DNA from: Gemmatimonadales bacterium | GTDB lineage: Bacteria > Gemmatimonadota > Gemmatimonadetes > Gemmatimonadales > GWC2-71-9 | Direction of reading: 5' to 3' | Assembly (NCBI GenBank): GCA_019637315.1 | Contig: JAHBVU010000001.1 | Coordinates: 124,001-188,000 of the forward strand | DNA: 64,000 nt | Part shown: piece after piece, positions 1-64,000 of the stretch | Position numbering within the stretch: position 1 is the first letter of the stretch | Layout: each line of letters begins with the position of its first letter | Notes under the pieces: model-generated | Databases searched by the model: none | Seen by the model: only the letters and a program-made list of their open reading frames with translations | Told to the model about the DNA's origin: nothing | Translations under genes and position numbers: made by a program

Positions 1-1943
1 AAACGTACGACAACCCCACGGTGACAACCCGCACCGGTCTGCGGATGATGACACCAGCGTACGCTGCACCGGAGCAGTTCCGCGGCACGGGTGTTGGGCT
101 CTACACCGACATCTACTCGCTGGGCGTCGTGCTGTACGAGCTGCTGGCGGGGCGGCTTCCGTTCGATCTCACCGACAAGAACTCCGCTGAAGCGGCGGCC
201 CTGATCGCCGCGGGCGACGCAGCAAAGCCTTCGGCGGTGGCTCGGCTGCAACCTGACGGCGGTGATCGGATCGCCAGCCGGGGGGCGTGGGCCGACCTCG
301 ATGTGCTGTGCCTCAAGGCCATGCACCCCGACCCCGAACGCCGCTATCCCTCGGTCGAGGCGCTGATCCGTGACATCGATCATTTCCTCGACGGCGAACC
401 CCTCGAGGCGCGCCCCGACGCGATGGCGTACCGGCTGGCAAAGTTCGCGAGTCGGAACTTGCGGGCGGTGTCGATTGGCTTGGGCGCGCTGGTCGTCGTT
501 GCGGTGTTGGTGGCCTTCTATACCATACGGCTCGCCGCCGCACGGGATCGGGCCGTGGCGGAGGCCGCGCGGACCGAGCGCATTCAAGAGTTCACGATGC
601 GGCTGTTCGAGGGGGGTGACGAATCGGTCGGGCCCGCCGACAGCCTCCGGGTGGTGACCTTGCTCGACCGGGGTCTGCGGGACGCGCGAAGCCTCGAGGC
701 CGACGCTGACACGCAATCAGAACTGTATCTGACGTTAGGCAGCATCAGCCAGAAACTCGGCAAGCTCGATCGTGCCGATACGCTGCTGAATGCCGCGGTG
801 TCCAAGCGGCGGGTGCTCCATGGAGATGATCACCCGGATGTGGCCGCCGCGCTGATCGAGTTGAGCGCGCTCCAGGCCGCGAAGGCGGACTTTCCCGCCG
901 CGCTGGCCACGGCGCGCGAGGCGGTTGCCATCGCCGATCGAACCACGACGCCGAGGCACCCGGTTCGGGCACGGTCCCTCGCAGCGTTAGGCAAGGTGTT
1001 CGTGCTGACCGGCACCTACGACTCGGCGATTGTCACGCTCGATCGAGCGGCCAGTCTCATGGCGGGTGATTCGAGCCGCATGGTCTTCGTCAGCACGTTG
1101 AGTGAACTCGCCAACTCGCACTTTTACGCCGGTCACTACCCAGTGGCGGATGGACTGTACCGGCGCATTCTCGTGATGTCGAAGGCCCTCTACGGCGACC
1201 GCCACCCGCATATCGGCGACGACCTCATCAATCTCGGCGCGGTGCAGTTCGAACAGGGCAACGTCGTCGAGGCGGAACGGTACTACCGCGAAGCCCTCGG
1301 CATTTTCCGCGGCTTCTATGGCGTGGCAAACGCGGAAACGGCGTCTGCGGAAACGATGCTCAGCAGGGCACTGGTCAGTTTGGAGCGTTACGACGAAGCA
1401 ATCGTTCTGGTTCGGCAGGCGCTTGCGACCTACGAAACGATCTACGGCAAGGTGCATCCCCGGGTGGCGTCCGCCGTCAACGAGGTCGGTCGGATAGCCC
1501 TCCGGCAGAATCGGTACGATGAGGCCCGGGCGTCGTTCGAGCGGATGACGGCCATTTATCGAGAGGTCTATCACGACAGGCACTACCAGATCGGCGTCGC
1601 GATGTCGAATCTGGCCGGAGTCTATCAGGCCGAGAAGCAGTACGACGAGGCGATTCGGCTGATGCGCGAGGTGCTGAAGCGATATGCCGACGTGCTCGAG
1701 CCCGATCATCAACTCGTCGGCATTGCCGACATTCGGCTGGGCCGCATTCTGCTCGGTGCCGAACGCTATGCGGAGGCTGAACGGGCTTCGCTTGCCGGGT
1801 ACGAGATTCTGATGAAGCAGGCAGCGCCGCCGAAAGTCTGGCTCGACTACGCCAGGGCCGACCTGGCCGCCGATTACAAAGCGCTGGGCCGGCTGGACGA
1901 GGCCAAGCGCTTCGAGGCGGAGCTGACAGCGACTCCACGCTGA
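1..1943 (+). CDS. Serine/threonine protein kinase with C-terminal TPR domain (5'-truncated)
   Basis: Only the C-terminal 646 residues are in the window; the reading frame is open to the left edge. The visible part begins in the kinase activation loop, with a T-P-A-Y-A-A-P-E-Q stretch matching the APE motif, followed by [13 protein letters not shown] of subdomain IX. A single membrane helix lies about 160 residues in ([12 protein letters not shown] region). The remaining ~450 residues are repeated helical pairs with Y-x-x-A/E-x-x-x-x-x-x-A-L spacing, typical of TPRs. Hanks-type kinases with an external or periplasmic TPR sensor are common in Gemmatimonadota, Acidobacteriota and Planctomycetota. 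Substrate is unknown. Confidence 0.93.
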
Positions 1944-2034
1944 ACGACCATCCCCGGGTCGGAACCAGCCTGGTACGGCTCACTGGCGCACTCGTCACCA
2001 CCCTCATTCTGCCCGCGCGGGGCAAACGTGCTGG

Positions 2035-3903
2035 CTAGTTCGTGCCGGTGGCCGTAGCCTCGATCACTCGGGCGCCCTCCGCGCATGCCGACGTGTTCAC
2101 GTTCCCGCCGGTTGCCACGATCGTCCACGGTGCTGCGAGCGCCGCCCCAGGCGCCCAGGTGTCCGACCAACCCGCGAGCGCCGAGAAGTCGGGCATTGCG
2201 AGTACGACCGCGGTATTGCCGATCCATGCGCGGGTAGCAATCAGCTCGACGAATCGCGGCGTGCCCGTCGTCTGACGATACCGGAACAGTACGGGCGCGG
2301 TGTACTCGAGCGCCATCCCGAAGCTCACCTCGAGCCGCTTGTAGTTGCCGCCCAGCGACGCGACGGTCGGAGTCGTGAGCTCCGAGCCAAAGGTGATGGT
2401 CCGGGGCGCCAGGGCGTGAAACGACTCGGTCACTGTCCGGCTCATCGGTCCGAAGGCGGTGACGACCCGGAGCTGATGGTAGTCGTTGGGACGCTGCTGC
2501 GCAGCGGCCACGCCGAACATCGTCGTCGCCGGTGTGGCCGGCGCCTGGTTGATCATGCCACGGTCGCAGGTCGACCGCGCGAGATAGTACATCTCCTGGA
2601 GCAGGCCATGCCCCGCCGTGGCGCCGACAATGGTAAGTGGTGCGGTGGCCGGAGCTACCGCTTCGGCCACGCCGAAGTCGAGGGCAGGTATGGTTGCACC
2701 GTTTGCGAGGTTCTGGTCGCGCCGAACGATGATCCGGTCGGTAGCCGCCGGAAGCCCGGCAAAGCGGTACGCGACGAGATCGCGATCGCCGCTGGGCACG
2801 CCGGCGACCGTAAACGTTGGAAACAGAGCGGACGGCGCTCCGAAGGCGCCGCCCAGGTTGAGGAGCACCGCCTGCTGACCGGTGAGACCGGTCACCGAGC
2901 CGTTGATGATCTTGCTGTTGAGCGGCAACGGTGGGCAGGCCACGATCGGCGCGGCGGTCATCTCGGCGCGGGTCATGAACTGGATGTTGGTGGTGGTCGA
3001 CGATCCGGCACTCTGCCGCGCGACGTGAGCGAACGCAGCAAGCGGCGAGTAGACCGTGAATCGGAATACGCCCGCTGTGGCGGTCACCGGGGTCCACGGA
3101 CCGGTGCCGTCGCGATAGGCACCCCAGATCGCGTACGGGCTGCCGCAGTTGCTGAAATCGAAGACTGCGTTGCCGGTGCCCGTGACGGCGGTCACCGAGA
3201 CCTGAACCGAGGTGACCCTGTCCTGCAGTCCGGCGGCGGTGCCGCGAATCGTCAACGTGTAGGTGCCTGCTGCGAGGCCCGCAGCGGCGATCATCGTGAG
3301 CGTCGAGCTGGTCCCTGTGGTTGCGGCCGGATTGAACGATGTCGTTAAACCCACGGGTGCACCTTCGACAGTCAACACTACAGTCCCGGCAAACCCCGCA
3401 GTCCTGGGAATGTTGACGGTCACCCCGCCGTTGCCGCCTTGCGGTATCGAAAGCGGCGATCCGGTCACGGTCAACTCATAGGATGGAACAGGTGCTGCTG
3501 TGACCGTGAGGGAAAACGACCCAACCGCATCGGTGACGCCGCTGCCTCGGGCTCGGAGCGTCAGGTTCGTCAGGCCAGGCGCGGCCGCCATCGACGCGGT
3601 GAAGGTGACCGTGATCGTTGTGGCGGCACCGGCAGTCGACTCGTTTGACTGGGTCGCCGTTACCCCGGCAGGAAGTCCTTCCACGGCCAGGGTTACCGCG
3701 CCGGTGAAGCTGCCCGCCCTGGTGATGAGCACCGTGATCGGAAAGCTTGCCCCCTGCTGAATCGTTGTGTTCCCCACATTGACCGCCATCGAGATGACTC
3801 CCGGCGACGGCGGTGGAGGAGGTGGCGGTGGAGAGGACGGCGGCGTGGCCCCTCCGCAGCCGACGGCGACCGCGAGGAACCCCAGGGAGATCAGCTTCTG
3901 CAT
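2035..3903 (-). CDS. Secreted lipoprotein with tandem Ig-like domains
   Basis: The 622-aa protein starts at the ATG at 3903, chosen because GGAGG lies 5-10 bases upstream and because the resulting N-terminus is a lipoprotein signal (MQKLISLGFLAVAVGC, lipobox A-V-G-C). A proline-rich linker follows (eight prolines, encoded by a GGC/GGT/GGA-rich run at about 3809-3835). Next come at least two ~90-residue beta-sandwich repeats containing I-T-V-x-I-T-R and V-E-G-L-P-A-G-V / V-E-G-A-P-V-G-L motifs, as in bacterial Ig-like domains. The C-terminal ~350 residues are not recognised. It is probably lipid-anchored at the outer membrane and surface exposed. The gene is convergent with the kinase gene. 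Function unknown. Confidence 0.85.
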   Translation of the reverse strand: MQKLISLGFLAVAVGCGGATPPSSPPPPPPPPSPGVISMAVNVGNTTIQQGASFPITVLITRAGSFTGAVTLAVEGLPAGVTATQSNESTAGAATTITVTFTASMAAAPGLTNLTLRARGSGVTDAVGSFSLTVTAAPVPSYELTVTGSPLSIPQGGNGGVTVNIPRTAGFAGTVVLTVEGAPVGLTTSFNPAATTGTSSTLTMIAAAGLAAGTYTLTIRGTAAGLQDRVTSVQVSVTAVTGTGNAVFDFSNCGSPYAIWGAYRDGTGPWTPVTATAGVFRFTVYSPLAAFAHVARQSAGSSTTTNIQFMTRAEMTAAPIVACPPLPLNSKIINGSVTGLTGQQAVLLNLGGAFGAPSALFPTFTVAGVPSGDRDLVAYRFAGLPAATDRIIVRRDQNLANGATIPALDFGVAEAVAPATAPLTIVGATAGHGLLQEMYYLARSTCDRGMINQAPATPATTMFGVAAAQQRPNDYHQLRVVTAFGPMSRTVTESFHALAPRTITFGSELTTPTVASLGGNYKRLEVSFGMALEYTAPVLFRYRQTTGTPRFVELIATRAWIGNTAVVLAMPDFSALAGWSDTWAPGAALAAPWTIVATGGNVNTSACAEGARVIEATATGTN

Positions 3904-4021
3904 AACGCCTCCGGCCATTCCGCCGACAATGGTGACCCCGACTCGAGTTCGGGCACCTACCATTGCGTCGCGAGGTCGGAAAAGCAGTCACAGCCCGCCT
4001 CTGGGCTTCGAGGCGGAAAGG

Positions 4022-4504
4022 TCAGCGACGCCAGCCCGCGGCGATGTCGACCCAACCCGATGCCTGGCTCAGGCGCTCGAGGTCGGCCAGCGTCAGACCG
4101 ATGGCCGAGTTGGGGCTACCGGCGGCAGGATAGACGACATCGAAGCGGCGGAGCGACTCGTCGAGGAACACCCGGGTGCCTGGCGGATTGGCAAAGGGGC
4201 AGACGCCTCCAACGGGGTGGCCGGTCAGCGGCTCGACCTGCTCGGGGGACAACATGCGCGGCTTGGCCCCAAAGCGGCGCTTGAATGAGCCGTTATGCAG
4301 CTTGGCATCGCCGGCGGTGACGATCAGCAGGGCTTTGGCGGGATCATCCGGGTCGCTCACGGCCAGCGTCTTGGCGATTCGTTCGGGTTCCGTGCCGACC
4401 TCGGCCGCAGCCAGCGCGACGGTGGCACTCGAGGCGGAGAACTCGAGGATGTCATCCGCGCGTCCGAAGGGACGCAGGTACTCGCGGACGTCGTCGACGG
4501 TCAC
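4022..4504 (-). CDS. ybaK: YbaK/EbsC-family aminoacyl-tRNA deacylase
   Basis: A 160-aa protein with the full YbaK/ProX editing-domain layout: S[10 protein letters not shown] near residue 25, I-A-K-T-L-A-V (the conserved Lys of the family), and [10 protein letters not shown] followed by V-F-L-D-E-S-L. These proteins hydrolyse mischarged aminoacyl-tRNA, typically Cys-tRNA(Pro) or Ala-tRNA(Pro). The exact substrate class cannot be decided from sequence alone. It starts with GTG and overlaps the ftsH stop by four bases (GTGA), so its translation is probably coupled to ftsH. Confidence 0.9.
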
Positions 4505-6519
4505 GGCGTCTCGCTCCGGTTCAGCTTGATGCTCTCGAGCGGAGCGGCGGCCGGAAGACCCGTCACCTCGAGGATCTCTTTCTCACCCAACGTTTCCCGT
4601 TCGAGCAGGGCGCCGACCAGCGCATCCAGCGGTTGGCGGTGGATGCGGATCAGGCGGCGAGCCTCCTGGTAGCTTTCCGAAATTATCCGGAGCACTTCGG
4701 CGTCGACGATCTTTGCCGTCTCTTCGCTGAACGTCTTCGAGGTGCCCATCGCATTGCCGCCGAGGAACGGGTTCTGCCGATCGGAGAGTTGGACCATGCC
4801 GAGTCGGTCGCTCATGCCCCAGCGGGTGACCATCGAGCGCGCCAGATTGGTCGCCTGTTCGATGTCGTTCTCCGCTCCGGTCGTTTTGGTGCCGTAGACT
4901 TCTTCTTCCGCGGCGCGACCACCCAGGATCCCGACAATGCGTGCCCGAAGATACGCCTCCGGGTAGTTGTAGCGATCGGCGTCGGGACGCTGATAGGTTA
5001 CGCCGAGTGCCTGGCCGCGGGGCACGATGCTGACGCGATGCACCGGATCGGCGCCCGGCACCACGAGACCGAGAATGGCGTGGCCACCCTCGTGATAGGC
5101 AATCCGTTCGCGATCCTGGTAGCTCAGCAGCAGCGGCCGTTCCGGACCCAGAATGATCTTCTCGAGCGCATCCATGAAGTCGACCTGGGTGACTTGCTGC
5201 CGATTGCGTCGTGCAGCGAGCAGTGCGGCTTCGTTGACGAGATTGCGCAGGTCTGCCCCCGAGAGGCCAGGCGTTGCGGCAGCGATCTCGGTCAGGCTCG
5301 CATCCGGAGCGAGCGGTACGGCGCGGGTATGGACTCTCAGGATGGCCTCGCGCCCCGCTTTGTCAGGCAGATTGACGACCACGCGTCGATCGAAACGGCC
5401 GGGGCGGAGCAGGGCCTTGTCGAGCACATCGGGCTGGTTGGTCGCCGCAAGCACGATGATGCCCTGCCGGCTCGAGAAGCCGTCCATCTCCGTCAGGATC
5501 TGGTTGAGGGTCTGCTCCTGTTCGCTCGACCCGCCGATGGCCACCTGTCCGCGGGCCCGACCGATCGAATCGAGTTCGTCGATGAAGATGATGGCCGGCG
5601 CGTGCTCACGAGCCTGCTTGAACAAGTCGCGCACCCGCGCCGCCCCGACACCGACGATCATCTCGACGAACTCCGAGCCGCTCATCGAAAAGAACGGCAC
5701 GCCGGCCTCTCCCGCGACCGCCTTGGCGAGCAGGGTCTTGCCGGTACCGGGAGCACCTACCAGCAACACGCCTTTCGGAGCAGCGCCGCCGAGCCGGGTG
5801 TACTTGCCCGGATCCTTGAGGAAGTCGACGATCTCGACAAGTTCGTTCTCGGCTTCGTCGATCCCGGCCACGTCTTCAAAGGTGACCCGTCCCTCCGCCT
5901 GCTGGTCGAAGCGGCGAGCCCCGGCTTTGCCCAGACCGCCCAGCATCCCGGCCCCCATGCCGCCCCCCTGTCGGGCGGCACGACGAAAGAGCCAGACGTA
6001 GAACCCGATCAGCACGGCGGCCGGTCCCAGCCCGAACAACAACGTCATCCATGGGCTGCCCTCGCGAATCGGCTCGGCGCTGATCTCGACCCCGTGGTCG
6101 ATCAGCAGTGCCTCGAGCCCTGGATCGACGAAAGCGGGCAGCGTGGTCGCAAAGGTGGTGACAGGTTCCGGCTCGATGCCGGCCACGGTGTCGGGTTGGG
6201 CCGGATACATCACCGGCGCGATGAACTTGCCGGTCAGACTCTCGCCCCGACTGTAGATCCGCTCGACGTTCTGCTTGACGACCTCCTGCTTGAAGAGTGT
6301 ATAGGGGACCTTGGTCGAAGGTTCCGTCCCCGGGAACAGAAAGCGGACCAGCAGGAAATTCGCGGCCAGAATGGCCATGAAGATCAGCCACGCGTTGCGC
6401 GGCGGCATTGGGCCGGCGCCGCCCGGTTTCCCGCCATTGGGCTGTCGGGACTGGGGTGATCCCTGTCCCGGGCCCTCGTTGCGACGGGTGCGGTCGGGTG
6501 ACTGCTGTGGATCGGCCAT
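4501..6519 (-). CDS. ftsH: ATP-dependent zinc metalloprotease FtsH
   Basis: The 672-aa protein has the standard FtsH order. A Gln/Pro/Gly-rich cytosolic N-terminus is followed by a membrane helix at about 42-62, a short periplasmic domain and a second helix at about 156-179. Next are an AAA+ module with Walker A G-A-P-G-T-G-K-T at about 255, Walker B I-I-F-I-D-E-L-D and the second region of homology, and then a peptidase domain with the zinc motif H-E-G-G-H at about 477. The family degrades misassembled membrane proteins and some regulators at the inner membrane. The ATG at 6519 is preferred over an upstream in-frame TTG at 6546 because GAGGA precedes it by nine bases. It is divergent from the PadR gene at 6665. 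Confidence 0.97.
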
Positions 6520-6618
6520 GGCCAGGGTCCTCGAGAAGGCAAACAATGGAGCAGGTTAATCCGAGCTACCGGCTCTGTCGACTCCGGGCCGGCGTCGGGT
6601 CCCACTCCCCTTGAAACT

Positions 6619-6645
6619 CTAGGGAACTGCTGTACGTTTCCCTAG
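6619..6645. promoter_or_regulatory. Inverted repeat, probable PadR operator overlapping promoter 1
   Basis: CTAGGGAA (6619-6626) and TTCCCTAG (6638-6645) form a perfect 8-bp inverted repeat with an 11-base spacer, 19 bases before the PadR start. A candidate -35 (TTGAAA, 6611-6616) lies just upstream, and a weak -10-like TACGTT (6633-6638) falls inside the repeat. A further CATAGGGAG at 6651-6659 carries a partial half-site and also supplies the ribosome-binding site. Autorepression through a palindrome over the promoter is the usual PadR mode; binding here is inferred. Confidence 0.6.
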
Positions 6646-6664
6646 AATACCATAGGGAGCATCG

Positions 6665-7018
6665 ATGGCCGAGTCGTCCGTGGAACTGCTGCGGGGAAGC
6701 CTGGATCTGCTGATCCTTCGGTCGCTGGTCCAGCGACCGCTGCATGGCTACGCAGTCATGCGCTGGATCGAGGAGGCGACTGAAGGCACCTTGTCGATCG
6801 AAGAGGGGTCGCTCTACCCGGCGCTTTATCGTCTCGTCGACCGGGGCTGGATCGACTCGGATTGGGGGCTGTCGGAAAACAATCGTCGAGCCCGCTACTA
6901 CAACCTGACCCCGAAGGGGCGGGCCAGGCTCAAGGTGGAGGTGCGCGACTTTACCCGGTTTGCCGATGCGATGTTCCGGGCGATTGCCGTCGCGCCTGCA
7001 CCGAAGGAGTCGACATGA
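6665..7018 (+). CDS. PadR-family transcriptional regulator 1
   Basis: A 117-aa winged-helix protein of PadR subfamily 2 size. The N-terminus has L-L-R-G-S-L-D-L-L-I-L-R-S-L, the family opening. The wing region has E-E-G-S-L-Y-P-A-L-Y-R-L followed by W-x-x-S-E-N-N-R-R-A-R-Y-Y-x-L-T-P-K-G. It starts at ATG 6665 with GGGAG upstream, and its TGA overlaps the ATG of the permease gene by four bases (ATGA at 7015-7018). PadR genes fused in operons to this permease class are the rule in Acidobacteriota and Gemmatimonadota. It probably represses its own operon through the repeat at 6619-6645; the ligand is unknown. Confidence 0.95.
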   Translation: MAESSVELLRGSLDLLILRSLVQRPLHGYAVMRWIEEATEGTLSIEEGSLYPALYRLVDRGWIDSDWGLSENNRRARYYNLTPKGRARLKVEVRDFTRFADAMFRAIAVAPAPKEST

Positions 7019-9717
7019 AAGCGGATCCGTGGTGGCGCCGCTACTGGCGCTCGTTGGGCTTCGGGCCGGAGGTCGCCGAGGAGCTGGACTTTCATGTCGA
7101 GATGCTGACCCGCGAACTGGTCGCGAAAGGCCTGGCGCCCGAAGCGGCTCGCGCCGAAGCGGTCCGGCGGTTCGGAGACCGCACCCAGGTGCAAGCGCAG
7201 CTGGAGACGATCGAGCGGCGTCGGGGCCGACGCTTGCGGCTCCTGGTCCGCCTCGAGGAGTGGTGGGCAGATGTCCGGTACGCCGCTCGTGGCTTGATCA
7301 AGCGGCCTGGGTACACAGTGGCAGCCGTGCTCTCGCTCGGCTTGGGCATCGGGACCGCAACGGTGGTCTTCGCGATCGTCGACGCGTGGATGCTGCGCCC
7401 CTTGCCGGTCGATCGCCCCGATCGGCTGGTCATGGTCGGTGCGACCTACCCGGCAGTCGGCGGTATTGTGATTCCCAACGTGTCGCTCCGCACCATGGGC
7501 GAGCTTCGAGAACGCCGCGACCTGTTCGAAGAAGTCGCCGCCTGGCGACTTCAAGTGCTATCGGTACGTCCAGAAGGCGCGGAGCGCGGTGCGATTGGTT
7601 TCCTGCTGAGCGCAACGGGCAACTACTTCGACATGCTGGGCGTCAAAGCCTCGCTGGGCAGGCTGTTCTCCGAGGCGGATGCACAGGAGCGGTCGCCGGT
7701 GCTCGTCCTCGACCACGAGTACTGGCGGCAACGACTCGGCGCTGATCCTGCGATCGTCGGCAAGGCCGTTCTGCTGGGTGGCAAGCCATTCACGGTGATT
7801 GGCGTCACCGAGCCCCGATTTCGCGGGACCGAACATCTGCTCGCGGTCCAGGGCTATGTGACCACCGGCAGCGAGGCCATCCTCGACCCTTCGATGGCCG
7901 CGATCGATACGGACCCGGCCATGGGATACTTTCAGGTCATTGCGCGTCAGCACCCGGACCTTGCGCTCGCCTCGCTCCGTGCCAGTCTGGCGACGATAGG
8001 TACGCAACTCGTGGCCTCATATCCCGCCTTGCCATCCGGGTACCAACTCCACGTGTTTCCCGAGCGGGAGGCGCGGCCGAACATCAGCGCGGCAGGTCGG
8101 ACCACACCCGCTGGCGTGGCGTTGCTGGCCCTTGCCGGGCTGATCCTGGCGACGGCGGCGGTCAATGTGACGAACTTGATCCTGACGCGGGCCAGCAGCC
8201 GTCAGGAGGAAGTGGCGGTGCGGTTGGCGCTGGGGGCTTCCCGGTGGCGCGTGGCCAGGCAGCTGCTGACCGAAAGCGTGCTGCTTGGGCTCGCAGGCTT
8301 CGCGGCGGCATGGGGCCTTGCCGGGCTTGCGATCGATGCCATCGGGCGGCTGGCCCTGGCGTCGACGGTTCCGCTCCGACTCACTTTTGCAATCGACGGT
8401 CGTGTCGTTCTGGCCAGCGCGGTGGTGGCATTGGGCGCCGGCCTGTTGAGCGGCATCGGGCCGGCTGTCGTGGCATCGAAAGGGGTCCACCACACGCTGC
8501 GACGGGCGGGCCGGACCGGCCTGGGTGGTCTCGGCGGCAGGTTCCGTGCGGCGCTCGTCGTCGCGCAGGTATCGGCATCGTTCGTCGTGCTGGTGGCGGC
8601 TGGGCTGTTCATCGAAAGCGTTCGGCGAGTTGCGGCGGTGCCGCTTGGGATGCAGCCGACGCGCGTCGTGACCGCAGGGTTCCAGGCGGTGCAGGGCCGC
8701 TTCACGACGGCGACTGCTCCGGCAGCCTTCGAGCGCATGGCCGCCATTCTACGAGAAACGCCCGGTATCGATGCGGTGGCGCTCGCTACCAGCGTACCGT
8801 TGACGACGACCGGCGCCGACATCGTGGACGTGTACCTCGCCGAGCCGTCGCCCGAAGCTGATGCCAAAGGCGCGGTAGCCGCGATGAGGGCCGGGGTGGA
8901 TCCAGCCTATTTCGAGGTGATCGGAACGCCGATCACCAAGGGCCGTGCCTTCACGCCGCGGGACGACAGTCTGGCCCCGCGCGTCGTGATCGTCAATGAA
9001 GAGGCCGCCCGCCGCTGGTGGCCCGGGGCCGACCCGATTGGACGCCAGATTCGGTTCAGTCCGGATAGTCCTCCGGTCGAGGTGGTCGGCGTGATCCCGA
9101 CTGGCCGCTATCTCGTGATTACCGAGGCGCCGCGCCCGTTCCTGCTGGTGCCGCTCGCGCAGCGACCGTTCACCTTCGGCGTCGTGCTGGTCAAGAGCCG
9201 CCTGGCCCCCGCCGCAGCGGAGGACGCGCTCCGCAACGCGGCCGCAGCGGTCGATCCCGACCTGGCCCCGTACGCCGTGGCAACGATGGAGAACACCATC
9301 AAGAACGGGGTCAATGGCCTCCTCCCCTTGCGATTCGGTTCCATGATGACCGTGGCAATCGGTGTCCTGGGGCTGGTGCTGACCATCGTTGGTCTCTACG
9401 GCGTCCTGGCCTATTCCGTCAGCCAGGAAACGCGGGAGATCGGCGTTCGCATGGCACTTGGGGCGGATCGCGGCGCGATTATCAGGCGCGTGCTGAAGCG
9501 GGGAGCACGGTTGTTGGGTATTGGCGTGATGCTCGGCGCGGGAGTTGCCTTGCTGGGCACTCGGTTGCTGGCCAACCTGCTCGCGGGCGTCCGCACCGAC
9601 GATGTCGGCATCTACCTGCTGGTCAGCATTCTGCTGGTAGCAGTCGGCGCGGTGGCAACGTATCTGCCGGCCCGCCGCGCCGCGCGCCTGGATCCGGTCA
9701 AGGCCCTGCGACAGTAG
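7015..9717 (+). CDS. ADOP-type MacB/FtsX-like ABC permease 1
   Basis: A 900-aa protein. Residues 1-90 form the cytosolic prefix seen in PadR-linked permeases (E-E-L-D-F-H-V-E-M-L-T-R-E-L, then A-E-A-V-R-R-F-G-D). A first membrane helix is at about 101-125, followed by a periplasmic MacB-like domain, an FtsX block (A-S-S-R-Q-E-E-V-A-V-R-L-A-L-G-A-S-R), a second periplasmic domain and a second FtsX block (Q-E-T-R-E-I-G-V-R-M-A-L-G-A). The duplicated architecture is that of ADOP permeases, which normally work with a separate MacB-like ATPase. None is encoded here, so the partner lies elsewhere. The start at 7015 is chosen because the longer frame (from 6862) only reads through PadR out of frame. 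Substrate unknown. Confidence 0.93.
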   Translation: MKADPWWRRYWRSLGFGPEVAEELDFHVEMLTRELVAKGLAPEAARAEAVRRFGDRTQVQAQLETIERRRGRRLRLLVRLEEWWADVRYAARGLIKRPGYTVAAVLSLGLGIGTATVVFAIVDAWMLRPLPVDRPDRLVMVGATYPAVGGIVIPNVSLRTMGELRERRDLFEEVAAWRLQVLSVRPEGAERGAIGFLLSATGNYFDMLGVKASLGRLFSEADAQERSPVLVLDHEYWRQRLGADPAIVGKAVLLGGKPFTVIGVTEPRFRGTEHLLAVQGYVTTGSEAILDPSMAAIDTDPAMGYFQVIARQHPDLALASLRASLATIGTQLVASYPALPSGYQLHVFPEREARPNISAAGRTTPAGVALLALAGLILATAAVNVTNLILTRASSRQEEVAVRLALGASRWRVARQLLTESVLLGLAGFAAAWGLAGLAIDAIGRLALASTVPLRLTFAIDGRVVLASAVVALGAGLLSGIGPAVVASKGVHHTLRRAGRTGLGGLGGRFRAALVVAQVSASFVVLVAAGLFIESVRRVAAVPLGMQPTRVVTAGFQAVQGRFTTATAPAAFERMAAILRETPGIDAVALATSVPLTTTGADIVDVYLAEPSPEADAKGAVAAMRAGVDPAYFEVIGTPITKGRAFTPRDDSLAPRVVIVNEEAARRWWPGADPIGRQIRFSPDSPPVEVVGVIPTGRYLVITEAPRPFLLVPLAQRPFTFGVVLVKSRLAPAAAEDALRNAAAAVDPDLAPYAVATMENTIKNGVNGLLPLRFGSMMTVAIGVLGLVLTIVGLYGVLAYSVSQETREIGVRMALGADRGAIIRRVLKRGARLLGIGVMLGAGVALLGTRLLANLLAGVRTDDVGIYLLVSILLVAVGAVATYLPARRAARLDPVKALRQ

Positions 9718-9747
9718 GCCGATCGGCTCAGCGATCGGCCTTCATTT
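9716..9747 (+). terminator. Rho-independent terminator after permease 1
   Basis: AGGCCGATCG (9716-9725) pairs perfectly with CGATCGGCCT (9732-9741) around a six-base loop and is followed by TCATTT. The stem includes the end of the permease stop codon and overlaps the end of the convergent gene at 9728, so it may act in both directions. Confidence 0.75.
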
Positions 9748-10171
9748 CCCAGAGGACGTTGACGATGACCCAGCGGCCGTTCCATCGCGCGAGGTGCATG
9801 TAGTCGATCCACCCTGACATGGTGGCTCGGACGCTGGCCACGCCGCGAAAGATGTCGAGGATCACGATATCGCGTTGCTGTTCTGCAGCGGGGGTGTTCT
9901 TGCCCCCTCCCCGACCCGTCGCCTCGACCAGGGTCGGGGTACCCATGTGATTGAGCTGGCTCTTGCCATCCCGGTTGACCACGATGCGCTTGGCCAGGTC
10001 GGGATGGAGCGCGCGCTCCATTCTGGCGGCATCCCCACTGTACCAACCCTCGACGTAGTTGGACGCCGCCTCGCGAATACCGGCAGTGTCTGCCGCCGTC
10101 TGTGCGGCGCCCGGCCCGGCAACCAGCAGTGCCGCGCAGGAGAGAAGTGCGGCTCTCGACCCCATCCTCAT
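9728..10171 (-). CDS. Exported lumazine-binding-like / NTF2-fold protein
   Basis: A 147-aa protein starting at ATG 10171 (GGGAG nine bases upstream), which gives a signal peptide of about 25 residues ending G-A-A-Q. The mature part contains A-A-S-N-Y-V-E-G-W-Y-S-G-D-A-A-R-M-E-R-A-L-H-P-D-L and ends W-x-x-x-W-V-I-V-N-V-L-W-E, the pattern of the putative lumazine-binding (Lumazine_bd_2) branch of the NTF2-like superfamily. These are periplasmic or secreted proteins with no established reaction. Its 3' end is convergent with, and nearly touches, the permease gene. Confidence 0.8.
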   Translation of the reverse strand: MRMGSRAALLSCAALLVAGPGAAQTAADTAGIREAASNYVEGWYSGDAARMERALHPDLAKRIVVNRDGKSQLNHMGTPTLVEATGRGGGKNTPAAEQQRDIVILDIFRGVASVRATMSGWIDYMHLARWNGRWVIVNVLWEMKADR

Positions 10172-10252
10172 GGCGAATCTCCCGATCAGGGTTTTGCGGG
10201 TCGGATCCCGTGGCAACTTGCGGAACCGGCCGGTCTTCCGAGGTGAATGTCA

Positions 10253-11185
10253 CTACGAGCCCGGGGTCGCCTGGGTTCCGAGCTGCGCCTTGACGGCATC
10301 GAGGTGCCTCGCGTCGCCGCTTGCCAGCGCGAACAAGGCGTACTTGATGGGTGCAGCGGCGGTGCGCTCAGTGATGTGGTGGACCATCCTGGGCCAGGTG
10401 CGGCCTCCATAGCGCTGGTAGGCCGTCACCAACTGCTCGAGCCCGGCAGATCCGAAAGCGGTGAGGTGGCCGCAGAAATCAATCGACGGATCGCCCACCT
10501 CGGCCTCCGTCCAGTCAATCATACCCGTTACCCGATCGTCGCTATCAACCAGAACGTGGCCGACATACAGATCACCATGAACGACGGTGGCGAACTCCGG
10601 CCATGATGTATCGTCGTCGAGCCAGGCCTGCCAGCGGTTGCGCAGCGACCGGGCCACTGTGAACGCTTGGGCGACTGTCTCCAGATCTCGGCGAATGGCC
10701 TCGCGTGCGCGTGGCGAGCTCGAATGGGGCAGCCCCGCGTCGATCGCCGCGTCGGTCGGGACGCTGTGCAGGGCGACCAGTGCTTTCGCGAGGCTCTCCG
10801 GAAAGCGATCCGACTCCGGATCGATCTGCCAGGTTGGTGCCCAGGTTACGCCGTCGATCGCCATCGCGGTTCGATCGTCGAGCCTCGGGTACGCGACGAG
10901 ATCGGAGCCCACGACCCGCCAATCCGGCAACGCAAAGGGCACCCGTGGCGCCAGGAAACGAAGCGTGCGAGCCTCGCGCGCGATCTTGGGCAGTACGTCC
11001 GGCCGCCGCGGAATGCGCAGCATCCAGCGTGTTCCGGCCCGGTCCACTCCGGTTGCGACTCGGAAATCGAGGCCGAGTTCGTTGATGTCCAGGATCTCGG
11101 CCACGTCGAGTCCGTGGCGACGCGCCAGACCAAGGATCTCGTCCGGCTGAGCAGGTGTCGCGCCCTCACCGGCTGGGGTCGTCAT
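10253..11185 (-). CDS. mph: Macrolide 2'-phosphotransferase (Mph family)
   Basis: A 310-aa protein of Mph length. It carries block after block recognisable from MphA/MphB: I-N-E-L-G-L-D-F-R near residue 34, R-W-M-L-R-I-P-R-R near 53, P-F-A-L-P-D-W-R-V near 83, W-L-D-D-D-x-S-W-P near 188, V-V-H-G-D-L-Y-V-G-H-V-L (catalytic loop) near 203, G-M-I-D-W-x-E-A (Mg-binding Asp) near 223, and G-G-R-x-W-P-R-x-x-H-H-I-x-E-R near 269. Family members transfer a phosphate from a nucleoside triphosphate to the 2'-OH of the desosamine of macrolides, giving resistance. It lies 12 bases downstream of csaA on the same strand, and no mobile element is near it. The level of resistance and the substrate range are not known. 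Confidence 0.9.
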   Translation of the reverse strand: MTTPAGEGATPAQPDEILGLARRHGLDVAEILDINELGLDFRVATGVDRAGTRWMLRIPRRPDVLPKIAREARTLRFLAPRVPFALPDWRVVGSDLVAYPRLDDRTAMAIDGVTWAPTWQIDPESDRFPESLAKALVALHSVPTDAAIDAGLPHSSSPRAREAIRRDLETVAQAFTVARSLRNRWQAWLDDDTSWPEFATVVHGDLYVGHVLVDSDDRVTGMIDWTEAEVGDPSIDFCGHLTAFGSAGLEQLVTAYQRYGGRTWPRMVHHITERTAAAPIKYALFALASGDARHLDAVKAQLGTQATPGS

Positions 11186-11197
11186 GGCTCGAGGGCT

Positions 11198-11536
11198 TCA
11201 GAGCAGCTTGGCGCCAAGGGGCACATCCTGATCCGGCGTGCAGAGCACGACGTCGCCGTTTGCGTTGTGGAATCCCGTCACGAGACACTCGGAACGGATC
11301 GGCCCAATCTGCTTGGGTGGGAAGTTGATCACACCAACGACAAGCTTGCCGATCAGGTCATCGCGCTGGTACACCCGGGTAATCTGTGCACTCGACTTCC
11401 TGATGCCGATATCCGGCCCGAAGTCGACGTGGAGGATGTAGGCCGGCTTCCGCGCTTCAGGAAAATCCACCGCCTCGATGACGCGGCCCACCCGAATCTC
11501 GACCTTCTCGAAGTCGCCCCAGGAGATCGTTTCCAT
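11198..11536 (-). CDS. csaA: CsaA-type tRNA-binding-domain protein
   Basis: A 112-aa single OB-fold protein matching CsaA along its length: F-E-K-V-E-I-R-V-G-R-V-I, A-R-K-P-A-Y-x-L-x-V-D-F-G, K-x-S-S-A-Q-I-T, V-V-x-V-I-N-F-P-P-K-Q-I-G, and C-x-x-x-G-F near the C-terminus. CsaA binds RNA and unfolded proteins and acts as a secretion-related chaperone in Bacillus; some authors see it as a stand-alone tRNA-binding module. It starts at ATG 11536 with an AGGGGG site four bases upstream. It probably forms an operon with the downstream mph. Confidence 0.93.
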   Translation of the reverse strand: METISWGDFEKVEIRVGRVIEAVDFPEARKPAYILHVDFGPDIGIRKSSAQITRVYQRDDLIGKLVVGVINFPPKQIGPIRSECLVTGFHNANGDVVLCTPDQDVPLGAKLL

Positions 11537-11618
11537 CGTCCCCCTCGTTTGATGAGTGTCGGGCCCGTATCCGGGCCTCGCGGCCGGAAAACTAGTCGGA
11601 CAGTCCGGCTCAGCAACG

Positions 11619-11647
11619 AAAAAGGCACGCTCCCGAGGGGGCGTGCC
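11619..11647 (-). terminator. Rho-independent terminator of the DUF305-LVIVD operon
   Basis: On the minus strand GGCACGC (11647-11641) pairs with GCGTGCC (11630-11624) around a ten-base loop and is followed by five T residues (11623-11619). It sits about 25 bases past the LVIVD gene stop. Confidence 0.8.
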
Positions 11648-11672
11648 TGGTCCGACGACTGTGCGGGGTTGC

Positions 11673-13400
11673 TCAGCGCACGCTCAACTCGCGCACGACC
11701 CGCGCCAGGGCCCGGACCCTGACCGGATCACCCGATCCGGCCGCTTCGCGATCGAGGTCGACCGCCAGCTTCGTAAGCGCCGCGCGCTGGGCGGCGCCGG
11801 ACAGTCGCTCGGTGCGGGTAAGCTCGCTGGCCACTTGGGTTGTCCGCGCCTGCGGGAGCCCGGACCCGCGCACGAGCTGATCGAGATAGGCGCGTGCCAC
11901 GGTGAAGCTCGGCGTCCACACGATCTTGGGCTGCAGCTGCGGGTTGAACTCCGCCATCCGAACTTCCTTTGCCGCGTTGATCTCGTTCTGGCTCAGATGC
12001 TCGGTGGGCACCAGCTCGAGCACGTCGAGGCCACGGGCGATCTCCGAGCCGTACACGTAGCCGTTGTACCAGTAGGCCGACCAGTGTCCGGCCTGGATCA
12101 GACGCTCATTCGACATCGGACCGCGGTCGAAGAACGCGACCTCGAACGGCTTGGCCGGGTCGGTGAAGTCGATGATCGAAATGCCGCCCTGGTACCACGA
12201 CTGAACGAACAGGTCGCGTCCCGGCACCGGAATCAGCGAGCCGTTGTGCGCAACACAGTTCTCGTGTTCGGTCTGCGCAGCTGGAATCTTGAAGAAGCTG
12301 GCAGGCGTCATCACGCCGTTGTTGAGATGGTAGATCGCGTTGGCGCCCCATTCCGCCCGGTCGGTCGCACGGCACCGCGGTGCGCTGCCGCCCCCCCATT
12401 CATCGGTGAACAGAATCGAGGTTCCGTCGTTGTTGAACGTGGCCGAGTGCCAGTAGGCAAAGTTGGGGTCGCTGACTTCACTGATCCGGACCGGATTGGC
12501 CGGATCGCGGATGTCGAGCAGGATGCCATTGCCCGAGCAGGCGCCGGCGGCCAGGCCGAGGTCCGGGTATGCCGTGATGTCGTGGCACATGTTGGTCTCG
12601 CGGGTGTTCTGCGTACCGGCCCCGTGGTCGCCACCGCGCCAGAGACCGGCGACGTTACCCGATGCGTCGGCGAACAGGCGTGGTGCATTGACGACCCGGG
12701 CGTTCTGTGGTGCGGAGAGCGGCACCTGGATCACTTCGATTCGGAAGAGCGAGGTGTTGGGATCCTCTTCCGGTCGCGCGCCCGAGCAACCAGCGAGTTC
12801 CCGCCCCGAGCGGACCGCGCTGGTGCCCGAGACGTACACGTAGACGTTCTCACGGTCGCCCGGGCGGGTAACCAGCGTATGGGTATGGGAACCACGGCAG
12901 GTCTGTACCGAGGCCACGACCTTTGGGTTGGCGATGTCGCTGATATCGTAGATTCGGACCCCGCGAAACCGCTCAGCGCTCACGGTATCGACGACGCCTT
13001 GATCGCCGCAATCGAGCCGCGCGCTGGTGGCCTGGATCGAAATGAAGAGCAGATTGCCGTAGACCGACGGATCGCCCTGGTTACCCGGGCAGAGAATCGA
13101 ATTGCGCATCACCGGCTTGGCCGGGTTCGATACGTCCCAGAACTTGAAGCCGGCGTAGTTGCCCTGAATCACATAGTGTCCCTGGAACGCCAGATCAGAG
13201 TTCCCGAACCCCGGCTGCGTACCAGACGGATCGAAACCCGCAGGTCTCGGCTGGGTCGCAATCAGCTTGAGGCCACGGGCCGCCTGCCCCGCATCGTGAA
13301 TGCCGGCTTTGAGGCCGACTCGCGGGTCGGCAGCCTGGGCCGATGCCAGGCTCGGGAGCGCAACGAGGAGCAGGAGGGCGGTGTTGATGGCTTTCATCAT
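11673..13400 (-). CDS. Secreted LVIVD-repeat (beta-propeller-like) protein
   Basis: A 575-aa protein with a clean signal peptide (M-M-K-A-I-N-T-A-L-L-L-L-V-A-L-P ... A-S-A-Q). The body holds repeated blocks such as Y-A-G-F-K-F-W-D-V-S-N-P-A-K-P, R-G-V-R-I-Y-D-I-S-D-I-A-N-P-K-V-V and G-G-I-S-I-I-D-F-T-D-P-A-K-P. These are LVIVD repeats, thought to form propeller blades on the cell surface. The ATG at 13400 overlaps the DUF305 stop by four bases (ATGA), so the two proteins are probably made and exported together. A helical ~80-residue C-terminal tail (A-L-A-R-V-V-R-E-L-S-V-R end) is extra. Function unknown. Confidence 0.88.
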   Translation of the reverse strand: MMKAINTALLLLVALPSLASAQAADPRVGLKAGIHDAGQAARGLKLIATQPRPAGFDPSGTQPGFGNSDLAFQGHYVIQGNYAGFKFWDVSNPAKPVMRNSILCPGNQGDPSVYGNLLFISIQATSARLDCGDQGVVDTVSAERFRGVRIYDISDIANPKVVASVQTCRGSHTHTLVTRPGDRENVYVYVSGTSAVRSGRELAGCSGARPEEDPNTSLFRIEVIQVPLSAPQNARVVNAPRLFADASGNVAGLWRGGDHGAGTQNTRETNMCHDITAYPDLGLAAGACSGNGILLDIRDPANPVRISEVSDPNFAYWHSATFNNDGTSILFTDEWGGGSAPRCRATDRAEWGANAIYHLNNGVMTPASFFKIPAAQTEHENCVAHNGSLIPVPGRDLFVQSWYQGGISIIDFTDPAKPFEVAFFDRGPMSNERLIQAGHWSAYWYNGYVYGSEIARGLDVLELVPTEHLSQNEINAAKEVRMAEFNPQLQPKIVWTPSFTVARAYLDQLVRGSGLPQARTTQVASELTRTERLSGAAQRAALTKLAVDLDREAAGSGDPVRVRALARVVRELSVR

Positions 13401-13996
13401 CGAGTCTCGGCGGAGGAGAGGGTCTTGAGGAGGTTGTGCATCCGTTGAATTTCGGCGCGCTGATCCGCTTCGATGTCCGCGGCCAGTCGGAAGATCTCTG
13501 TTTCCTGACCGGATGCCGGGGTGCCGAAGAGGGATCTCACCATCGTGATGGCTCCCTCGTGGTGGCGAATCATCAGCTCGAGGAAGAGGCGGTCGAACTC
13601 CGTGCCGGAGAGCGTGGCCAGGCGGTCGAGTTCTTCCTGCGTCAGCATCCCGGCCATCGGGACACCCGAGCTGGAGTGGTGGTGCTGGTGACCCGCGGCA
13701 GCCGTGTCGGGAAGAGCCTCGTTGCGATCGAGGAGCCATTGCCGCATCAGGGCGATCTCATCCTTCTGCGACACGTCGATCCGCTCCGCGAGCATCCGGA
13801 CCGGCGTGAACTGGCTCCGGTCGGGAACCAGGCGAGACATCACGACCGCCTGGCCATGATGGGCGATCATCCCGCGCATGAACTCCGCGTCCGCGGCCGT
13901 GTGGCGGATCTGGGCGCTGATCGGCTGGGCGGTCAGGGCCGCGACGACGATCGCGGCGAGAGCTGACGCTGAGCGTCGAAAATCAGTCAACAGCAT
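13397..13996 (-). CDS. Exported DUF305 protein with His-rich insert
   Basis: A 199-aa protein with a signal peptide (about 1-29). It has two DUF305 half-motifs: F-M-R-G-M-I-A-H-H-G-Q-A-V-V-M near residue 40 and F-L-E-L-M-I-R-H-H-E-G-A-I-T-M near 140, then I-E-A-D-Q-R-A-E-I-Q-R-M. The fold resembles ferritin-like four-helix bundles. Between the halves is an H-Q-H-H-H segment. The paired His residues and the insert suggest binding of a metal such as copper, which is inference. It is the first gene of a two-gene operon with the LVIVD protein and is divergent from cutA across a 150-base gap. Confidence 0.9.
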   Translation of the reverse strand: MLLTDFRRSASALAAIVVAALTAQPISAQIRHTAADAEFMRGMIAHHGQAVVMSRLVPDRSQFTPVRMLAERIDVSQKDEIALMRQWLLDRNEALPDTAAAGHQHHHSSSGVPMAGMLTQEELDRLATLSGTEFDRLFLELMIRHHEGAITMVRSLFGTPASGQETEIFRLAADIEADQRAEIQRMHNLLKTLSSAETR

Positions 13997-14146
13997 CCTT
14001 GGAAATTATCGCCCGGGCCGGCGGATCGGAATTGTGGGGCTGTTTGTGGGTCCGGGCTGAGTGGGCGGCGATCGGGCAGCGGCTGACGGGCGATACAGGT
14101 ATGATCGAGGTGTGCGTCAGACATCAAACTTCGGACGGAACCCCTC

Positions 14147-14476
14147 ATGACCTCGACATCCGGGCTGTACTGTATCGTCCAGACCACCGTGGCGGACGCC
14201 GAGCAGGCCGATCTGCTGGCCCGCACGATTGTCAACGCCAAACTCGGCGCTTGTGTTCAGGTCCAGGCGGTTCGCAGCTACTATACCTGGGAAGGAACGG
14301 TGCGTGCCGACGAGGAGCAACTCCTGACGATCAAGACGCGCCGAGCCTGTTATCAGGCGCTCGAGTCACTGGTGCGGGCCAACCATCCGTACGACGTGCC
14401 CGAGATCATCGAGCTTCCCATCGCCGGGGGATCTGCAGCGTACCTGGGCTGGATCGACGACGTCACCGCAGGATGA
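14147..14476 (+). CDS. cutA: CutA1-family protein
   Basis: A 109-aa protein with typical CutA motifs: A-R-T-I-V-N-A-K-L-G-A-C-V-Q-V near residue 25, S-Y-Y-T-W-E-G near 44, E-x-L-L-T-I-K-T near 57 and H-P-Y-D-V-P-E-I-I near 80, ending with Y-L-G-W-I-D-D. CutA is a very stable trimer. It was named for divalent-cation (copper) tolerance in E. coli, though its molecular role remains unclear. ATG 14147 has GGACGGA upstream. Given the His-rich DUF305 protein on the opposite strand, a metal-related theme is possible but unproven. Confidence 0.95.
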   Translation: MTSTSGLYCIVQTTVADAEQADLLARTIVNAKLGACVQVQAVRSYYTWEGTVRADEEQLLTIKTRRACYQALESLVRANHPYDVPEIIELPIAGGSAAYLGWIDDVTAG

Positions 14477-14616
14477 TGCTCCGGCGCACGCCTTACGTCG
14501 ATGCCTCGCGGGATGCCTGAGAGAGCACAGCGTGGCTCGCGACTCAAATTGGCTGAGGGTCGATGCCGCCTTCTCTGGTTGGGTCCCATTCGATCCTGAG
14601 CGACAGGAGATGGTCG

Positions 14617-15657
14617 ATGCCGATAGCGCGTAGGAGTTTTCTGGCGGCGACGGCAGGCGTGGGGTTCGCCGTTGTGGGCCTTCCTCGACGAACAGACAAC
14701 CGTTCCTCGATAGCACGCCTGGTCGCGAACACGCCCTACTGGCTGGAGGCGACTCGAACCCCTGGCATCGCCATCGGCCTGGTCGAGGACGGGCGCGTTC
14801 GCGACGCGATTGCGATTGGCTTCGACGCGCCCGGGGCGGGGAAGGCAATCACGAAGTCGACGGTTTTTCAGGGCGCCTCGCTCTCCAAGCAGGCCATGGC
14901 GTGGATCGCGCTCAAGTCGATCGAGGCCGGCAAGCTCGATCTCGATCGTCCCCTGGTCGCGTATATCGCCAGTCCGCCGGATGCGCCTGAGGCGGGGATG
15001 GATCGGATCACGGCCCGTCACGTGCTGACACACACGACGGGCTGGCCCAACTGGCCGCCGAACGATGGCCCCTTTCGTTCCGTGCGCCCGCTTGGTACGT
15101 GGGGGTATTCGGGGGCGGGTTTCCTGCTGCTGCAGCAGGCCCTCGAGGGAGCATGGTCGGAGCCGGCCGTATCCTATACCCGTCGGCTGCTGCTGGACCC
15201 GCTGGGCATGACCAGCAGCAGTTTCGTCTGGCGGGCAGAGTACGACGCGACCGCAACGCGCGGGTACCAACAGGACGGAAGTCCCGCCGAGACGTGGCAG
15301 CCAGACCGGCCGAACGGCGCGTCGAGCCTGCACACGACCCCAGAGGACTACTCGCGCTTGCTCGCCGGATTCCTGACGCCGTCGGTTCGCACTCGCTTCC
15401 CGACAGTGTATCAACGCCAGGTCGCCATCGATGCTCGGTTGGGCTGGTCACTCGGCTGGGGCACCGACGGCGATGTGCTCTGGCAGTGGGGACACAGCAA
15501 CGGATTCCGCACCTTCGCGGCGCTGGATCCCCGGCGGCGGCGAGGCATCGTCTCCCTCAGCAACGGTGCCGGGGGGCAGCGCGTCAACCGGGAGTGGGTC
15601 AACGGCTGGCTGGAGCGCGACCTCGACGCATTCTTCTTCTCATCGGTCGAACTGTAG
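14617..15657 (+). CDS. Tat-exported class-C-like serine hydrolase 1
   Basis: A 346-aa protein beginning with a twin-arginine signal (M-P-I-A-R-R-S-F-L-A-A-T-A). Start 14617 is supported by AGGAGA upstream. The beta-lactamase/transpeptidase fold is shown by S-L-S-K (nucleophile Ser and Lys), G-Y-S-G-A-G-F (Tyr loop) and W-G-H-S-N-G near the end in place of K-T-G. Known relatives are esterases, D-amino-acid peptidases and penicillin-binding-protein-like enzymes more often than true beta-lactamases. A second family member follows 31 bases downstream, so they form a tandem pair. Confidence 0.87.
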   Translation: MPIARRSFLAATAGVGFAVVGLPRRTDNRSSIARLVANTPYWLEATRTPGIAIGLVEDGRVRDAIAIGFDAPGAGKAITKSTVFQGASLSKQAMAWIALKSIEAGKLDLDRPLVAYIASPPDAPEAGMDRITARHVLTHTTGWPNWPPNDGPFRSVRPLGTWGYSGAGFLLLQQALEGAWSEPAVSYTRRLLLDPLGMTSSSFVWRAEYDATATRGYQQDGSPAETWQPDRPNGASSLHTTPEDYSRLLAGFLTPSVRTRFPTVYQRQVAIDARLGWSLGWGTDGDVLWQWGHSNGFRTFAALDPRRRRGIVSLSNGAGGQRVNREWVNGWLERDLDAFFFSSVEL

Positions 15658-15688
15658 GTAGCGAGCTGACCCAAGCCGCGGAGGCGGC

Positions 15689-16801
15689 GTGCGACTGATC
15701 CTTGCCAAAGTGTCCCTGCTGGTCCTCGTTGCCGGATGCGCGCAGCCAGAGCGCCAGCCCGAGCTCGATGGCACACTACTCCGGGAGGAGTGGATTCGGG
15801 TCGTCGACTCGCTGCGGGTCGCCAGGCAGATTCCCGGCCTGGCCATCGTCGCGCTCCACGATACGACCGTGGTACTCGCCCGCGGGTTGGGCCTGGCCGA
15901 CCTGGCGAGCGGGCGTCCGGTCACTCCCGAAACGCCGTTCGATCTGGCGTCGGTCGCGAAGCCCATTGCGGGCGTTGTGGCGCTGCAGCTGGTTGAAGCC
16001 GGCCAGCTCGATCTCGATCGGCCCATGCGCGAGTTTCGCGATTTCCCCGAGTTCTGCAGCGCGGCGCGGGAAGCTGGCGGAACCTTCTTTCAGGACTTTG
16101 CCTGCGAAGGGAACGCACTCACTCTCCGCCACCTGCTGTCGATGACGGCCAACGGTGAGGAGCCTGGCACTCGGTTCTGGTACAACCCGCCCGCTTTCTC
16201 GTGGGCATCGCGTCCCATGGCCGAAGCGGGTGGGCAAACCTACTCCGCGCTGGTCGACTCCCTCGTGTTTCGCCCCTCCGGGATGGTTCGCTCGGCGCGA
16301 CGCAACCGTGCGCTGCCGCTGCCACCAGGTATCGACTCCATCCTCGCGGTGCCCTATCACCGCGATTCGACCGGCGCGATGGTCCGATCAGCCCCGCCCC
16401 CACCCCAAGGCGACGGCGCTGCCGGCGGCGTGATCGCGAGCGCGATAGACCTGGCACGCTTCGACCAGGCCCTGATGCAGGGGCGACTGCTGTCATCGCA
16501 ACGACGCGAGGAACTGTGGCGCCCGATGCCACTCGAGGCCGGTGCGGTTGCTCCGTACGGGCTGGGGTGGTTTCTGGGTCGATACCGCGATCGGCGTGTG
16601 GTCTGGCATACCGGTTTGTGGGAGGACCGTTACTCCGCTCTTTACCTCAAGGTCCTGGGCGAGCGAGCGGCGGATCGCTATACGCTGATCCTGCTTGCGA
16701 ACAGCGATGGCCTCCGGTGGCCCACCAATCTGGACGAGGCCGCGATCGACCGCTCACCCTTCGCGGTGCATTTTCTCGACGCCGTGTTGCCAGCCCGGTA
16801 A
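15689..16801 (+). CDS. Lipoprotein serine hydrolase 2 (beta-lactamase family)
   Basis: A 370-aa protein starting at GTG 15689, with GGAGG six bases upstream. The N-terminus is a lipoprotein signal (L-L-V-L-V-A-G-C). The SxxK motif is S-V-A-K in T-P-F-D-L-A-S-V-A-K-P. R-H-L-L-S-M-T-A-N-G follows, and a late H-T-G (V-V-W-H-T-G-L-W) takes the place of K-T-G. The Tyr loop is less clear (F-W-Y-N-P-P-A-F-S-W). The extra Cys pair in E-F-C-S and D-F-A-C could form a disulfide. It sits in tandem with the previous gene but is diverged from it, with a different export route. Substrate unknown. Confidence 0.87.
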   Translation: MRLILAKVSLLVLVAGCAQPERQPELDGTLLREEWIRVVDSLRVARQIPGLAIVALHDTTVVLARGLGLADLASGRPVTPETPFDLASVAKPIAGVVALQLVEAGQLDLDRPMREFRDFPEFCSAAREAGGTFFQDFACEGNALTLRHLLSMTANGEEPGTRFWYNPPAFSWASRPMAEAGGQTYSALVDSLVFRPSGMVRSARRNRALPLPPGIDSILAVPYHRDSTGAMVRSAPPPPQGDGAAGGVIASAIDLARFDQALMQGRLLSSQRREELWRPMPLEAGAVAPYGLGWFLGRYRDRRVVWHTGLWEDRYSALYLKVLGERAADRYTLILLANSDGLRWPTNLDEAAIDRSPFAVHFLDAVLPAR

Positions 16802-16842
16802 GCCCGACCCCCCCCGGTAACAAACGCTGCTTCCATCTGGTC

Positions 16843-16911
16843 CAACTCCCCTTGCTTACCGAGATGAGTGATCGTAGCTTGAGTCATCATCTCGGTTACC
16901 GTGGGGAGTTG
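16843..16911. promoter_or_regulatory. Nested inverted repeats over promoter 2 and the PadR2 ribosome-binding site
   Basis: The outer repeat is CAACTCCCC (16843-16851) with GGGGAGTTG (16903-16911). Its right arm contains the ribosome-binding site one base before the PadR ATG. The inner repeat is ACCGAGATGA (16858-16867) with TCATCTCGGT (16887-16896), 19 bases apart. A weak promoter, TTGCTT (16852) and TAGCTT (16875), lies inside. The inner repeat is a likely PadR operator; the outer one could hide the ribosome-binding site in an RNA stem. Confidence 0.6.
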
Positions 16912-16912
16912 A

Positions 16913-17248
16913 ATGAGTCGTCCCGCCGACCTGGTACAGGGAACGCTTGATCTCCTGATCCTCAAGCTGCTGGCACTCGAACCGCTCAACGGGTGGTCGA
17001 TCAGTCAGCGATTGAAGCAGCTCTCGGCCGATGTGCTGCAGGTCAGCGACGGCTCCCTCTACCCGGCGCTGCACAAGCTGGAGCAGCAGGGCTGGATCGC
17101 CGCCGAGTGGCGCACCACGGAAAACAACCGTCGGGCGCGATTCTACTCGCTGACGCGCCCGGGCCGCCGCCGCCTCGAGCACGAGCGCCAGCAATGGGAA
17201 CGCCTCTCCGGCGCGATCCACGCGGTCGTGTCGCTGCGGGAGGCCTGA
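16913..17248 (+). CDS. PadR-family transcriptional regulator 2
   Basis: A 111-aa winged-helix protein: L-V-Q-G-T-L-D-L-L-I-L-K-L-L-A-L-E-P near the start, then S-D-G-S-L-Y-P-A-L-H-K-L and W-R-T-T-E-N-N-R-R-A-R-F-Y-S-L-T. It shares the PadR plan of the regulator at 6665, but its predicted operator (inner repeat 16858-16896) is unrelated in sequence to that one, so each probably controls only its own module. Its stop is one base before the GTG of the permease gene. Confidence 0.95.
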   Translation: MSRPADLVQGTLDLLILKLLALEPLNGWSISQRLKQLSADVLQVSDGSLYPALHKLEQQGWIAAEWRTTENNRRARFYSLTRPGRRRLEHERQQWERLSGAIHAVVSLREA

Positions 17249-17249
17249 G

Positions 17250-19970
17250 GTGCTGGCCGAGCTGGAACGCTGGCTCCGCATCGCCGGTCATCGACTGGCG
17301 TCGCTCTGGCGGCGTGGAGCGGATGACGCGGAACTCGACGAAGAGCTGCTGGAACACGTCGAGCGACTTGCCGAGCAGTACCGGGCGCGGGGCATGCCCG
17401 ATGCCGAGGCGCTGCGCCGAGCCCGAGCCGCGATGGGAGGTGTGACCCGACGACGCGAGGAGATGCGGGACGCGCGCGGGTTCCGGTTGGTCACTGATCT
17501 CATCCAGGATCTTCGCTACGCGGCGCGATCGCTGCGCAGAACGCCCAGTTTTACCGCTGTTGCCGTGACGACACTGGGCTGCGGTATTGCCGCGGCGGCT
17601 CTCGTCTTCAGCCTTGTCGATGCAGCCCTGTTCCGCCCGCCTCCGTTCTCCGGCGCCGACCGTCTGATGGTGATCAACTTCACCCAGCGCCCGGCGACCG
17701 GCGGAGCCTGGCAGACCCGCTGGTCGTGGTCTCGGCTTCGCCTCCTGATGGAGGAGGCGCAGTCGTTCGATGCGATTGCCTCGAGTTCCAACGTGGTGGT
17801 GACCCTGACGGGTGCCGAGGAACCCGAGCCGCTGGCAGTCGAGATCGTCTCATCGCGCTACTTTGACGTCCTGGGCACAACCCTGATCCGCGGGCGGGGG
17901 TTTGGTCCGAGCGATGACGATGGCGCCACCGCCGCGCCGCTGGTGGTGCTGGGCTATCGATATTGGCAGGATCGGTTCGGCGGTCGCGATGATGTGATCG
18001 GGCGCACCGTTCAGCTCAATGGCATCGGCGTCGAGGTGGCTGGTGTTGCCGCGCCAGACTTCGCCGGGCTCTCGGGTGAGGCGCGCGCCTGGCTTCCGGT
18101 CGGGATGGCGCCGCGCGTCTCGTACGCCGACTACCTCGTGACGAATCAGAACTTTATCACGGCGATCGGTCGCCTCCGAGCCGGAGTAGGGCCAGCCGCT
18201 GCGGTGGCTGAGCTCGCGATCCTGGGTGAGCGGATTCATGCGCAGGTGCCCAGCGAGGTCGACCGCCCCGACGACCGCTTCGGCGCTACGGCCATCGCAC
18301 TCAATCAGGCCCGGATTGACCGTGACACAGAGCGTGCGCTCCTGCTGCTCGGTGCTGCTGCGGGGGTGCTGCTGCTGATTGCCTGCGCCAACGTTGCCAG
18401 CTTGCTGCTGGGCCGAGCGGCGATGCGGCGACGGGAGATCGGCGTTCGCCTCGCCATCGGAGCCGGCCGAGGACGCTTGGTGCGCCAGTTGCTGGGCGAG
18501 AGTGGCGTGCTTGCGCTTGCGGCCGGAGCGGTCGGCGTTGGGCTCGCGGCCGTGGCCATGCCGGTGCTCCGGATTCCCGCGACGATGGCTCGTGGCAGCA
18601 ACTTCTATGGTGCCATCGGCGAGTTTGCCACCCCGGTGCTGGACTGGCGGGTGTTGCTTTTCGGCGTACTCGCCAGCGCAGCGACCGTTGTCCTGACTGG
18701 CCTGCTTCCCGCGCTCCGGGCGACCCGATCGGATCTGGTCACCGACCTGGCCCTGACGCCCCGAGGCGGCATTGCGGGCCGGCGCATCGGTTTGCGCGAG
18801 GCGATGGTTGCCCTGCAACTGGCCATGTCCATCATCTTGCTGGTCGGCTGCGGATTGCTGCTGGCGAGCTATGCCAGAGTGCGGGAGACACCTGTTGGCT
18901 TTGACCCGGGGCGGATCCTCACCTTCATGATCCGGCCTTCTGAGGTCCAGTACCCGCCTGCCGCGGCGCCGGCGCTGATCGATCGCGTGCTCGAGGAAAT
19001 CGCGCGTGTTCCTGGCGTGGAATCGGCGTCGGTCGACGGTTGTGCGCCGCTGGCGTCGCAGTGCGCCAGTGCGCTGCTGCGGATCGTGGGCCGGGATGCG
19101 GCGGGCACGGCGCCCGGTGTCTTCCGCCACTATGTTGGTCCCGACCATTTCCGAACGCTCGGTGTTCCAGTCGAGGAAGGGCGGTCACTGCTGCCGACGG
19201 ACCGTGCGGGCACCGCGCCGGTCGTCGTCATCAATCGCGCGGCTGCGACCAGGTTCTGGCCGGGCGGGAGCCCGATCGGACAGCGGGTCTGGTTCGACGG
19301 CGCGGCCTCCTACGGCACTCCGGATGCAAGCGCCGAGATCGTCGGTGTTGTCGCGGATGTCGCCTACCGCCCGGTCGATCAGGGCCCGCCGCCGCCCAGC
19401 TTCTTTACGCCCTACTCGCAGTTCACCTACGCCAGCCGGATGGTGCTGGTCCGGACGGCTGGCGATCCGTTGGGGGTGCTCCCCGCTGTCGGCCGCGCGG
19501 TGCGGCGAGCGGATCCGTCACTCGCCTTGTTTGATGTACGCACCATGGACGATCGTGCGCGGGTTGCCTGGTCCAAACGCGGTTTCCAGGCGCAGGCGCT
19601 TGCCGCGATTGCCGGGGTTGCGCTGCTGTTGGCGATTACCGGCGTCTATGCCGTAACGACCTACTTCGTCGCCAGTCGCCGCCGCGAGATCGGAATGCAG
19701 ATCGCACTGGGCGCCTCCCGCCACCAGGTAGCTCGCGCCTCCCTGGCGGTAACCGTGCGGCTCGGTCTTGCGGGCGTCGCGATTGGCCTGATCGGCGCGG
19801 CGACCGTTGCGCAGCTGATCCGCGCGGTTCTCTACCAGACCCCGGCGCTCGATCCGCTCGTCTTTGGAGCCGTCGTGCTCGTGCTGCTGGTCGCGCTGAT
19901 AGCTGCGACGATTGGCCCGGTACGCCGTGCTTTGCGGGTCGATCCGATGGAGGTGCTGCGATGCGACTGA
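17250..19970 (+). CDS. ADOP-type MacB/FtsX-like ABC permease 2
   Basis: A 906-aa protein starting with GTG immediately after the PadR stop. The cytosolic prefix (D-A-E-L-D-E-E-L-L-E-H-V-E-R-L) and L-R-Y-A-A-R-S-L-R-R-T-P-S-F precede a first helix near residue 100. Two copies of periplasmic domain plus FtsX block follow, seen as R-R-E-I-G-V-R-L-A-I-G-A-G-R and R-R-R-E-I-G-M-Q-I-A-L-G-A-S-R. The layout is the same as that of permease 1, but the sequence is clearly diverged, so this is an old paralogue. No ATPase is adjacent. Its last ten bases overlap the ankyrin gene. Confidence 0.93.
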   Translation: MLAELERWLRIAGHRLASLWRRGADDAELDEELLEHVERLAEQYRARGMPDAEALRRARAAMGGVTRRREEMRDARGFRLVTDLIQDLRYAARSLRRTPSFTAVAVTTLGCGIAAAALVFSLVDAALFRPPPFSGADRLMVINFTQRPATGGAWQTRWSWSRLRLLMEEAQSFDAIASSSNVVVTLTGAEEPEPLAVEIVSSRYFDVLGTTLIRGRGFGPSDDDGATAAPLVVLGYRYWQDRFGGRDDVIGRTVQLNGIGVEVAGVAAPDFAGLSGEARAWLPVGMAPRVSYADYLVTNQNFITAIGRLRAGVGPAAAVAELAILGERIHAQVPSEVDRPDDRFGATAIALNQARIDRDTERALLLLGAAAGVLLLIACANVASLLLGRAAMRRREIGVRLAIGAGRGRLVRQLLGESGVLALAAGAVGVGLAAVAMPVLRIPATMARGSNFYGAIGEFATPVLDWRVLLFGVLASAATVVLTGLLPALRATRSDLVTDLALTPRGGIAGRRIGLREAMVALQLAMSIILLVGCGLLLASYARVRETPVGFDPGRILTFMIRPSEVQYPPAAAPALIDRVLEEIARVPGVESASVDGCAPLASQCASALLRIVGRDAAGTAPGVFRHYVGPDHFRTLGVPVEEGRSLLPTDRAGTAPVVVINRAAATRFWPGGSPIGQRVWFDGAASYGTPDASAEIVGVVADVAYRPVDQGPPPPSFFTPYSQFTYASRMVLVRTAGDPLGVLPAVGRAVRRADPSLALFDVRTMDDRARVAWSKRGFQAQALAAIAGVALLLAITGVYAVTTYFVASRRREIGMQIALGASRHQVARASLAVTVRLGLAGVAIGLIGAATVAQLIRAVLYQTPALDPLVFGAVVLVLLVALIAATIGPVRRALRVDPMEVLRCD

Positions 19971-20698
19971 CCCTCGCCGCCATGGTCGACGCCATCAGAG
20001 CCAATGACATCGACGAGTTGCGGGCTCGGTTGGAGGCAGAGCCGGCACTGGCCCACGCAGCCGGAGACCATGATAAGACACTGCTCCATTGGGCCGCTGA
20101 GATGGATCGAGTCGAGGCGGCCTCATTGCTGGTGGACGTCGGCGCGGATCCCGAAGCGGTTACGTCGTGGGGCGCAACGCCGTTCGACTGGGCCGCCGTG
20201 ATGGGAAGCGCTGGCGTGGCCGACCTGTTGCTTGCGCGCGGCGCAACGGGTCTTTCCCTGATCTCGGCGGCCGCGTTAGGCAGGCTGAGCTACGTTCGCG
20301 ACCTGGTGGTTCGGGGGGGTGATCTGTCCTCCCATCGACGTCGCGGGGCGCCTGCCGCGGCTACCCATGAATGGCCGGCAGATACGGCCCACATTCGTGG
20401 AGACGTGCTCTCGGACGCCCTGCACGCCGCAGCGCGGAACGGCCATACGGCAGTGGTCGCCTACCTGGCGTCGCACGGTGGCAACATCGACGCGACTGCC
20501 TTCTTTGGGGCAACGGGACTCCACTGGGCCGCGAGTAATGGCCATCGCGATACGGTGGTCTGGATGATCGAACACGGCGCCAGCCTCGACCGACGCGACG
20601 CACGGTTCAGTGCGACAGCCGAGGACTGGGCCAGGGAAGGAGGCCACGAGGAGGTTGCGGAGCTGCTTGTGCGCGCTCGCCGGCCCGACAAGATGTAG
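19961..20698 (+). CDS. Ankyrin-repeat protein
   Basis: A 245-aa protein without a signal peptide. Ankyrin units are visible as K-T-L-L-H-W-A-A-E-M-D-R-V-E-A-A-S-L-L-V-D-V-G-A-D-P, then A-T-P-F-D-W-A-A-V-M-G, D-A-L-H-A-A-A-R-N-G-H-T-A-V-V-A-Y-L, and T-G-L-H-W-A-A-S-N-G-H-R-D-T-V. They should form a protein-binding solenoid. The ATG has GGAGGTG just upstream inside the permease gene, and the genes overlap by ten bases, so translation is likely coupled. A cytosolic partner role for the permease module is possible but not shown. Confidence 0.88.
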   Translation: MRLTLAAMVDAIRANDIDELRARLEAEPALAHAAGDHDKTLLHWAAEMDRVEAASLLVDVGADPEAVTSWGATPFDWAAVMGSAGVADLLLARGATGLSLISAAALGRLSYVRDLVVRGGDLSSHRRRGAPAAATHEWPADTAHIRGDVLSDALHAAARNGHTAVVAYLASHGGNIDATAFFGATGLHWAASNGHRDTVVWMIEHGASLDRRDARFSATAEDWAREGGHEEVAELLVRARRPDKM

Positions 20699-20768
20699 TT
20701 CCGAGTGTCGCGAACTCCCGTCAGCGACCTGTTCGAGAACGCGGCATCGGACAGGTCCATTGTACGCC

Positions 20769-21695
20769 TCACCCCGCGCCGGCGGTCACCTCTTCGTAGG
20801 CCACAGTCAGAGGATCCCGCGCGTGCGCGGCGCCGAACGGTCCGAACGCGTCGAATCCCGCGAGCGGATCGCGCATTGCGAGGATCTCGACCTGTGACTT
20901 GCCGGCCTTGACCTGGGTGCGGACGAACTCGAGCACTGCGGTGAGGTAGTCGCGGAACTGGGCCAGCTCCGCTTGGCCGCCGACGACAGGCAGACCGGCG
21001 CGGGCGTGACCGAAGATATAGATGGTGTCGGCAGAGTGGTCGCGGGGCACTCGGTCGAGCATCGCAATCCAGTTGGCCATGTGCGCACCCGCAGCTCGGT
21101 CGACCACCGGATGCCGACCGTTGAAGAGCAGGTCGCCCATATGGGCCACGTTGGCGCGTTCGAAGGTGATCACGGCGTCGCCGCTGGTATGGGCTCGGCC
21201 GTAGTGCCGCGCCACGACCCGCTCGTCGCCGAGCTCGGCCCGCCAGCTGTCGCCGAACGTCGTGTCCGGAAAGAGCGCGTCGGCCGGTGCTTGCCCACCT
21301 GGCGGCTGACGCATGTGCTCATCAGCCTTGGCGTGGGCCACGACGCGTTTGGCGGCGCCTTTGAACGAGACGTTGCCTCCACTGTGGTCGCCGTGGTGAT
21401 GGGTGTTGATCAGGACGTCGATGGCGCGGCCCTTGGAACGCTGGTTGAGTCCCTCCAGGCACGCCTTGGCTTCCGCGGGAAACTGGCTGTCGACTACCGC
21501 GACTGCGCTCGGATCGATCAGGTAGCCGATCGTGCCGCCCCGCATCGTGAAGTAACCGACGTTGCGACGGATCGCCGTAAAGACCGGTTGCGCCGCCGGC
21601 TGCTGCAGGACGCGTGCAAGGGCCGGCCGCGCAAACGACGCGGCCACAGCTGCCGATGCGGAGCTGGCAACGAAGGCTCGGCGGGAAATCGTCAT
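20769..21695 (-). CDS. Tat-exported metallo-beta-lactamase-fold hydrolase
   Basis: A 308-aa protein starting at ATG 21695 (CGGAGGG upstream) with a twin-arginine signal (I-S-R-R-A-F-V-A-S). The zinc site H-H-H-G-D-H is at 99-104. A later H-T-S-G-D-A-V-I-T-F, A-H-M-G-D-L-L-F-N-G and an I-F-G-H-A-R (last His ligand) complete the MBL set. The sequence resembles the MBL hydrolases found next to quinoprotein genes and subclass B-like enzymes. The reaction is unknown. Upstream codons in the same frame are ignored because they give no signal peptide. Confidence 0.88.
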   Translation of the reverse strand: MTISRRAFVASSASAAVAASFARPALARVLQQPAAQPVFTAIRRNVGYFTMRGGTIGYLIDPSAVAVVDSQFPAEAKACLEGLNQRSKGRAIDVLINTHHHGDHSGGNVSFKGAAKRVVAHAKADEHMRQPPGGQAPADALFPDTTFGDSWRAELGDERVVARHYGRAHTSGDAVITFERANVAHMGDLLFNGRHPVVDRAAGAHMANWIAMLDRVPRDHSADTIYIFGHARAGLPVVGGQAELAQFRDYLTAVLEFVRTQVKAGKSQVEILAMRDPLAGFDAFGPFGAAHARDPLTVAYEEVTAGAG

Positions 21696-21898
21696 GGAAC
21701 CCTCCGGACTCTGGAAACGGTGAGACGGGGACCCGTTGGTCGTCGCGACGCCATCGGCTGACCCGAAGCCTAGGACAGGGCGCCGAATCGGGCAAGCCGG
21801 GTCGGTGGCGCGTGCTCCGCGACGCAGCGCCTCGCGGCGGCAACGGTGTGGTGTTAGGATGATGGCTCCACCCTTCATCAGCTGCACGGACCAGGATC

Positions 21899-23506
21899 AT
21901 GACAGATTCGCTATCGGCGGTCGTTCGCTCCGCCTTGCTCGCGCTGGTCGTGACGGGGTGCGCCCCCGCCCGCGATGCCGATCCCGCTCAGCGCCCGCTC
22001 CGGTTGGCGGTGGCGTTCTTTGCCCATGAAGCCACCACCTTCATGCCTGAGAAGGTCGGCATCGACGGCTTTCCCAAGCCCAATCTGGTGGGCGAGGCGC
22101 TGCTCGCGTCGCGCTCGGAGTCGATTCAGGGATTCGTCCAGCAGGCACGTGAGTACCACGGTGTCGAGCTGATCGGGCTCGAGTCTCCCGGTGGCCTGCC
22201 GATCGGCAGCAGCTCCAAGGGGTGGATCACGGAGGAGGCCTTCGAACACTACGCCGGGCTCATGATGGATGGCCTGCGCAAGGCGCTCCCGGTCGATGGC
22301 GTCTACCTCGCGCTCCATGGGGCCATGGCCGTCGAGGGCGTGCCGAGACCTGAGGCAGAGCTGGCGCGGCGGGCCCGCGAGATCGTGGGTCCCGAGGTGC
22401 CGATCGCGGGCACCTTCGATCCGCATGGTAACGAGGATGAAGAGTTCCTGCGGCAGGCCAACTTCTCCATGGTGATGAAGTACTTCCCGCACTATGACGG
22501 TCGGCTCCAGGGCGAGCGAGCCGCGCGCCTGCTGATTCGCACGGCGCGAGGTGATTATCAACCCACTACGGCAACTCGGAAGCCGGCCATCATTACACCG
22601 ACGGTGATGCAGTGGACCGGGCAGTATCCCTGGATCAACCTGATTCAGCGGGCGCTGGTCTGGGAGGCGCGGCGCAAAGATGTGTTCGTCAGCGTGTTCT
22701 TCGGGTTTCCGTGGAGCGATGTCCCGGACGTCGGCGCAACGATTCAGGTCATGACCAACGGCGACCAGGCCCTGGCCGACGAGATCGCCGATGACATGGC
22801 CGGCTACATGTGGCGCCTCCGCCGTGATTTCGTCGCGACCACGCCGGTCGTGGCTCCGGCCAACGCGGTCAGCCAGGCAATTACCGCAACGCGCCGACAG
22901 GAGACCCCCGTCGTGCTCGCCGACTATTCGGATCGGTCCGGTGACGCGACCCATATCCTGGCGGAGATCGTCCGCCAGGATCTGGGCGGGGTGCTGTATG
23001 CCACGCTGCGCGACGAGCGGCTGCTCAAGACGCTGGTCGCCGAGGGTGCCAAGGCGGGGGACGCGTTCGATCGCGAGGTCGGTGGCTTCGTCGTTGATCC
23101 CGAGAGCGGCAAGCCGGTCCGCCTGCGCGGCAAGCTGGTGTATCTTGGCCAGCCTGAAGGCATGGCATCGTCGCTGGGGAGTGCGGACAAGACGGTTGCC
23201 ATCGTCGAGTTCGGCCGCGGCAACTGGGTGGTGATCACGCCCGAACTCGTCCAGGTGACCGATCCGAGCCAGATGGGGTGGGACCCGATCGCCCCCGCGC
23301 GCTTCACGACTTGGGTGCTCAAGTCGCGGGCGCATTTCCGCCGCGGCTTCGATGACAACGGATTCGCGAAAACGATCGTGATCGTCGATGCGCCTGCTCC
23401 GTACGTCGGGACGATTCATCTCGACAAGTTGCCCTACCGCAACGTCGAGCTCGACAAGTTCTACCCCTACCGCCCCGGTGATACGATTCCGCGGATTGCC
23501 CCCTGA
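21899..23506 (+). CDS. M81 / MlrC-like metallopeptidase family lipoprotein
   Basis: A 535-aa protein with a lipoprotein signal (A-L-V-V-T-G-C). MlrC-family signatures are F-F-A-H-E-A-T-T-F near residue 40, G-V-Y-L-A-L-H-G-A-M near 135, G-T-F-D-P-H-G-N near 175 and S-G-D-A-T-H-I-L-A-E near 345. MlrC is the last enzyme of microcystin breakdown in Sphingomonas, but the family is broad and most members have unknown peptide-like substrates. It lies divergent to the MBL gene across 203 bases holding the promoters of both. A membrane-anchored member is less common than a cytosolic one. Confidence 0.88.
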   Translation: MTDSLSAVVRSALLALVVTGCAPARDADPAQRPLRLAVAFFAHEATTFMPEKVGIDGFPKPNLVGEALLASRSESIQGFVQQAREYHGVELIGLESPGGLPIGSSSKGWITEEAFEHYAGLMMDGLRKALPVDGVYLALHGAMAVEGVPRPEAELARRAREIVGPEVPIAGTFDPHGNEDEEFLRQANFSMVMKYFPHYDGRLQGERAARLLIRTARGDYQPTTATRKPAIITPTVMQWTGQYPWINLIQRALVWEARRKDVFVSVFFGFPWSDVPDVGATIQVMTNGDQALADEIADDMAGYMWRLRRDFVATTPVVAPANAVSQAITATRRQETPVVLADYSDRSGDATHILAEIVRQDLGGVLYATLRDERLLKTLVAEGAKAGDAFDREVGGFVVDPESGKPVRLRGKLVYLGQPEGMASSLGSADKTVAIVEFGRGNWVVITPELVQVTDPSQMGWDPIAPARFTTWVLKSRAHFRRGFDDNGFAKTIVIVDAPAPYVGTIHLDKLPYRNVELDKFYPYRPGDTIPRIAP

Positions 23507-23593
23507 GGGCAGCTGACCGCGATCAATCCGTTGGCGCGAGAATAGAGCATTGAGTCAGCCGTCAGCTGGGTAAGGAAGGGGAGGGGGGCACCG

Positions 23594-24370
23594 ATGGAGC
23601 GTTGGATCGAACGCACGGATCTCGCCACGATCGCTGACTTTCGGAATGAATACCAGCAGGATATGGCCTGCCAGGTCATCCATGACTCCCTCCATAGCCG
23701 GCCGGGATGGACCGTTGAGTACGCGATGCGCCTGGGTGATACCACGGTAGGCTACGGCTCGATCGCGATTGCCGGGCCCTGGGCCGACAGTCCGGTTGCC
23801 TACGAGTTCTACCTGACGGCGCCTGCGCGGGTCTATGCCTTCGAGTTCTTCGAGGCCCTCCTCGGCGCCAGCGGAGTTCGATCGATCGAAATGCAGAGCA
23901 ACGACGCGCTGGGAACAGCCATGCTGTTCGCGTTTGCAGACAGCGTTCGCTCGGAGTCGATCCTGTTCGAGGACGGTCTGACAACAAACTGGCGTCCCAA
24001 CGGGGCGGTCTTCCGGCATCCGACGGTTGAGGAAGAGCCTGCGCTCACCTCGGAGACGCGTCGCTGGCGCGGCGTCATCGAGTCGGATGGTGTTGTCGCG
24101 GCCACAGGAGGCGTGCTTTTCCATTACAACCCGCCCTACGGCGATGTGTACATGGATGTCGAAGAAGAGTACCGGCGCCGAGGATTCGGGTCTTTCATGG
24201 TGCAGGAATTGAAACGCCTTTGCCGCGAGGACGGTCGGATTCCCGGCGCCAGGTGCAACATCGCCAACATCGCATCCCGTCATACCCTGCAGAAGGCCGG
24301 CTTCGTGCCCTGCGGCCACCTCCTGCGAGGCGAGAGGCTGGACTCGAGAGGCGAGCGGGGGGCTCCATGA
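23594..24370 (+). CDS. GNAT-family N-acetyltransferase
   Basis: A 258-aa cytosolic protein. The acetyl-CoA-binding motif A is seen as V-Y-M-D-V-E-E-E-Y-R-R-R-G-F-G-S-F-M-V-Q-E-L near residue 190, followed by N-I-A-S-R-H-T-L-Q-K-A-G-F near 230, the motif-B stretch. The first ~130 residues look like a second, degenerate acetyltransferase-like half. The substrate is not predictable. ATG 23594 has a purine-rich GGGGAGGGG site upstream. Confidence 0.85.
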   Translation: MERWIERTDLATIADFRNEYQQDMACQVIHDSLHSRPGWTVEYAMRLGDTTVGYGSIAIAGPWADSPVAYEFYLTAPARVYAFEFFEALLGASGVRSIEMQSNDALGTAMLFAFADSVRSESILFEDGLTTNWRPNGAVFRHPTVEEEPALTSETRRWRGVIESDGVVAATGGVLFHYNPPYGDVYMDVEEEYRRRGFGSFMVQELKRLCREDGRIPGARCNIANIASRHTLQKAGFVPCGHLLRGERLDSRGERGAP

Positions 24371-24486
24371 AACGTTCTCAGGTGGGAGCCACTGCAGCGG
24401 TCTGGCTTGCCCCGGTGTCTAAACGGTTCGAACCTTCATCTCGATCTACTGTCACTGACATCCTGACGCAAACCCTGGAGTCCTGC

Positions 24487-25686
24487 ATGAGGCGTCCGTC
24501 GGTTCCCCTGGTCCACCGTGTCCTCGTCGCACTCGCGTTGCTTTCCGTGGTCCTCTCGGGCCCGGTCGTTGCACAAGACGACGTCGCGGCCATCATCGCC
24601 CGAATCGAAGGCCCGCAGAAGCCGAACCGGCAGGGATTCGACGGGCTGACCATCGAAGAGATGATGACCCGATTCCGGATTCCCGGGATGACCATTGCTG
24701 TCATCAAGGACTTCAAGGTGCACTGGGCCAAGGGCTACGGCGTGGCCGACGTGACGACCGGGCGACGAGTCGAAACCAACACGCCCTTCCAGGCCGCCTC
24801 GATCAGCAAGCCGGTCACCGCGATGGCGGTCGTCAAGCTGGCCCAGGAGGGCAAGCTGTCGCTCGATCAGGACGTCAACGCGCTCCTGACCTCGTGGCGA
24901 GTGCCGGAAAGCGAGTTCACCCGAGTTCAGCCGGTCACCCTGCGGTCGCTGCTCAGTCACACCTCAGGCGCGGACGATGGTTTCGGGTTCCCCGGCTACA
25001 AGCCGGATGCGCCCCGTCCAACCCTGGTCCAGCTGCTCAACGGTGAAAAACCGTCCAACGTCGGTCCGGTCCGGTTTGCCCGTCCGGTCTACGCGGGTCA
25101 GAAGTATTCGGGCGGCGGCACCGAGATCGTACAGTTGACGCTGACCGATCTGACGAAGAAGCCGTTTGCGCAGCTGATGCAGGAGACCGTGCTGGGCCCG
25201 ATCGGCATGACCGAAAGCTCATTCGAGCAGCCGCCGGTCGGTGTGCTTGCGGAACGCACTGCTCGCGCTCACAGCCCAGGCGGCACCGCAATGGATACCA
25301 AGTGGCACGTCTATCCGGAGCAAGCAGCCGCCGGACTCTGGACCACGGCCACCGATCTTGCCAAGTTTGCCATCGAAGTTCAGAACGCCTACCGCGGCCC
25401 CGCCGGTAAGGTGCTCTCCCAGGCCTCGGCGCGCGAGATGATCGCCCCGACCGGACTTGGGTCGTTTGCCGTCGGTCTGATGGTCGAAAAGCGCGGCGAG
25501 GGCTGGTACTTCATGCACAGCGGCGGCAACTGGGGCTTCAGCTGCAACTTGATTGCCCACGTCCGCAAAGGCTACGGAGTGGTCATCATGATCAATGGCG
25601 GCAGTGGTCCGCTGATCCGTGAGGTCGAAGAGCGCGTGGCGGCGGCATACGGCTGGGACAACCTCGACAAGCCGATTCCGCGCTGA
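24487..25686 (+). CDS. Secreted serine hydrolase 3 (beta-lactamase family)
   Basis: A 399-aa protein starting at ATG 24487 (GGAG upstream), giving a signal peptide that ends P-V-V-A-Q. An earlier in-frame ATG at 24367 overlaps the GNAT stop but would bury the signal peptide. Motifs: A-A-S-I-S-K-P (SxxK), L-L-S-H-T-S-G, K-Y-S-G-G-G (Tyr loop) and M-H-S-G-G-N-W-G-F (KTG equivalent). An esterase or D-stereospecific peptidase role is plausible; substrate unknown. The coding end is followed by a strong hairpin at 25709-25741. Confidence 0.88.
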   Translation: MRRPSVPLVHRVLVALALLSVVLSGPVVAQDDVAAIIARIEGPQKPNRQGFDGLTIEEMMTRFRIPGMTIAVIKDFKVHWAKGYGVADVTTGRRVETNTPFQAASISKPVTAMAVVKLAQEGKLSLDQDVNALLTSWRVPESEFTRVQPVTLRSLLSHTSGADDGFGFPGYKPDAPRPTLVQLLNGEKPSNVGPVRFARPVYAGQKYSGGGTEIVQLTLTDLTKKPFAQLMQETVLGPIGMTESSFEQPPVGVLAERTARAHSPGGTAMDTKWHVYPEQAAAGLWTTATDLAKFAIEVQNAYRGPAGKVLSQASAREMIAPTGLGSFAVGLMVEKRGEGWYFMHSGGNWGFSCNLIAHVRKGYGVVIMINGGSGPLIREVEERVAAAYGWDNLDKPIPR

Positions 25687-25708
25687 ACCCTTCGTCCAGA
25701 CGGCGGGG

Positions 25709-25741
25709 TGCGCCGAGCTCGCAGCTTCCGAGCTCGGCGCA
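25709..25741. terminator. Perfect 13-bp hairpin between convergent genes
   Basis: TGCGCCGAGCTCG (25709-25721) pairs with CGAGCTCGGCGCA (25729-25741) around seven bases. It lies between the stops of the convergent genes ending at 25686 and 25752. No T tract follows on either strand, so it may act as a bidirectional or 3'-end-stabilising stem. Confidence 0.6.
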
Positions 25742-25751
25742 GCACCGCTCA

Positions 25752-27800
25752 TCAGGGTGTCTGACCCCGATACTTCGCAAACCAGCCTTCCAGCGTCGTA
25801 ATCTTCGACGCCAGGTGACTCGGCCGCCGCCGGATCCCGTGCGGCTCTTCCGGCACCCGAACCAGCACGGTCTCCACACCGAGCATGTGCAGCGCCTTGT
25901 AGTACTGCTCTGACTCGGACATCGGGGTCCGGTAGTCCTCATCGCCGGTCATGATCAGCGTCGGTGTCTTGACGTTCTTGACGACCGACAGCAGCGACCG
26001 CTTCGCATAGTTCTCGGGGTGGTCCCAGGGAAAACCCGGGAACCAGTTATTCACGGAGGCCGACGCCATGTCGGCCGTCAGCGAGAAGCTCTCCCAGTTG
26101 ATCACCGGGTAGAACGCCAGCGCCGCCTTGAATCGATTCGACTTGCCGATCATCCACGCCGTCAGCACGCCACCGCCGCTGCCACCGGTCACGAACAGGT
26201 TGTTCGGGTCGACATAGCCCTTCGCAATCACGGCGTCGACTCCCGAGTCGAGATCGTAGAAATCGTCGCCGGGGTAGGCGTGGTGGATCAGATTGCCGAA
26301 CTCTTCGCCGTAACTCGTACTGCCCCGAGGATTGGGATAGAAAACAACGTAGCCGGCAGCCGCCATCAGCTGCTTCTCTTCATCGAAGCGATCACCGTAG
26401 TTCGCAAACGGCCCGCCATGAATCTCCAGAATCATCGGATACTTGCGTGACGGATCGAAACCAGGCGGCTTGATGATCCAGCCGTGAATGTCGCGCTGAT
26501 CCTTGGACGACTTCCACCAGATCTCCTCGACCTGACCCAGCTCGCGGTCGGCCAGCACGTCGCTGTTCAGGTCGGTCAGGACCCGAACCGGGCTGCCGGT
26601 TGCAGTCCGGGTGTAGGCCACGTCGGAGATCACACTCGGCGTGCTCAAGGTGTAGACGATGCTGCCGTCGCGCGACACGGAGTAGCTGCCGCCGCCGTAC
26701 GCCGAGGTGCCTGCGCCCAGGTTGTGCGCCACGACGCGGTAGGAACCGTCGAGAGCAACCAGGGCGACTTTCGTGTTGCCCTTGTCGTCGAACGCGACGT
26801 AACCCTTGCCGTCCGCCGCCCAGACAGGGCTGCGCACGCTCTGATCGATTCGCGAGGACAGGACCCGCTTGCCCGAACCGTCGCGGCCCATGAGATAGAG
26901 CAGGGTGTTCTGGTAGCCCACCTTGCGGTCGTCGTATCCGACATAGGCAATCAGGCGACCATCAGGTGACACCTCCGGGCTCAGGTCCGGCCCGAATCGA
27001 TCGGTGAGCTGGCGCAGCGTCCGGTCCTTCACCGACACGGCGAAGAGCTCGGAATCGCGCGAGTTCCACTCCGGGCGCTCGCCGCGCCGGGCAGCGAGGA
27101 TCAACTCGGCGCCGTCAGGGGTCCAGGCGAGCGAGCCGCCGCCCCACGGCATCCCACCGTGATGATAGTCGCCGCTCGTAATCTGCCGTGCCGTGCCGCC
27201 CGTGGCGGGCACCACGAACGCGTGCATGAAACCAGGCGGCACCTCGCCCGCCCCATCCTGCCGAAACACCAGGCGATCGGTGTAGTTGGGCGGCGGCGCC
27301 CACGTCGCGCCCGCTGGCGGTGTCAGCAGCCGCCCCACGACGAGCGGCGGTTGTCTGACCTGGGCAACGAAGGCAAGATGCTGCCCGTCCGGCGACCAGG
27401 TCACCCCGCTCGGTGGGCTGGCGATGCTCGTGACCGGGTGTGTCATGCCTGTGTCCATGTAGCGAACCTGGATCTGCGCCGATCCGCCCCGATTGGTCAG
27501 GTAGGCAAGCCGCTTGCCGTCTGGCGACCAGCGGGGTGAGCTCTCGTTGAACTTCCCCGTGGTGAGTGGACGGTTGTCCGTGCCGTCCGTTCTGACGAGC
27601 CAGAGATTGGCGTAGCGCCGATCGGTCATCACGTCCTGCCACTGGCGGACGTAGACCACCCATTGCCCATCGGGCGATATCTGCGGGTCGGCGGCGTACT
27701 CGAACTGAAAGAGATCGGACGGTGTCAGCTTTTGCTGTGCAACAACGGTGGCGGGTGCTGCCCCGGCGAGGAGGCAGACCAGCAGGACTCGGGGTCGCAT
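25752..27800 (-). CDS. Secreted S9-family (prolyl oligopeptidase-like) peptidase
   Basis: A 682-aa protein with a signal peptide ending V-V-A-Q-Q. The N-terminal ~400 residues have TolB/propeller blades (Q-I-S-P-D-G-Q-W-V-V-Y, R-W-S-P-D-G-K-R-L-A-Y, E-V-S-P-D-G-R-L-I-A-Y). The C-terminal alpha/beta hydrolase has the nucleophile in G-G-S-G-G-G, the Asp in M-T-G-D-E-D-Y-R-T-P and the His in E-E-P-H-G-I. This is the dipeptidyl- or acylaminoacyl-peptidase branch, which trims short peptides outside the inner membrane. ATG 27800 has GGGAG upstream. Confidence 0.93.
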   Translation of the reverse strand: MRPRVLLVCLLAGAAPATVVAQQKLTPSDLFQFEYAADPQISPDGQWVVYVRQWQDVMTDRRYANLWLVRTDGTDNRPLTTGKFNESSPRWSPDGKRLAYLTNRGGSAQIQVRYMDTGMTHPVTSIASPPSGVTWSPDGQHLAFVAQVRQPPLVVGRLLTPPAGATWAPPPNYTDRLVFRQDGAGEVPPGFMHAFVVPATGGTARQITSGDYHHGGMPWGGGSLAWTPDGAELILAARRGERPEWNSRDSELFAVSVKDRTLRQLTDRFGPDLSPEVSPDGRLIAYVGYDDRKVGYQNTLLYLMGRDGSGKRVLSSRIDQSVRSPVWAADGKGYVAFDDKGNTKVALVALDGSYRVVAHNLGAGTSAYGGGSYSVSRDGSIVYTLSTPSVISDVAYTRTATGSPVRVLTDLNSDVLADRELGQVEEIWWKSSKDQRDIHGWIIKPPGFDPSRKYPMILEIHGGPFANYGDRFDEEKQLMAAAGYVVFYPNPRGSTSYGEEFGNLIHHAYPGDDFYDLDSGVDAVIAKGYVDPNNLFVTGGSGGGVLTAWMIGKSNRFKAALAFYPVINWESFSLTADMASASVNNWFPGFPWDHPENYAKRSLLSVVKNVKTPTLIMTGDEDYRTPMSESEQYYKALHMLGVETVLVRVPEEPHGIRRRPSHLASKITTLEGWFAKYRGQTP

Positions 27801-28011
27801 GGAGACTCCCTATGGCGGTTGTTCAGGGTGGTGACAGACGATGTTAGTCCAATCCGCGAAGCTGTGCCAGACCCGTCGTTCTGCGGCCCTGCGTCCGGTG
27901 CTCCGGCCTCGCATCTGGCGTAGGGACTAGGCCGGAGATAGTCTAGGCCATACCATGTTCCCCGATCGCGGTGGAACAGGGCTCATCACACCTGAAGGGA
28001 GACCAGCAGCC

Positions 28012-28287
28012 ATGCCCAAGTTTGTCATCGAGCGAGATATCCCCGGCGCCGGCAAGCTTTCCCCATCCGACCTGCAGGGCATCTCGCAGAAGTCGTGCGG
28101 TGTGCTCTCGACCATGGGCCCCCAGATCCAGTGGGTCCACAGCTATGTCACTGACGACAAGATCTTCTGCGTTTACGTGGCGCCCGACGAAGCCTCGGTC
28201 CGGGAACACGCTCGTCAAGGTGGATTCCCGGCCAATCGGGTGTCGCGAGTGGCCACCATGATCGACCCGACGACTGCTGAGGCATAG
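28012..28287 (+). CDS. DUF4242 family small protein
   Basis: A 91-aa cytosolic protein with the DUF4242 opening P-K-F-V-I-E-R-D-I-P-G-A-G and later W-V-H-S-Y-V-T-D-D-K-I-F-C-V-Y and E-H-A-R-Q-G-G-F-P-A-N. The family forms small ferredoxin-like alpha/beta-barrel dimers; no enzyme activity is established. Start 28012 is taken because the conserved domain begins there. It is preceded by a 211-base gap containing the promoters of this gene and of the divergent peptidase gene. Confidence 0.85.
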   Translation: MPKFVIERDIPGAGKLSPSDLQGISQKSCGVLSTMGPQIQWVHSYVTDDKIFCVYVAPDEASVREHARQGGFPANRVSRVATMIDPTTAEA

Positions 28288-28359
28288 AAGGTCAGGGGGC
28301 TCTGTTCCTGTTGGGGTCCTGGTAGCAGATTGAAGGGATCCCCTCACGACGGAGCCCCC

Positions 28360-29553
28360 GTGTTGCGCCGATCCTCTGCCATCGCGCTGTTTGCTGCTGT
28401 CTGGTTGTCCGGCTGCGGTCCGGCCTCGTCACAGCCCGATCCAGCCGGCTGGCCGACGACGTCACCGGCCGCCGCCGCCGTCAACGGAGCGGTGCTCGAC
28501 AGCATCGATGGCGAAATCGCTCGCGGCGACTACGGCTTCGTCGACCGGATGCTGGTGATTCGGGACGGCAAGATCGTCTTCGACAAGAGCTACGTCCACG
28601 ACTACGACGCCGCCTATGGCGATTCCGCCAAAGTGCCGAGCGCGCTCAATGCGTCGGATCCCACCGGGTCCTACAATTACTTCAATCCGTGGTGGCATCC
28701 CTACTACCGGCGGGGTGATCTGCACAGCTTGCAGTCGGTCACCAAGACGATCACCTCGGTCATCATTGGCGTCGCGGTCCATCGGGGCGACTTTCCCTCG
28801 ATCGATACGCCGATTCTGACCTTCTTCGATAGCACCAAAGTCGCCAACGTCGATGACCGAAAGCGTCAGGTCACCGTGCGACATCTGCTGACTATGACCG
28901 GCGGCTTCGACTGGAACGAGTCACTGCCCTATGTAGATCCGCGAAACAATGCGGTTGCCATGGAAGCGAGCCGTGACTGGATCGAGTATGTCATCAACCG
29001 GCCCATGGCGCGTGCGCCTGGTGAGCAGTTCAACTACAGCAGTGGGGAAACCGAGCTGCTCGCCTACATCTTTCATCGCGCCACCGGCCTCGATATCGAA
29101 GAGTACGCCGCCCGCCATCTCTTCGGGCCGCTGGGCATCGAACGATGGTTCTGGAAACGAATCCCGACCGGCCTGATCGACACCGAAGGCGGCCTCTACC
29201 TCGAAGCCCGCGACCTGGCGCGGATTTGGCAGCTTTTCCTCGACGGCGGATCGTGGCGCGGCACGCCGATCGTCTCGAAAGAGTGGGTCGAGGAGTCAGT
29301 CAAACCCGCCGTTCGTGCTGGCAATAGACCGGGCACACCCTGGTACGGGCTCAAGTGGTGGCTCTATCCCAACCCATCCGATACGACGAAGCTGCTCTGG
29401 ACCGGGTCGGGTTTCGGCGGCCAGTTCCCGATGGTTGCCCCCGAACGCAACCTCGTCGTTGTCTTCAATGGATGGAATATTCTCCCAGGCGGCAAGCGAT
29501 TTCCTCGGGACGAGATCGTCGCGAGGTTGATCGCCGCGGTGCCGCCGAACTGA
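28360..29553 (+). CDS. Lipoprotein serine hydrolase 4 (beta-lactamase family)
   Basis: A 397-aa protein. GTG 28360 is preferred over a TTG at 28330 because GGAG stands five bases before it and a lipoprotein signal starts there (A-V-W-L-S-G-C). The motifs are L-Q-S-V-T-K-T (SxxK), N-Y-S-S-G-E (Tyr loop) and T-G-S-G-F-G-G-Q near the end. A stretch before the nucleophile (Y-N-Y-F-N-P-W-W-H-P-Y-Y) is aromatic-rich. It differs from the three other members upstream, and its substrate is unknown. Confidence 0.88.
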   Translation: MLRRSSAIALFAAVWLSGCGPASSQPDPAGWPTTSPAAAAVNGAVLDSIDGEIARGDYGFVDRMLVIRDGKIVFDKSYVHDYDAAYGDSAKVPSALNASDPTGSYNYFNPWWHPYYRRGDLHSLQSVTKTITSVIIGVAVHRGDFPSIDTPILTFFDSTKVANVDDRKRQVTVRHLLTMTGGFDWNESLPYVDPRNNAVAMEASRDWIEYVINRPMARAPGEQFNYSSGETELLAYIFHRATGLDIEEYAARHLFGPLGIERWFWKRIPTGLIDTEGGLYLEARDLARIWQLFLDGGSWRGTPIVSKEWVEESVKPAVRAGNRPGTPWYGLKWWLYPNPSDTTKLLWTGSGFGGQFPMVAPERNLVVVFNGWNILPGGKRFPRDEIVARLIAAVPPN

Positions 29554-29641
29554 CTTCACCATCGTTCCGGCGCTGCGGCTGACGGACTGCGCGGCGAAAC
29601 GGGTGCTCGTAATCCTGTAGTGACCGGCAGCAGCGAGCAGC

Positions 29642-29661
29642 GCGACCTCGCAAGAGGTCGC
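29642..29661. terminator. GNRA-tetraloop hairpin between convergent genes
   Basis: GCGACCTC (29642-29649) pairs with GAGGTCGC (29654-29661) around a GCAA tetraloop, between the stops at 29553 and 29676. No T tract follows; a terminator or 3'-end stabiliser is the likeliest role. Confidence 0.5.
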
Positions 29662-29675
29662 CCTGGCCGCAGCGG

Positions 29676-30494
29676 CTACCAGGAGATCGAGAAGCCCAGT
29701 CCCACGATGACGGAAGAGATGTCTCTGATGCTGCTGTCGAGGGGAACCCGCACCGTCAGTGAGGGTCGAATCATGCCGGGACGAAGCTCGATCTGGCTGA
29801 CGATCGAGTGAAAGCTGCGGTCATCGAATCCGAGGTCACTCTCGGTCAACACCGCTCGGCCGGTCACACCGATCGTGGCGAGGTAATCAGCGCTCTCGTG
29901 GCCGGCACGGACGCCGTAGTCGGCGATGAACTCGGGATCGACACCGTTGCCTCCGGCATCGACCAGAAAGGCGCCGCCAGCTCGGAAGCCAAATAGAAAG
30001 CCATTACGGTTGCGCGTGATGAACTCACCACCGCCGCGAAACGTCATCCGCTCGGGGATGAACGCCTCGAGCCGATCGAGATCGGCGATACCGCCAGCCG
30101 CGTAGGCGGCAAGCGCTCCCAGGTTGTCCGGCTCCTGTGCCAGCGGCAACCGGATGCCCGCGTGGCCGACAAATGAGCCGCGTGCATTGGGGAACCGGAG
30201 GCCGACGTACGGGTTGCCTGCCAGAGTCGTAGAACCGATCGGATCATCCAGGCTGCTGAGCCCGATCGGCAACTCGGCCTCGAGCACCATGCGCTCGCCA
30301 ACTCGGGTGCCGGCAGACAGAAAAAGTGCGCCGGTAAAAAACTTGGCACCTTCCTCCTGAAAAATCGGTCGATACCCTTCGAGGCCGACGGTCCAACGGC
30401 TGACCGGAGGCGTATGCCAATAGCGCTGGGCAGCGAGCGGTGTGCCAGCTACACCCATCAGCAGGAGGATCGAAATTCGGGCACGCAACGACAT
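29676..30494 (-). CDS. Exported outer-membrane beta-barrel-like protein
   Basis: A 272-aa protein starting at ATG 30494 (GGAG upstream), with a signal peptide ending P-L-A-A-Q. The mature sequence alternates polar and hydrophobic residues in short strands (V-G-L-E-G-Y-R-P, M-V-L-E-A-E-L-P-I-G-L, Y-V-G-L-R-F-P, F-L-F-G-F-R-A-G-G-A-F). It ends I-V-G-L-G-F-S-I-S-W, a C-terminal aromatic strand like the beta-signal of outer-membrane proteins. No family recognised. Confidence 0.75.
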   Translation of the reverse strand: MSLRARISILLLMGVAGTPLAAQRYWHTPPVSRWTVGLEGYRPIFQEEGAKFFTGALFLSAGTRVGERMVLEAELPIGLSSLDDPIGSTTLAGNPYVGLRFPNARGSFVGHAGIRLPLAQEPDNLGALAAYAAGGIADLDRLEAFIPERMTFRGGGEFITRNRNGFLFGFRAGGAFLVDAGGNGVDPEFIADYGVRAGHESADYLATIGVTGRAVLTESDLGFDDRSFHSIVSQIELRPGMIRPSLTVRVPLDSSIRDISSVIVGLGFSISW

Positions 30495-30593
30495 AGACTT
30501 ACTCCACGAAAATGGTGGTGTACCAGTGAGACGTCTCACCAGGCGAGCCCGTTCACATCACACCACCAGTGGAGTATCGGATCCTGGCCTCGG

Positions 30594-31367
30594 TCAGCGG
30601 TTCATCGAAACCAGCGCAAAGGCCGCACCTTGAGGATCTTCGCACTGCACGACCCACGCATCACCGGGTACAGACATCGGGCCGAAGATGACCTGCCCGC
30701 CCCGAGCGGTCACCTCGGCAATCGCCCGGTCGAGGGCGGGAACGCTGAAGTAGTACAGCCAGAACGGCGCCGGAGCTTCGGGCGGCTTCGTCATCATGCC
30801 GCCAAGGGGCTCGCCGCCTGCTCCGAAGAGCTGATAGGTCCCCATCTCGCCCATGTCCATCGTCTCACCCTTGGTCCAGCCGAACTGAGATGCGTAAAAG
30901 TCGAACGCGCTCGACCAGTCCGTCGCCATCAGCTCGTGCCACGCCCCGTGTCCCTCGGTCATGGGAGGAACGGGTGCCTCCTCCGTGCCCGGTAAAGGCG
31001 TAAACAGCGTAAAGACCGCTCCCTGCGGATCGGCAACCACGGAGAACCGACCGACGGTCGGAATGTCATCTGGCGGACGGTGCACGGTACCGCCGCCTGC
31101 GGATACCTTCGCGGTGGCCGCATCGACATCCGGCGTTCCGATGTACCCCATCCACCCCGGCCGCGCCCCAGCATCGCACGCCTCCTGCGGCAGTTGCATC
31201 AGACCCGCTACACCCCTGCCATTGGCCGAAAGAATCGTGTAAGGAGAGGGGCCGGTGGGAAACACCTGAGCTGACCACCCGACGACAGCCCGGTAGAAAT
31301 CCTGCGCAGCTGCTGGGTCGGTCGTCATGAGCTCGTACCAGACGAAGGGGCTTCCTTGGACGGGCAT
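30594..31367 (-). CDS. Two-domain VOC (glyoxalase/bleomycin-resistance fold) protein
   Basis: A 257-aa protein with two tandem VOC units. Each begins W-Y/H-E-L-M-x-T-D and contains A-x-D-F-Y and G-W. Each ends with a D-P-Q-G-A-x-F-x-L strand (V-V-A-D-P-Q-G-A-V-F and C-E-D-P-Q-G-A-A-F). This arrangement occurs in predicted glyoxalase-like enzymes and in hydroxylase-associated proteins such as the CFP30B type. The reaction cannot be predicted. ATG 31367 is chosen for its position at the domain start, with AAGGA upstream. Confidence 0.88.
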   Translation of the reverse strand: MPVQGSPFVWYELMTTDPAAAQDFYRAVVGWSAQVFPTGPSPYTILSANGRGVAGLMQLPQEACDAGARPGWMGYIGTPDVDAATAKVSAGGGTVHRPPDDIPTVGRFSVVADPQGAVFTLFTPLPGTEEAPVPPMTEGHGAWHELMATDWSSAFDFYASQFGWTKGETMDMGEMGTYQLFGAGGEPLGGMMTKPPEAPAPFWLYYFSVPALDRAIAEVTARGGQVIFGPMSVPGDAWVVQCEDPQGAAFALVSMNR

Positions 31368-31429
31368 TCTTGAACATCCTTTCGAGCCGCACTGCGGCAG
31401 CTGGGGTGTGACGGCGGTGAGGCCCCGGG

Positions 31430-31972
31430 TCAGTCCGGAGGCGCGTTGGTTTGCGCTGGCGGGCTTGGCCGGCGATACCCTTCGCGCCATCCGTACCAAT
31501 GGCCCGCGATCAACAATACCGCCACCACCGCACCGATCCACGGCCGGCGCGTCAGCCCGTCGCGGTTGATCGACCAGAAGGCCACGGCAATCACGACGAT
31601 CGGCAGCACCAGGCCAGGAAGCCAGGCCAGTTTGAGGGGACCCGGATTGTCCGCCTGTATCGCGGCGGTAATCCAGTTGAACGTCTGCAGCGAGATCACG
31701 CCCAGGACGATGTGCAGGGTCAGGACCGTCAGAACCTGCCCCGTCCGTCCGCCCGGCAGCCACGCGAAGTTGCCGCGCCCGGCGCCGGCGATCAGCGGTC
31801 CAGCCAGCGCGAGCCAGCGAATCATCATCAGGACGATGACGCCCCCGAAACCCGCCAGCGAGCTCTTGTCGCCGCCCAGCGGATAGCTGGCTGCCTCGGC
31901 CCATGCGAGCGCCAGCTGCACACTCATGAAGGCGCCGAAGAAGAGCGAAACGTTGAGAAGTAGAGTGCTCAT
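31430..31972 (-). CDS. Hypothetical integral membrane protein
   Basis: A 180-aa protein with about five predicted membrane helices: 3-25, 40-63, 80-100, 113-133 and 141-158. It has a charged, proline-rich C-terminal tail (R-R-P-S-P-P-A-Q-T). No family is recognised. It lies between the VOC gene and the molybdoenzyme genes, all on the minus strand, with 60-70-base gaps, and no functional link to either neighbour is evident. Confidence 0.7.
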   Translation of the reverse strand: MSTLLLNVSLFFGAFMSVQLALAWAEAASYPLGGDKSSLAGFGGVIVLMMIRWLALAGPLIAGAGRGNFAWLPGGRTGQVLTVLTLHIVLGVISLQTFNWITAAIQADNPGPLKLAWLPGLVLPIVVIAVAFWSINRDGLTRRPWIGAVVAVLLIAGHWYGWREGYRRPSPPAQTNAPPD

Positions 31973-32041
31973 GGCTGCGAAAAGTGAGGGCCGGCGCTGG
32001 CACCGGCCCTGCTGGTTATCAACGATCGACGGACCTGGTGA

Positions 32042-34228
32042 TCAGGCCCACTTGAGCCCGGCCTTCGACAGCGGCAGCGACCGGATCCGCTTGCCTGACG
32101 CTGCGAAGATGGCGTTGCACAAGGCGGGCACTACCGGCGGAAGCGCAGGTTCGCCGATACCGGTCGGGGCATGGTCGCTGATCAGGAAATGCACCTCGAC
32201 CGGCGGCGACTGCGTCAGGCGAATGATCGGGAAGTCGTGGAAGTTGCTTTCCTTCGCCCGCCCCTTCTCGATCGTGATTTCCTGCGCAAACGCCTCGCTC
32301 AACCCATCGAGGATCGAGCCCTCGACCTGGTTGATCGCGCCGCTCGGATTGATGATCTGACGACCGATGTCGCCCGCCACCCAGACCTTGTTGACGCGGA
32401 AGCTGTCCGGCGTCTTCATGGTGACCTCGACGACTTCCGCAAAGTAGCCGCGATGGCTGTAGTGGAACGCGACTCCGCGCCCGGTGCCCTTGGGCAGTGC
32501 TGTCTTGCCCCACCCGGACTTCTCGGCCACCAGCTGCAGCACGCCCCGCATCCGGGCGGCGTCATAGCCCGCGGGGCCCTCGCCGACCATGCGCGGATCG
32601 CCCAGGATCTCGAGTCGCACCTCGACCGGGTCGCGCCCGGCGGCATGCGCCAGCTCGTCGATGAACGAATGATAGACAAACGCCAGCGCGTTGCTGCCTG
32701 GAGCTCGGAGCGGACCGGTCGGCACGCCAAGCGGCATGACGGATGTGGCCAGTTCGAAATTCGGAATGAAGCGCGACGGAAACTCGGTCGGGGCAATCCC
32801 GGCGCTGGCTGCGAAACGCTCGCCCTCACCGAAGCTGACGAAGTGGTTCTGCCAGGCGGAGATCTTCCCGTTCCGATCGACTCCACCCTTCAAGAAGTGG
32901 TATCCCGCCGGACGATAGAAGCCGTGCTGTGTGTCGTCCTCGCGGGTCCAGAGCAACTTGACGGGCGTACCGGCCATTTCCTTGGCGATCCAGGCCGCCT
33001 CGACCATGAAGTCGTTGATGAGACGACGACCGAAGCCCCCACCGCCGCGAACGAGGTGAATGGTGATGGCGCCCTTGTCGATCCCGAGTGTCGAGGCCAC
33101 CAAATCGCGCCCCGGCTCCGGGTTCTGAGTCGGCGCCCACATTTCCATCTTGCCGTCCTTGAACTGCGCCGTGCAGTTCTGCGGTTCGAGCGGCGCGTGG
33201 TGCAGAAACGGATAGTAGTACTGCGCCTCGACCACTTTGGCCGCGCTCTGCAAAGCAGCCGCGACGTCGCCCTCACGGTGCAGTACTCGTTGAGGAGTCT
33301 GCTTGCCGAGCGCTGCGGCGGTGGCGGCAAAGCCGGCACTCGATTGCTGCGCTGTCGGGCCCTCGTCCCAGGTGACCTCGAGCTTGCGACGTGCCCGGAT
33401 CGTATCCCACCAGGTATCCCCGACGATGGCAACACCACCGAGCAGCCCGGTCAGCGCCGTGCCACCCTCGACGACGAAGGCCTTGCGAACCCCGGGCATC
33501 GCACGGAGCGCATCGAGATTGGCCGAGGCGACCTTGCCACCGAAGACAGGGCACTTGACGAAGACCGCGTGCACCATGCCGGGGACCTTCACGTCGATGC
33601 CGAAGAGCGGCTTGCCAGTCGTGATCTTCTTGTTGTCGACGCCCGACAGCGGCTGCCCGATGATCGTGAAATCCTTCGGATCCTTGACCCGCACGGTGGC
33701 CAGATCCGGCACCGGCATCGTGGCGGCCTTGGCCGCGAGCTCGCCGTAGCTCAGCTTCCGGTGCGTCTTGTGATGGTGGACCGCGTTGCCGCCAGTCCCG
33801 AGTTCGCTTTCCGGCACACCGAGTGTTGCTGCGGCCGCCGCAATCAGCATCTGCCGGCCCGCGGCGCCCAGCTTGCGGAGCTCATCGTAGTTGAGCGGCG
33901 TCGCCGTGCTGCCACCGGCAAACTGGCGCCCGTACTTGGTCGCGTCCGCGTCGGCCTGCTCGATCGTCACCGTTTTCCAGTCGACATCGAGCTCCTCGGC
34001 CACCAGCATCGGCAGCATGGTGCGCACGCCCTGACCGACCTCGGGGTTCTTGGCAATGATCGTGATGACGCCTTGGGCGTCGATCCGAATAAAGTGATTC
34101 GGCGCGAATACCGCGGCGCTCCTGGCTCCGGCGGTCAGGGGCTGGAGGTACGAACCCAGCAGGAGGCCACCGCCGGCGAGTGCGGTGACTTTGAGAAACG
34201 AGCGGCGATCTACCAGGGAGGCAGTCAT
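32042..34228 (-). CDS. iorB: Isoquinoline 1-oxidoreductase-type molybdopterin-binding large subunit
   Basis: A 728-aa protein with a Tat-type signal ([14 protein letters not shown]). Molybdenum-cofactor-binding features include [24 protein letters not shown] and, at the C-terminus, [14 protein letters not shown]. The G-x-G-E-P with catalytic Glu is typical of the xanthine-oxidase family. The family hydroxylates N-heterocycles or aldehydes. The Tat signal, with no signal on the small subunit, implies that the folded complex is exported together. The gene starts nine bases after the small-subunit stop. Confidence 0.93.
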
Positions 34229-34237
34229 CGGATCCTC

Positions 34238-34753
34238 CTATCGGTCGTGGCGCTCGGTCTGGCCGAGACGGGTCGAAGTCGCTGAGGCCGGAGCGCCGGC
34301 CTTGAGGTCGGCGGCGCGATGGACGGCTTTGCGGATGCGCAGGTAGGTGGCGCAGCGACAGAGATTGCCGTTCATCGCGGCGTCGATCTCGGCGTCGGAC
34401 GGCTTGCCGGTTCGCTCGAGCAGCGCGGCGGCGGTCATGATCTGGCCCGACTGACAGTAGCCGCACTGCGGCACGTCGAGTTCGTCCCAGGCCAGTTGCA
34501 GCGGATGCGACCCGTCGGGCGAGAGGCCCTCGATGGTTGTGATGTCACCGTCGCGCACCGCCGAGACGGGAATCGAACACGAGCGCACCGGAGCGCCGCG
34601 AAGGTGAACGGTGCAGGCGCCGCAGAGCGCAGTGCCGCAGCCATACTTGGCGCCGACGAGGTCGAGATGCTCGCGCAGCACCCAAAGGAGCGGCGTGTCT
34701 GGGGCCACGTCGACGGTGCGGGTCTGTCCGTTGACCTTGATGGAGATCGCCAT
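34238..34753 (-). CDS. iorA: (2Fe-2S)-binding small subunit of the isoquinoline oxidoreductase-type enzyme
   Basis: A 171-aa protein starting at ATG 34753 with GGGAGG upstream. The plant-type 2Fe-2S cluster is bound by the [10 protein letters not shown] run near 40-50 and a later Cys (R-S-C). The second cluster uses C-G-Y-C-Q-S-G near 103 and N-L-C-R-C-A-T-Y near 138. These features define the iron-sulphur subunit of xanthine-dehydrogenase-family enzymes that lack a separate FAD subunit. It passes electrons from the molybdenum centre to an acceptor, probably a cytochrome encoded elsewhere. It forms an operon with iorB. Confidence 0.94.
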
Positions 34754-34914
34754 GCCAGTCCTCCCGGGAAGGCGGGTGATTCGGGAATAATCCCTAACGA
34801 TACACCACTCCGTCGGCGACGCCACACCTTGATACCCGACCGCCCAAGTCACGTTTCCCTGGCGGTGAGCCGGGGTCGCCCTATCTTCTCACGACATTCA
34901 ACGGAGAAGCTTTC

Positions 34915-35481
34915 ATGCGCGTCATCCCAGGGTTGTTGCTCCTCGCTATGGCCTGTCGCGGTTCCGAAGCGCCGGTGGCTGGTCCGGTCGACGCCTTCTG
35001 GTCCGACCTCGAGCGCCTGTGCGGCAACGCCTACGGCGGGCGTCTCGTCGAGGCTCCGCCGGGCGACACCACCTTTGCGGGGAAAGCCCTGGTGATGCAG
35101 GTTCGCAGCTGCGGTCCGGACGAGATTCGAATCCCGTTCCATGTCGGCGATGATCGATCGCGCACCTGGGTTCTGACGCGGGTGGGTGAGGGACTCCGGC
35201 TCAAGCACGACCATCGCCACGAGGATGGAAGTGAGGACGCGGTCACGCAGTACGGCGGTGATGCCCGGCTGCCGGGTCAGCCGACGCAGTTCGACTTCCC
35301 CGCGGACTCGGCCACCATCGCGCTGCTTCCGGCCGCTGCCACCAATGTCTGGACGGTTGCCGTCGAGCCTGGTTCGCGTTTCGTGTACGCGCTCGTTCGT
35401 GTGGGCACCGATCGTCGCTTCCGGATCGAGTTCGATCTTGGCTCGCAGGTCGACGCGCCCCCGGCGCCGTGGGGAGAGTAG
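34915..35481 (+). CDS. Hypothetical lipoprotein with L-K-H-D-H-R-H-E-D-G-S motif
   Basis: A 188-aa protein with a short lipoprotein signal (L-L-L-L-A-M-A-C). The mature part holds F-W-S-D-L-E-R-L-C-G-N-A-Y-G-G, R-I-P-F-H-V-G-D-D-R-S-R-T-W and L-K-H-D-H-R-H-E-D-G-S-E-D. These motifs occur in conserved hypothetical proteins of several phyla, but I know no function for them. The His/Asp/Glu cluster could bind a metal, which is inference. It starts 10 bases before the beta-barrel gene at 35492 ends up in range, and both may be co-transcribed. Confidence 0.75.
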   Translation: MRVIPGLLLLAMACRGSEAPVAGPVDAFWSDLERLCGNAYGGRLVEAPPGDTTFAGKALVMQVRSCGPDEIRIPFHVGDDRSRTWVLTRVGEGLRLKHDHRHEDGSEDAVTQYGGDARLPGQPTQFDFPADSATIALLPAAATNVWTVAVEPGSRFVYALVRVGTDRRFRIEFDLGSQVDAPPAPWGE

Positions 35482-35491
35482 GGGAGGGACG

Positions 35492-36046
35492 ATGTTCTCC
35501 CTCGTCCTCAGGGGCGGTCATGCCGTCCTGCTCGCTGGCGTGATCGGGCTCGGCGTGGCGCCCCTCGCTGCGCAAGAACCGAGGCCGCAGACCCGGCAGG
35601 GATTCTGGATCGGTTTTGGCTTTGGGGTCGGCTCGTTCGGGTGTCAGGGCTGCGAGCACCGCTTGACCGGCGGATCGGGGTACTTCCGGCTGGGCGGGAC
35701 GGTCAGTCAGACCGTGCTGCTCGGAGTCGAGACCAACGCCTGGTCGAAGGACGAGGAAGGGGCGTCACTCGTCGTGACCCAGCTCAACTCGGTGGCCTAC
35801 CTGTATCCTCGCGCATCGAGCGGATTCCACTTCAAAGTCGGCGTTGGTCTGGCGACAATCGACATCGACGCCGCGCCGTTTGGGGGCCGGGAATCGGGTG
35901 CCGGGCTCCTGCTCGGGTTGGGCTATGATGGTCGCATCGGCCGCAACGTTTCTCTGGTGCCCTTTCTGAACTTGCTGGCCGCCTCCGTCGACGGCGGCAG
36001 CCCATCGAATATGGTGCAGGTCGGGCTGGGATTGTCCTGGCATTGA
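35492..36046 (+). CDS. Exported outer-membrane beta-barrel protein
   Basis: A 184-aa protein starting at ATG 35492 with GGAGGG upstream, ten bases after the previous stop. A signal peptide ends P-L-A-A-Q. The mature chain shows alternating amphipathic strands (W-I-G-F-G-F-G-V-G-S, V-L-L-G-V-E-T-N-A-W, F-H-F-K-V-G-V-G-L-A) and ends V-Q-V-G-L-G-L-S-W-H. This suggests a small eight-stranded OmpA/OmpX-size barrel. A Cys pair (G-C-Q-G-C) sits near residue 48. Function unknown. Confidence 0.78.
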   Translation: MFSLVLRGGHAVLLAGVIGLGVAPLAAQEPRPQTRQGFWIGFGFGVGSFGCQGCEHRLTGGSGYFRLGGTVSQTVLLGVETNAWSKDEEGASLVVTQLNSVAYLYPRASSGFHFKVGVGLATIDIDAAPFGGRESGAGLLLGLGYDGRIGRNVSLVPFLNLLAASVDGGSPSNMVQVGLGLSWH

Positions 36047-36133
36047 AGCTGGAAGGGGACGGCTTCGGCAGCGGGGCGTGAGTGTAAGCTGGTGGGGTAT
36101 AAGATGTTGAGGGTTAGGGACGGGGCGGGACCG

Positions 36134-36163
36134 TTGGCAGATCGGGGCGAGCCGGTCTATATT
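36134..36163 (+). promoter_or_regulatory. Sigma-70-type promoter of tRNA-Phe
   Basis: TTGGCA (36134-36139) and TATATT (36158-36163) are spaced by 18 bases and end 12 bases before the mature tRNA. This is the clearest vegetative-type promoter in the window. Confidence 0.7.
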
Positions 36164-36175
36164 GGTCCGCCTTAC

Positions 36176-36248
<73 letters not shown>

Positions 36249-36279
36249 CTTCTTCGCGACAATTCAGACCGCTGTCTGG

Positions 36280-36306
36280 TGCCCGCTCACTAGCCGTGAG
36301 CGGGCA
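36280..36306 (+). terminator. Hairpin downstream of tRNA-Phe
   Basis: TGCCCGCTCAC (36280-36290) pairs with GTGAGCGGGCA (36296-36306) around a five-base loop, 32 bases after the tRNA. The run after it is TTCGACCTTCC, not a clean T tract, but position and stem strength fit a terminator. Confidence 0.65.
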
Positions 36307-36470
36307 TTCGACCTTCCTGGCCTGCCGGTTTCCTGGGTTGTTTCCCGCCAAGCGATCTCTCGTTACTTCCGGCCTCGTTTGTGCGATGCAGAGTCAGCAG
36401 TACACAGCGCTATCAACTGCGAGCGTCTCCTGGTGATCGGTCTTCGGTCAGTGATGGAGAACCGAACAGC

Positions 36471-37553
36471 ATGGGGGCCTGGAGGCCAGCGGTGCCAGGG
36501 TGGGAGATGGGTCGGAACGGTCGGTTCGCATGGGCGACAGCAGTCGTCCTGGCAGCTGCGTGCGACATCCCGACCTCGGCGCCCATCATCGACTCGCGTT
36601 GGATCGTTCCGATCCAGGCTGATAGCGTGCTCGTGGTCGATCTCCTGCCCGCCGGCGTCACCAGCGACGGTGATGCGTTCGTGATCAGAGCTGCCCAGAC
36701 TGAGGAGCAGCGAACCCTGCGGCAACTCTGCCAGGCCTGCCCGGCTGGCGTGGCACCGAAGCCCGCCTTCGAGGGAACGGTGACAGCGCGCTCAACCCTG
36801 CCGGGAGACGTCGTCCGCGCAACATTGCTGGCAGGGGCGGAGATCGCCCTCTTGTTCTTCCACGACTTCCGGTTTGATCCGATTCGACCCACGGCGACGT
36901 CGCGAGGACAGATCACTGTCTCGATACGCTCCGGAGGGGTGACGCTCGCGACTTCGACAATCGACGGCAACGAAACCGACCTTCCTCCCGGGATAACCTA
37001 TCGGCGGGTCGTTCCGCTTCCCGGCGGGACTGTGATCGAGGGTGACGTGTCGATCGCGGTACGGGTCGTTTCTCCGGCGGGCGGCGTTACGCTGCTCGAT
37101 CCGAACCACCGGGTGTCGGTTGCCGTGGTTCCAGCGGGGATCCGGGCATCTGCCGCGGTCGTGCGGGTCGAGTCGCGCACGCTGTCGGCCATCGAAACCG
37201 ATATCGATGCGTCCGGCGTCAGTGCAGACCTGCGGTCGAAGGTTCGTCGGGCAACCCTGCGATTGCAGGTCGCCAACCCGCTGGCGGTCAGCGGCGACCT
37301 GACGATCCGCTTCCTGAGCAGCGGTACGGCGCTGATTGCGCCGCGCACTGTTTCGCTCGAGGGCGGCAACCAGACGGTCGACATCGAGCTGTCGCAGGCG
37401 GACATCGACGCCGTTCTCGCCGCAGATCAGGTGCGTGTCGAGGTCGCCGGGCGTGTGAGTGGCTCCGCAGCGGACCGATTGGTGACGGTGACTCCGCGTC
37501 AGGTCGTCCGGATCGTTCCTCGCCTGATTCTCGAAACCAGGATCGGCGAATGA
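36471..37553 (+). CDS. Hypothetical lipoprotein with possible beta-rich repeats
   Basis: A 360-aa protein. ATG 36471 has GGAG eleven bases upstream. An alternative ATG at 36507 has the site directly abutting the codon and is less likely. The N-terminus reaches a lipobox (V-L-A-A-A-C). The mature part is strand-rich with I-D-A-S-G-V-S-A-D-L, T-L-R-L-Q-V-A-N-P and V-S-L-E-G-G-N-Q-T-V-D-I-E-L, resembling immunoglobulin-like sandwich segments. No family is recognised. Its TGA overlaps the ATG of the next gene by four bases, so the two products probably act together at the outer membrane. Confidence 0.72.
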   Translation: MGAWRPAVPGWEMGRNGRFAWATAVVLAAACDIPTSAPIIDSRWIVPIQADSVLVVDLLPAGVTSDGDAFVIRAAQTEEQRTLRQLCQACPAGVAPKPAFEGTVTARSTLPGDVVRATLLAGAEIALLFFHDFRFDPIRPTATSRGQITVSIRSGGVTLATSTIDGNETDLPPGITYRRVVPLPGGTVIEGDVSIAVRVVSPAGGVTLLDPNHRVSVAVVPAGIRASAAVVRVESRTLSAIETDIDASGVSADLRSKVRRATLRLQVANPLAVSGDLTIRFLSSGTALIAPRTVSLEGGNQTVDIELSQADIDAVLAADQVRVEVAGRVSGSAADRLVTVTPRQVVRIVPRLILETRIGE

Positions 37554-38812
37554 TCCGGATCAGTTGCCTGACTGCGGCTCTGGGCATCGTGGGGATCGCG
37601 TCCGGGGCGAGTGCGCAGCAGGCCTCAGGGGTGGCCAGGGCGCGGGGAATGGCCGATGCGTTCGGTGCTGTTGCCCGTGGCGCCGAGGCCGCCATGTACA
37701 ACCCGGCCAACCTCGGGTTGCGCACTCAGCGACGGTTCAGCATGACCCTGCCGGCGGGGCACGCGGCCTATGGCTCCGCCCCGGTGACGTTCGCGGACAT
37801 CAATCGATTCGCGGGCGAGGTGCTTCCGGACGAGGTCAAGGCAGCCTGGCTGTCGGCGATTCCAGAGGGTGGTGTGTTTCGTGGTCGGGTCGACGCCGAC
37901 CTGACTGGCATCGGCATCGCAATCGACCGGCTTGCCGTGACCGTAGGCGCTGTCGGCCACGCATCGATAGTCCTTCCCCGGATGGCTGCTGAGCTGCTGC
38001 TCAACGGCAACGCCGGAATCGACGGTTCCTTCGGTGGCGGCAGCGGACGATACTTTGCCGCAAGCTACCTGGCGCTGAGCGGGGGGCTGCCGGTTGCTGA
38101 GCTCGAGGGAGGCGTGCTCGCCGCAGGGGCAACGGTCAAGTACCTCCACGGCCACGCCTACGGTTCGATCTGGAATGTGGCCGGCTCGATCGCGCGCACC
38201 GACGCCACGACGGACCTGCGCTTTCCCGCCGTCACCGTCGGGGGCGGCAACCACGGCGTTGGGCTCGACCTCGGCGTGGCCTGGGAAGGCAGCCGGCTTT
38301 CGCTCAGCGCATCCGTGATGGATCTTCGCAACACGCTCGGCTGGTCGACGAGGGATGCCCGGCTCCGCGACGGGCGAGCGCTCGTCGCGGTCGATACGGT
38401 TCTGGTCGAGTTCGACGATCGACCCCTCGACGACCCGAGCCTTCCGGCGCCCCTGGTGCACGAGGCCCGGGCTCGACTCGACCAGGCCACTGTCCGTCCG
38501 GCACTTCGACTCGCTGGAGCCTATCGGATCCCAGGGCTCGTCCTGGCCGCTGACCTGGTGCACCGGTCATCCGACGAGTCAGCGCTCCTGCGTGCCAGGG
38601 GAACCGAGCTGGGCCTGGGGGGTGAGTATCGGCCCTTCGCCCTCCTCCGGCTCCGCGCCGGCGCAGGACTCGGCCAGGGGGGCGGTCAGTGGACGGTCGG
38701 GTCTGGCCTGCTGTTCGGCGGTGTGGCCATCGACGCGGCGTACGGCCGGCGTCGGACCGACGGAACCACACTGTCGCTCGCTTCGCTTGGCCTGAGCATC
38801 GGTCTTCGCTAG
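37550..38812 (+). CDS. Exported outer-membrane barrel protein (PorV/DUF5723-like pattern)
   Basis: A 420-aa protein with a signal peptide ending A-S-A-Q. The mature N-terminus, A-R-A-R-G-M-A-D-A-F-G-A-V-A-R-G-A-E-A-A-M-Y-N-P-A-N-L-G (given as separate residues), has the A-x-x-x-N-P-A motif. That motif is typical of FadL/PorV/PorQ-like and DUF5723 barrels, where early 'N-P-A-x-L' precedes the first strand. Many alternating strands follow, and the chain ends L-A-S-L-G-L-S-I-G-L-R. It is coupled by an ATGA overlap to the lipoprotein gene before it. Function unknown, possibly transport of a hydrophobic compound. Confidence 0.75.
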   Translation: MIRISCLTAALGIVGIASGASAQQASGVARARGMADAFGAVARGAEAAMYNPANLGLRTQRRFSMTLPAGHAAYGSAPVTFADINRFAGEVLPDEVKAAWLSAIPEGGVFRGRVDADLTGIGIAIDRLAVTVGAVGHASIVLPRMAAELLLNGNAGIDGSFGGGSGRYFAASYLALSGGLPVAELEGGVLAAGATVKYLHGHAYGSIWNVAGSIARTDATTDLRFPAVTVGGGNHGVGLDLGVAWEGSRLSLSASVMDLRNTLGWSTRDARLRDGRALVAVDTVLVEFDDRPLDDPSLPAPLVHEARARLDQATVRPALRLAGAYRIPGLVLAADLVHRSSDESALLRARGTELGLGGEYRPFALLRLRAGAGLGQGGGQWTVGSGLLFGGVAIDAAYGRRRTDGTTLSLASLGLSIGLR

Positions 38813-38868
38813 GTACGGATCCGGGAAGCTCAGGGTGACCGGGTTCGGCCACCCCGATGCCTGGGACA

Positions 38869-40641
38869 CTAGCGTGTGATCGGGATCTCCAGCACGCTCG
38901 GATACTTCGGATCGTGGTGCAGGGCGATCCGCGCGGTTCGCGCCTCCTTGCCTGATTCGTTCGCCACCACGCCGCCCCCGTTGTAGTTCTTCTGGAGCGC
39001 AATCGTATTGGGCGAACGAATGAAAAGCCGCAGCCGGCTCCCCTTGGTGAAACGCCGAGCGAAGAACGGGAAGTTCTCGAACCGATACGGCAGCACCGCG
39101 CCCGGGGTCACCAGTTTCTCCTGCCGCAGCGACTCGCGGTATCGGGCCCGCAGCAGCGAACTCGTCAGCTGGCGGGTCTGCCCGTCAGGCAGCACCTCGT
39201 AGAGCGTCACCCATAGATCGGTGTCGGGCACATCCATCGAGAGCCAGGCCGTGAACTTGATCTGGCCGGCCACCTCGGTCTCCTCCTCGAACGGCTCGGA
39301 GTGATAGATCAGCCCGTTGCCGCCGGTCTGATGAACCGGCGTCGGATCGACGAACGACATCGCCCACGGGTTGGTGGCGGATTCCATGTAGGGAACCGTG
39401 TCGAGCGGATTATAGACCCAGCGGTCGGGCGCCGAGGCGACCGGTGCCGCGGTCGAGAGCGTGCCGCTTGCGAACACGTCGTTGGCCCGACCGTTGATGG
39501 AGTGCAGATAGTAGCGCCGCGTTTCGTTGGCAATTGCTTCGAGACTGTCCGCGTACTTCCAAACGTCGCTGCCGGCGACATAGTAGGCGACCGGCTTCTT
39601 GAGGAACGACGGTCGTGGCCCGTCTTTCATGGTCCAGTCGTACCACTCTTTGTGGAGCTGGGCGATGTCGACCATGCTGTTGTCGCCGAACTCGATCCCG
39701 TTGACGTTGCGGGTGGGCACCCGCGTACCACCGTGGTCCCAGGGCCCCATCACCATGAAGATCCCCTTGCGCGCTTCCGGCGTGGCGTGCTTGAGGAAGT
39801 TGCGGTAGTGCATCAGGGTGCCAAGCTGATCGCCGTCGTAGTGGCCCGTAATCGTCAGAATCGGCTGGGTGATCTTTCGGTACTGTTCGGGCGTCGGGGC
39901 CACCCCGTCCCAGTAGGCGTCGGGTGCCGGGTGTTCGAGCCAGCGCTGGAACATGGTGGACTTGTTCCCTGCCAAGCTGTCGAGCACCCGGAAGGGCAGG
40001 TGGTTCCGATGCAGCGTGCGCGCGACCGACGCCCAGTGGGCCATGTCGCCGAAGATGCTGCTCTGGGCGGTGGCGCCGCTGGTGTAGGTGAGCCACTGAA
40101 TCACGTAGGTGTTGAAGATGTTGCCCTCGAAGGGGAAATCGTGCCCGACGTAGGCCGGCGCCACCGGGACAATGGTGGTCAGGTGCGGCGGCATCTCCTT
40201 GACCGTGGCCCACTGGTCGGTGCCGCCGTAGGACCCGCCCCACATCGCGGTCTTGCCGTTAGACCAGGGCTGCCTGGCCATCCACTCGACGATGTCGTGC
40301 CCGTCCTTGCCCTCGTTCACGAACGGCTCGAAGCGCCCTTCCGAGTTGCCGCGGCCCCGAACATCAACGGCCGCAAAGACGTAGCCGTCCCGCGCGGCGC
40401 GCATGGCGAAGCGATGGTAGGTGTCGCTGATATACGGGGTTAGGGTAAAGATCACCGGCAGCGGCACCGTCTGGCCCCGGACGCGATAGACGGTGGCGTT
40501 GAGGCGAACCCCGTCGCGCATTGGGATCTTTTGACCCCAGAGGATCTCGATGTCCTGTGGAACAGGTGTCGTTCCGCTCTGCGCTGCTACCGGCATGCCG
40601 AGCCCCGCCAGCAGGGCTGCGGTGAGAACCCATCGCATCAT
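38869..40641 (-). CDS. Secreted CocE/NonD-family hydrolase (X-Pro dipeptidyl peptidase-like)
   Basis: A 590-aa protein with a signal peptide ending P-V-A-A-Q. The family opening M-R-D-G-V-R-L-N-A-T-V-Y is near residue 40. D-V-R-G-R-G-N-S-E-G is near 95, and the nucleophile elbow G-G-S-Y-G-G is near 137. An Asp lies in T-G-H-Y-D and a His in G-P-W-D-H-G-G. The C-terminal half is a jelly-roll (L-R-L-F-I-R-S-P-N). Known members include cocaine esterase, glutaryl-7-ACA acylase and PepX. The actual substrate is unknown. Confidence 0.92.
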   Translation of the reverse strand: MMRWVLTAALLAGLGMPVAAQSGTTPVPQDIEILWGQKIPMRDGVRLNATVYRVRGQTVPLPVIFTLTPYISDTYHRFAMRAARDGYVFAAVDVRGRGNSEGRFEPFVNEGKDGHDIVEWMARQPWSNGKTAMWGGSYGGTDQWATVKEMPPHLTTIVPVAPAYVGHDFPFEGNIFNTYVIQWLTYTSGATAQSSIFGDMAHWASVARTLHRNHLPFRVLDSLAGNKSTMFQRWLEHPAPDAYWDGVAPTPEQYRKITQPILTITGHYDGDQLGTLMHYRNFLKHATPEARKGIFMVMGPWDHGGTRVPTRNVNGIEFGDNSMVDIAQLHKEWYDWTMKDGPRPSFLKKPVAYYVAGSDVWKYADSLEAIANETRRYYLHSINGRANDVFASGTLSTAAPVASAPDRWVYNPLDTVPYMESATNPWAMSFVDPTPVHQTGGNGLIYHSEPFEEETEVAGQIKFTAWLSMDVPDTDLWVTLYEVLPDGQTRQLTSSLLRARYRESLRQEKLVTPGAVLPYRFENFPFFARRFTKGSRLRLFIRSPNTIALQKNYNGGGVVANESGKEARTARIALHHDPKYPSVLEIPITR

Positions 40642-40890
40642 GGTGCGCTCCGTGGTGGAAGCGAAGTGACTGGTGAATTTTCGCGTTGATTTTCAACAGT
40701 AGCAACAGAAACAGTGCATGACCGACCCTGATCCGTCAAGGTCTCCTGCGGTGGGCCCCGTGGACCGGGCTGGCCGGGCGGTCCCTTTCGCTGCACCATT
40801 CCGTGAGGCGTGACCGGATGCCCCCGGCGCTGGCCCTCCAAACCCGTGGGGCCGGACCGGCATCCAACCTTCGTGACTGCGATTCTGGCC

Positions 40891-41463
40891 ATGCCGAACC
40901 ACCTGCCCGCGCTGGCCGGGTCTGCCCCGGCGGAGGATCGATCCGCAGGCGAAGCCCTGGTGGCACAGGCGTGTCGGGGCGACGAGGGCGCGTTCGAACG
41001 ATTGTATCGGGCGCACGTCGGCCGGGTCCATGCCCTGACCCTCCGATTGACGGACGATGTCAGGCATGCCGAAGAGCTGACCCAGGACGTCTTTGTTCGG
41101 GCCTGGGAGCGACTCGCCTCGTTCCGGGGCGAGAGCGCCTTCGGGACCTGGCTCCATCGGCTGGCCGTCAACGTGGTGTTGGGTGACCGGCGCAGCGCCT
41201 GGCGGCGGGTCCGCCGAGTTACCCCGGCGGGCGATCTGCTGGAAATGGAGGTGGAGATTCGGGCGCCAGCCCCGGGGCTCAAACTGGATCTCGATGCGGC
41301 AATTGCCGGGTTGCCGCCCGGCGCAAGGACAGTCTTCGTGCTCCACGACATCGAGGGATACGAACACGGCGAGATTGCCACCCTGACGGGGATCGCGGTC
41401 GGGACCTCGAAGGCCCAACTGTTCCGCGCCCGCCGGCTGTTACGAGAGGCGTTGGATCGATGA
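40891..41463 (+). CDS. ECF-type RNA polymerase sigma factor
   Basis: A 190-aa protein with sigma region 2 (F-E-R-L-Y-R-A-H-V, then E-E-L-T-Q-D-V-F-V-R-A-W-E-R-L and F-G-T-W-L-H-R-L-A-V-N-V). Region 4 follows (L-P-P-G-A-R-T-V-F-V-L-H-D-I-E-G-Y, E-I-A-T-L-T-G-I, G-T-S-K-A-Q-L-F-R-A-R). The start is uncertain: ATG 40891 has no strong ribosome-binding site, and a GTG at 40873 is an alternative. It overlaps the anti-sigma gene by four bases (ATGA). It probably controls this four-gene operon and other envelope genes. Confidence 0.9.
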   Translation: MPNHLPALAGSAPAEDRSAGEALVAQACRGDEGAFERLYRAHVGRVHALTLRLTDDVRHAEELTQDVFVRAWERLASFRGESAFGTWLHRLAVNVVLGDRRSAWRRVRRVTPAGDLLEMEVEIRAPAPGLKLDLDAAIAGLPPGARTVFVLHDIEGYEHGEIATLTGIAVGTSKAQLFRARRLLREALDR

Positions 41464-42059
41464 CTTGCTCCGAAGCGCAGGACCACCTGGAGGCGTACCT
41501 CGGCGGAACCCTCGATCCCGCACGACGTGACATGCTTGATGCGCACCTGGCATCGTGCGCCGAATGCCGCGCCGCGGACGAGACGGCTCGCTGGGTCCGA
41601 CAGCGCACCGCCGGGTTGCCGCGCGAAGTCGCGCCGTCACGCGACCTCTGGGACGGCATCGTGCCGCGCCTGGCTCGCCCGCGCCGACGCTATGCTGTGC
41701 CGCTCTCCGGATTGGTGGCGGCCGCGTTGCTGCTGGTCGCGGCGAGCGCCACGACCACCCTGTGGCTCAGCCGGGCCTCTTCCCCGGCGCCGTCGGCGTT
41801 TGCCGGCACCGAGGCGAGCTATCTCTCGGCGACGCTCGAGCTGTCCGAACTCTACGCCCGCGCCCGTGAAACCATGGCGCCGGAAACGCGGGCCCTGCTG
41901 GAACGCAATCTCCAAGTCATCGAACAGGCGTTAGGCGAGGCGCGTGCGGCTCTGCGGAGCGACCCGGGGGATCGGTCGCTCGAGGCCATCGTCGCGACCG
42001 CCTACCGCCGGAAGATTGAGTTTCTGGAGCGTGCCACGATGCTCGATCGAGACGGCTGA
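41460..42059 (+). CDS. Membrane-bound anti-sigma factor with zinc-finger domain
   Basis: A 199-aa protein. The N-terminal ZAS motif is H-L-A-S-C-A-E-C at about 30-37 (His-x3-Cys-x2-Cys) with an earlier Cys at position 3. A single membrane helix lies at about 82-103. The C-terminal ~90 residues are helical and presumably outside the inner membrane, where they would sense a signal. It is positioned directly after its sigma factor, as is usual. Its TGA shares one base with the next ATG. Confidence 0.9.
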   Translation: MTCSEAQDHLEAYLGGTLDPARRDMLDAHLASCAECRAADETARWVRQRTAGLPREVAPSRDLWDGIVPRLARPRRRYAVPLSGLVAAALLLVAASATTTLWLSRASSPAPSAFAGTEASYLSATLELSELYARARETMAPETRALLERNLQVIEQALGEARAALRSDPGDRSLEAIVATAYRRKIEFLERATMLDRDG

Positions 42060-42958
42060 TGCGGCGGGTGACAGTTCTGGGGCTGACCTTGCTGGCGAGC
42101 GTGGCCGCACCCTCGGCTGCGCAGGTGCGGATCGAGCGCGGATTCCCGGCCACGCCCGATGTGACCCTTCGGATCTTCAACCTGGCCGGCAGCACCCGGG
42201 TCACCGCCTGGGATCACGACTCGATCCGAGTGACCGGAACGGTCTCGCCGGGTGGGCGCTTCTTCGGGGGCGGCGATCGACGCATGGTCAAGCTCGGCGT
42301 CGAGGATCCGCGCGGCGGCTTGCCGGCCGGCAACCTCGAGGTCTGGGTGCCTCGCCGCGCGCGGATCTGGGTCAAGAGCGCCTCGGCCTACGTGGCGGTG
42401 ACGGGTGTGGCAGGCGAGTTGGAGGTGATGAGCGTGACCGGAGCAATTCGGCTCGATGGCGCACCTCGTGTCGCGACGCTCGAGTCGATCGAAGGAGATG
42501 TCGCCGTCGTTGGTGCGGCGACCGTGCTGCGAGTGCGTACCGGAGGCGGTTCCGTGCGCATCGATGAGGTGCGAGGCGATCTCACCGTTGTCACTGTCTC
42601 CGGATCAATTGCGATAACCTCCACGGAGGTGCTGTCTGCTCGCCTGGAAACGGCGTCCGGAGGCGTGACCTTTCAGAGCGGTGTCGCCGGGGACGGGCGC
42701 CTCGGTGTCGACACACACGACGGTACCGTGGACCTGATCCTGCCACCGTCGATCGACGGACGGTTCGACGTTGCCACAGTCAGGGGCAAGCTGGCGGTCA
42801 GCCTGCCTGGCTATCGATCCAAGCCGGGCCAGGATCGTTCGGCCGTGTTTGCCACGGGCAAACGCTCGGGCGCCGGTGGCGGCATTGCGGTGACGGTGCG
42901 GAGTTTCTCGGGCCAGGTGCGCATTGGTTCAAACCCCGCGACGACTGGAGGCATCTGA
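42059..42958 (+). CDS. Exported DUF4097 beta-strand repeat protein
   Basis: A 299-aa protein with a signal peptide ending P-S-A-A-Q. The mature part is a chain of short strands (V-T-A-W-D-H-D-S-I-R-V-T-G-T-V, L-E-V-M-S-V-T-G-A-I-R-L, V-R-T-G-G-G-S-V-R-I-D, L-E-T-A-S-G-G-V-T-F, V-D-T-H-D-G-T-V-D-L). DUF4097 proteins form such a solenoid and are often encoded with ECF sigma or PspC-like regulators. The operon context suggests a target or sensor of the sigma/anti-sigma pair. Function unknown. Confidence 0.87.
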   Translation: MRRVTVLGLTLLASVAAPSAAQVRIERGFPATPDVTLRIFNLAGSTRVTAWDHDSIRVTGTVSPGGRFFGGGDRRMVKLGVEDPRGGLPAGNLEVWVPRRARIWVKSASAYVAVTGVAGELEVMSVTGAIRLDGAPRVATLESIEGDVAVVGAATVLRVRTGGGSVRIDEVRGDLTVVTVSGSIAITSTEVLSARLETASGGVTFQSGVAGDGRLGVDTHDGTVDLILPPSIDGRFDVATVRGKLAVSLPGYRSKPGQDRSAVFATGKRSGAGGGIAVTVRSFSGQVRIGSNPATTGGI

Positions 42959-42985
42959 CAGGATACCTCACACCGGAGCATCGTC

Positions 42986-43462
42986 ATGTTCGCTCGTCGC
43001 ATCCTGCTGTCAGCCCTGTTGGTGACTGGTCTTGCCGCACCGCTGCTGGCCGGCCCCCCCTGGATCAGCATCGAGCTCCCGCCGAATCCGTTCGACGCTG
43101 CGAGTCGCAATGCCGTGCTGCTGGTGCACGCCTTTCACTATCGCCAGAATGCCAATGAAGGCGTGACCGGCCGCGCGGTTGGCATCGTCAATGGGGTGCG
43201 CCGAACCATGACCCTCCAACTCGATCGGACCTCGCGCCCCGGTGTTTTCGCGCTCCGGAATACCTGGGGATCCGTCGGCGCCTGGACGCTGATCCTGACC
43301 GCAAGCCAGGAACACGGGCACGCGGCCGAGGTCATGGTTAAGATGACGGGCGCGCGGGTCATCGCCGTCGAGGCGGCAACCGAACCGAGTCAGCATGCCG
43401 AGCTGCCGGTCATGTCCCGCCGGTTTACGGAGGCCGAGATCGAGGCATCACTCAGACGTTAG
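42986..43462 (+). CDS. Exported protein of unknown function
   Basis: A 158-aa protein with a signal peptide of about 22 residues (L-L-V-T-G-L-A-A-P-L-L-A-G). The mature domain of about 110 residues (W-I-S-I-E-L-P-P-N-P-F-D-A) is predicted strand-rich, with a helical tail (R-R-F-T-E-A-E-I-E-A-S-L-R-R). No family is recognised. It lies 27 bases after the DUF4097 gene on the same strand and is probably the fourth gene of the sigma-factor operon. tag follows seven bases on. Confidence 0.75.
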   Translation: MFARRILLSALLVTGLAAPLLAGPPWISIELPPNPFDAASRNAVLLVHAFHYRQNANEGVTGRAVGIVNGVRRTMTLQLDRTSRPGVFALRNTWGSVGAWTLILTASQEHGHAAEVMVKMTGARVIAVEAATEPSQHAELPVMSRRFTEAEIEASLRR

Positions 43463-43469
43463 GAGGGGT

Positions 43470-44096
43470 ATGGCACTGGCCGACGGATTGGTGCGTGGCG
43501 ATGATGGCCTGGTCCGGTGCTGGTGGGGCGCCTCGGCGCCGGACTACGCGGCCTATCACGATGCCGAGTGGGGTTGGCCGGTGCACGAGGATCGCCGCCT
43601 GTTCGAGAAGATCTGTCTCGAAGGATTTCAGTCCGGCCTGAGCTGGCTCACCATCCTGCGAAAGCGCGAGAACTTCCGCCGCGCCTTTCGGGACTTCGAC
43701 TACCACACCGTCGCGCGTTTCGGCGCGCGCGAGGTGTCACGGTTGCTCGGCGATGCTGGCATCGTGCGGCATCGGGGCAAGATCGAGTCGACGATCAACA
43801 ACGCGAAGCAGGCCAAGCTGATTGAGAATGAGTTTGGATCGCTTGCTGCTTACTTCTGGACCTTCGAGCCCGACCCGGCGTCGCGGCCGCGGAAGGTGGT
43901 CCGCAGCGCCATTGTCTCAACCAGCCCCGAGTCGGTTGCGCTGTCCCGTGACCTCAAGAAGCGAGGCTGGAGCTTCGTTGGGCCGACTACTGTCTACGCC
44001 TTCATGCAGGCAATGGGGCTCGTCAACGACCACCTCGACGGCTGCCACGTCCGGGGCCCCGCCCTTGCGGTTCGCCGAGGGGCGGACCGAGATTGA
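43470..44096 (+). CDS. tag: DNA-3-methyladenine glycosylase I
   Basis: A 208-aa protein. Start 43470 has AGGAGG four bases upstream. Motifs match Tag: R-C-W-W-G near 16 (zinc-ligand Cys), A-A-Y-H-D-A-E-W-G near 26 (His), F-E-K-I-C-L-E-G-F-Q-S-G-L-S-W near 44, and N-D-H-L-D-G-C-H near the C-terminus (His-x3-Cys). The enzyme excises 3-methyladenine from alkylated DNA as the first step of base-excision repair. Proximity to the sigma operon (7 bases) suggests it may be transcribed with it. Confidence 0.95.
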   Translation: MALADGLVRGDDGLVRCWWGASAPDYAAYHDAEWGWPVHEDRRLFEKICLEGFQSGLSWLTILRKRENFRRAFRDFDYHTVARFGAREVSRLLGDAGIVRHRGKIESTINNAKQAKLIENEFGSLAAYFWTFEPDPASRPRKVVRSAIVSTSPESVALSRDLKKRGWSFVGPTTVYAFMQAMGLVNDHLDGCHVRGPALAVRRGADRD

Positions 44097-44100
44097 AGGC

Positions 44101-44133
44101 CGGTCAGGACGAGAGATGGCCGGGTCCTGACCG
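44101..44133. other. 10-bp inverted repeat after tag
   Basis: CGGTCAGGAC (44101-44110) and GTCCTGACCG (44124-44133) form a perfect stem with a 13-base loop, five bases after the tag stop. There is no T tract; it may end the sigma-tag transcript or regulate the desaturase gene. Confidence 0.5.
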
Positions 44134-44227
44134 CCCAAGTCGTTGCCGGTAGTACGCTTAGGCTTCCAGGGCCTCGCGGGTTTGGCTCCGGGGCGTTAAC
44201 TTTCATCGTCTCTCAAACTACGGACTG

Positions 44228-45250
44228 ATGAGCACCAAGGACGTTGTCAGCACCAAATGGCGAGAACTCGTCATCAAGTATCAGCAGCCGAGCACGAAGG
44301 CTGCCGTGACCCAGATCCTGACCACCTTCATCCCCTTGGTGGCGGGCCTGGTCCTCATGGCGCTTGCCATGAAGGTTCACTACGGCCTCGTCCTGCTGTT
44401 GGCTATCCCGACGGGCGGCCTGCTAGTCCGGATCTTCATCGTCATGCACGATTGTGGACACGGATCCTTTTTCCGATCGCGCCGGCTCAACGACATCTTC
44501 GGGTTCATCACGGGCTGCATGACCTTTACGCCCTACATCCAGTGGCGGCGTGACCATGCGGTACACCACGCCTCCTCGGGCAATCTCGAGAAGCGCGGCG
44601 TCGGCGACATCGCGACCCTGACGGTCAAGGAGTATGAGGCCCTGTCGCGCTGGGGCCGGTTCAAGTATCGGATCTACCGGAATCCCCTCATCCTGCTCGT
44701 CTTCGGTCCGGTCTGGCTCGTGATCAAGCACCGCCTGCCGACGCCTGGCGTTCATACCACGAAAAAAGAGAAGCTGAACGTCTGGCTGACGAATGCGACC
44801 CTCGTTGCGGTGGGCATCGTGCTGGCGATGTTCGGCGTGCTGGGCGAGGCCGCGGCCATCTACCTGCCGGCCTTCCTGGTTGCCGGATCTGCCGGTGTCT
44901 GGCTCTTCTATGTGCAGCATCAGTTCGAGGATACCTACTGGCGTCCGGCCGCCGAGTGGGATTACGCGACCTCCGCGCTCAAGGGCAGCAGCTACCTCAA
45001 GCTGCCGAGGGTGCTGCAGTGGTTCTCGGGCAACATCGGGCTGCATCACGTCCACCACTTGAGCCCGCGGATTCCGAATTACCGGCTCCAGCAGGCCCAC
45101 GACGAGCAGCCGGAGCTGCAGAACGTGCCGACGATTTCCTTCTGGGAAGGCCTCAAGGCGCTCAGGCTGCGCCTCTGGGATGAGGAGAACATGCGTCTGA
45201 TCGGATTCCGTGAGTTTCGGGAGCGACAGGCGGCCCTTCGGTCCAACTGA
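44228..45250 (+). CDS. Membrane fatty-acid desaturase
   Basis: A 340-aa protein with the three histidine boxes of membrane di-iron desaturases: H-D-C-G-H near 76, H-A-V-H-H near 112 and H-H-V-H-H near 276. It has four to five hydrophobic helices (for example 34-55, 58-75, 152-168, 195-230). The enzyme introduces a double bond into acyl chains in the inner membrane, using O2 and an electron donor. The position of the bond is not predictable from this alone; delta-12-like proteins share this layout. The gene is flanked by a strong terminator at 45273. Confidence 0.93.
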   Translation: MSTKDVVSTKWRELVIKYQQPSTKAAVTQILTTFIPLVAGLVLMALAMKVHYGLVLLLAIPTGGLLVRIFIVMHDCGHGSFFRSRRLNDIFGFITGCMTFTPYIQWRRDHAVHHASSGNLEKRGVGDIATLTVKEYEALSRWGRFKYRIYRNPLILLVFGPVWLVIKHRLPTPGVHTTKKEKLNVWLTNATLVAVGIVLAMFGVLGEAAAIYLPAFLVAGSAGVWLFYVQHQFEDTYWRPAAEWDYATSALKGSSYLKLPRVLQWFSGNIGLHHVHHLSPRIPNYRLQQAHDEQPELQNVPTISFWEGLKALRLRLWDEENMRLIGFREFRERQAALRSN

Positions 45251-45272
45251 CCGACGGGCATGGTACCACCGG

Positions 45273-45306
45273 CGGGGCGGCGCTCAGTGCCGCCCCGTTT
45301 CGTTTC
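45273..45306 (+). terminator. Rho-independent terminator of the desaturase gene
   Basis: CGGGGCGGC (45273-45281) pairs perfectly with GCCGCCCCG (45289-45297) around seven bases, followed by TTTCGTTTC. Confidence 0.85.
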
Positions 45307-45370
45307 TATGGGTCTGGCGCTACGTTGGCGCGACGGGTTGGCTCCCACATCGAGCGAAGGTGATCGAGAT

Positions 45371-46813
45371 ATGCGAGATCTGAACGGTCGGCTGATTGCC
45401 ATTTTGACCCTGGCAGCGGCGGCCCCAGCCGCCGCCCAAAGCACCGCCCAGCAACTCACTGAAGCCCAGCGGGCCTTCATCGCCGTCGATGCGCCTGCGG
45501 TCGCGCTGACGCGGGTTCGGGTGGTGGATGGAACCGGGGCCCCGGCCCGAGAGGATCAGACGATCCTGGTGGCGGGTGGGAAGATCAGCTGGGTCGGGCC
45601 CGCCAGTGCCGCCAAGATTCCGGCGGGTGCTCGCGTCATCGAGCTCGCCGGGCACACGGTGATTCCCGGCATGGTCGGGCTCCACAATCATACGTTCTAC
45701 TACACGGCGGCCCCGCGCGCGGCACAGGCCAACTACACCGCGCCGCTGCTGTACCTGGGATCGGGCGTCACCACCATTCGGACGACTGGCAGTACTTCGC
45801 CCTACGCCGAGCTCAATCTCAAGGCCAACATCGATCGCGGCATTCAGGTCGGACCCCGGGTGTTCGTGGCCGGTCCCTACCTGATGGGGCCCGGCCCGGA
45901 TATGCGCCTCAACCTGCTCGGCATGCACGAACTCAAGAACCCGGACGCTGCCCGGAAGACGGTGGACTACTGGGCCGAGGAGGGCGTAACCTGGCTCAAG
46001 GTGTACACGCAGATCGATCGGGCGACGTTAGGCGCAGTGGTTGACCAGGCGCACAAGCGTGGTATCAAGGTGACCGGCCATCTCTGCTCGGTCGGCTACC
46101 AGGAGGCCGTGGGGCTCGGCATCGATGCTCTCGAGCACGGCATGCTGGCCAATTCGGAGTACTACGCCGGGAAGCAGCCCGATGTCTGCCCGGCCGGTTT
46201 CCGGGATGGCTTTGCCAGCATCGATATCGCGAGTGATCCGCGAGTTCAGAAGACCATCCAGATGATGCTCGACCGGAAGGTTGCTCTGACCTCGACGCTG
46301 GCCGTGTATGAGGCAGGGTCGCCCGGTCGCTGGTTCCTCGACCCAAGGCTCTGGGACGTGCTGTCCGCCGACGCGCGCGCCGAGGAGGAACAACGCCGCG
46401 ATGCGATGGCGACCGTGACGAGCCGGTCCGCCTTTGCTGCGGTGCAGAAGAGCATGGAGTTCGAGGTGGCCTTCTTCCGGGCCGGTGGCGTGCTCGCCGC
46501 CGGAGTCGATCCGGCGTTCAACACCCCGGCCGGTTTGGGGGATCATCGAAACTACGAGTTGCTGCGGGAGGCGGGTCTGACCGGACCGGAAGCGGTGCAG
46601 GTCATGACGCTGAACGGCGCCAAGGTCCTGGGGATCGACGGCGAAACCGGCTCGATCGCGGTCGGCAAAGCTGCGGACCTGGCAGTCATCCGCGGTAATC
46701 CGCTGGCCACGCCGAGTGAGATTCGGAACGTGACGCTCGTCTTCCGAAATGGAATCGGCTACGACAGCGGCAAGATGCTGGCGGCGGTCAAGGGGCTGGT
46801 TGGGCTCCGTTAG
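45371..46813 (+). CDS. Exported amidohydrolase-family protein
   Basis: A 480-aa protein; ATG 45371 gives a signal peptide ending A-A-A-Q. The metal site has H-N-H in V-G-L-H-N-H-T-F near 110. A later V-K-V-Y (Lys) and G-H-L-C and L-E-H-G supply ligands, with A-A-G-V-D-P near 378 as the Asp region. The C-terminus has I-A-V-G-K-A-A-D-L-A-V-I, the classical amidohydrolase finish. It resembles imidazolonepropionase/prolidase-like secreted members; the substrate is unknown. The gene is bounded by the terminator at 45273 and by the long inverted repeat at 46840. Confidence 0.9.
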   Translation: MRDLNGRLIAILTLAAAAPAAAQSTAQQLTEAQRAFIAVDAPAVALTRVRVVDGTGAPAREDQTILVAGGKISWVGPASAAKIPAGARVIELAGHTVIPGMVGLHNHTFYYTAAPRAAQANYTAPLLYLGSGVTTIRTTGSTSPYAELNLKANIDRGIQVGPRVFVAGPYLMGPGPDMRLNLLGMHELKNPDAARKTVDYWAEEGVTWLKVYTQIDRATLGAVVDQAHKRGIKVTGHLCSVGYQEAVGLGIDALEHGMLANSEYYAGKQPDVCPAGFRDGFASIDIASDPRVQKTIQMMLDRKVALTSTLAVYEAGSPGRWFLDPRLWDVLSADARAEEEQRRDAMATVTSRSAFAAVQKSMEFEVAFFRAGGVLAAGVDPAFNTPAGLGDHRNYELLREAGLTGPEAVQVMTLNGAKVLGIDGETGSIAVGKAADLAVIRGNPLATPSEIRNVTLVFRNGIGYDSGKMLAAVKGLVGLR

Positions 46814-46839
46814 GTCGTTCTTGGCGGGGCGGTCAGTCC

Positions 46840-46963
46840 GATCGGAGGCGGGGGGTCGCGCGGGCGGCGCCGCCGGCGCGGCCGGCAAACGGCGATGATC
46901 GCATGGCGGGGGCGCCGACTGACGCGCTGGCGGCGCCGCCCGCGCGACACCCCGCCTCCGATC
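46840..46963. repeat. 35-bp near-perfect inverted repeat with 54-base spacer
   Basis: The arms are 46840-46874 and 46929-46963, both beginning at the outer end with GATCGGAGGCGGGG, and differ at one position (G versus T at arm base 15). The arms are very GC-rich and share the core GGGCGGCGCCGCC. The element fills most of the gap between two same-strand genes. A cruciform or very stable RNA stem is possible. It ends 28 bases before the downstream start. Confidence 0.85.
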
Positions 46964-46991
46964 ACGAAGTTTCCGGCTGGAACAGCCTGAG

Positions 46992-48131
46992 ATGTCCGTG
47001 ACCGTCGGGGCACTGGTGGTTACGCACGTCGGACTCGAGCCCGTGCTCGTTGCCGAGCTGGCGGAGCTCGGGCTCGTGGGCGAAGTGATTTCGGGCGGAG
47101 TCGAGCTCCAGGCCAGCCTGCTCGACGTGGCCCGGGCCAACCTGATGCTGCGCACCGCCGGCCGGGTTCTGGTCCGAGTCGCCAGTTTCCGCGCGCGCAC
47201 CTTTCCGGAACTGGAACGGCATGCTGCCAAGCTGCCGTGGACTCGCTTCCTGCCGCCCGGCATGCCGGTGCACTTCCGCGTTACCGCCAAGAAATCCCGG
47301 CTGTCGCACGAGCGGGCCATCGCCGAACGGCTGGGGCGCGCCTTGCAAACGGCAGCACCGAAGGCCACCGTCGTTGCGGGCCGCGCCGAGGCTGATGCGG
47401 ACGACGACATTCAGCGGTTCGTGGTGCGATTCCATCGTGACGTCTGCACAGTCAGCGCTGACAGCTCAGGCGCGCCCCTCCATCGCCGCGGCTACCGCCT
47501 CGACACCGGCAAGGCGCCGCTCCGGGAAACGCTCGCGGCGGGTTTGCTGCTCAGCTCGGGTTGGGATGGTACCACGCCGCTCGTCGACCCCTTCTGTGGT
47601 TCGGGCGTGATTCCGATCGAGGCGGCGACCCTCGCACGCCGGATCCCGCCCGGCCGGAATCGCCACTTCGCGATCGAGCGATGGCCCGGCTTCGACGCCA
47701 CGGCCTTCCAGGCCGTGCGGGCCGCGGCTGATCTCGCCTCGCTGCCTGCCTCGCCAGTACCGATCCTGGGCGGCGATCGCGATGCGGGCGCGGTGCGGTC
47801 CGCCGCCGCCAATGCCGAGCGAGCGGGCGTCTCGGCCGACGTCCCCTGGCAACACCAGCCTCTGTCCGCCACGGTCCTCGATGGGCCGCCCGGCGCGATC
47901 GTCACCAATCCTCCCTATGGCGCCCGAATCGGGGAGCGCGCCTCGCTGCGCGACCTGTATGCGCAGCTTGGCAATGTCCTGCGCCGCCAGGGCGCCGGCT
48001 GGACGGTGACGATCGTGTCGGCCGACCGCGAGCTGGACGGGCAGGTTGGCCTGCCATGGACGGAGCTGATCCGAACCGAGAACGGGGGCCTTCCGGTGCG
48101 CTTCATTCGCGCGGAGCTGCCGGCCGCGTGA
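46992..48131 (+). CDS. RlmL-like THUMP-domain RNA methyltransferase
   Basis: A 379-aa protein. The N-terminal ~160 residues form the ferredoxin-like plus THUMP region (T-H-V-G-L-E-P-V-L-V-A-E-L, then H-F-R-V-T-A-K-K-S-R-L). The catalytic Rossmann domain has D-P-F-C-G-S-G-V-I-P-I-E-A-A near 197 and the base-binding N-P-P-Y-G near 303. These define the UPF0020/RlmL class, which makes N2-methylguanosine in 23S rRNA or tRNA. The E. coli RlmKL C-terminal RlmK half is absent. Its stop overlaps the hrpB start (GTGA). Confidence 0.9.
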   Translation: MSVTVGALVVTHVGLEPVLVAELAELGLVGEVISGGVELQASLLDVARANLMLRTAGRVLVRVASFRARTFPELERHAAKLPWTRFLPPGMPVHFRVTAKKSRLSHERAIAERLGRALQTAAPKATVVAGRAEADADDDIQRFVVRFHRDVCTVSADSSGAPLHRRGYRLDTGKAPLRETLAAGLLLSSGWDGTTPLVDPFCGSGVIPIEAATLARRIPPGRNRHFAIERWPGFDATAFQAVRAAADLASLPASPVPILGGDRDAGAVRSAAANAERAGVSADVPWQHQPLSATVLDGPPGAIVTNPPYGARIGERASLRDLYAQLGNVLRRQGAGWTVTIVSADRELDGQVGLPWTELIRTENGGLPVRFIRAELPAA

Positions 48132-50629
48132 CCGAACGGCTGCCCGTCGAGCGAATCGTTCCGGCGCTGGAGGAGGCGCTCGCTGCCGCGGGCTCGGCGG
48201 TGCTGGTGGCCGAGCCGGGAGCCGGCAAGACCACGGTGGTGCCATGGCGACTGCTGGACGCACCGTGGCTCCGCGGTCGCAAGATCGTGATGCTGGAACC
48301 GCGGCGAGTCGCCGCCCGGGCCGCCGCAGCGCGGCTGGCGTGGCGTTTGAGCGAGCCGGTCGGTGAGACGGTGGGCTACCGAATCCGGTTCGACACCAGA
48401 GTCTCATCGACGACGCGCATCGAAGTCGTCACCGAGGGCGTCCTGGCTCGGATGATCGACGATGATCCGGCGCTGGAAGCCTGCGGCCTCGTCATCTTCG
48501 ATGAGTTTCACGAACGCAGTCTGCCCGGTGATCTTGGCCTGGCACTGACACTGCAGAGCCGAGCCATCCTTCGCCCCGACCTTCGGGTGCTGGTCATGTC
48601 GGCCACCCTCGACTCGGCGGCCGTGTCACGTCTGCTGGGCAACGCGCCGGTGCTCGATGCGCCCGGACGTGTCTTCCCGGTCGAGACTCGCTACCGACCC
48701 GCGCGTCCCGACAGTCGATTCGAGGCGCACGTTGCCGGGGTCGTTCGGGAAGCACTGGCGGAGGAAACTGGGGACATCCTCGTCTTCCTGCCGGGCATCG
48801 GTGAGATCCGCCGCGTCGAGACCCTGCTCCAGTCCGACAGCTCCGTCCTTGCCGGGCGGGTTGCCCTGCTGCCGCTTCACGGCTCCTTGTCAGCTGCGGA
48901 ACAGGATGCCGCCCTGCGCTCCGGTGCGACCCGTCGCGTCATCCTGGCGACCAGTATCGCGGAGACGAGCCTCACGGTGCCGGGTGTTCGGGTGGTGATC
49001 GATGGCGGTCGGATTCGGGTGCCGCGATTCTCCCCGCGCACTGGCATGAGCCGACTCGAGACCGTGCCGGTTACCCGCGACTCGGCGGATCAGCGACGCG
49101 GGCGCGCAGGGCGAACCGAGCCTGGCGTCTGCTATCGGCTCTGGTCGCCGGTCGAGGAACTGAGCTTTGCGGCGCATCGGACGCCGGAGATTCTCTCAGC
49201 GGACCTGGCGCCCCTCGCACTCGACCTGGCCGCCGCCGGCGTGATCGACGCAGCTGACCTGTCGTGGCTGGATGCTCCGCCGCCGGCTGCTCTGGCCCAG
49301 GCGCGCGCACTGCTCGTGCTGCTCGACGCGATCGACGCCGAGCACCGGATCACGCCGATGGGACGGGCCATGGCGTCGATGGCGGTACATCCGCGGCTCG
49401 GGCGAATGATCATCGCGGCACAGGACGCCGGGGCGTCGGAACACGCCCTGGCCATCGAGCTTGCTGCGCTGCTGTCGGACCGGGACCCGGTGCGTCGGAC
49501 CGACCCGCGAGAGTTGCCAGACGTAGACCTGCGCCTGCGGGTCGATGCGGTGTCGTCGGGGAAGACCCCTGCCGGCATCGAGGTCGACCCTGGTGCGCGG
49601 TCCCGCTTGCAGAGCGATATCCGCGAGTGGCGGCGGCGTGCCGGCCTTGGGCGTGAGGTCCGGTCCGACTCGGAGGGGGTCGGTCGGCTCCTGGCAGCTG
49701 CGTATCCGGATCGCGTGGCGCAGCGACGGGCAGGCCAGGCAGGACGGTTCCTGCTCCGCAACGGCCGTGGCGCTGCCATACCGCCCGATCAGCCGCTGGC
49801 CCGGGCGGACTACATCGTCGCGGCGGATCTCGACGACACTGGTGCCGAGAGCCGGGTCCTGCTTGCCGCGCCTCTCGACCGAAGCCTGGTCGACGAGCTG
49901 GTCGACCCCCATGGGGGGCGCCAGACTGCCGTTCATTGGGATTCAACCCGGCGGACGATGCGGCTATTCGAGCGTCTGCGGCTGGGCGAAATCGTCGTGG
50001 CCGAGCGACAGCTGACCGACCCCGATCTGGAGCGGATTCGTGAAGGGGTGCTGTCTCTGGTCGGATCCGAAGGTCTCAGCGTGCTGCGCTGGTCAGACCC
50101 GGCCCTTCGCCTGCGGCAACGACTGGCGACCCTGCATCACGCCGATGCCGCCGGGTGGCCGGATGTGACCGACGCTGCGCTGCTCGGGTCGGTCGACCGG
50201 TGGCTGTCGCCAGCCATCGTTTCAGGCGCCATCGATACGATCGATCTGGTCACGGCCATGCGCAGCTTGCTGAGCCACGAGCAGCAACGCCAGCTCGACC
50301 GCCTCGCGCCAGAGTACTATGAGGTACCGACTGGCTCCCGGATTCGGATCGACTACAGCGACCCAGCAGCACCGGTGTTGCCCGTCCGACTGCAGGAGAT
50401 GTTCGGCGAGCAGGTGACACCGCGGATCGCCAACGGCGCCATTGCGCTCACCGTCCACCTGCTTTCGCCTGCGGGGCGACCGATTCAGGTCACCCGCGAT
50501 CTTGCCGGCTTCTGGCGTACCAGCTACTTCGATGTGCGAAAGGAGATGCGAGGTCGCTATCCCCGGCACGAGTGGCCCGAGAATCCGCTCGACGCGACGC
50601 CGACCCGCCGCGCCAAGCGAAAGTCCTGA
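48128..50629 (+). CDS. hrpB: ATP-dependent RNA helicase HrpB
   Basis: An 833-aa DEAH/RHA-family helicase. It has E-P-G-A-G-K-T-T near residue 35 (motif I), E-P-R-R-V-A-A-R-A-A-A (Ia), G-Y-R-I-R-F-D, D-E-F-H-E-R-S-L near 130 (motif II with Phe as in HrpB), S-A-T-L-D-S (III), A-T-S-I-A-E-T-S-L-T-V (V) and Q-R-R-G-R-A-G-R (VI). It also has a C-terminal HrpB-specific domain ending R-Y-P-R-H-E-W-P-E-N-P-L. GTG 48128 is selected because it overlaps the upstream stop (GTGA). RNA substrate unknown; coupling to the methyltransferase suggests rRNA or tRNA maturation. Confidence 0.94.
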   Translation: MTERLPVERIVPALEEALAAAGSAVLVAEPGAGKTTVVPWRLLDAPWLRGRKIVMLEPRRVAARAAAARLAWRLSEPVGETVGYRIRFDTRVSSTTRIEVVTEGVLARMIDDDPALEACGLVIFDEFHERSLPGDLGLALTLQSRAILRPDLRVLVMSATLDSAAVSRLLGNAPVLDAPGRVFPVETRYRPARPDSRFEAHVAGVVREALAEETGDILVFLPGIGEIRRVETLLQSDSSVLAGRVALLPLHGSLSAAEQDAALRSGATRRVILATSIAETSLTVPGVRVVIDGGRIRVPRFSPRTGMSRLETVPVTRDSADQRRGRAGRTEPGVCYRLWSPVEELSFAAHRTPEILSADLAPLALDLAAAGVIDAADLSWLDAPPPAALAQARALLVLLDAIDAEHRITPMGRAMASMAVHPRLGRMIIAAQDAGASEHALAIELAALLSDRDPVRRTDPRELPDVDLRLRVDAVSSGKTPAGIEVDPGARSRLQSDIREWRRRAGLGREVRSDSEGVGRLLAAAYPDRVAQRRAGQAGRFLLRNGRGAAIPPDQPLARADYIVAADLDDTGAESRVLLAAPLDRSLVDELVDPHGGRQTAVHWDSTRRTMRLFERLRLGEIVVAERQLTDPDLERIREGVLSLVGSEGLSVLRWSDPALRLRQRLATLHHADAAGWPDVTDAALLGSVDRWLSPAIVSGAIDTIDLVTAMRSLLSHEQQRQLDRLAPEYYEVPTGSRIRIDYSDPAAPVLPVRLQEMFGEQVTPRIANGAIALTVHLLSPAGRPIQVTRDLAGFWRTSYFDVRKEMRGRYPRHEWPENPLDATPTRRAKRKS

Positions 50630-50632
50630 GGC

Positions 50633-52762
50633 TCAGGCGGGGTAGAGCGAGCGACCGTCCCGCGCCAGGTCGCGGAGCAGCGTCGGCGGTCGGAAACGTT
50701 CGCCGTACTGATCGGCCAGTGCGTCGCATTCATCGGCCAGGCGTCGGGTGCCGATGAGGTCGATGTACGATGCGATGCCACCGTGAAAGGGGCAGAAGCC
50801 CCAACCGAGTATCGATCCGACGTCGGCGTCCTGCGGCCGCGTGACGATGCCTTCTTCCATACAGCGGAGCGTTTCGACAGCCTGGATGTGCAGCAAGCGC
50901 CGCCTGACGTGCTCGAGCGGTGGTTGGATTGCGGCCTTGGGGTAGTGGGTGTCGAGCAGCGGCCAGAGCGTGGCTTCACGCTCCCGGTAGTCGTAGAACC
51001 CTGCTTTGGATTTCTGCCCGTATCGTCCCTGCTGCACCATGAAGGCAATGATCCGGTCGGCCGGATGCTGTACGTAGCTTGCGCCGAGGTCGGCTTCAGT
51101 CTGCTGGCGGATCTTGTCGGATAGATCGAGGTTGACCATGTCGGCCACCGTCAGGGGCCCCATCGGCATGCCGGCCAGGCGTCCGGCGTGATCGATCAGT
51201 GCCGCGCCGACGCCCTCGCCCAGCATGGCCACACCTTCTGCTAGGTAGGTGCCGAAGACTCGGCTGGTGAAGAAACCACGCCCGTCACGCACCACGATCG
51301 GTGTTTTGCCGATGGCCTGGACGAAGTCGAGCGCCTTTGCCAGCGTGGCGTCGGACGTCTGCGCGCCGAGAATGACCTCGACCAGCGCCATCTTCTCGAC
51401 CGGGCTGAAGAAGTGGAGGCCGATGAACTGCTCCGGTCGGACGCGGGCTGCGGCCAGACCTGACACCGGCAGCGTCGAGGTGTTGGTCGCCATGATCGTA
51501 TCGGCGCCCACAACGGCTTCGGCGCGACGAGTCACGTCGGCCTTGAGGTCGCGCTGCTCGAAGACGGCTTCGATCACCAGCGACGACCCTGCCAGGTCGG
51601 CAAAGTCGGCGGTCGGGCGGATCCGGCCGAGTGCCGCAGCCGCCCCCGCATCGGTGAGCCGGCCCTTCTTGACGCCGTCGGCCAGAATGGCGCCGACGCG
51701 CTCCTTGCCCCGATCGGCGCCAGCGCGGTCGACATCGAGCAGAACGACGTCGATGCCGTTGACGGCGGCGGCGTGCGCGATGCCGTGCCCCATCAGCCCG
51801 GCGCCGAGAATGCCGACCTGGCGGTAGGTGGCCTTCGGGACGCCGCCGGGTCGATGCTCGAGACGTCGGGCGCTGCCCATGCTGAAGAACAGGGTGCGCA
51901 CCATGTTGCGGGTCGACGGGTGAAACACCAGTTCCACGAACCCGCGAGCTTCGACCTTGAGACCCTGGTCGATCGGCAGCTGCAGGCCGTGGTAGACCGC
52001 GTAGGCCGCGAGGCGCGGGGCGGGGTAGTTACCCCAGGTTTCCCGTGTGATCATCGCGTTGGTGCCGACGAAGGTCTCGAGCCCGGCCGGGGAATGCACC
52101 TCACCGCCGGGAATCCGATAGCCCTTATTGTCCCACGGCTGGATCGGCTCGGTGCTCCGCACCAGCTCTCGGGCCCGCTCGAGCAAGCTGTCCCGTGGCA
52201 CCACTTCACCAACCAGGCCAAGCTCCTGAGCCCGGTTGGGCGGTACTGTCTTACCTTGTGTGATCAGGCCGAGCGCCTCGCGGGCGCCGATCAGGCGGGG
52301 CAGTCGCTGCGTGCCGCCGCCACCCGGAAGCAAACCAAGCGACACTTCGGGCAGGCCGATCCGAATCGTCGGATCATCGGCCACGATGCGGGCGTGGCAG
52401 GCGAGCGCGAGTTCGAACCCGCCGCCTAACGCCGTTCCGTTGAGCGCAGCGACGACGGGCTTGCCCCCGGTTTCGAGGGTCCGGGTGAGCTGCTGCAGGC
52501 TCCGGACCCGTTCCAGAAACTCGGCGCGCGTCATGCCCGCTGCGGCCAGCAGCATCCGGAGGTCGGCACCCACCAGAAATTCCGGCTTGCCGGATGTCAG
52601 GATGATGCCGGTGACCGCAGCATCGCCCACCAGGCTGCCGATTGCGCTGCTCAGCTCGGCAAGTGACTCATCGGAGAGCACGTTAGGCGCCTTGCCCGGC
52701 GAGGCGAACGTCAGGGTGGCAATACCGTCGGCTTCGATCCTGGTCGTCAGGTGGGTCGTCAT
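50633..52762 (-). CDS. fadJ: Bifunctional enoyl-CoA hydratase / 3-hydroxyacyl-CoA dehydrogenase
   Basis: A 709-aa protein. The crotonase half (1-190) has G-T-A-L-G-G-G-F-E-L-A-L-A (oxyanion hole) and G-L-L-P-G-G-G-G-T-Q-R-L-P-R. The dehydrogenase half has the NAD site G-A-G-L-M-G-H-G-I-A near 325, E-A-V-F-E, N-T-S-T-L-P and G-L-H-F-F-S-P-V. FadB/FadJ enzymes hydrate 2-enoyl-CoA and oxidise the 3-hydroxy product in fatty-acid beta-oxidation. The gene follows the thiolase gene by three bases, so thiolase and FadJ probably form one transcript. Confidence 0.95.
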   Translation of the reverse strand: MTTHLTTRIEADGIATLTFASPGKAPNVLSDESLAELSSAIGSLVGDAAVTGIILTSGKPEFLVGADLRMLLAAAGMTRAEFLERVRSLQQLTRTLETGGKPVVAALNGTALGGGFELALACHARIVADDPTIRIGLPEVSLGLLPGGGGTQRLPRLIGAREALGLITQGKTVPPNRAQELGLVGEVVPRDSLLERARELVRSTEPIQPWDNKGYRIPGGEVHSPAGLETFVGTNAMITRETWGNYPAPRLAAYAVYHGLQLPIDQGLKVEARGFVELVFHPSTRNMVRTLFFSMGSARRLEHRPGGVPKATYRQVGILGAGLMGHGIAHAAAVNGIDVVLLDVDRAGADRGKERVGAILADGVKKGRLTDAGAAAALGRIRPTADFADLAGSSLVIEAVFEQRDLKADVTRRAEAVVGADTIMATNTSTLPVSGLAAARVRPEQFIGLHFFSPVEKMALVEVILGAQTSDATLAKALDFVQAIGKTPIVVRDGRGFFTSRVFGTYLAEGVAMLGEGVGAALIDHAGRLAGMPMGPLTVADMVNLDLSDKIRQQTEADLGASYVQHPADRIIAFMVQQGRYGQKSKAGFYDYREREATLWPLLDTHYPKAAIQPPLEHVRRRLLHIQAVETLRCMEEGIVTRPQDADVGSILGWGFCPFHGGIASYIDLIGTRRLADECDALADQYGERFRPPTLLRDLARDGRSLYPA

Positions 52763-52765
52763 GGT

Positions 52766-53971
52766 TCAGATCCGCTCGATCACAGTGGCTACCGACATGC
52801 CGCCGGCGATGCAAAGGGTCGCGACGCCCAGGGTCCCGTCACGCCGCTCCAGTTCGTCGAGCAGTGTGCCGAGTATGATGGCTCCCGTGGCACCGAGTGG
52901 ATGACCCATCGCGATGGCGCCGCCGTTGACGTTCACATTCTCGGGCGTCAGCTCCATCTCATCGAGGAAGTAGAGCACCACCGAGGCGAACGCCTCGTTG
53001 ATTTCCCAGAGATCGATGTCTCCCGCCGTCAGCCCCGCCTTCTCGAGCGCGATGCGGCACCCGGCGGCGGGCGCGGTCAGCATGATGGTCGGGTCCGCAG
53101 CGACCGCCGCGGTCGAGCGGATCCGGGCCCGCGGGCGAATCCCGGCTCGGGATGCGCCTTCGCGGCTGCCGAGCAGCACCGCAGCGGCACCGTCGACGAT
53201 TCCGCTCGAGTTGCCGGCATGGTGGAAGTACTGCAAACGTTCGATTTCCGGATAGCGATGCAGCACGACCCGGTCGAACCCAGCCATCGCGCCCAGCTTG
53301 GCGAAGGACGGCTGCAGCGCGGCGAGACTCTCCACCGTCGTGTCGGGGCGGAGGTGCTCGTCCCGATCCAGGATGACCAGCCCGTTCCGGTCGACCACGG
53401 GCACCACGCCCCGGTCAAAGCGCCCCTCGTCCCAGGCCTGCTTGGCGCGTCGCTGAGACAGCACGGCGTACTCGTCGAGTTGCGACCGGGTGTATCCCGC
53501 GCGGGTGGCAATCAGGTCGGCTGAGATACCCTGGGGAACGAAGTGAAAGTCGGCGGCAAGCAGCGGGTCTGTTCCGGGTGCAAACCCGGACGAGAGCATG
53601 GGAATCCGCGACATATGCTCGACCCCGCCACCGATCCCGAGATCGATCAGGCCCCCCATCAGCTTGGCGGCAATCAGATTCACAGCCTCGAGGCCGGAGC
53701 CGCAGTACCGGTTGATCACCGTTGCGGGCACCCGCTCGTCGTAACCGGCGGCCAGCACGGCCCAGCGCCCGACCCCGGCCTCGTCCTTGATCGCGTCGAC
53801 GCAGCCGAGGATGACGTCTTCGACCTGCCCCGTATTGAGGCCGTGCCGGTCTTTGAGGGCGCGGAGCGGGGTTGCGGCCAGCTCGATCGGAGCCACCTCG
53901 TGCAGCGCTCCGTCCGGCTTGCCCCGCCCGCGAGGAGTGCGGAGGGCATCGAGAAGGTATGCGTCAGCCAT
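52766..53971 (-). CDS. fadA: Acetyl-CoA acyltransferase (thiolase)
   Basis: A 401-aa protein of thiolase length. The nucleophilic Cys is in [10 protein letters not shown] near 90. The C-terminal set is W-E-I-N-E-A-F-A near 337, [14 protein letters not shown] near 357 (active-site His) and L-C-I-A-G-G-M-S near 389 (second Cys). It cleaves 3-ketoacyl-CoA in the last step of beta-oxidation. ATG 53971 is preferred, since the extra upstream residues of the longer frame are not thiolase-like. It is the first gene of the fadA-fadJ unit, downstream of the palindrome at 54025. Confidence 0.95.
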
Positions 53972-54024
53972 GGACCTGCGCCTCTCAGGGTGCGACGGAA
54001 ACGAAAGGACGAGCCAGCAATAAT

Positions 54025-54038
54025 ACAACGATCGTTGT
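54025..54038. promoter_or_regulatory. Perfect 14-bp palindrome, likely repressor operator
   Basis: ACAACGATCGTTGT is a perfect palindrome in the 143-base gap between the divergent fadA and isonitrile-hydratase-like genes, 54 bases upstream of fadA. Its size and symmetry resemble TetR-family operators, some of which control fatty-acid genes. No regulator gene is nearby, so the binding protein is unknown. Confidence 0.6.
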
Positions 54039-54114
54039 GTTCGTGTGGGCGTTGTCCGGCCCCGGCGCGACCCGTACTTTCCACCCCACCTGTGTGATTC
54101 CTGATGAGGTAGTC

Positions 54115-54813
54115 ATGTCGTCTTTGCAGTTTGGGATGGTGCTCTTTCCCGATCTTACTCACCTGGATCTGGCCGGGCCATTCGAGGTGTTCGGCCGGGT
54201 ACCCGGCGCGACGGTGCGAGCCGTGGCAGCCTCGCGGGAGCCGGTAAGGAGTGATACCGGGCTGCTCTGGCTGCCGGATCTGACGTTCGACGAGGCACCG
54301 GCCTTCGATGTCATCTGCGTGCCTGGCGGGCCAGGGGTCAATCCGGCCATGGAAGATGCCGCGCTGCTCGAGTGGCTCGGCCGGCAGGCGGCGGGTGCGC
54401 GCTTCGTTACTTCGGTCTGCACCGGCGCGCTGGTACTCGGCGCGGCCGGTCTCCTGCGCGGCTATCGCGCGACCACGCATTGGATGTCGCATGGGTTGCT
54501 GCGGCATTTCGGCGCCGAGCCGGTTGCGGCACGGGTCGTGATCGATCGCAACCGGATCACGGGAGGCGGGGTCACGGCGGGCATCGACTTCGGTCTGACG
54601 GTGGCTGCGGAGCTTGTGGGTGAGGCGGCAGCCCGGCAGATCCAGCTGATGCTCGAGTATGATCCTGCGCCGCCGTTCGATGCGGGCTCCCCGGCGCGTG
54701 CGGATCAGACGACCGTGGCGGCGGTTCGTGCGGGTGCCGCGCCGTACCTCGATCGGCGGCTGGCCATCGTGACCCGCGCAGCTGCCCGGCTCGGCTTGCC
54801 CCCGGTTGCCTGA
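54115..54813 (+). CDS. inhA: DJ-1/PfpI-family protein, isonitrile hydratase-like
   Basis: A 232-aa protein matching isonitrile hydratase over its length: L-F-P-D-L-T-H-L-D-L-A-G-P-F-E-V near 10, D-V-I-C-V-P-G-G-P-G-V near 65, F-V-T-S-V-C-T-G-A-L-V-L-G-A-A-G near 97 (nucleophile Cys), A-T-T-H-W near 119, and G-G-G-V-T-A-G-I-D-F near 146. The enzyme of Pseudomonas hydrates isonitriles to N-substituted formamides through this Cys. The specificity here is inferred from similarity. It starts at ATG 54115 with TGAGGTAG upstream. Confidence 0.88.
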   Translation: MSSLQFGMVLFPDLTHLDLAGPFEVFGRVPGATVRAVAASREPVRSDTGLLWLPDLTFDEAPAFDVICVPGGPGVNPAMEDAALLEWLGRQAAGARFVTSVCTGALVLGAAGLLRGYRATTHWMSHGLLRHFGAEPVAARVVIDRNRITGGGVTAGIDFGLTVAAELVGEAAARQIQLMLEYDPAPPFDAGSPARADQTTVAAVRAGAAPYLDRRLAIVTRAAARLGLPPVA

Positions 54814-54821
54814 GCGGCCGG

Positions 54822-55310
54822 TTATAGAAAGCGGTGTCTGGCGTCGGCAGGCGGCAAAGGACAGCTCTCGTAGCGCCCGAAGATACGATAGCGCCAGTGA
54901 GCTACGACGTCGTAGAGGGAGTCACGAATTTCGCGTGGCACCAGATACCCGATCAGCAGCAGGGTCCAAACGCTGCCCAGATAGCGAAAGATCCGGAGCA
55001 CTGCGGTTGACCGGGCGGTGATCCGGTCAGCCTCGACCAGGATGATCGAGGCAGGGGAGGCCAACTCGGGGCGGGCAGCAAGCAGGGCCTGCCCGTAGCT
55101 GCTGGTCAGGGCCGCGAAGCGGAGCGGCCCGTCGCGATCGACCCGGAGCAGGAACCGCACCCATCCATTGCAGAGGGCGCAGTGCCCGTCGTAGAGGAGG
55201 ACCGGCCCCGGTTCAGACGAGGCCGGCTTCGCGGAGCTCCTCCTCGAAGTCGGGGGCCGGCACTTGGGGCCTGCGGAAGAACCACCACTGCTCCGAGGGC
55301 TCGTAGCCAT
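54822..55310 (-). CDS. DCC-family thiol-disulfide oxidoreductase-like protein (start uncertain)
   Basis: The frame gives 162 aa. The DCC (DUF393) signature V-L-L-Y-D-G-H-C-A-L-C-N-G-W-V-R-F-L-L begins at residue 37, after a low-complexity Ser/Pro/Arg stretch unlike a real N-terminus. The only in-frame start between the upstream gene and this motif is the ATG at 55310 (AGGGAG before it), which forces a 98-base overlap in a different frame. DCC proteins have a C-x-x-C motif and a thioredoxin-like fold; their role is not established. A shorter start would need a non-standard codon or a frameshift. Confidence 0.8.
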   Translation of the reverse strand: MATSPRSSGGSSAGPKCRPPTSRRSSAKPASSEPGPVLLYDGHCALCNGWVRFLLRVDRDGPLRFAALTSSYGQALLAARPELASPASIILVEADRITARSTAVLRIFRYLGSVWTLLLIGYLVPREIRDSLYDVVAHWRYRIFGRYESCPLPPADARHRFL

Positions 55311-55629
55311 TCTCCCTCGCGTGACGCTCGCCCCAGATCGGCGGACATTCCACCGTCAGGTCTTTGAACCGCTGGTCCAGCTTTGCGAGCTTGGGCTCGG
55401 CTGCGGCGCGATCGTCGTTGGCGGCGAACTCCAGTGCTCCCTGCAACACGTCGCGGAGTTCCATGTCGTTCTGGTAGTCGCCGAAGGTGAGGTCATAGCC
55501 CTCCTCCACCGCGTCGACGAGACTGGCCCAGTGGGAAAGCAGGCCGTCGAGGCCTCCTTTCACGACGCTGGCTGAGCAGCCTCGGCGTCGGAGATACTGG
55601 CGGATGCGATCAGGTTGTTGAGTCATCAT
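55213..55629 (-). CDS. Hypothetical protein overlapping the DCC gene
   Basis: A 138-aa cytosolic protein without a recognised domain. It is helical and acidic, with D-A-V-E-E-G-Y-D-L-T-F-G-D-Y-Q-N-D, C-P-P-I-W-G-E-R-H-A-R and W-W-F-F-R-R-P segments and an acidic end (F-E-E-E-L-R-E-A). Tandem ATGs at 55629 and 55626 are possible starts. The last 98 bases overlap the DCC frame in a +1 phase. The defined composition here, against the low-complexity DCC N-terminus, suggests this frame is the one under selection. Confidence 0.72.
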   Translation of the reverse strand: MMTQQPDRIRQYLRRRGCSASVVKGGLDGLLSHWASLVDAVEEGYDLTFGDYQNDMELRDVLQGALEFAANDDRAAAEPKLAKLDQRFKDLTVECPPIWGERHARENGYEPSEQWWFFRRPQVPAPDFEEELREAGLV

Positions 55630-55815
55630 TCCTACCCGCGTCGAACTTGGCGCCGGAAGTATGCCCCGCCGTCGATCGGCTGGAAAAAGGTCCGTATCAG
55701 GTCATCGGCCGCCGCTGGCCGCGGCGGCAGGCGCGGGGTTGGCCCGCACCCGACCGCGATAGAATGTCAGCATCGCGGTCAATGGTCAACCGTCAACCGC
55801 CCGGTTCGGCAAAAA

Positions 55816-56811
55816 TCAGCGCCGCCGTCCCTCGTACCACCCTCGGATTGGCCGAGGGGTGTAGGGTGCTTCGAGGGCGGCAACCTCCTCGTCGGTCAGG
55901 CGGAGTGCCACCCCCCGCACCGCCGACTCCAGATGCTCCAGCTTGGTGGCGCCGATGATCGGCGCCGTCACCCCCGGGCGGGAGGCCAGCCACGCGAGCG
56001 CGGTCTCCGCCGGGCTCACCCCGCGCGCCGCGGCCACTCGCGCGTTGGCGTCGAGAATGGCGCCGTCATCGGGATGGTCGTAGAGCTGGCCGATCTGCCC
56101 CTTGTCCGTTGCGCCGCGGCTGGTCGTGCTCAGGTCGCGGGAACTCCGGGCCAGCAGGCCGCGCGCCAGGGGAGACCAGGGAATCACCCCAAGCCCCTGA
56201 TCGAGACAGAGCGGAATCATTTCCCGCTCCTCCTCGCGATACAGCAGGTTGTAGTGATTCTGCATCGACACGAACCGGGCCATCCCAAGCCGGTCGGCAG
56301 TTCCGAGTGCCTTCATCAGCTTCCAGGCGTAGGTCGTGCTGGCCCCGACGTAGCGGACCTTACCCTGCTGAACCAGCAGGTCGAGCGCCGCGATCGTTTC
56401 CTCGATCGGTGTTTCGGGGTCGAAGCGGTGGACCTGGTAGAGGTCGATGGCTTCGACGCCGAGTCGCCTGAGGCTGGCCTCGCAGGCCTGCACGATATGC
56501 TTGCGCGAGAGCCCCACCATGTTGGGCCCGCCAGGACGCATCTCGAAGAACACCTTGGTCGCAATCACGACCTCATCGAGCCGGGCGTAATCACGGAGTA
56601 GGCGGCCAGTAACCTCCTCGCTCTGCCCGAGCGAGTACATGTCGGCCGTATCGAAGAAGTTGATGCCGAGTTCGATGGCGCGCCGAAAGAACGGACGGGC
56701 GGCCTCCTCGTCCAGGACCCAGGAGCGCCAGCGGGGGTCGCCGTAGCTCATGCAACCGAGACAGACGCGGGAAACTACGAGGCCACTGGTGCCGAGACGG
56801 GTGTATTCCAT
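55816..56811 (-). CDS. Aldo/keto reductase
   Basis: A 331-aa protein with the AKR features Y-T-R-L-G-T-S-G-L-V-V-S near the start, N-F-F-D-T-A-D-M-Y near 51 (catalytic Asp and Tyr), V-I-A-T-K-V-F near 81 (catalytic Lys), D-L-Y-Q-V-H-R near 120 (His in most members), and P-I-I-G-A-T near the C-terminus (NADPH-binding). It reduces aldehydes or ketones with NADPH; the substrate is unknown. The start at 56811 lacks a strong ribosome-binding site but is the natural family start. Confidence 0.94.
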   Translation of the reverse strand: MEYTRLGTSGLVVSRVCLGCMSYGDPRWRSWVLDEEAARPFFRRAIELGINFFDTADMYSLGQSEEVTGRLLRDYARLDEVVIATKVFFEMRPGGPNMVGLSRKHIVQACEASLRRLGVEAIDLYQVHRFDPETPIEETIAALDLLVQQGKVRYVGASTTYAWKLMKALGTADRLGMARFVSMQNHYNLLYREEEREMIPLCLDQGLGVIPWSPLARGLLARSSRDLSTTSRGATDKGQIGQLYDHPDDGAILDANARVAAARGVSPAETALAWLASRPGVTAPIIGATKLEHLESAVRGVALRLTDEEVAALEAPYTPRPIRGWYEGRRR

Positions 56812-56950
56812 CCACAGGAAATAGCCTGGGGAGCCGCCCCCGACAAGGCAGTCTCGGGCGCAAGGGGGCGCCACGGCCGCGTTGCGCGGGAAGGGGAGCC
56901 GGGTTTTTTTCTGGCGTTGCAGTCTCCAACAACGAGGAAGGGCAGGATCG

Positions 56951-57730
56951 ATGTCGCAAATCCGAACAGTCGCAGCCACCGTGTTGCTGGGCGTCGTGGC
57001 GGTGGCTCCGCTTCTCGCGCAGGAGCAGCCGGTCAAGACCCGTTCCTTCTCGGCCGACTTCGGGTTTGTCAGCGCGGCTGGCAATACCAACGTCAAGACG
57101 CTGAACTTCGGCGACCGTCTGGTGCTCAACACTGCAGACAAGAAGCTGATCTTCACCCAGACGTTCAACGCCGTGCGGAGCGAGGCTGATGGCAACCGCA
57201 CCGCGGAAAACTATCGCACCCAGGTAAGGTTGGACCGGGGATTGGGACACCGCTTCTACCTGTTTCTGCTCGGCGGCTGGGAACGGAACGTACCGGCCGG
57301 CGTGGCGAGGCGGTTTGAAGAAACGCTCGGTCTCGCGTACCGAGCCATCGAGACCGAGCAGGATCAGCTGAACATCGAAATCGGTCTTTCCTTTTTTCAG
57401 CAACGCAACCTTGAGGCGACGCAGGGACAGAGTCTCGACGACACCTACACCGCGGGTCGGGCGGCCGCGTCCTACAAGCGCGTCATCAGGGCCCCGGCCT
57501 TCGTGTCGCAGCACGTCGAGTTCATTCCCAACTTCGACGATCACAACGACTTTCGGATCAACACCGAGACTGCCTTGGTCGCACCGCTATCTACGGCCAT
57601 CGGCGTGAAGCTTGGTTACGTGATTCGCTACGACAACGTTCCGGGCTTGCTGCCGGATCCGAATCCGACCCTGGAGCGGCTGCGCAAGACCGACCGCTTC
57701 CTGACGGCGGGCCTCACCATCTCGTACTGA
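56951..57730 (+). CDS. Exported DUF481-family outer-membrane protein
   Basis: A 259-aa protein starting at ATG 56951, with a signal peptide ending P-L-L-A-Q. The mature sequence opens with S-A-D-F-G-F-V-S-A-A-G-N-T-N, the typical DUF481 first strand. Regularly spaced strands follow, such as F-Y-L-F-L-L-G-G-W-E-R-N and H-V-E-F-I-P-N-F-D-D, and the chain ends F-L-T-A-G-L-T-I-S-Y. DUF481 (YdiY-like, salt-induced outer-membrane protein) barrels have no proven function. Divergent from the aldo/keto reductase gene. Confidence 0.88.
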   Translation: MSQIRTVAATVLLGVVAVAPLLAQEQPVKTRSFSADFGFVSAAGNTNVKTLNFGDRLVLNTADKKLIFTQTFNAVRSEADGNRTAENYRTQVRLDRGLGHRFYLFLLGGWERNVPAGVARRFEETLGLAYRAIETEQDQLNIEIGLSFFQQRNLEATQGQSLDDTYTAGRAAASYKRVIRAPAFVSQHVEFIPNFDDHNDFRINTETALVAPLSTAIGVKLGYVIRYDNVPGLLPDPNPTLERLRKTDRFLTAGLTISY

Positions 57731-57795
57731 TAGGTGCCGAGCATGCCCATCCCGCGTCCGAGGACCGCTCTCAGCGGTTGCCGAGGCCAGGCGTG

Positions 57796-58239
57796 ATGAT
57801 TGCAGCTGCCATCGTGTCTCTTGCCTTGTTTGGCGGAGCCGGGCCGGCGGAGGGTCGGCCGATGCCGCAGGACTCGGTCATCGCAGCCGTCTCGGCTGCT
57901 TTGCAGTCGCAGTGGCGGGCGCAGGTCACGCGGGATACGGCGACCCTTCGCAACCTTTTGGGCGAGGACCTCGTCTATATCCACTCGAACGCGCTGGTGG
58001 AGGACAAGGCCGGGTTTCTCCGCACGGTTGCGACCGGAACCATCGTCTATCATGACATCTCACCCCTCGAAATGACGCATAGGGTCATAGGGGCGGTCGT
58101 GGTTGGGAATGGCCGAGTTCGGGTTCGGGTCGGGCTGGGGGGGCAGGACCTCGTGCTGGAATTGCTGGTGACGACCGTTCATGCCCGTCGGGACGGTCGG
58201 TGGGTGCTGGTGGCCTGGCAGTCGACCAGGGTCCAGTAG
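57796..58239 (+). CDS. Exported NTF2-like / DUF4440 protein
   Basis: A 147-aa protein; ATG 57796 is chosen over a TTG at 57778. The signal peptide ends near P-A-E-G. DUF4440-type features are R-D-T-A-T-L-R-N-L-L-G-E-D-L-V-Y-I-H-S near residue 45, with a late D-G-R-W-V-L-V-A-W-Q-S-T strand. This fold acts as a small-ligand binder or enzyme scaffold; no activity can be assigned. The gene starts 65 bases after the DUF481 gene. Confidence 0.8.
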   Translation: MIAAAIVSLALFGGAGPAEGRPMPQDSVIAAVSAALQSQWRAQVTRDTATLRNLLGEDLVYIHSNALVEDKAGFLRTVATGTIVYHDISPLEMTHRVIGAVVVGNGRVRVRVGLGGQDLVLELLVTTVHARRDGRWVLVAWQSTRVQ

Positions 58240-58288
58240 GCGGCATGCTGGTGTATCTTTAGCTTTCGTCCATCATTCAGGAGATCGT

Positions 58289-58765
58289 ATGCGGAAACTG
58301 GTTGCGGCGGCTGGCGTGGTGATTGCGGCGTTTGCCTTTGCGCCGCGCGCGGAGGCTCAGGCCTTCGGCGCGAATCTGTCGTGGGGCGACGACAGCGACT
58401 TCGGCCTCGGTGCCCGTGTCGCGTTCCCGATCGGTGGGAGCGTTGGCCAGAAGGGGATCCGAGGTCTGGCCACGTTCGACTACTTCTTTCCCGAGGGCTA
58501 TAATTTCTGGGAGATCACTGGCAACGGCGTCTATGACATCGCCAGTTCGGGATCAGCCAGCCCGTATGTTGGCGGGGGTCTGACGTTTGCCCGTTTCTCG
58601 CCTGAGACTGGGCCCGGTGGTAGTTCCGAGATCGGGCTGAATCTTTTAGGCGGTGCACGCTTTGCCCCCATGGGCAACGTCCAGCCGTTCGTCGAGGCGC
58701 GGTTCCAGATCCGCGACGGCAGCCAGTTCGTGCTCTCCGGCGGCGTGTACTTCGGCAAGCTGTAA
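58289..58765 (+). CDS. Small exported outer-membrane barrel-like protein
   Basis: A 158-aa protein; ATG 58289 has GGAGA upstream. A signal peptide ends A-E-A-Q. The mature protein has strands L-G-A-R-V-A-F-P-I-G-G, A-T-F-D-Y-F-F, Y-V-G-G-G-L-T-F-A-R-F and F-V-L-S-G-G-V-Y-F-G-K-L at the end, close to a small eight-stranded barrel. No family is assigned. One rare Leu TTA precedes a Gly GGC at 58646. The gene ends before the terminator at 58790. Confidence 0.75.
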   Translation: MRKLVAAAGVVIAAFAFAPRAEAQAFGANLSWGDDSDFGLGARVAFPIGGSVGQKGIRGLATFDYFFPEGYNFWEITGNGVYDIASSGSASPYVGGGLTFARFSPETGPGGSSEIGLNLLGGARFAPMGNVQPFVEARFQIRDGSQFVLSGGVYFGKL

Positions 58766-58789
58766 TCGATCAGAGCGGATCGATCACGG

Positions 58790-58820
58790 GCGGGCGGCTT
58801 CTGTCGCCCGCTTTGTCGTT
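58790..58820 (+). terminator. Probable rho-independent terminator
   Basis: GCGGGCG (58790-58796) pairs with CGCCCGC (58805-58811) around eight bases and is followed by TTTGTCGTT, 25 bases after the barrel gene stop. It separates that gene from the solenoid operon. Confidence 0.75.
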
Positions 58821-58928
58821 CCGGGGGCGATGGTTGCGCAGCTTCCGTTGCCCTGGTCGCCCCGGGCTGCTTGACGCCGTTTCGGCAGCCTCGTAGCTTG
58901 GCCAATCCGCGACGTCTCTTCCCCAGCG

Positions 58929-61900
58929 ATGGATGGCAGGGTGACCGCTGACCCCGCACCGACGTGGTACGTCATCAGCGGCGACTGGCAGGCGCTGACC
59001 GGCGATCGGCTGGAGCGCTGCAAGGCGGCAATTCGGAACCGACTGCCCAGTCTCTCGGTCCAGATCGACGCTGAAGCCGTTGTCGCGCACGCCCTCGAGC
59101 TCCCGTTCTACGATCGGATCGTCGACGGTGTGGTTCAACGCATCGAACTCTGCCAGATCGATCTTCCCCTGTTCGAGCGGGAGGGCCGCTGGCTCCGTCG
59201 CTGGCTGCTCGTTCTGTGGGATGGCGCTGACGATGCGCTCGCGATCGATGGCTCTTCCAGGGTGATCCACGATCTCAATGAGCGAATCGGCCTCGACTTC
59301 GGTGCGGAGGGGACCGACGAACACGCTGCCGCATTGCAGTTCTACGTCCGGTTTTTCTGCGCTGTGATTGCGGGCGATGAGGGCACCTTTCCGATCATCG
59401 AACACCCTGAGGATCTGGGCTGGGATCGGGCCAATCGGGACGTCCCGATGGTCGGTGAGGCCACCCACGATGCCAGTGCGCCGGGCCTGAGTGGTACGCT
59501 GGCGCGCCTGACGCTGGAGGCCGATTCCGCTGTCGACGAGCCGGGTCAGATCTATCGAAGCCCGCCGGTACAATCGATCGACTCGATAGTGATGTGCTAC
59601 GGTGACGCCATCTTCAGGGTCCAGGTCGCACTTCGGCTCGACGACCGCAGGGAAGGCGCCCGCTGGTACAGCGGACGGGTTGAAATGACGGGCGATAGCG
59701 GTCCGATCGCGCTGAGTCGATCTCCCCGGCCGCTGCTGATTCGGACGTGGTCCGCCGGCTTCGCAAGTCTGGCTGCATGGGACGGCCGCCACGAATCGGT
59801 CTCGCTTGCGTCGGACGATTTTGCCGCGCTGCTTCGTCACCCCCGGCTCGGTGCGGCGCAGCGGGGCAGACGCGATGCGACGCCAGCCGCTCCCGGATTG
59901 CCGCCCGAGCCTGGAACGGAAGCAGCGCTCTGGTCGCTCATCTTGCGGTACTGGGGTGTTCCCGATGAACCACCGATCCAGGTCAACGGCGACGTCATTC
60001 TCGGCGACGCGGTGCCCGGTTCCAGTGATCGGCTCGAGCTGGACGTCCCGGTCGTCGTCAACGGGGACGTTGTCTTCCCGGCAGGTGTCGAGTTCTCGCA
60101 TCCGATCCGCTTTGCCCAGTGGCAGGTCGACGGTCGACTGCGCGCCAGGGGCGCCAGGTTTGCTGCGCAGGTCGAGCTGGCCGACTTTACCATCCACAAT
60201 CGCCTGCCCAAAGCCGCCGGGACCGACGGCGCCCCGCGCGATCCGTTTGCGCAGGCCCCGATCCAGTACCACGAAACGGCTGTCGATCTGGACGAGGTTC
60301 GGGTTGCCGGTGCGCTGGACCTGCGTCGACTGACCGCGGTAGGTGAGCTGTCGATCCGCGGGGGTCGGCTCGACGGGGACATGCTGTTCGACGAGCTGCT
60401 GCTGAAGCCGCGAGTCGTCCCGCACGATCGGCCGATTCTGAACGCCGAACGCCTCAATGTCGCGGGCTCGGCGCGATGCCGACGCCTTTGTGCCACCGGT
60501 CTCGTGGTGTTCGACAATATTCGGGTCGAAGGCACGCTCGACCTGAGTGGAACCGTGATCCACGGGATTGGGCACCCTGGGTCCGGGCTCCGGATCGATC
60601 GTGCCAGGATTGCTGGCGACCTCCTGATCAACGAACGGGGCTGGAGCCGCGATCTCGATGGCACCATGGCGACGCTCGTCTCGGGCGACATCAGCATCGG
60701 ATCGACCGAGATCGGCGGCAACATCGACCTGACCGCCACCTGCGTGCTGGGTTCGCTCAACCTGCCATCGAGCCAGATCGGCGGTCGGATTGCCATCGGC
60801 ATGGCTGGCCTGGCGTCTCAGAGCAACGAGGCACCCGTCCATCTGCTGGCCAGCTACGTCGCGGAGTCGGTCGATCTCGATCACGTGCAGGTCGGCGAGA
60901 TGATCTACTTCGACGGCGTCGTGGTCGATGGCTTCCTCGGCATGTCAGGGCTGCGCACCAGCGGGATCAGGGTTGCCAGCGGTGCCGGCCCGGGATTGGT
61001 CGTGCGGGGGCAGGACAGTCATGGCCGCAGCATCCGCCTGTTCGGAGCCTCGGTTGGGGCGTTCGAGGTCGAAGCGCTCCAGCTGGGTGGGTCCTGCTGG
61101 ATGGTGGGCCTGACGGCAGGGCCGCGGTTTCGGCTGTTGCCGGCGACACGGCCTGCCGGCGGCTACGATACGGAGCAGGCCATTCGCGAGCAGGCGATCC
61201 GGGTCCGCAGCTACGACGCTGGAACCCCCTGGCGGGCGGTTCACGATCGCTATATCGCGGACGCCGTGGCCATTGCCGCCGCGGCCGACCGGGAATCGCA
61301 CCCAAGCGTCATAGCGGCCAGTATGTCGAGTCTGATGGTCTATGAATCCCGTTGCGGCGGAAACTTCGAGCTCTGGGGCCTCACCCTCGATACCCCGGCT
61401 GCGACCGGTCCCGGCCGTCGGGCGCTCCACATCCGCAACACCACGATCGACGGAACCCTGTCGCTCCACGATCCTAACGGAACCTCACTCGCTCCAGACG
61501 ATGATGGCGACACCTCGCCGATCGGACTCATCGCAGGCGGCGTCCTGGTCGAGGGCGGTCGAGTCGGCGGCACTACCGATTTTTCCACTGCTCGCGTCGT
61601 CGGGGACATCGAGCTGCGCAACATCGAGCTGCACGGTGGCCTGCAGGCGGTCGACGCCATTCTGGTGCCAAACGATGAGACCAGCGGCGGGTGCTTGTCG
61701 GTCGTCAACATCCGGAGCGCAGCCGACATCCTGTTGAGCGGTACCATGGCTCGCCAGTGTCTGGTGCGCAACTCCCGGATCGAGGGCGACCTCGAAATCT
61801 CGCACCGCACCGTGCTTGCCACCCCCCCGCCCCGAGCACAGTTCGCTTCATTGGAAGCGACCGGCAACATGATCGAAGGCCGTATTCTGCTTCAGCACCT

Positions 61901-61976
61901 CGAGGTGGCAGGTCCGATCGACCTGTCGGATACCCGCGCGGTACGCGGGCTCACCATCGGAGCGGAGTCCTCATGA
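58929..61976 (+). CDS. Large beta-solenoid protein with unassigned N-terminal domain
   Basis: A 1015-aa protein with no signal peptide or membrane helix. Residues 1 to ~320 form an unrecognised domain containing A-L-Q-F-Y-V-R-F-F-C-A-V-I-A-G-D-E-G-T-F near 137. From about 350 to the end there are repeated coils of about 20 residues with the pattern I-x-G-D-L-x-L-x-x-T-x-I-x-G (G-G-N-I-D-L-T-A-T-C-V-L-G-S-L, V-E-G-T-L-D-L-S-G-T-V-I, I-E-G-D-L-E-I-S-H), interrupted by a helical insert at about 745-790. This resembles a right-handed beta-helix of pentapeptide/bactofilin type. Its TGA overlaps the ATG of the membrane-protein gene (ATGA). Function unknown. Confidence 0.8.
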   Translation: MDGRVTADPAPTWYVISGDWQALTGDRLERCKAAIRNRLPSLSVQIDAEAVVAHALELPFYDRIVDGVVQRIELCQIDLPLFEREGRWLRRWLLVLWDGADDALAIDGSSRVIHDLNERIGLDFGAEGTDEHAAALQFYVRFFCAVIAGDEGTFPIIEHPEDLGWDRANRDVPMVGEATHDASAPGLSGTLARLTLEADSAVDEPGQIYRSPPVQSIDSIVMCYGDAIFRVQVALRLDDRREGARWYSGRVEMTGDSGPIALSRSPRPLLIRTWSAGFASLAAWDGRHESVSLASDDFAALLRHPRLGAAQRGRRDATPAAPGLPPEPGTEAALWSLILRYWGVPDEPPIQVNGDVILGDAVPGSSDRLELDVPVVVNGDVVFPAGVEFSHPIRFAQWQVDGRLRARGARFAAQVELADFTIHNRLPKAAGTDGAPRDPFAQAPIQYHETAVDLDEVRVAGALDLRRLTAVGELSIRGGRLDGDMLFDELLLKPRVVPHDRPILNAERLNVAGSARCRRLCATGLVVFDNIRVEGTLDLSGTVIHGIGHPGSGLRIDRARIAGDLLINERGWSRDLDGTMATLVSGDISIGSTEIGGNIDLTATCVLGSLNLPSSQIGGRIAIGMAGLASQSNEAPVHLLASYVAESVDLDHVQVGEMIYFDGVVVDGFLGMSGLRTSGIRVASGAGPGLVVRGQDSHGRSIRLFGASVGAFEVEALQLGGSCWMVGLTAGPRFRLLPATRPAGGYDTEQAIREQAIRVRSYDAGTPWRAVHDRYIADAVAIAAAADRESHPSVIAASMSSLMVYESRCGGNFELWGLTLDTPAATGPGRRALHIRNTTIDGTLSLHDPNGTSLAPDDDGDTSPIGLIAGGVLVEGGRVGGTTDFSTARVVGDIELRNIELHGGLQAVDAILVPNDETSGGCLSVVNIRSAADILLSGTMARQCLVRNSRIEGDLEISHRTVLATPPPRAQFASLEATGNMIEGRILLQHLEVAGPIDLSDTRAVRGLTIGAESS

Positions 61977-63484
61977 CTCGCGACGATCGGAGCGTCTCGG
62001 CGGAGCACCTCAATCTGACCCGCTTCCGGACCGATTCGGACGTGCATCTGGGCGGACTGACCCTCGGACCGGAGCGGGACAACACGACAGACTCCAGCGG
62101 TACCGACGCCGTCGCCGCTCGACCGTCGCTCCTGGCGCGGATCGCAACCCGACTGGGCGCCAGTTGGCAACGGTTCCGGCGCGACGTCTTCCGGCCGGCC
62201 GCAGCGTCAGACCGCGTGGCTCCAGGATCGCTGGTGGCCCGGCACGCCGAGATCGGCGGCGAGCTCCGCTTGCCGCGCGAGGCCATCGGTTCCGCCGACC
62301 TGGCCTTCCTGACTGCCGACAAGCTCGATATCTGCGGCAGCGCGTTCCCGCCGCCCTCCGGGTCCGACGCGGATGACGGGGTTGCGCTCCGGCTCAGCAG
62401 CAGTCGGCTCGATTCGGTCGAGCTGCGCGCCCCCCTGCCTCATCGGGTCGACCTGCAGAACTCAGCCGCCCGGCATTGGGAAATCCTGGCTGAGGTCCAG
62501 AGCGGTGAAAGTACGGTTGCTGCGGACGCTCACGGTCGCTACCTCGAGCTGCTCGATCGATCGTCGCCCTTTGCGCGCGATGCGTATGCTCGACTCGAGC
62601 AGGACTTCCGCGCAGTCGGTCAGCATCACATCGCAGACAAGATTCTGACCCGGATGGGGTGGCGCTCCTGGCGGCTCGCCAACCTGCGCGGCGCCTGGGA
62701 AACGCCCTCCGCCCGACTGCTCACGACCGGATTGGGCGTCGGCGTCGTGGTCGGGTTGCTGAGCTGGGTAGCCGGGCCGGTCACCGGTGTCTGGCTTCCC
62801 GGCTGGCTGCGGATGGCGGCGCTGCTGGTCGTGATCGCGATCGGGATTGCCGGGCTCTTTCTCTATGCGCCTCGACGGGCCGTGCAGTTCTGGTTCGGGA
62901 TCGTGGTGTTGTGGCCGTTTCAGGTTCTCTACGGCTTCGGGGTCCGCTGGTGGCTTCCGCTGGCGCTGTCGGCGCTGACACTCGCTACCATCACGATGCC
63001 GATGATGAGTGATTGCCGCAACCTGATCGTGCCCGGCGCAGATCGTTCCTGGGTTGCTGAGCAGTCGGAGGCGCGGTCGATCGGTGATTGGCTGGGGCGA
63101 ACAGCAGGGCTTGGTCCGGTTTGGCACAACCGCTGCGTCCTGTCCTACCAGCGCGACGACCAGACCGGCGCTGTGCCCTGGTCGTTGGCGGATGCGTTCT
63201 GGCTCGGTATCCGGTACCACATCCCCATCGTGCCGCTGGATGCCTTCTTCGACGGTGAACGACAGGAGGAGGCCAGACCCTCGCCAGATCGGTTGCTGTT
63301 GTGGGATCGCTCGACCAACCTCGTTGGCGAGGGCCAAAGCAGCCATGCGGACGGCGTGGTACTGCGCCTCTTCGGCAGCGCAGGGACCTACGCCAGAACC
63401 ATCTACCTGCTCAGCTGGATGGTGGTACCCTTCTCGTTGATCTTTGCGGCGGGACGGATCCAGCGGAAGTATCGACTCCAGTAG
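61973..63484 (+). CDS. Membrane protein with short solenoid segment and five helices
   Basis: A 503-aa protein. A soluble N-terminal part holds short solenoid-like strands (A-E-I-G-G-E-L-R-L-P near 92, R-L-D-S-V-E-L-R-A near 145). Next is a helical linker, F-A-R-D-A-Y-A-R-L-E-Q-D-F-R-A-V-G-Q-H-H near 200. Membrane helices lie at about 249-275, 279-299, 304-322, 326-345 and 475-495. A ~130-residue loop between helices 4 and 5 contains Y-H-I-P-I-V-P-L-D-A-F-F. The linker-plus-helices layout recalls the C-terminal part of actinobacterial beta-solenoid membrane proteins, here encoded as a separate gene. Function unknown. Confidence 0.8.
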   Translation: MTRDDRSVSAEHLNLTRFRTDSDVHLGGLTLGPERDNTTDSSGTDAVAARPSLLARIATRLGASWQRFRRDVFRPAAASDRVAPGSLVARHAEIGGELRLPREAIGSADLAFLTADKLDICGSAFPPPSGSDADDGVALRLSSSRLDSVELRAPLPHRVDLQNSAARHWEILAEVQSGESTVAADAHGRYLELLDRSSPFARDAYARLEQDFRAVGQHHIADKILTRMGWRSWRLANLRGAWETPSARLLTTGLGVGVVVGLLSWVAGPVTGVWLPGWLRMAALLVVIAIGIAGLFLYAPRRAVQFWFGIVVLWPFQVLYGFGVRWWLPLALSALTLATITMPMMSDCRNLIVPGADRSWVAEQSEARSIGDWLGRTAGLGPVWHNRCVLSYQRDDQTGAVPWSLADAFWLGIRYHIPIVPLDAFFDGERQEEARPSPDRLLLWDRSTNLVGEGQSSHADGVVLRLFGSAGTYARTIYLLSWMVVPFSLIFAAGRIQRKYRLQ

Positions 63485-63501
63485 GTTGAATGGTTCCGCG
63501 T

Positions 63502-63536
63502 CAGGGTCGGTGCGCAGACCGGGCGCACCGACCCTG
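63502..63536. terminator. Perfect 14-bp hairpin between convergent genes
   Basis: CAGGGTCGGTGCGC (63502-63515) pairs with GCGCACCGACCCTG (63523-63536) around seven bases, between stops at 63484 and 63548. There is no T tract on either side; a bidirectional terminator is likely. Confidence 0.65.
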
Positions 63537-63547
63537 GTGCGTTGGAG

Positions 63548-64000
63548 CTAGCGGGCCCGGCCGAACCGGCGGCCGCCCAACTGTACGGCGTCGACCCGAC
63601 CCGAAGCACCGATGGCAAAGTTCACCGTCTGCTCGCCCCGCCACTCGAGATCCGGCTTGGCGCGGAACGTGTCGAGGTGCCAGTGGGAGAGCACGGACCG
63701 AAGCTGCGTACCTTGCCTCAACACCAGCGCGCCGTTCTCCAGCGTGATGTCGAGCTGCCCCGCCAGCGAATCGCGATAGACCCCAGTATAGGCGTCGAGG
63801 ACGAGCGAGGGCTTGGTGCCCTGGAGCCGCTGCCGCTCGAACCGTGCCCGGGCACTGTCACCCTGGGCGCTGATGCCGTTGTAGAGCGTCAGCATCTCGG
63901 TGCTCCAGTCACGGAGCGGGTTGCCGACCCAGGTGTCGACCGCCCGATAGAGCAGCGGGTGCCGCACTTCGACATGATCGAGGTTGCCAAGAACGAAGAC
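63548..64000 (-). CDS. C-terminal part of a serine hydrolase (beta-lactamase family, DUF3471 domain), truncated by the window edge
   Basis: The visible 150 residues run open to the right edge. They begin V-F-V-L-G-N-L-D-H-V-E-V, the family strand after the transpeptidase fold. Then comes the DUF3471-like tail Y-T-G-V-Y-R-D-S-L-A-G-Q-L-D-I and L-V-L-R-Q-G, ending G-R-R-F-G-R-A-R. The catalytic SxxK lies outside the window. This would be the fifth serine-hydrolase gene of this superfamily here. Confidence 0.8.
   Translation of the reverse strand, partial: VFVLGNLDHVEVRHPLLYRAVDTWVGNPLRDWSTEMLTLYNGISAQGDSARARFERQRLQGTKPSLVLDAYTGVYRDSLAGQLDITLENGALVLRQGTQLRSVLSHWHLDTFRAKPDLEWRGEQTVNFAIGASGRVDAVQLGGRRFGRAR

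Follow-up and report, generated by a model that had tools for sequence, protein, structure and literature searches.

A long GC-rich inverted repeat at positions 46840–46963 of the window, the whole 64,000-nt stretch of DNA analysed here, raises the question of what it is: a REP-like or small non-autonomous mobile element, an unusual terminator, or a stable RNA structure behind a gene. The best reading of our results is that it is one member of a low-copy, species-restricted, REP-like family of 3′-end hairpins.

Among the inverted repeats listed for the window, this one is the longest; others were found at 16843–16911 and 6605–6659, with arms of 25 and 22 nt that are 84% and 77% complementary, respectively. 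As the earlier note had it, the repeat lies between two genes of the same (+) strand. An amidohydrolase-family gene (45260–46813) ends with its stop codon 26 nt before the 5′ arm, the element being sense to it, and an RlmL-like methyltransferase gene (46992–48131) starts 28 nt past the 3′ arm. The 35-nt arms described previously, with one mismatch and a spacing of 54 nt, are real and form the outer part of a 41-nt stem. Its G-rich 5′ arm (46880 being the last position, from 46840; + strand; GC 0.90, 24 G vs 13 C) and its C-rich 3′ arm (46923–46963, + strand) are 95% complementary across the 42 nt between them, with one G.A mismatch and one G-U wobble. Folded as RNA, region 46810–46995 reached −139 kcal/mol (z −9.4), whereas 200 dinucleotide shuffles averaged −97.0 ± 4.5. 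The DNA fold of the element also beat its shuffles (z −10.2).

The host genome, a 3.91-Mb draft in 36 contigs (95% complete), carries six copies of the element, each 122–136 nt long, at C1:170840 (the window copy), C1:229610, C4:162058, C4:180144, C4:180340 and C4:240319 (contig and position). A genome search with the window element returned four further sites, which match its inner part and not its arms. A search with the core consensus confirmed five copies and gave nothing else with a stem. The sixth, more diverged copy, C4:162058, was found by an unbiased inverted-repeat scan of 464 kb, in which only family copies and the cross-pairing of a facing pair on C4 appeared besides it. Two more scans, one of 400,000 bases and one of 767,051 bases that includes small overlaps, yielded no new copies. 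In the 1.63 Mb of 3.91 Mb scanned, inverted repeats not belonging to the family reached at most 19 bp. The same six were recovered with a covariance model (R1) which, like the covariation count given below, omits the window copy, whose core lacks about 10 nt; the window copy was retrieved weakly (E 0.63). The case of no extra copies, considered in the earlier note, is thus excluded by five further copies in the host genome, whereas the arm BLAST proposed there would have missed the family, since the arms have no third copy and only the core is common. Since rings are shared between copies, we infer for the six a single ancestral element, which multiplied in this genome.

In the orientation of the core, every copy is composed of a G-rich 5′ arm, the core and a C-rich 3′ arm. 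The conserved module of the better copies consists of a 5′ half, TGGCGC-NGC-NGTCGC, and a 3′ half, GCGACY-GAN-GCGCTGGC, which form two short helices with internal loops between them. The apical part is variable and, in the C4:162058 copy, unrelated. Part of the core is kept in the window copy at 46894–46934 (+ strand, 88% to the core consensus), about 10 nt of its 5′ half being degenerate or lost. Between the inner stem ends lie 67, 67, 67, 66, 64 and 42 nt, the last in the window copy, for which the value is 54 nt if its stem is taken as 35 nt. The most diverged ring among five compared is that of C1:229610 (23–25 of 36). The facing pair (180a and 180b; C4:180144–180461), whose members are 69 bp apart, has rings identical at 37/37 positions and apical parts matching at 26/35, whereas the stems, which agree at 14/28 (shuffle p 0.70), are unrelated.

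Placement is also conserved. Five of the six copies are sense and lie 5, 12, 13, 19 and 26 nt past a stop codon, into which no stem of the six copies runs. By chance this would be expected with a probability of 0.053 per copy and 2e-6 for at least five of six, values that rest, as do the flank and gene-end-hairpin statistics below, on crude gene calls from simple long ORFs. Two of the genes preceding the five sense copies encode M14 peptidases; the others encode an S9 peptidase, an amidohydrolase and a CarboxypepD_reg/Plug protein. Only C4:180144 departs from this placement, being antisense and facing the copy behind an M14 gene. That place and orientation relative to the stop codon are so constant argues for an RNA role at the message 3′ end. 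The earlier suggestion of a stable 3′ RNA structure therefore fits in part, for the five copies that stand in sense just behind a stop.

On their contigs, the five sense copies are oriented with the strand that GC skew shows to be richer in G. Separately, two CTGTTTCACGTGAAACAG-like sequences 63 bp apart were observed at C1:8392–8488, near a change in the sign of GC skew (first vs second 40 kb of C1). We take this pair to be parS-like, and together with the sign change it suggests that a replication origin may be near.

No copy with a stem was found by BLAST in 60 other genomes, which gave three weak matches, all stemless. With the covariance model the host genome alone was positive of 102 genomes of the family, 288 of the order and 395 of the phylum, in searches that scored 11 to 150 of the thousands of first-look candidates per genome and can therefore miss diverged copies. 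Similarly, a ring pattern run on the 395 genomes matched in the host genome only (4 matches), and a reversed control pattern matched once in another genome. Conservation in related species, which the earlier note had proposed to look for, was thus not found by any of the three approaches. Two same-genus genomes (200 kb scanned each) did not carry the element; these relatives are distant, their RlmL-like protein being 57–60% identical, and so give no empty-site comparison. Viral contigs gave 0 matches with either pattern and plasmids and phages no match. Pattern matches in Planctomycetota, Flexivirga and Microbacterium were rejected, as they had no stem; the pattern used there covered the apical part, later seen to be variable, so that this search bears on that part and not on the ring. 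Rfam returned no family for the window copy, the only one submitted (MIR918 at 31.5 bits, with a gathering score of 268). No such family was found described in the titles or abstract beginnings of the literature, which is no proof of its absence from print.

Passages of PMC3733652 describe REP elements as small palindromes that are probably transcribed and most of which follow coding regions. With REPs and REPINs our element shares the intergenic position, mostly behind coding regions (5/6 copies) and, with REP dimers, the arrangement seen at C4:180144 and C4:180340, two copies that face one another across 69 bp. However, REPs and REPINs are present in many copies of 20–40 nt, compared to six of 122–136 nt here, and it is their palindrome sequence which is common to the copies, whereas here the stem is private to each copy and the internal-loop module is common. 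They carry a GTAG or CGTC tag at one foot of the hairpin, while none was recognised here by eye at the outer edges, and they go with a Y1 transposase gene flanked by repeats, while no linked Y1 transposase was found here. The single Y1_Tnp gene of the host genome (C6:16386–16742) lies in a locus without ring motif or long inverted repeats. A short GC-rich hairpin adjoins this gene and does not carry the element's motif.

MITEs, for their part, have terminal inverted repeats common to their copies. These are absent here, five arms having no third copy and the 180a and 180b stems agreeing at 14/28 positions. MITEs also have a target-site duplication. The earlier note had recommended looking for one; none was seen by eye, with no abutting direct repeat of at least 2 bases at the outer edges of the six stems. 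Membership of the REP or MITE classes was thus rejected, on the grounds of a palindrome sequence that is not common, a low copy number and the lack of a linked transposase. The element resembles REP in place and probably in effect. The REP-like or small non-autonomous element proposed from the sequence holds for the existence of several copies, six in all, and not for the arms, which are not scattered as identical sequences, only the core being common.

Two other folded or copied elements were compared. Integron attC sites are folded sites behind genes, with paired boxes, unpaired spacers and a variable terminal part, features which our element shares. Their R boxes (RYYYAAC / GTTRRRY) stand at the ends, and they are served by an integron integrase. 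Here, in contrast, the conserved boxes are inside a long private stem, and instead of forming cassette arrays the copies are tens of kb apart, the facing pair excepted. A retron or another reverse-transcribed element needs a reverse transcriptase, and none (PF00078) was found in the host genome, 95% complete, in a search where 3/14 control genomes were positive.

How, then, do different stems come to surround a common core? The stems measure 41 bp in the window copy and 36, 32, 30, 28 and 34 bp in the others, and of their 201 pairs 197 are Watson-Crick, three G-U and one a G.A mismatch. All six have a GC of 0.77–0.89 and a G-skew of 0.26–0.66, with the G-rich arm always 5′. As the antisense copy shares this bias, it follows the element and not the locus. 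In register, the stems of the window copy and of C1:229610 agree at 22/27 positions and are set apart by one single and five double changes. Their likeness is of marginal significance: the Markov test gives p 0.005, or about 0.075 once 15 pairs are allowed for, and the in-register shuffle gives p 0.0012. Other low in-register shuffle values were obtained for the window copy with C4:162058 (0.008) and C4:240319 (0.015) and for C4:162058 with 180a (0.023), the remaining 11/15 stem pairs giving p >0.1.

Private near-perfect stems on a common core suggest that one side of the stem serves as the template from which the other is rewritten. We therefore favour, with slightly less than even confidence, a low-copy family of 3′-end hairpins whose stem is kept by template switching and which has an RNA role at gene ends. 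The stem would be kept as pairing and not as sequence: template switching would copy one arm onto the other, double changes would arise at once and few mismatches would be seen. Template switching is described in passages of PMC8794818 as creating and maintaining RNA hairpin stems. Perfect stems and double changes of several bases, as expected where one arm is the template of the other, are common to the hairpins treated there and to ours; that work concerns RNA genes and ancestral histories, whereas here the process would act on copies scattered over a bacterial genome and built around a conserved core. Judged from its position, the hairpin would be transcribed at the mRNA end of mostly peptidase and hydrolase genes, where it may cap or punctuate the transcript, either as a shield against 3′ exonucleases or as a terminator that needs no T tract. 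Recognition would fall to the internal-loop module, and a protein-binding site is a further possible role.

Rewriting within each copy is favoured by the G- and GC-rich composition which follows element orientation, by the lack of armless cores and by the residual similarity of two stems. Several observations count against it. The similarity between the window-copy and C1:229610 stems is marginal; most other stem pairs show no homology, implying a loss faster than rings identical at 37/37 positions suggest; C4:180144 does not follow a stop codon in sense orientation; and no mobile helper was found.

Unrelated stems in copies with identical rings favour, on the contrary, a fresh stem per landing site. 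In this case, which we consider possible although doubtful, a mobile hairpin would write its own stem: only the core of about 70 nt would move, landing behind genes in fixed orientation, its self-pairing ends would fold back and a polymerase would copy the local flank. The private stem of 28–41 bp would then be the inverted landing site and not be inherited from the parent. The near-perfect pairing agrees with such a process, and five stems searched had no third copy in the host genome (the C4:162058 arm, found later, was outside this search). Quasi-palindrome extension by template switching is moreover reported, in passages of PMC3820800, for transcribed yeast DNA. Nevertheless, the arms could not be traced to their 0.3- or 3-kb flanks, where own-flank scores were not raised except for the C4:240319 arm, whose match about 0.9 kb from its own element, the best partial one obtained (17/18 bases; E 0.33 for a longer stretch), is not above noise. 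Composition also differs, since 150 gene 3′ flanks have a GC of 0.65 ± 0.09 and a skew of 0.03, and only 0.7% of them reach both stem values. In addition, the antisense copy is G-rich in the orientation of the core and not of the gene, no armless or one-armed core was found in the host genome by core-consensus and covariance-model searches, and stems stop short of the stop codon in every case. As the stems are unlike ordinary local flank, the reading in which the element copies its landing site is weakened.

Rather improbable, in our view, is a structured cis-regulatory or 3′-UTR-derived RNA family whose basal stem undergoes stepwise compensatory change under selection for pairing. Covariation is consistent with it, as it is with the favoured reading: in the core plus 9 bp of stem of five copies, 8/26 pairs were changed on both sides, a count that 0/500 shuffles reached. 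Consistent with it, too, are the sense placement, the three transition-type departures, all of which are G-U on the sense strand, and the better folding of the sense strand in 6/6 copies, which have related cores and are not independent. However, intermediates amount to only 4/201 pairs although the stems are nearly unrelated, and slow stepwise drift is hard to reconcile with stems from which intermediates are nearly missing. Furthermore, where the stems of the window copy and C1:229610 can be compared, four of their five double changes cannot go via G-U, and the window copy matched no Rfam family.

It is very unlikely that the arms are the stems of older intrinsic terminators whose loops received the core. 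With intrinsic terminators the element shares a GC-rich sense hairpin 5–26 nt past a stop, and ordinary gene-end hairpins of this genome (58 behind 1036 stops) are likewise GC-rich (0.78, which the GC of the six stems resembles), and their 5′ arm is slightly richer in G than in C (skew 0.12). Their stems, however, do not exceed 17 bp behind the 1036 stops, or 19 bp in the 1.63 Mb scanned, compared to 28–41 bp here, in line with the earlier remark that the repeat is too long for an ordinary terminator. Intrinsic terminators also have a short loop and a T tract, whereas here 42–67 nt with a structured core separate the arms and no T tract follows any of the six stems, the window copy included, as had been noted for it. 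The element was thus rejected as a terminator on loop and T tract. For comparison, the window holds a textbook intrinsic terminator at 45271–45299 (13 pairs, loop of 3, T-rich tail), about 20 nt behind a fatty-acid desaturase gene; the gene that comes next is the one followed by the element.

Chance duplication or an assembly artefact, for which one could invoke the draft state of the genome (36 contigs) and the inverted chimeras that occur in sequencing libraries, is refuted by six loci with related, non-identical cores and consistent placement, and we give it next to no credit.

One genome here offers six natural replicates, in which a common core is combined with different near-perfect stems. 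Creation or rewriting of stems by template switching thereby becomes testable by comparison of strains, which bears on how RNA stems of such length come about and keep their perfect pairing. The family also illustrates that repeat searches based on arm sequence miss families whose conservation lies inside the hairpin.
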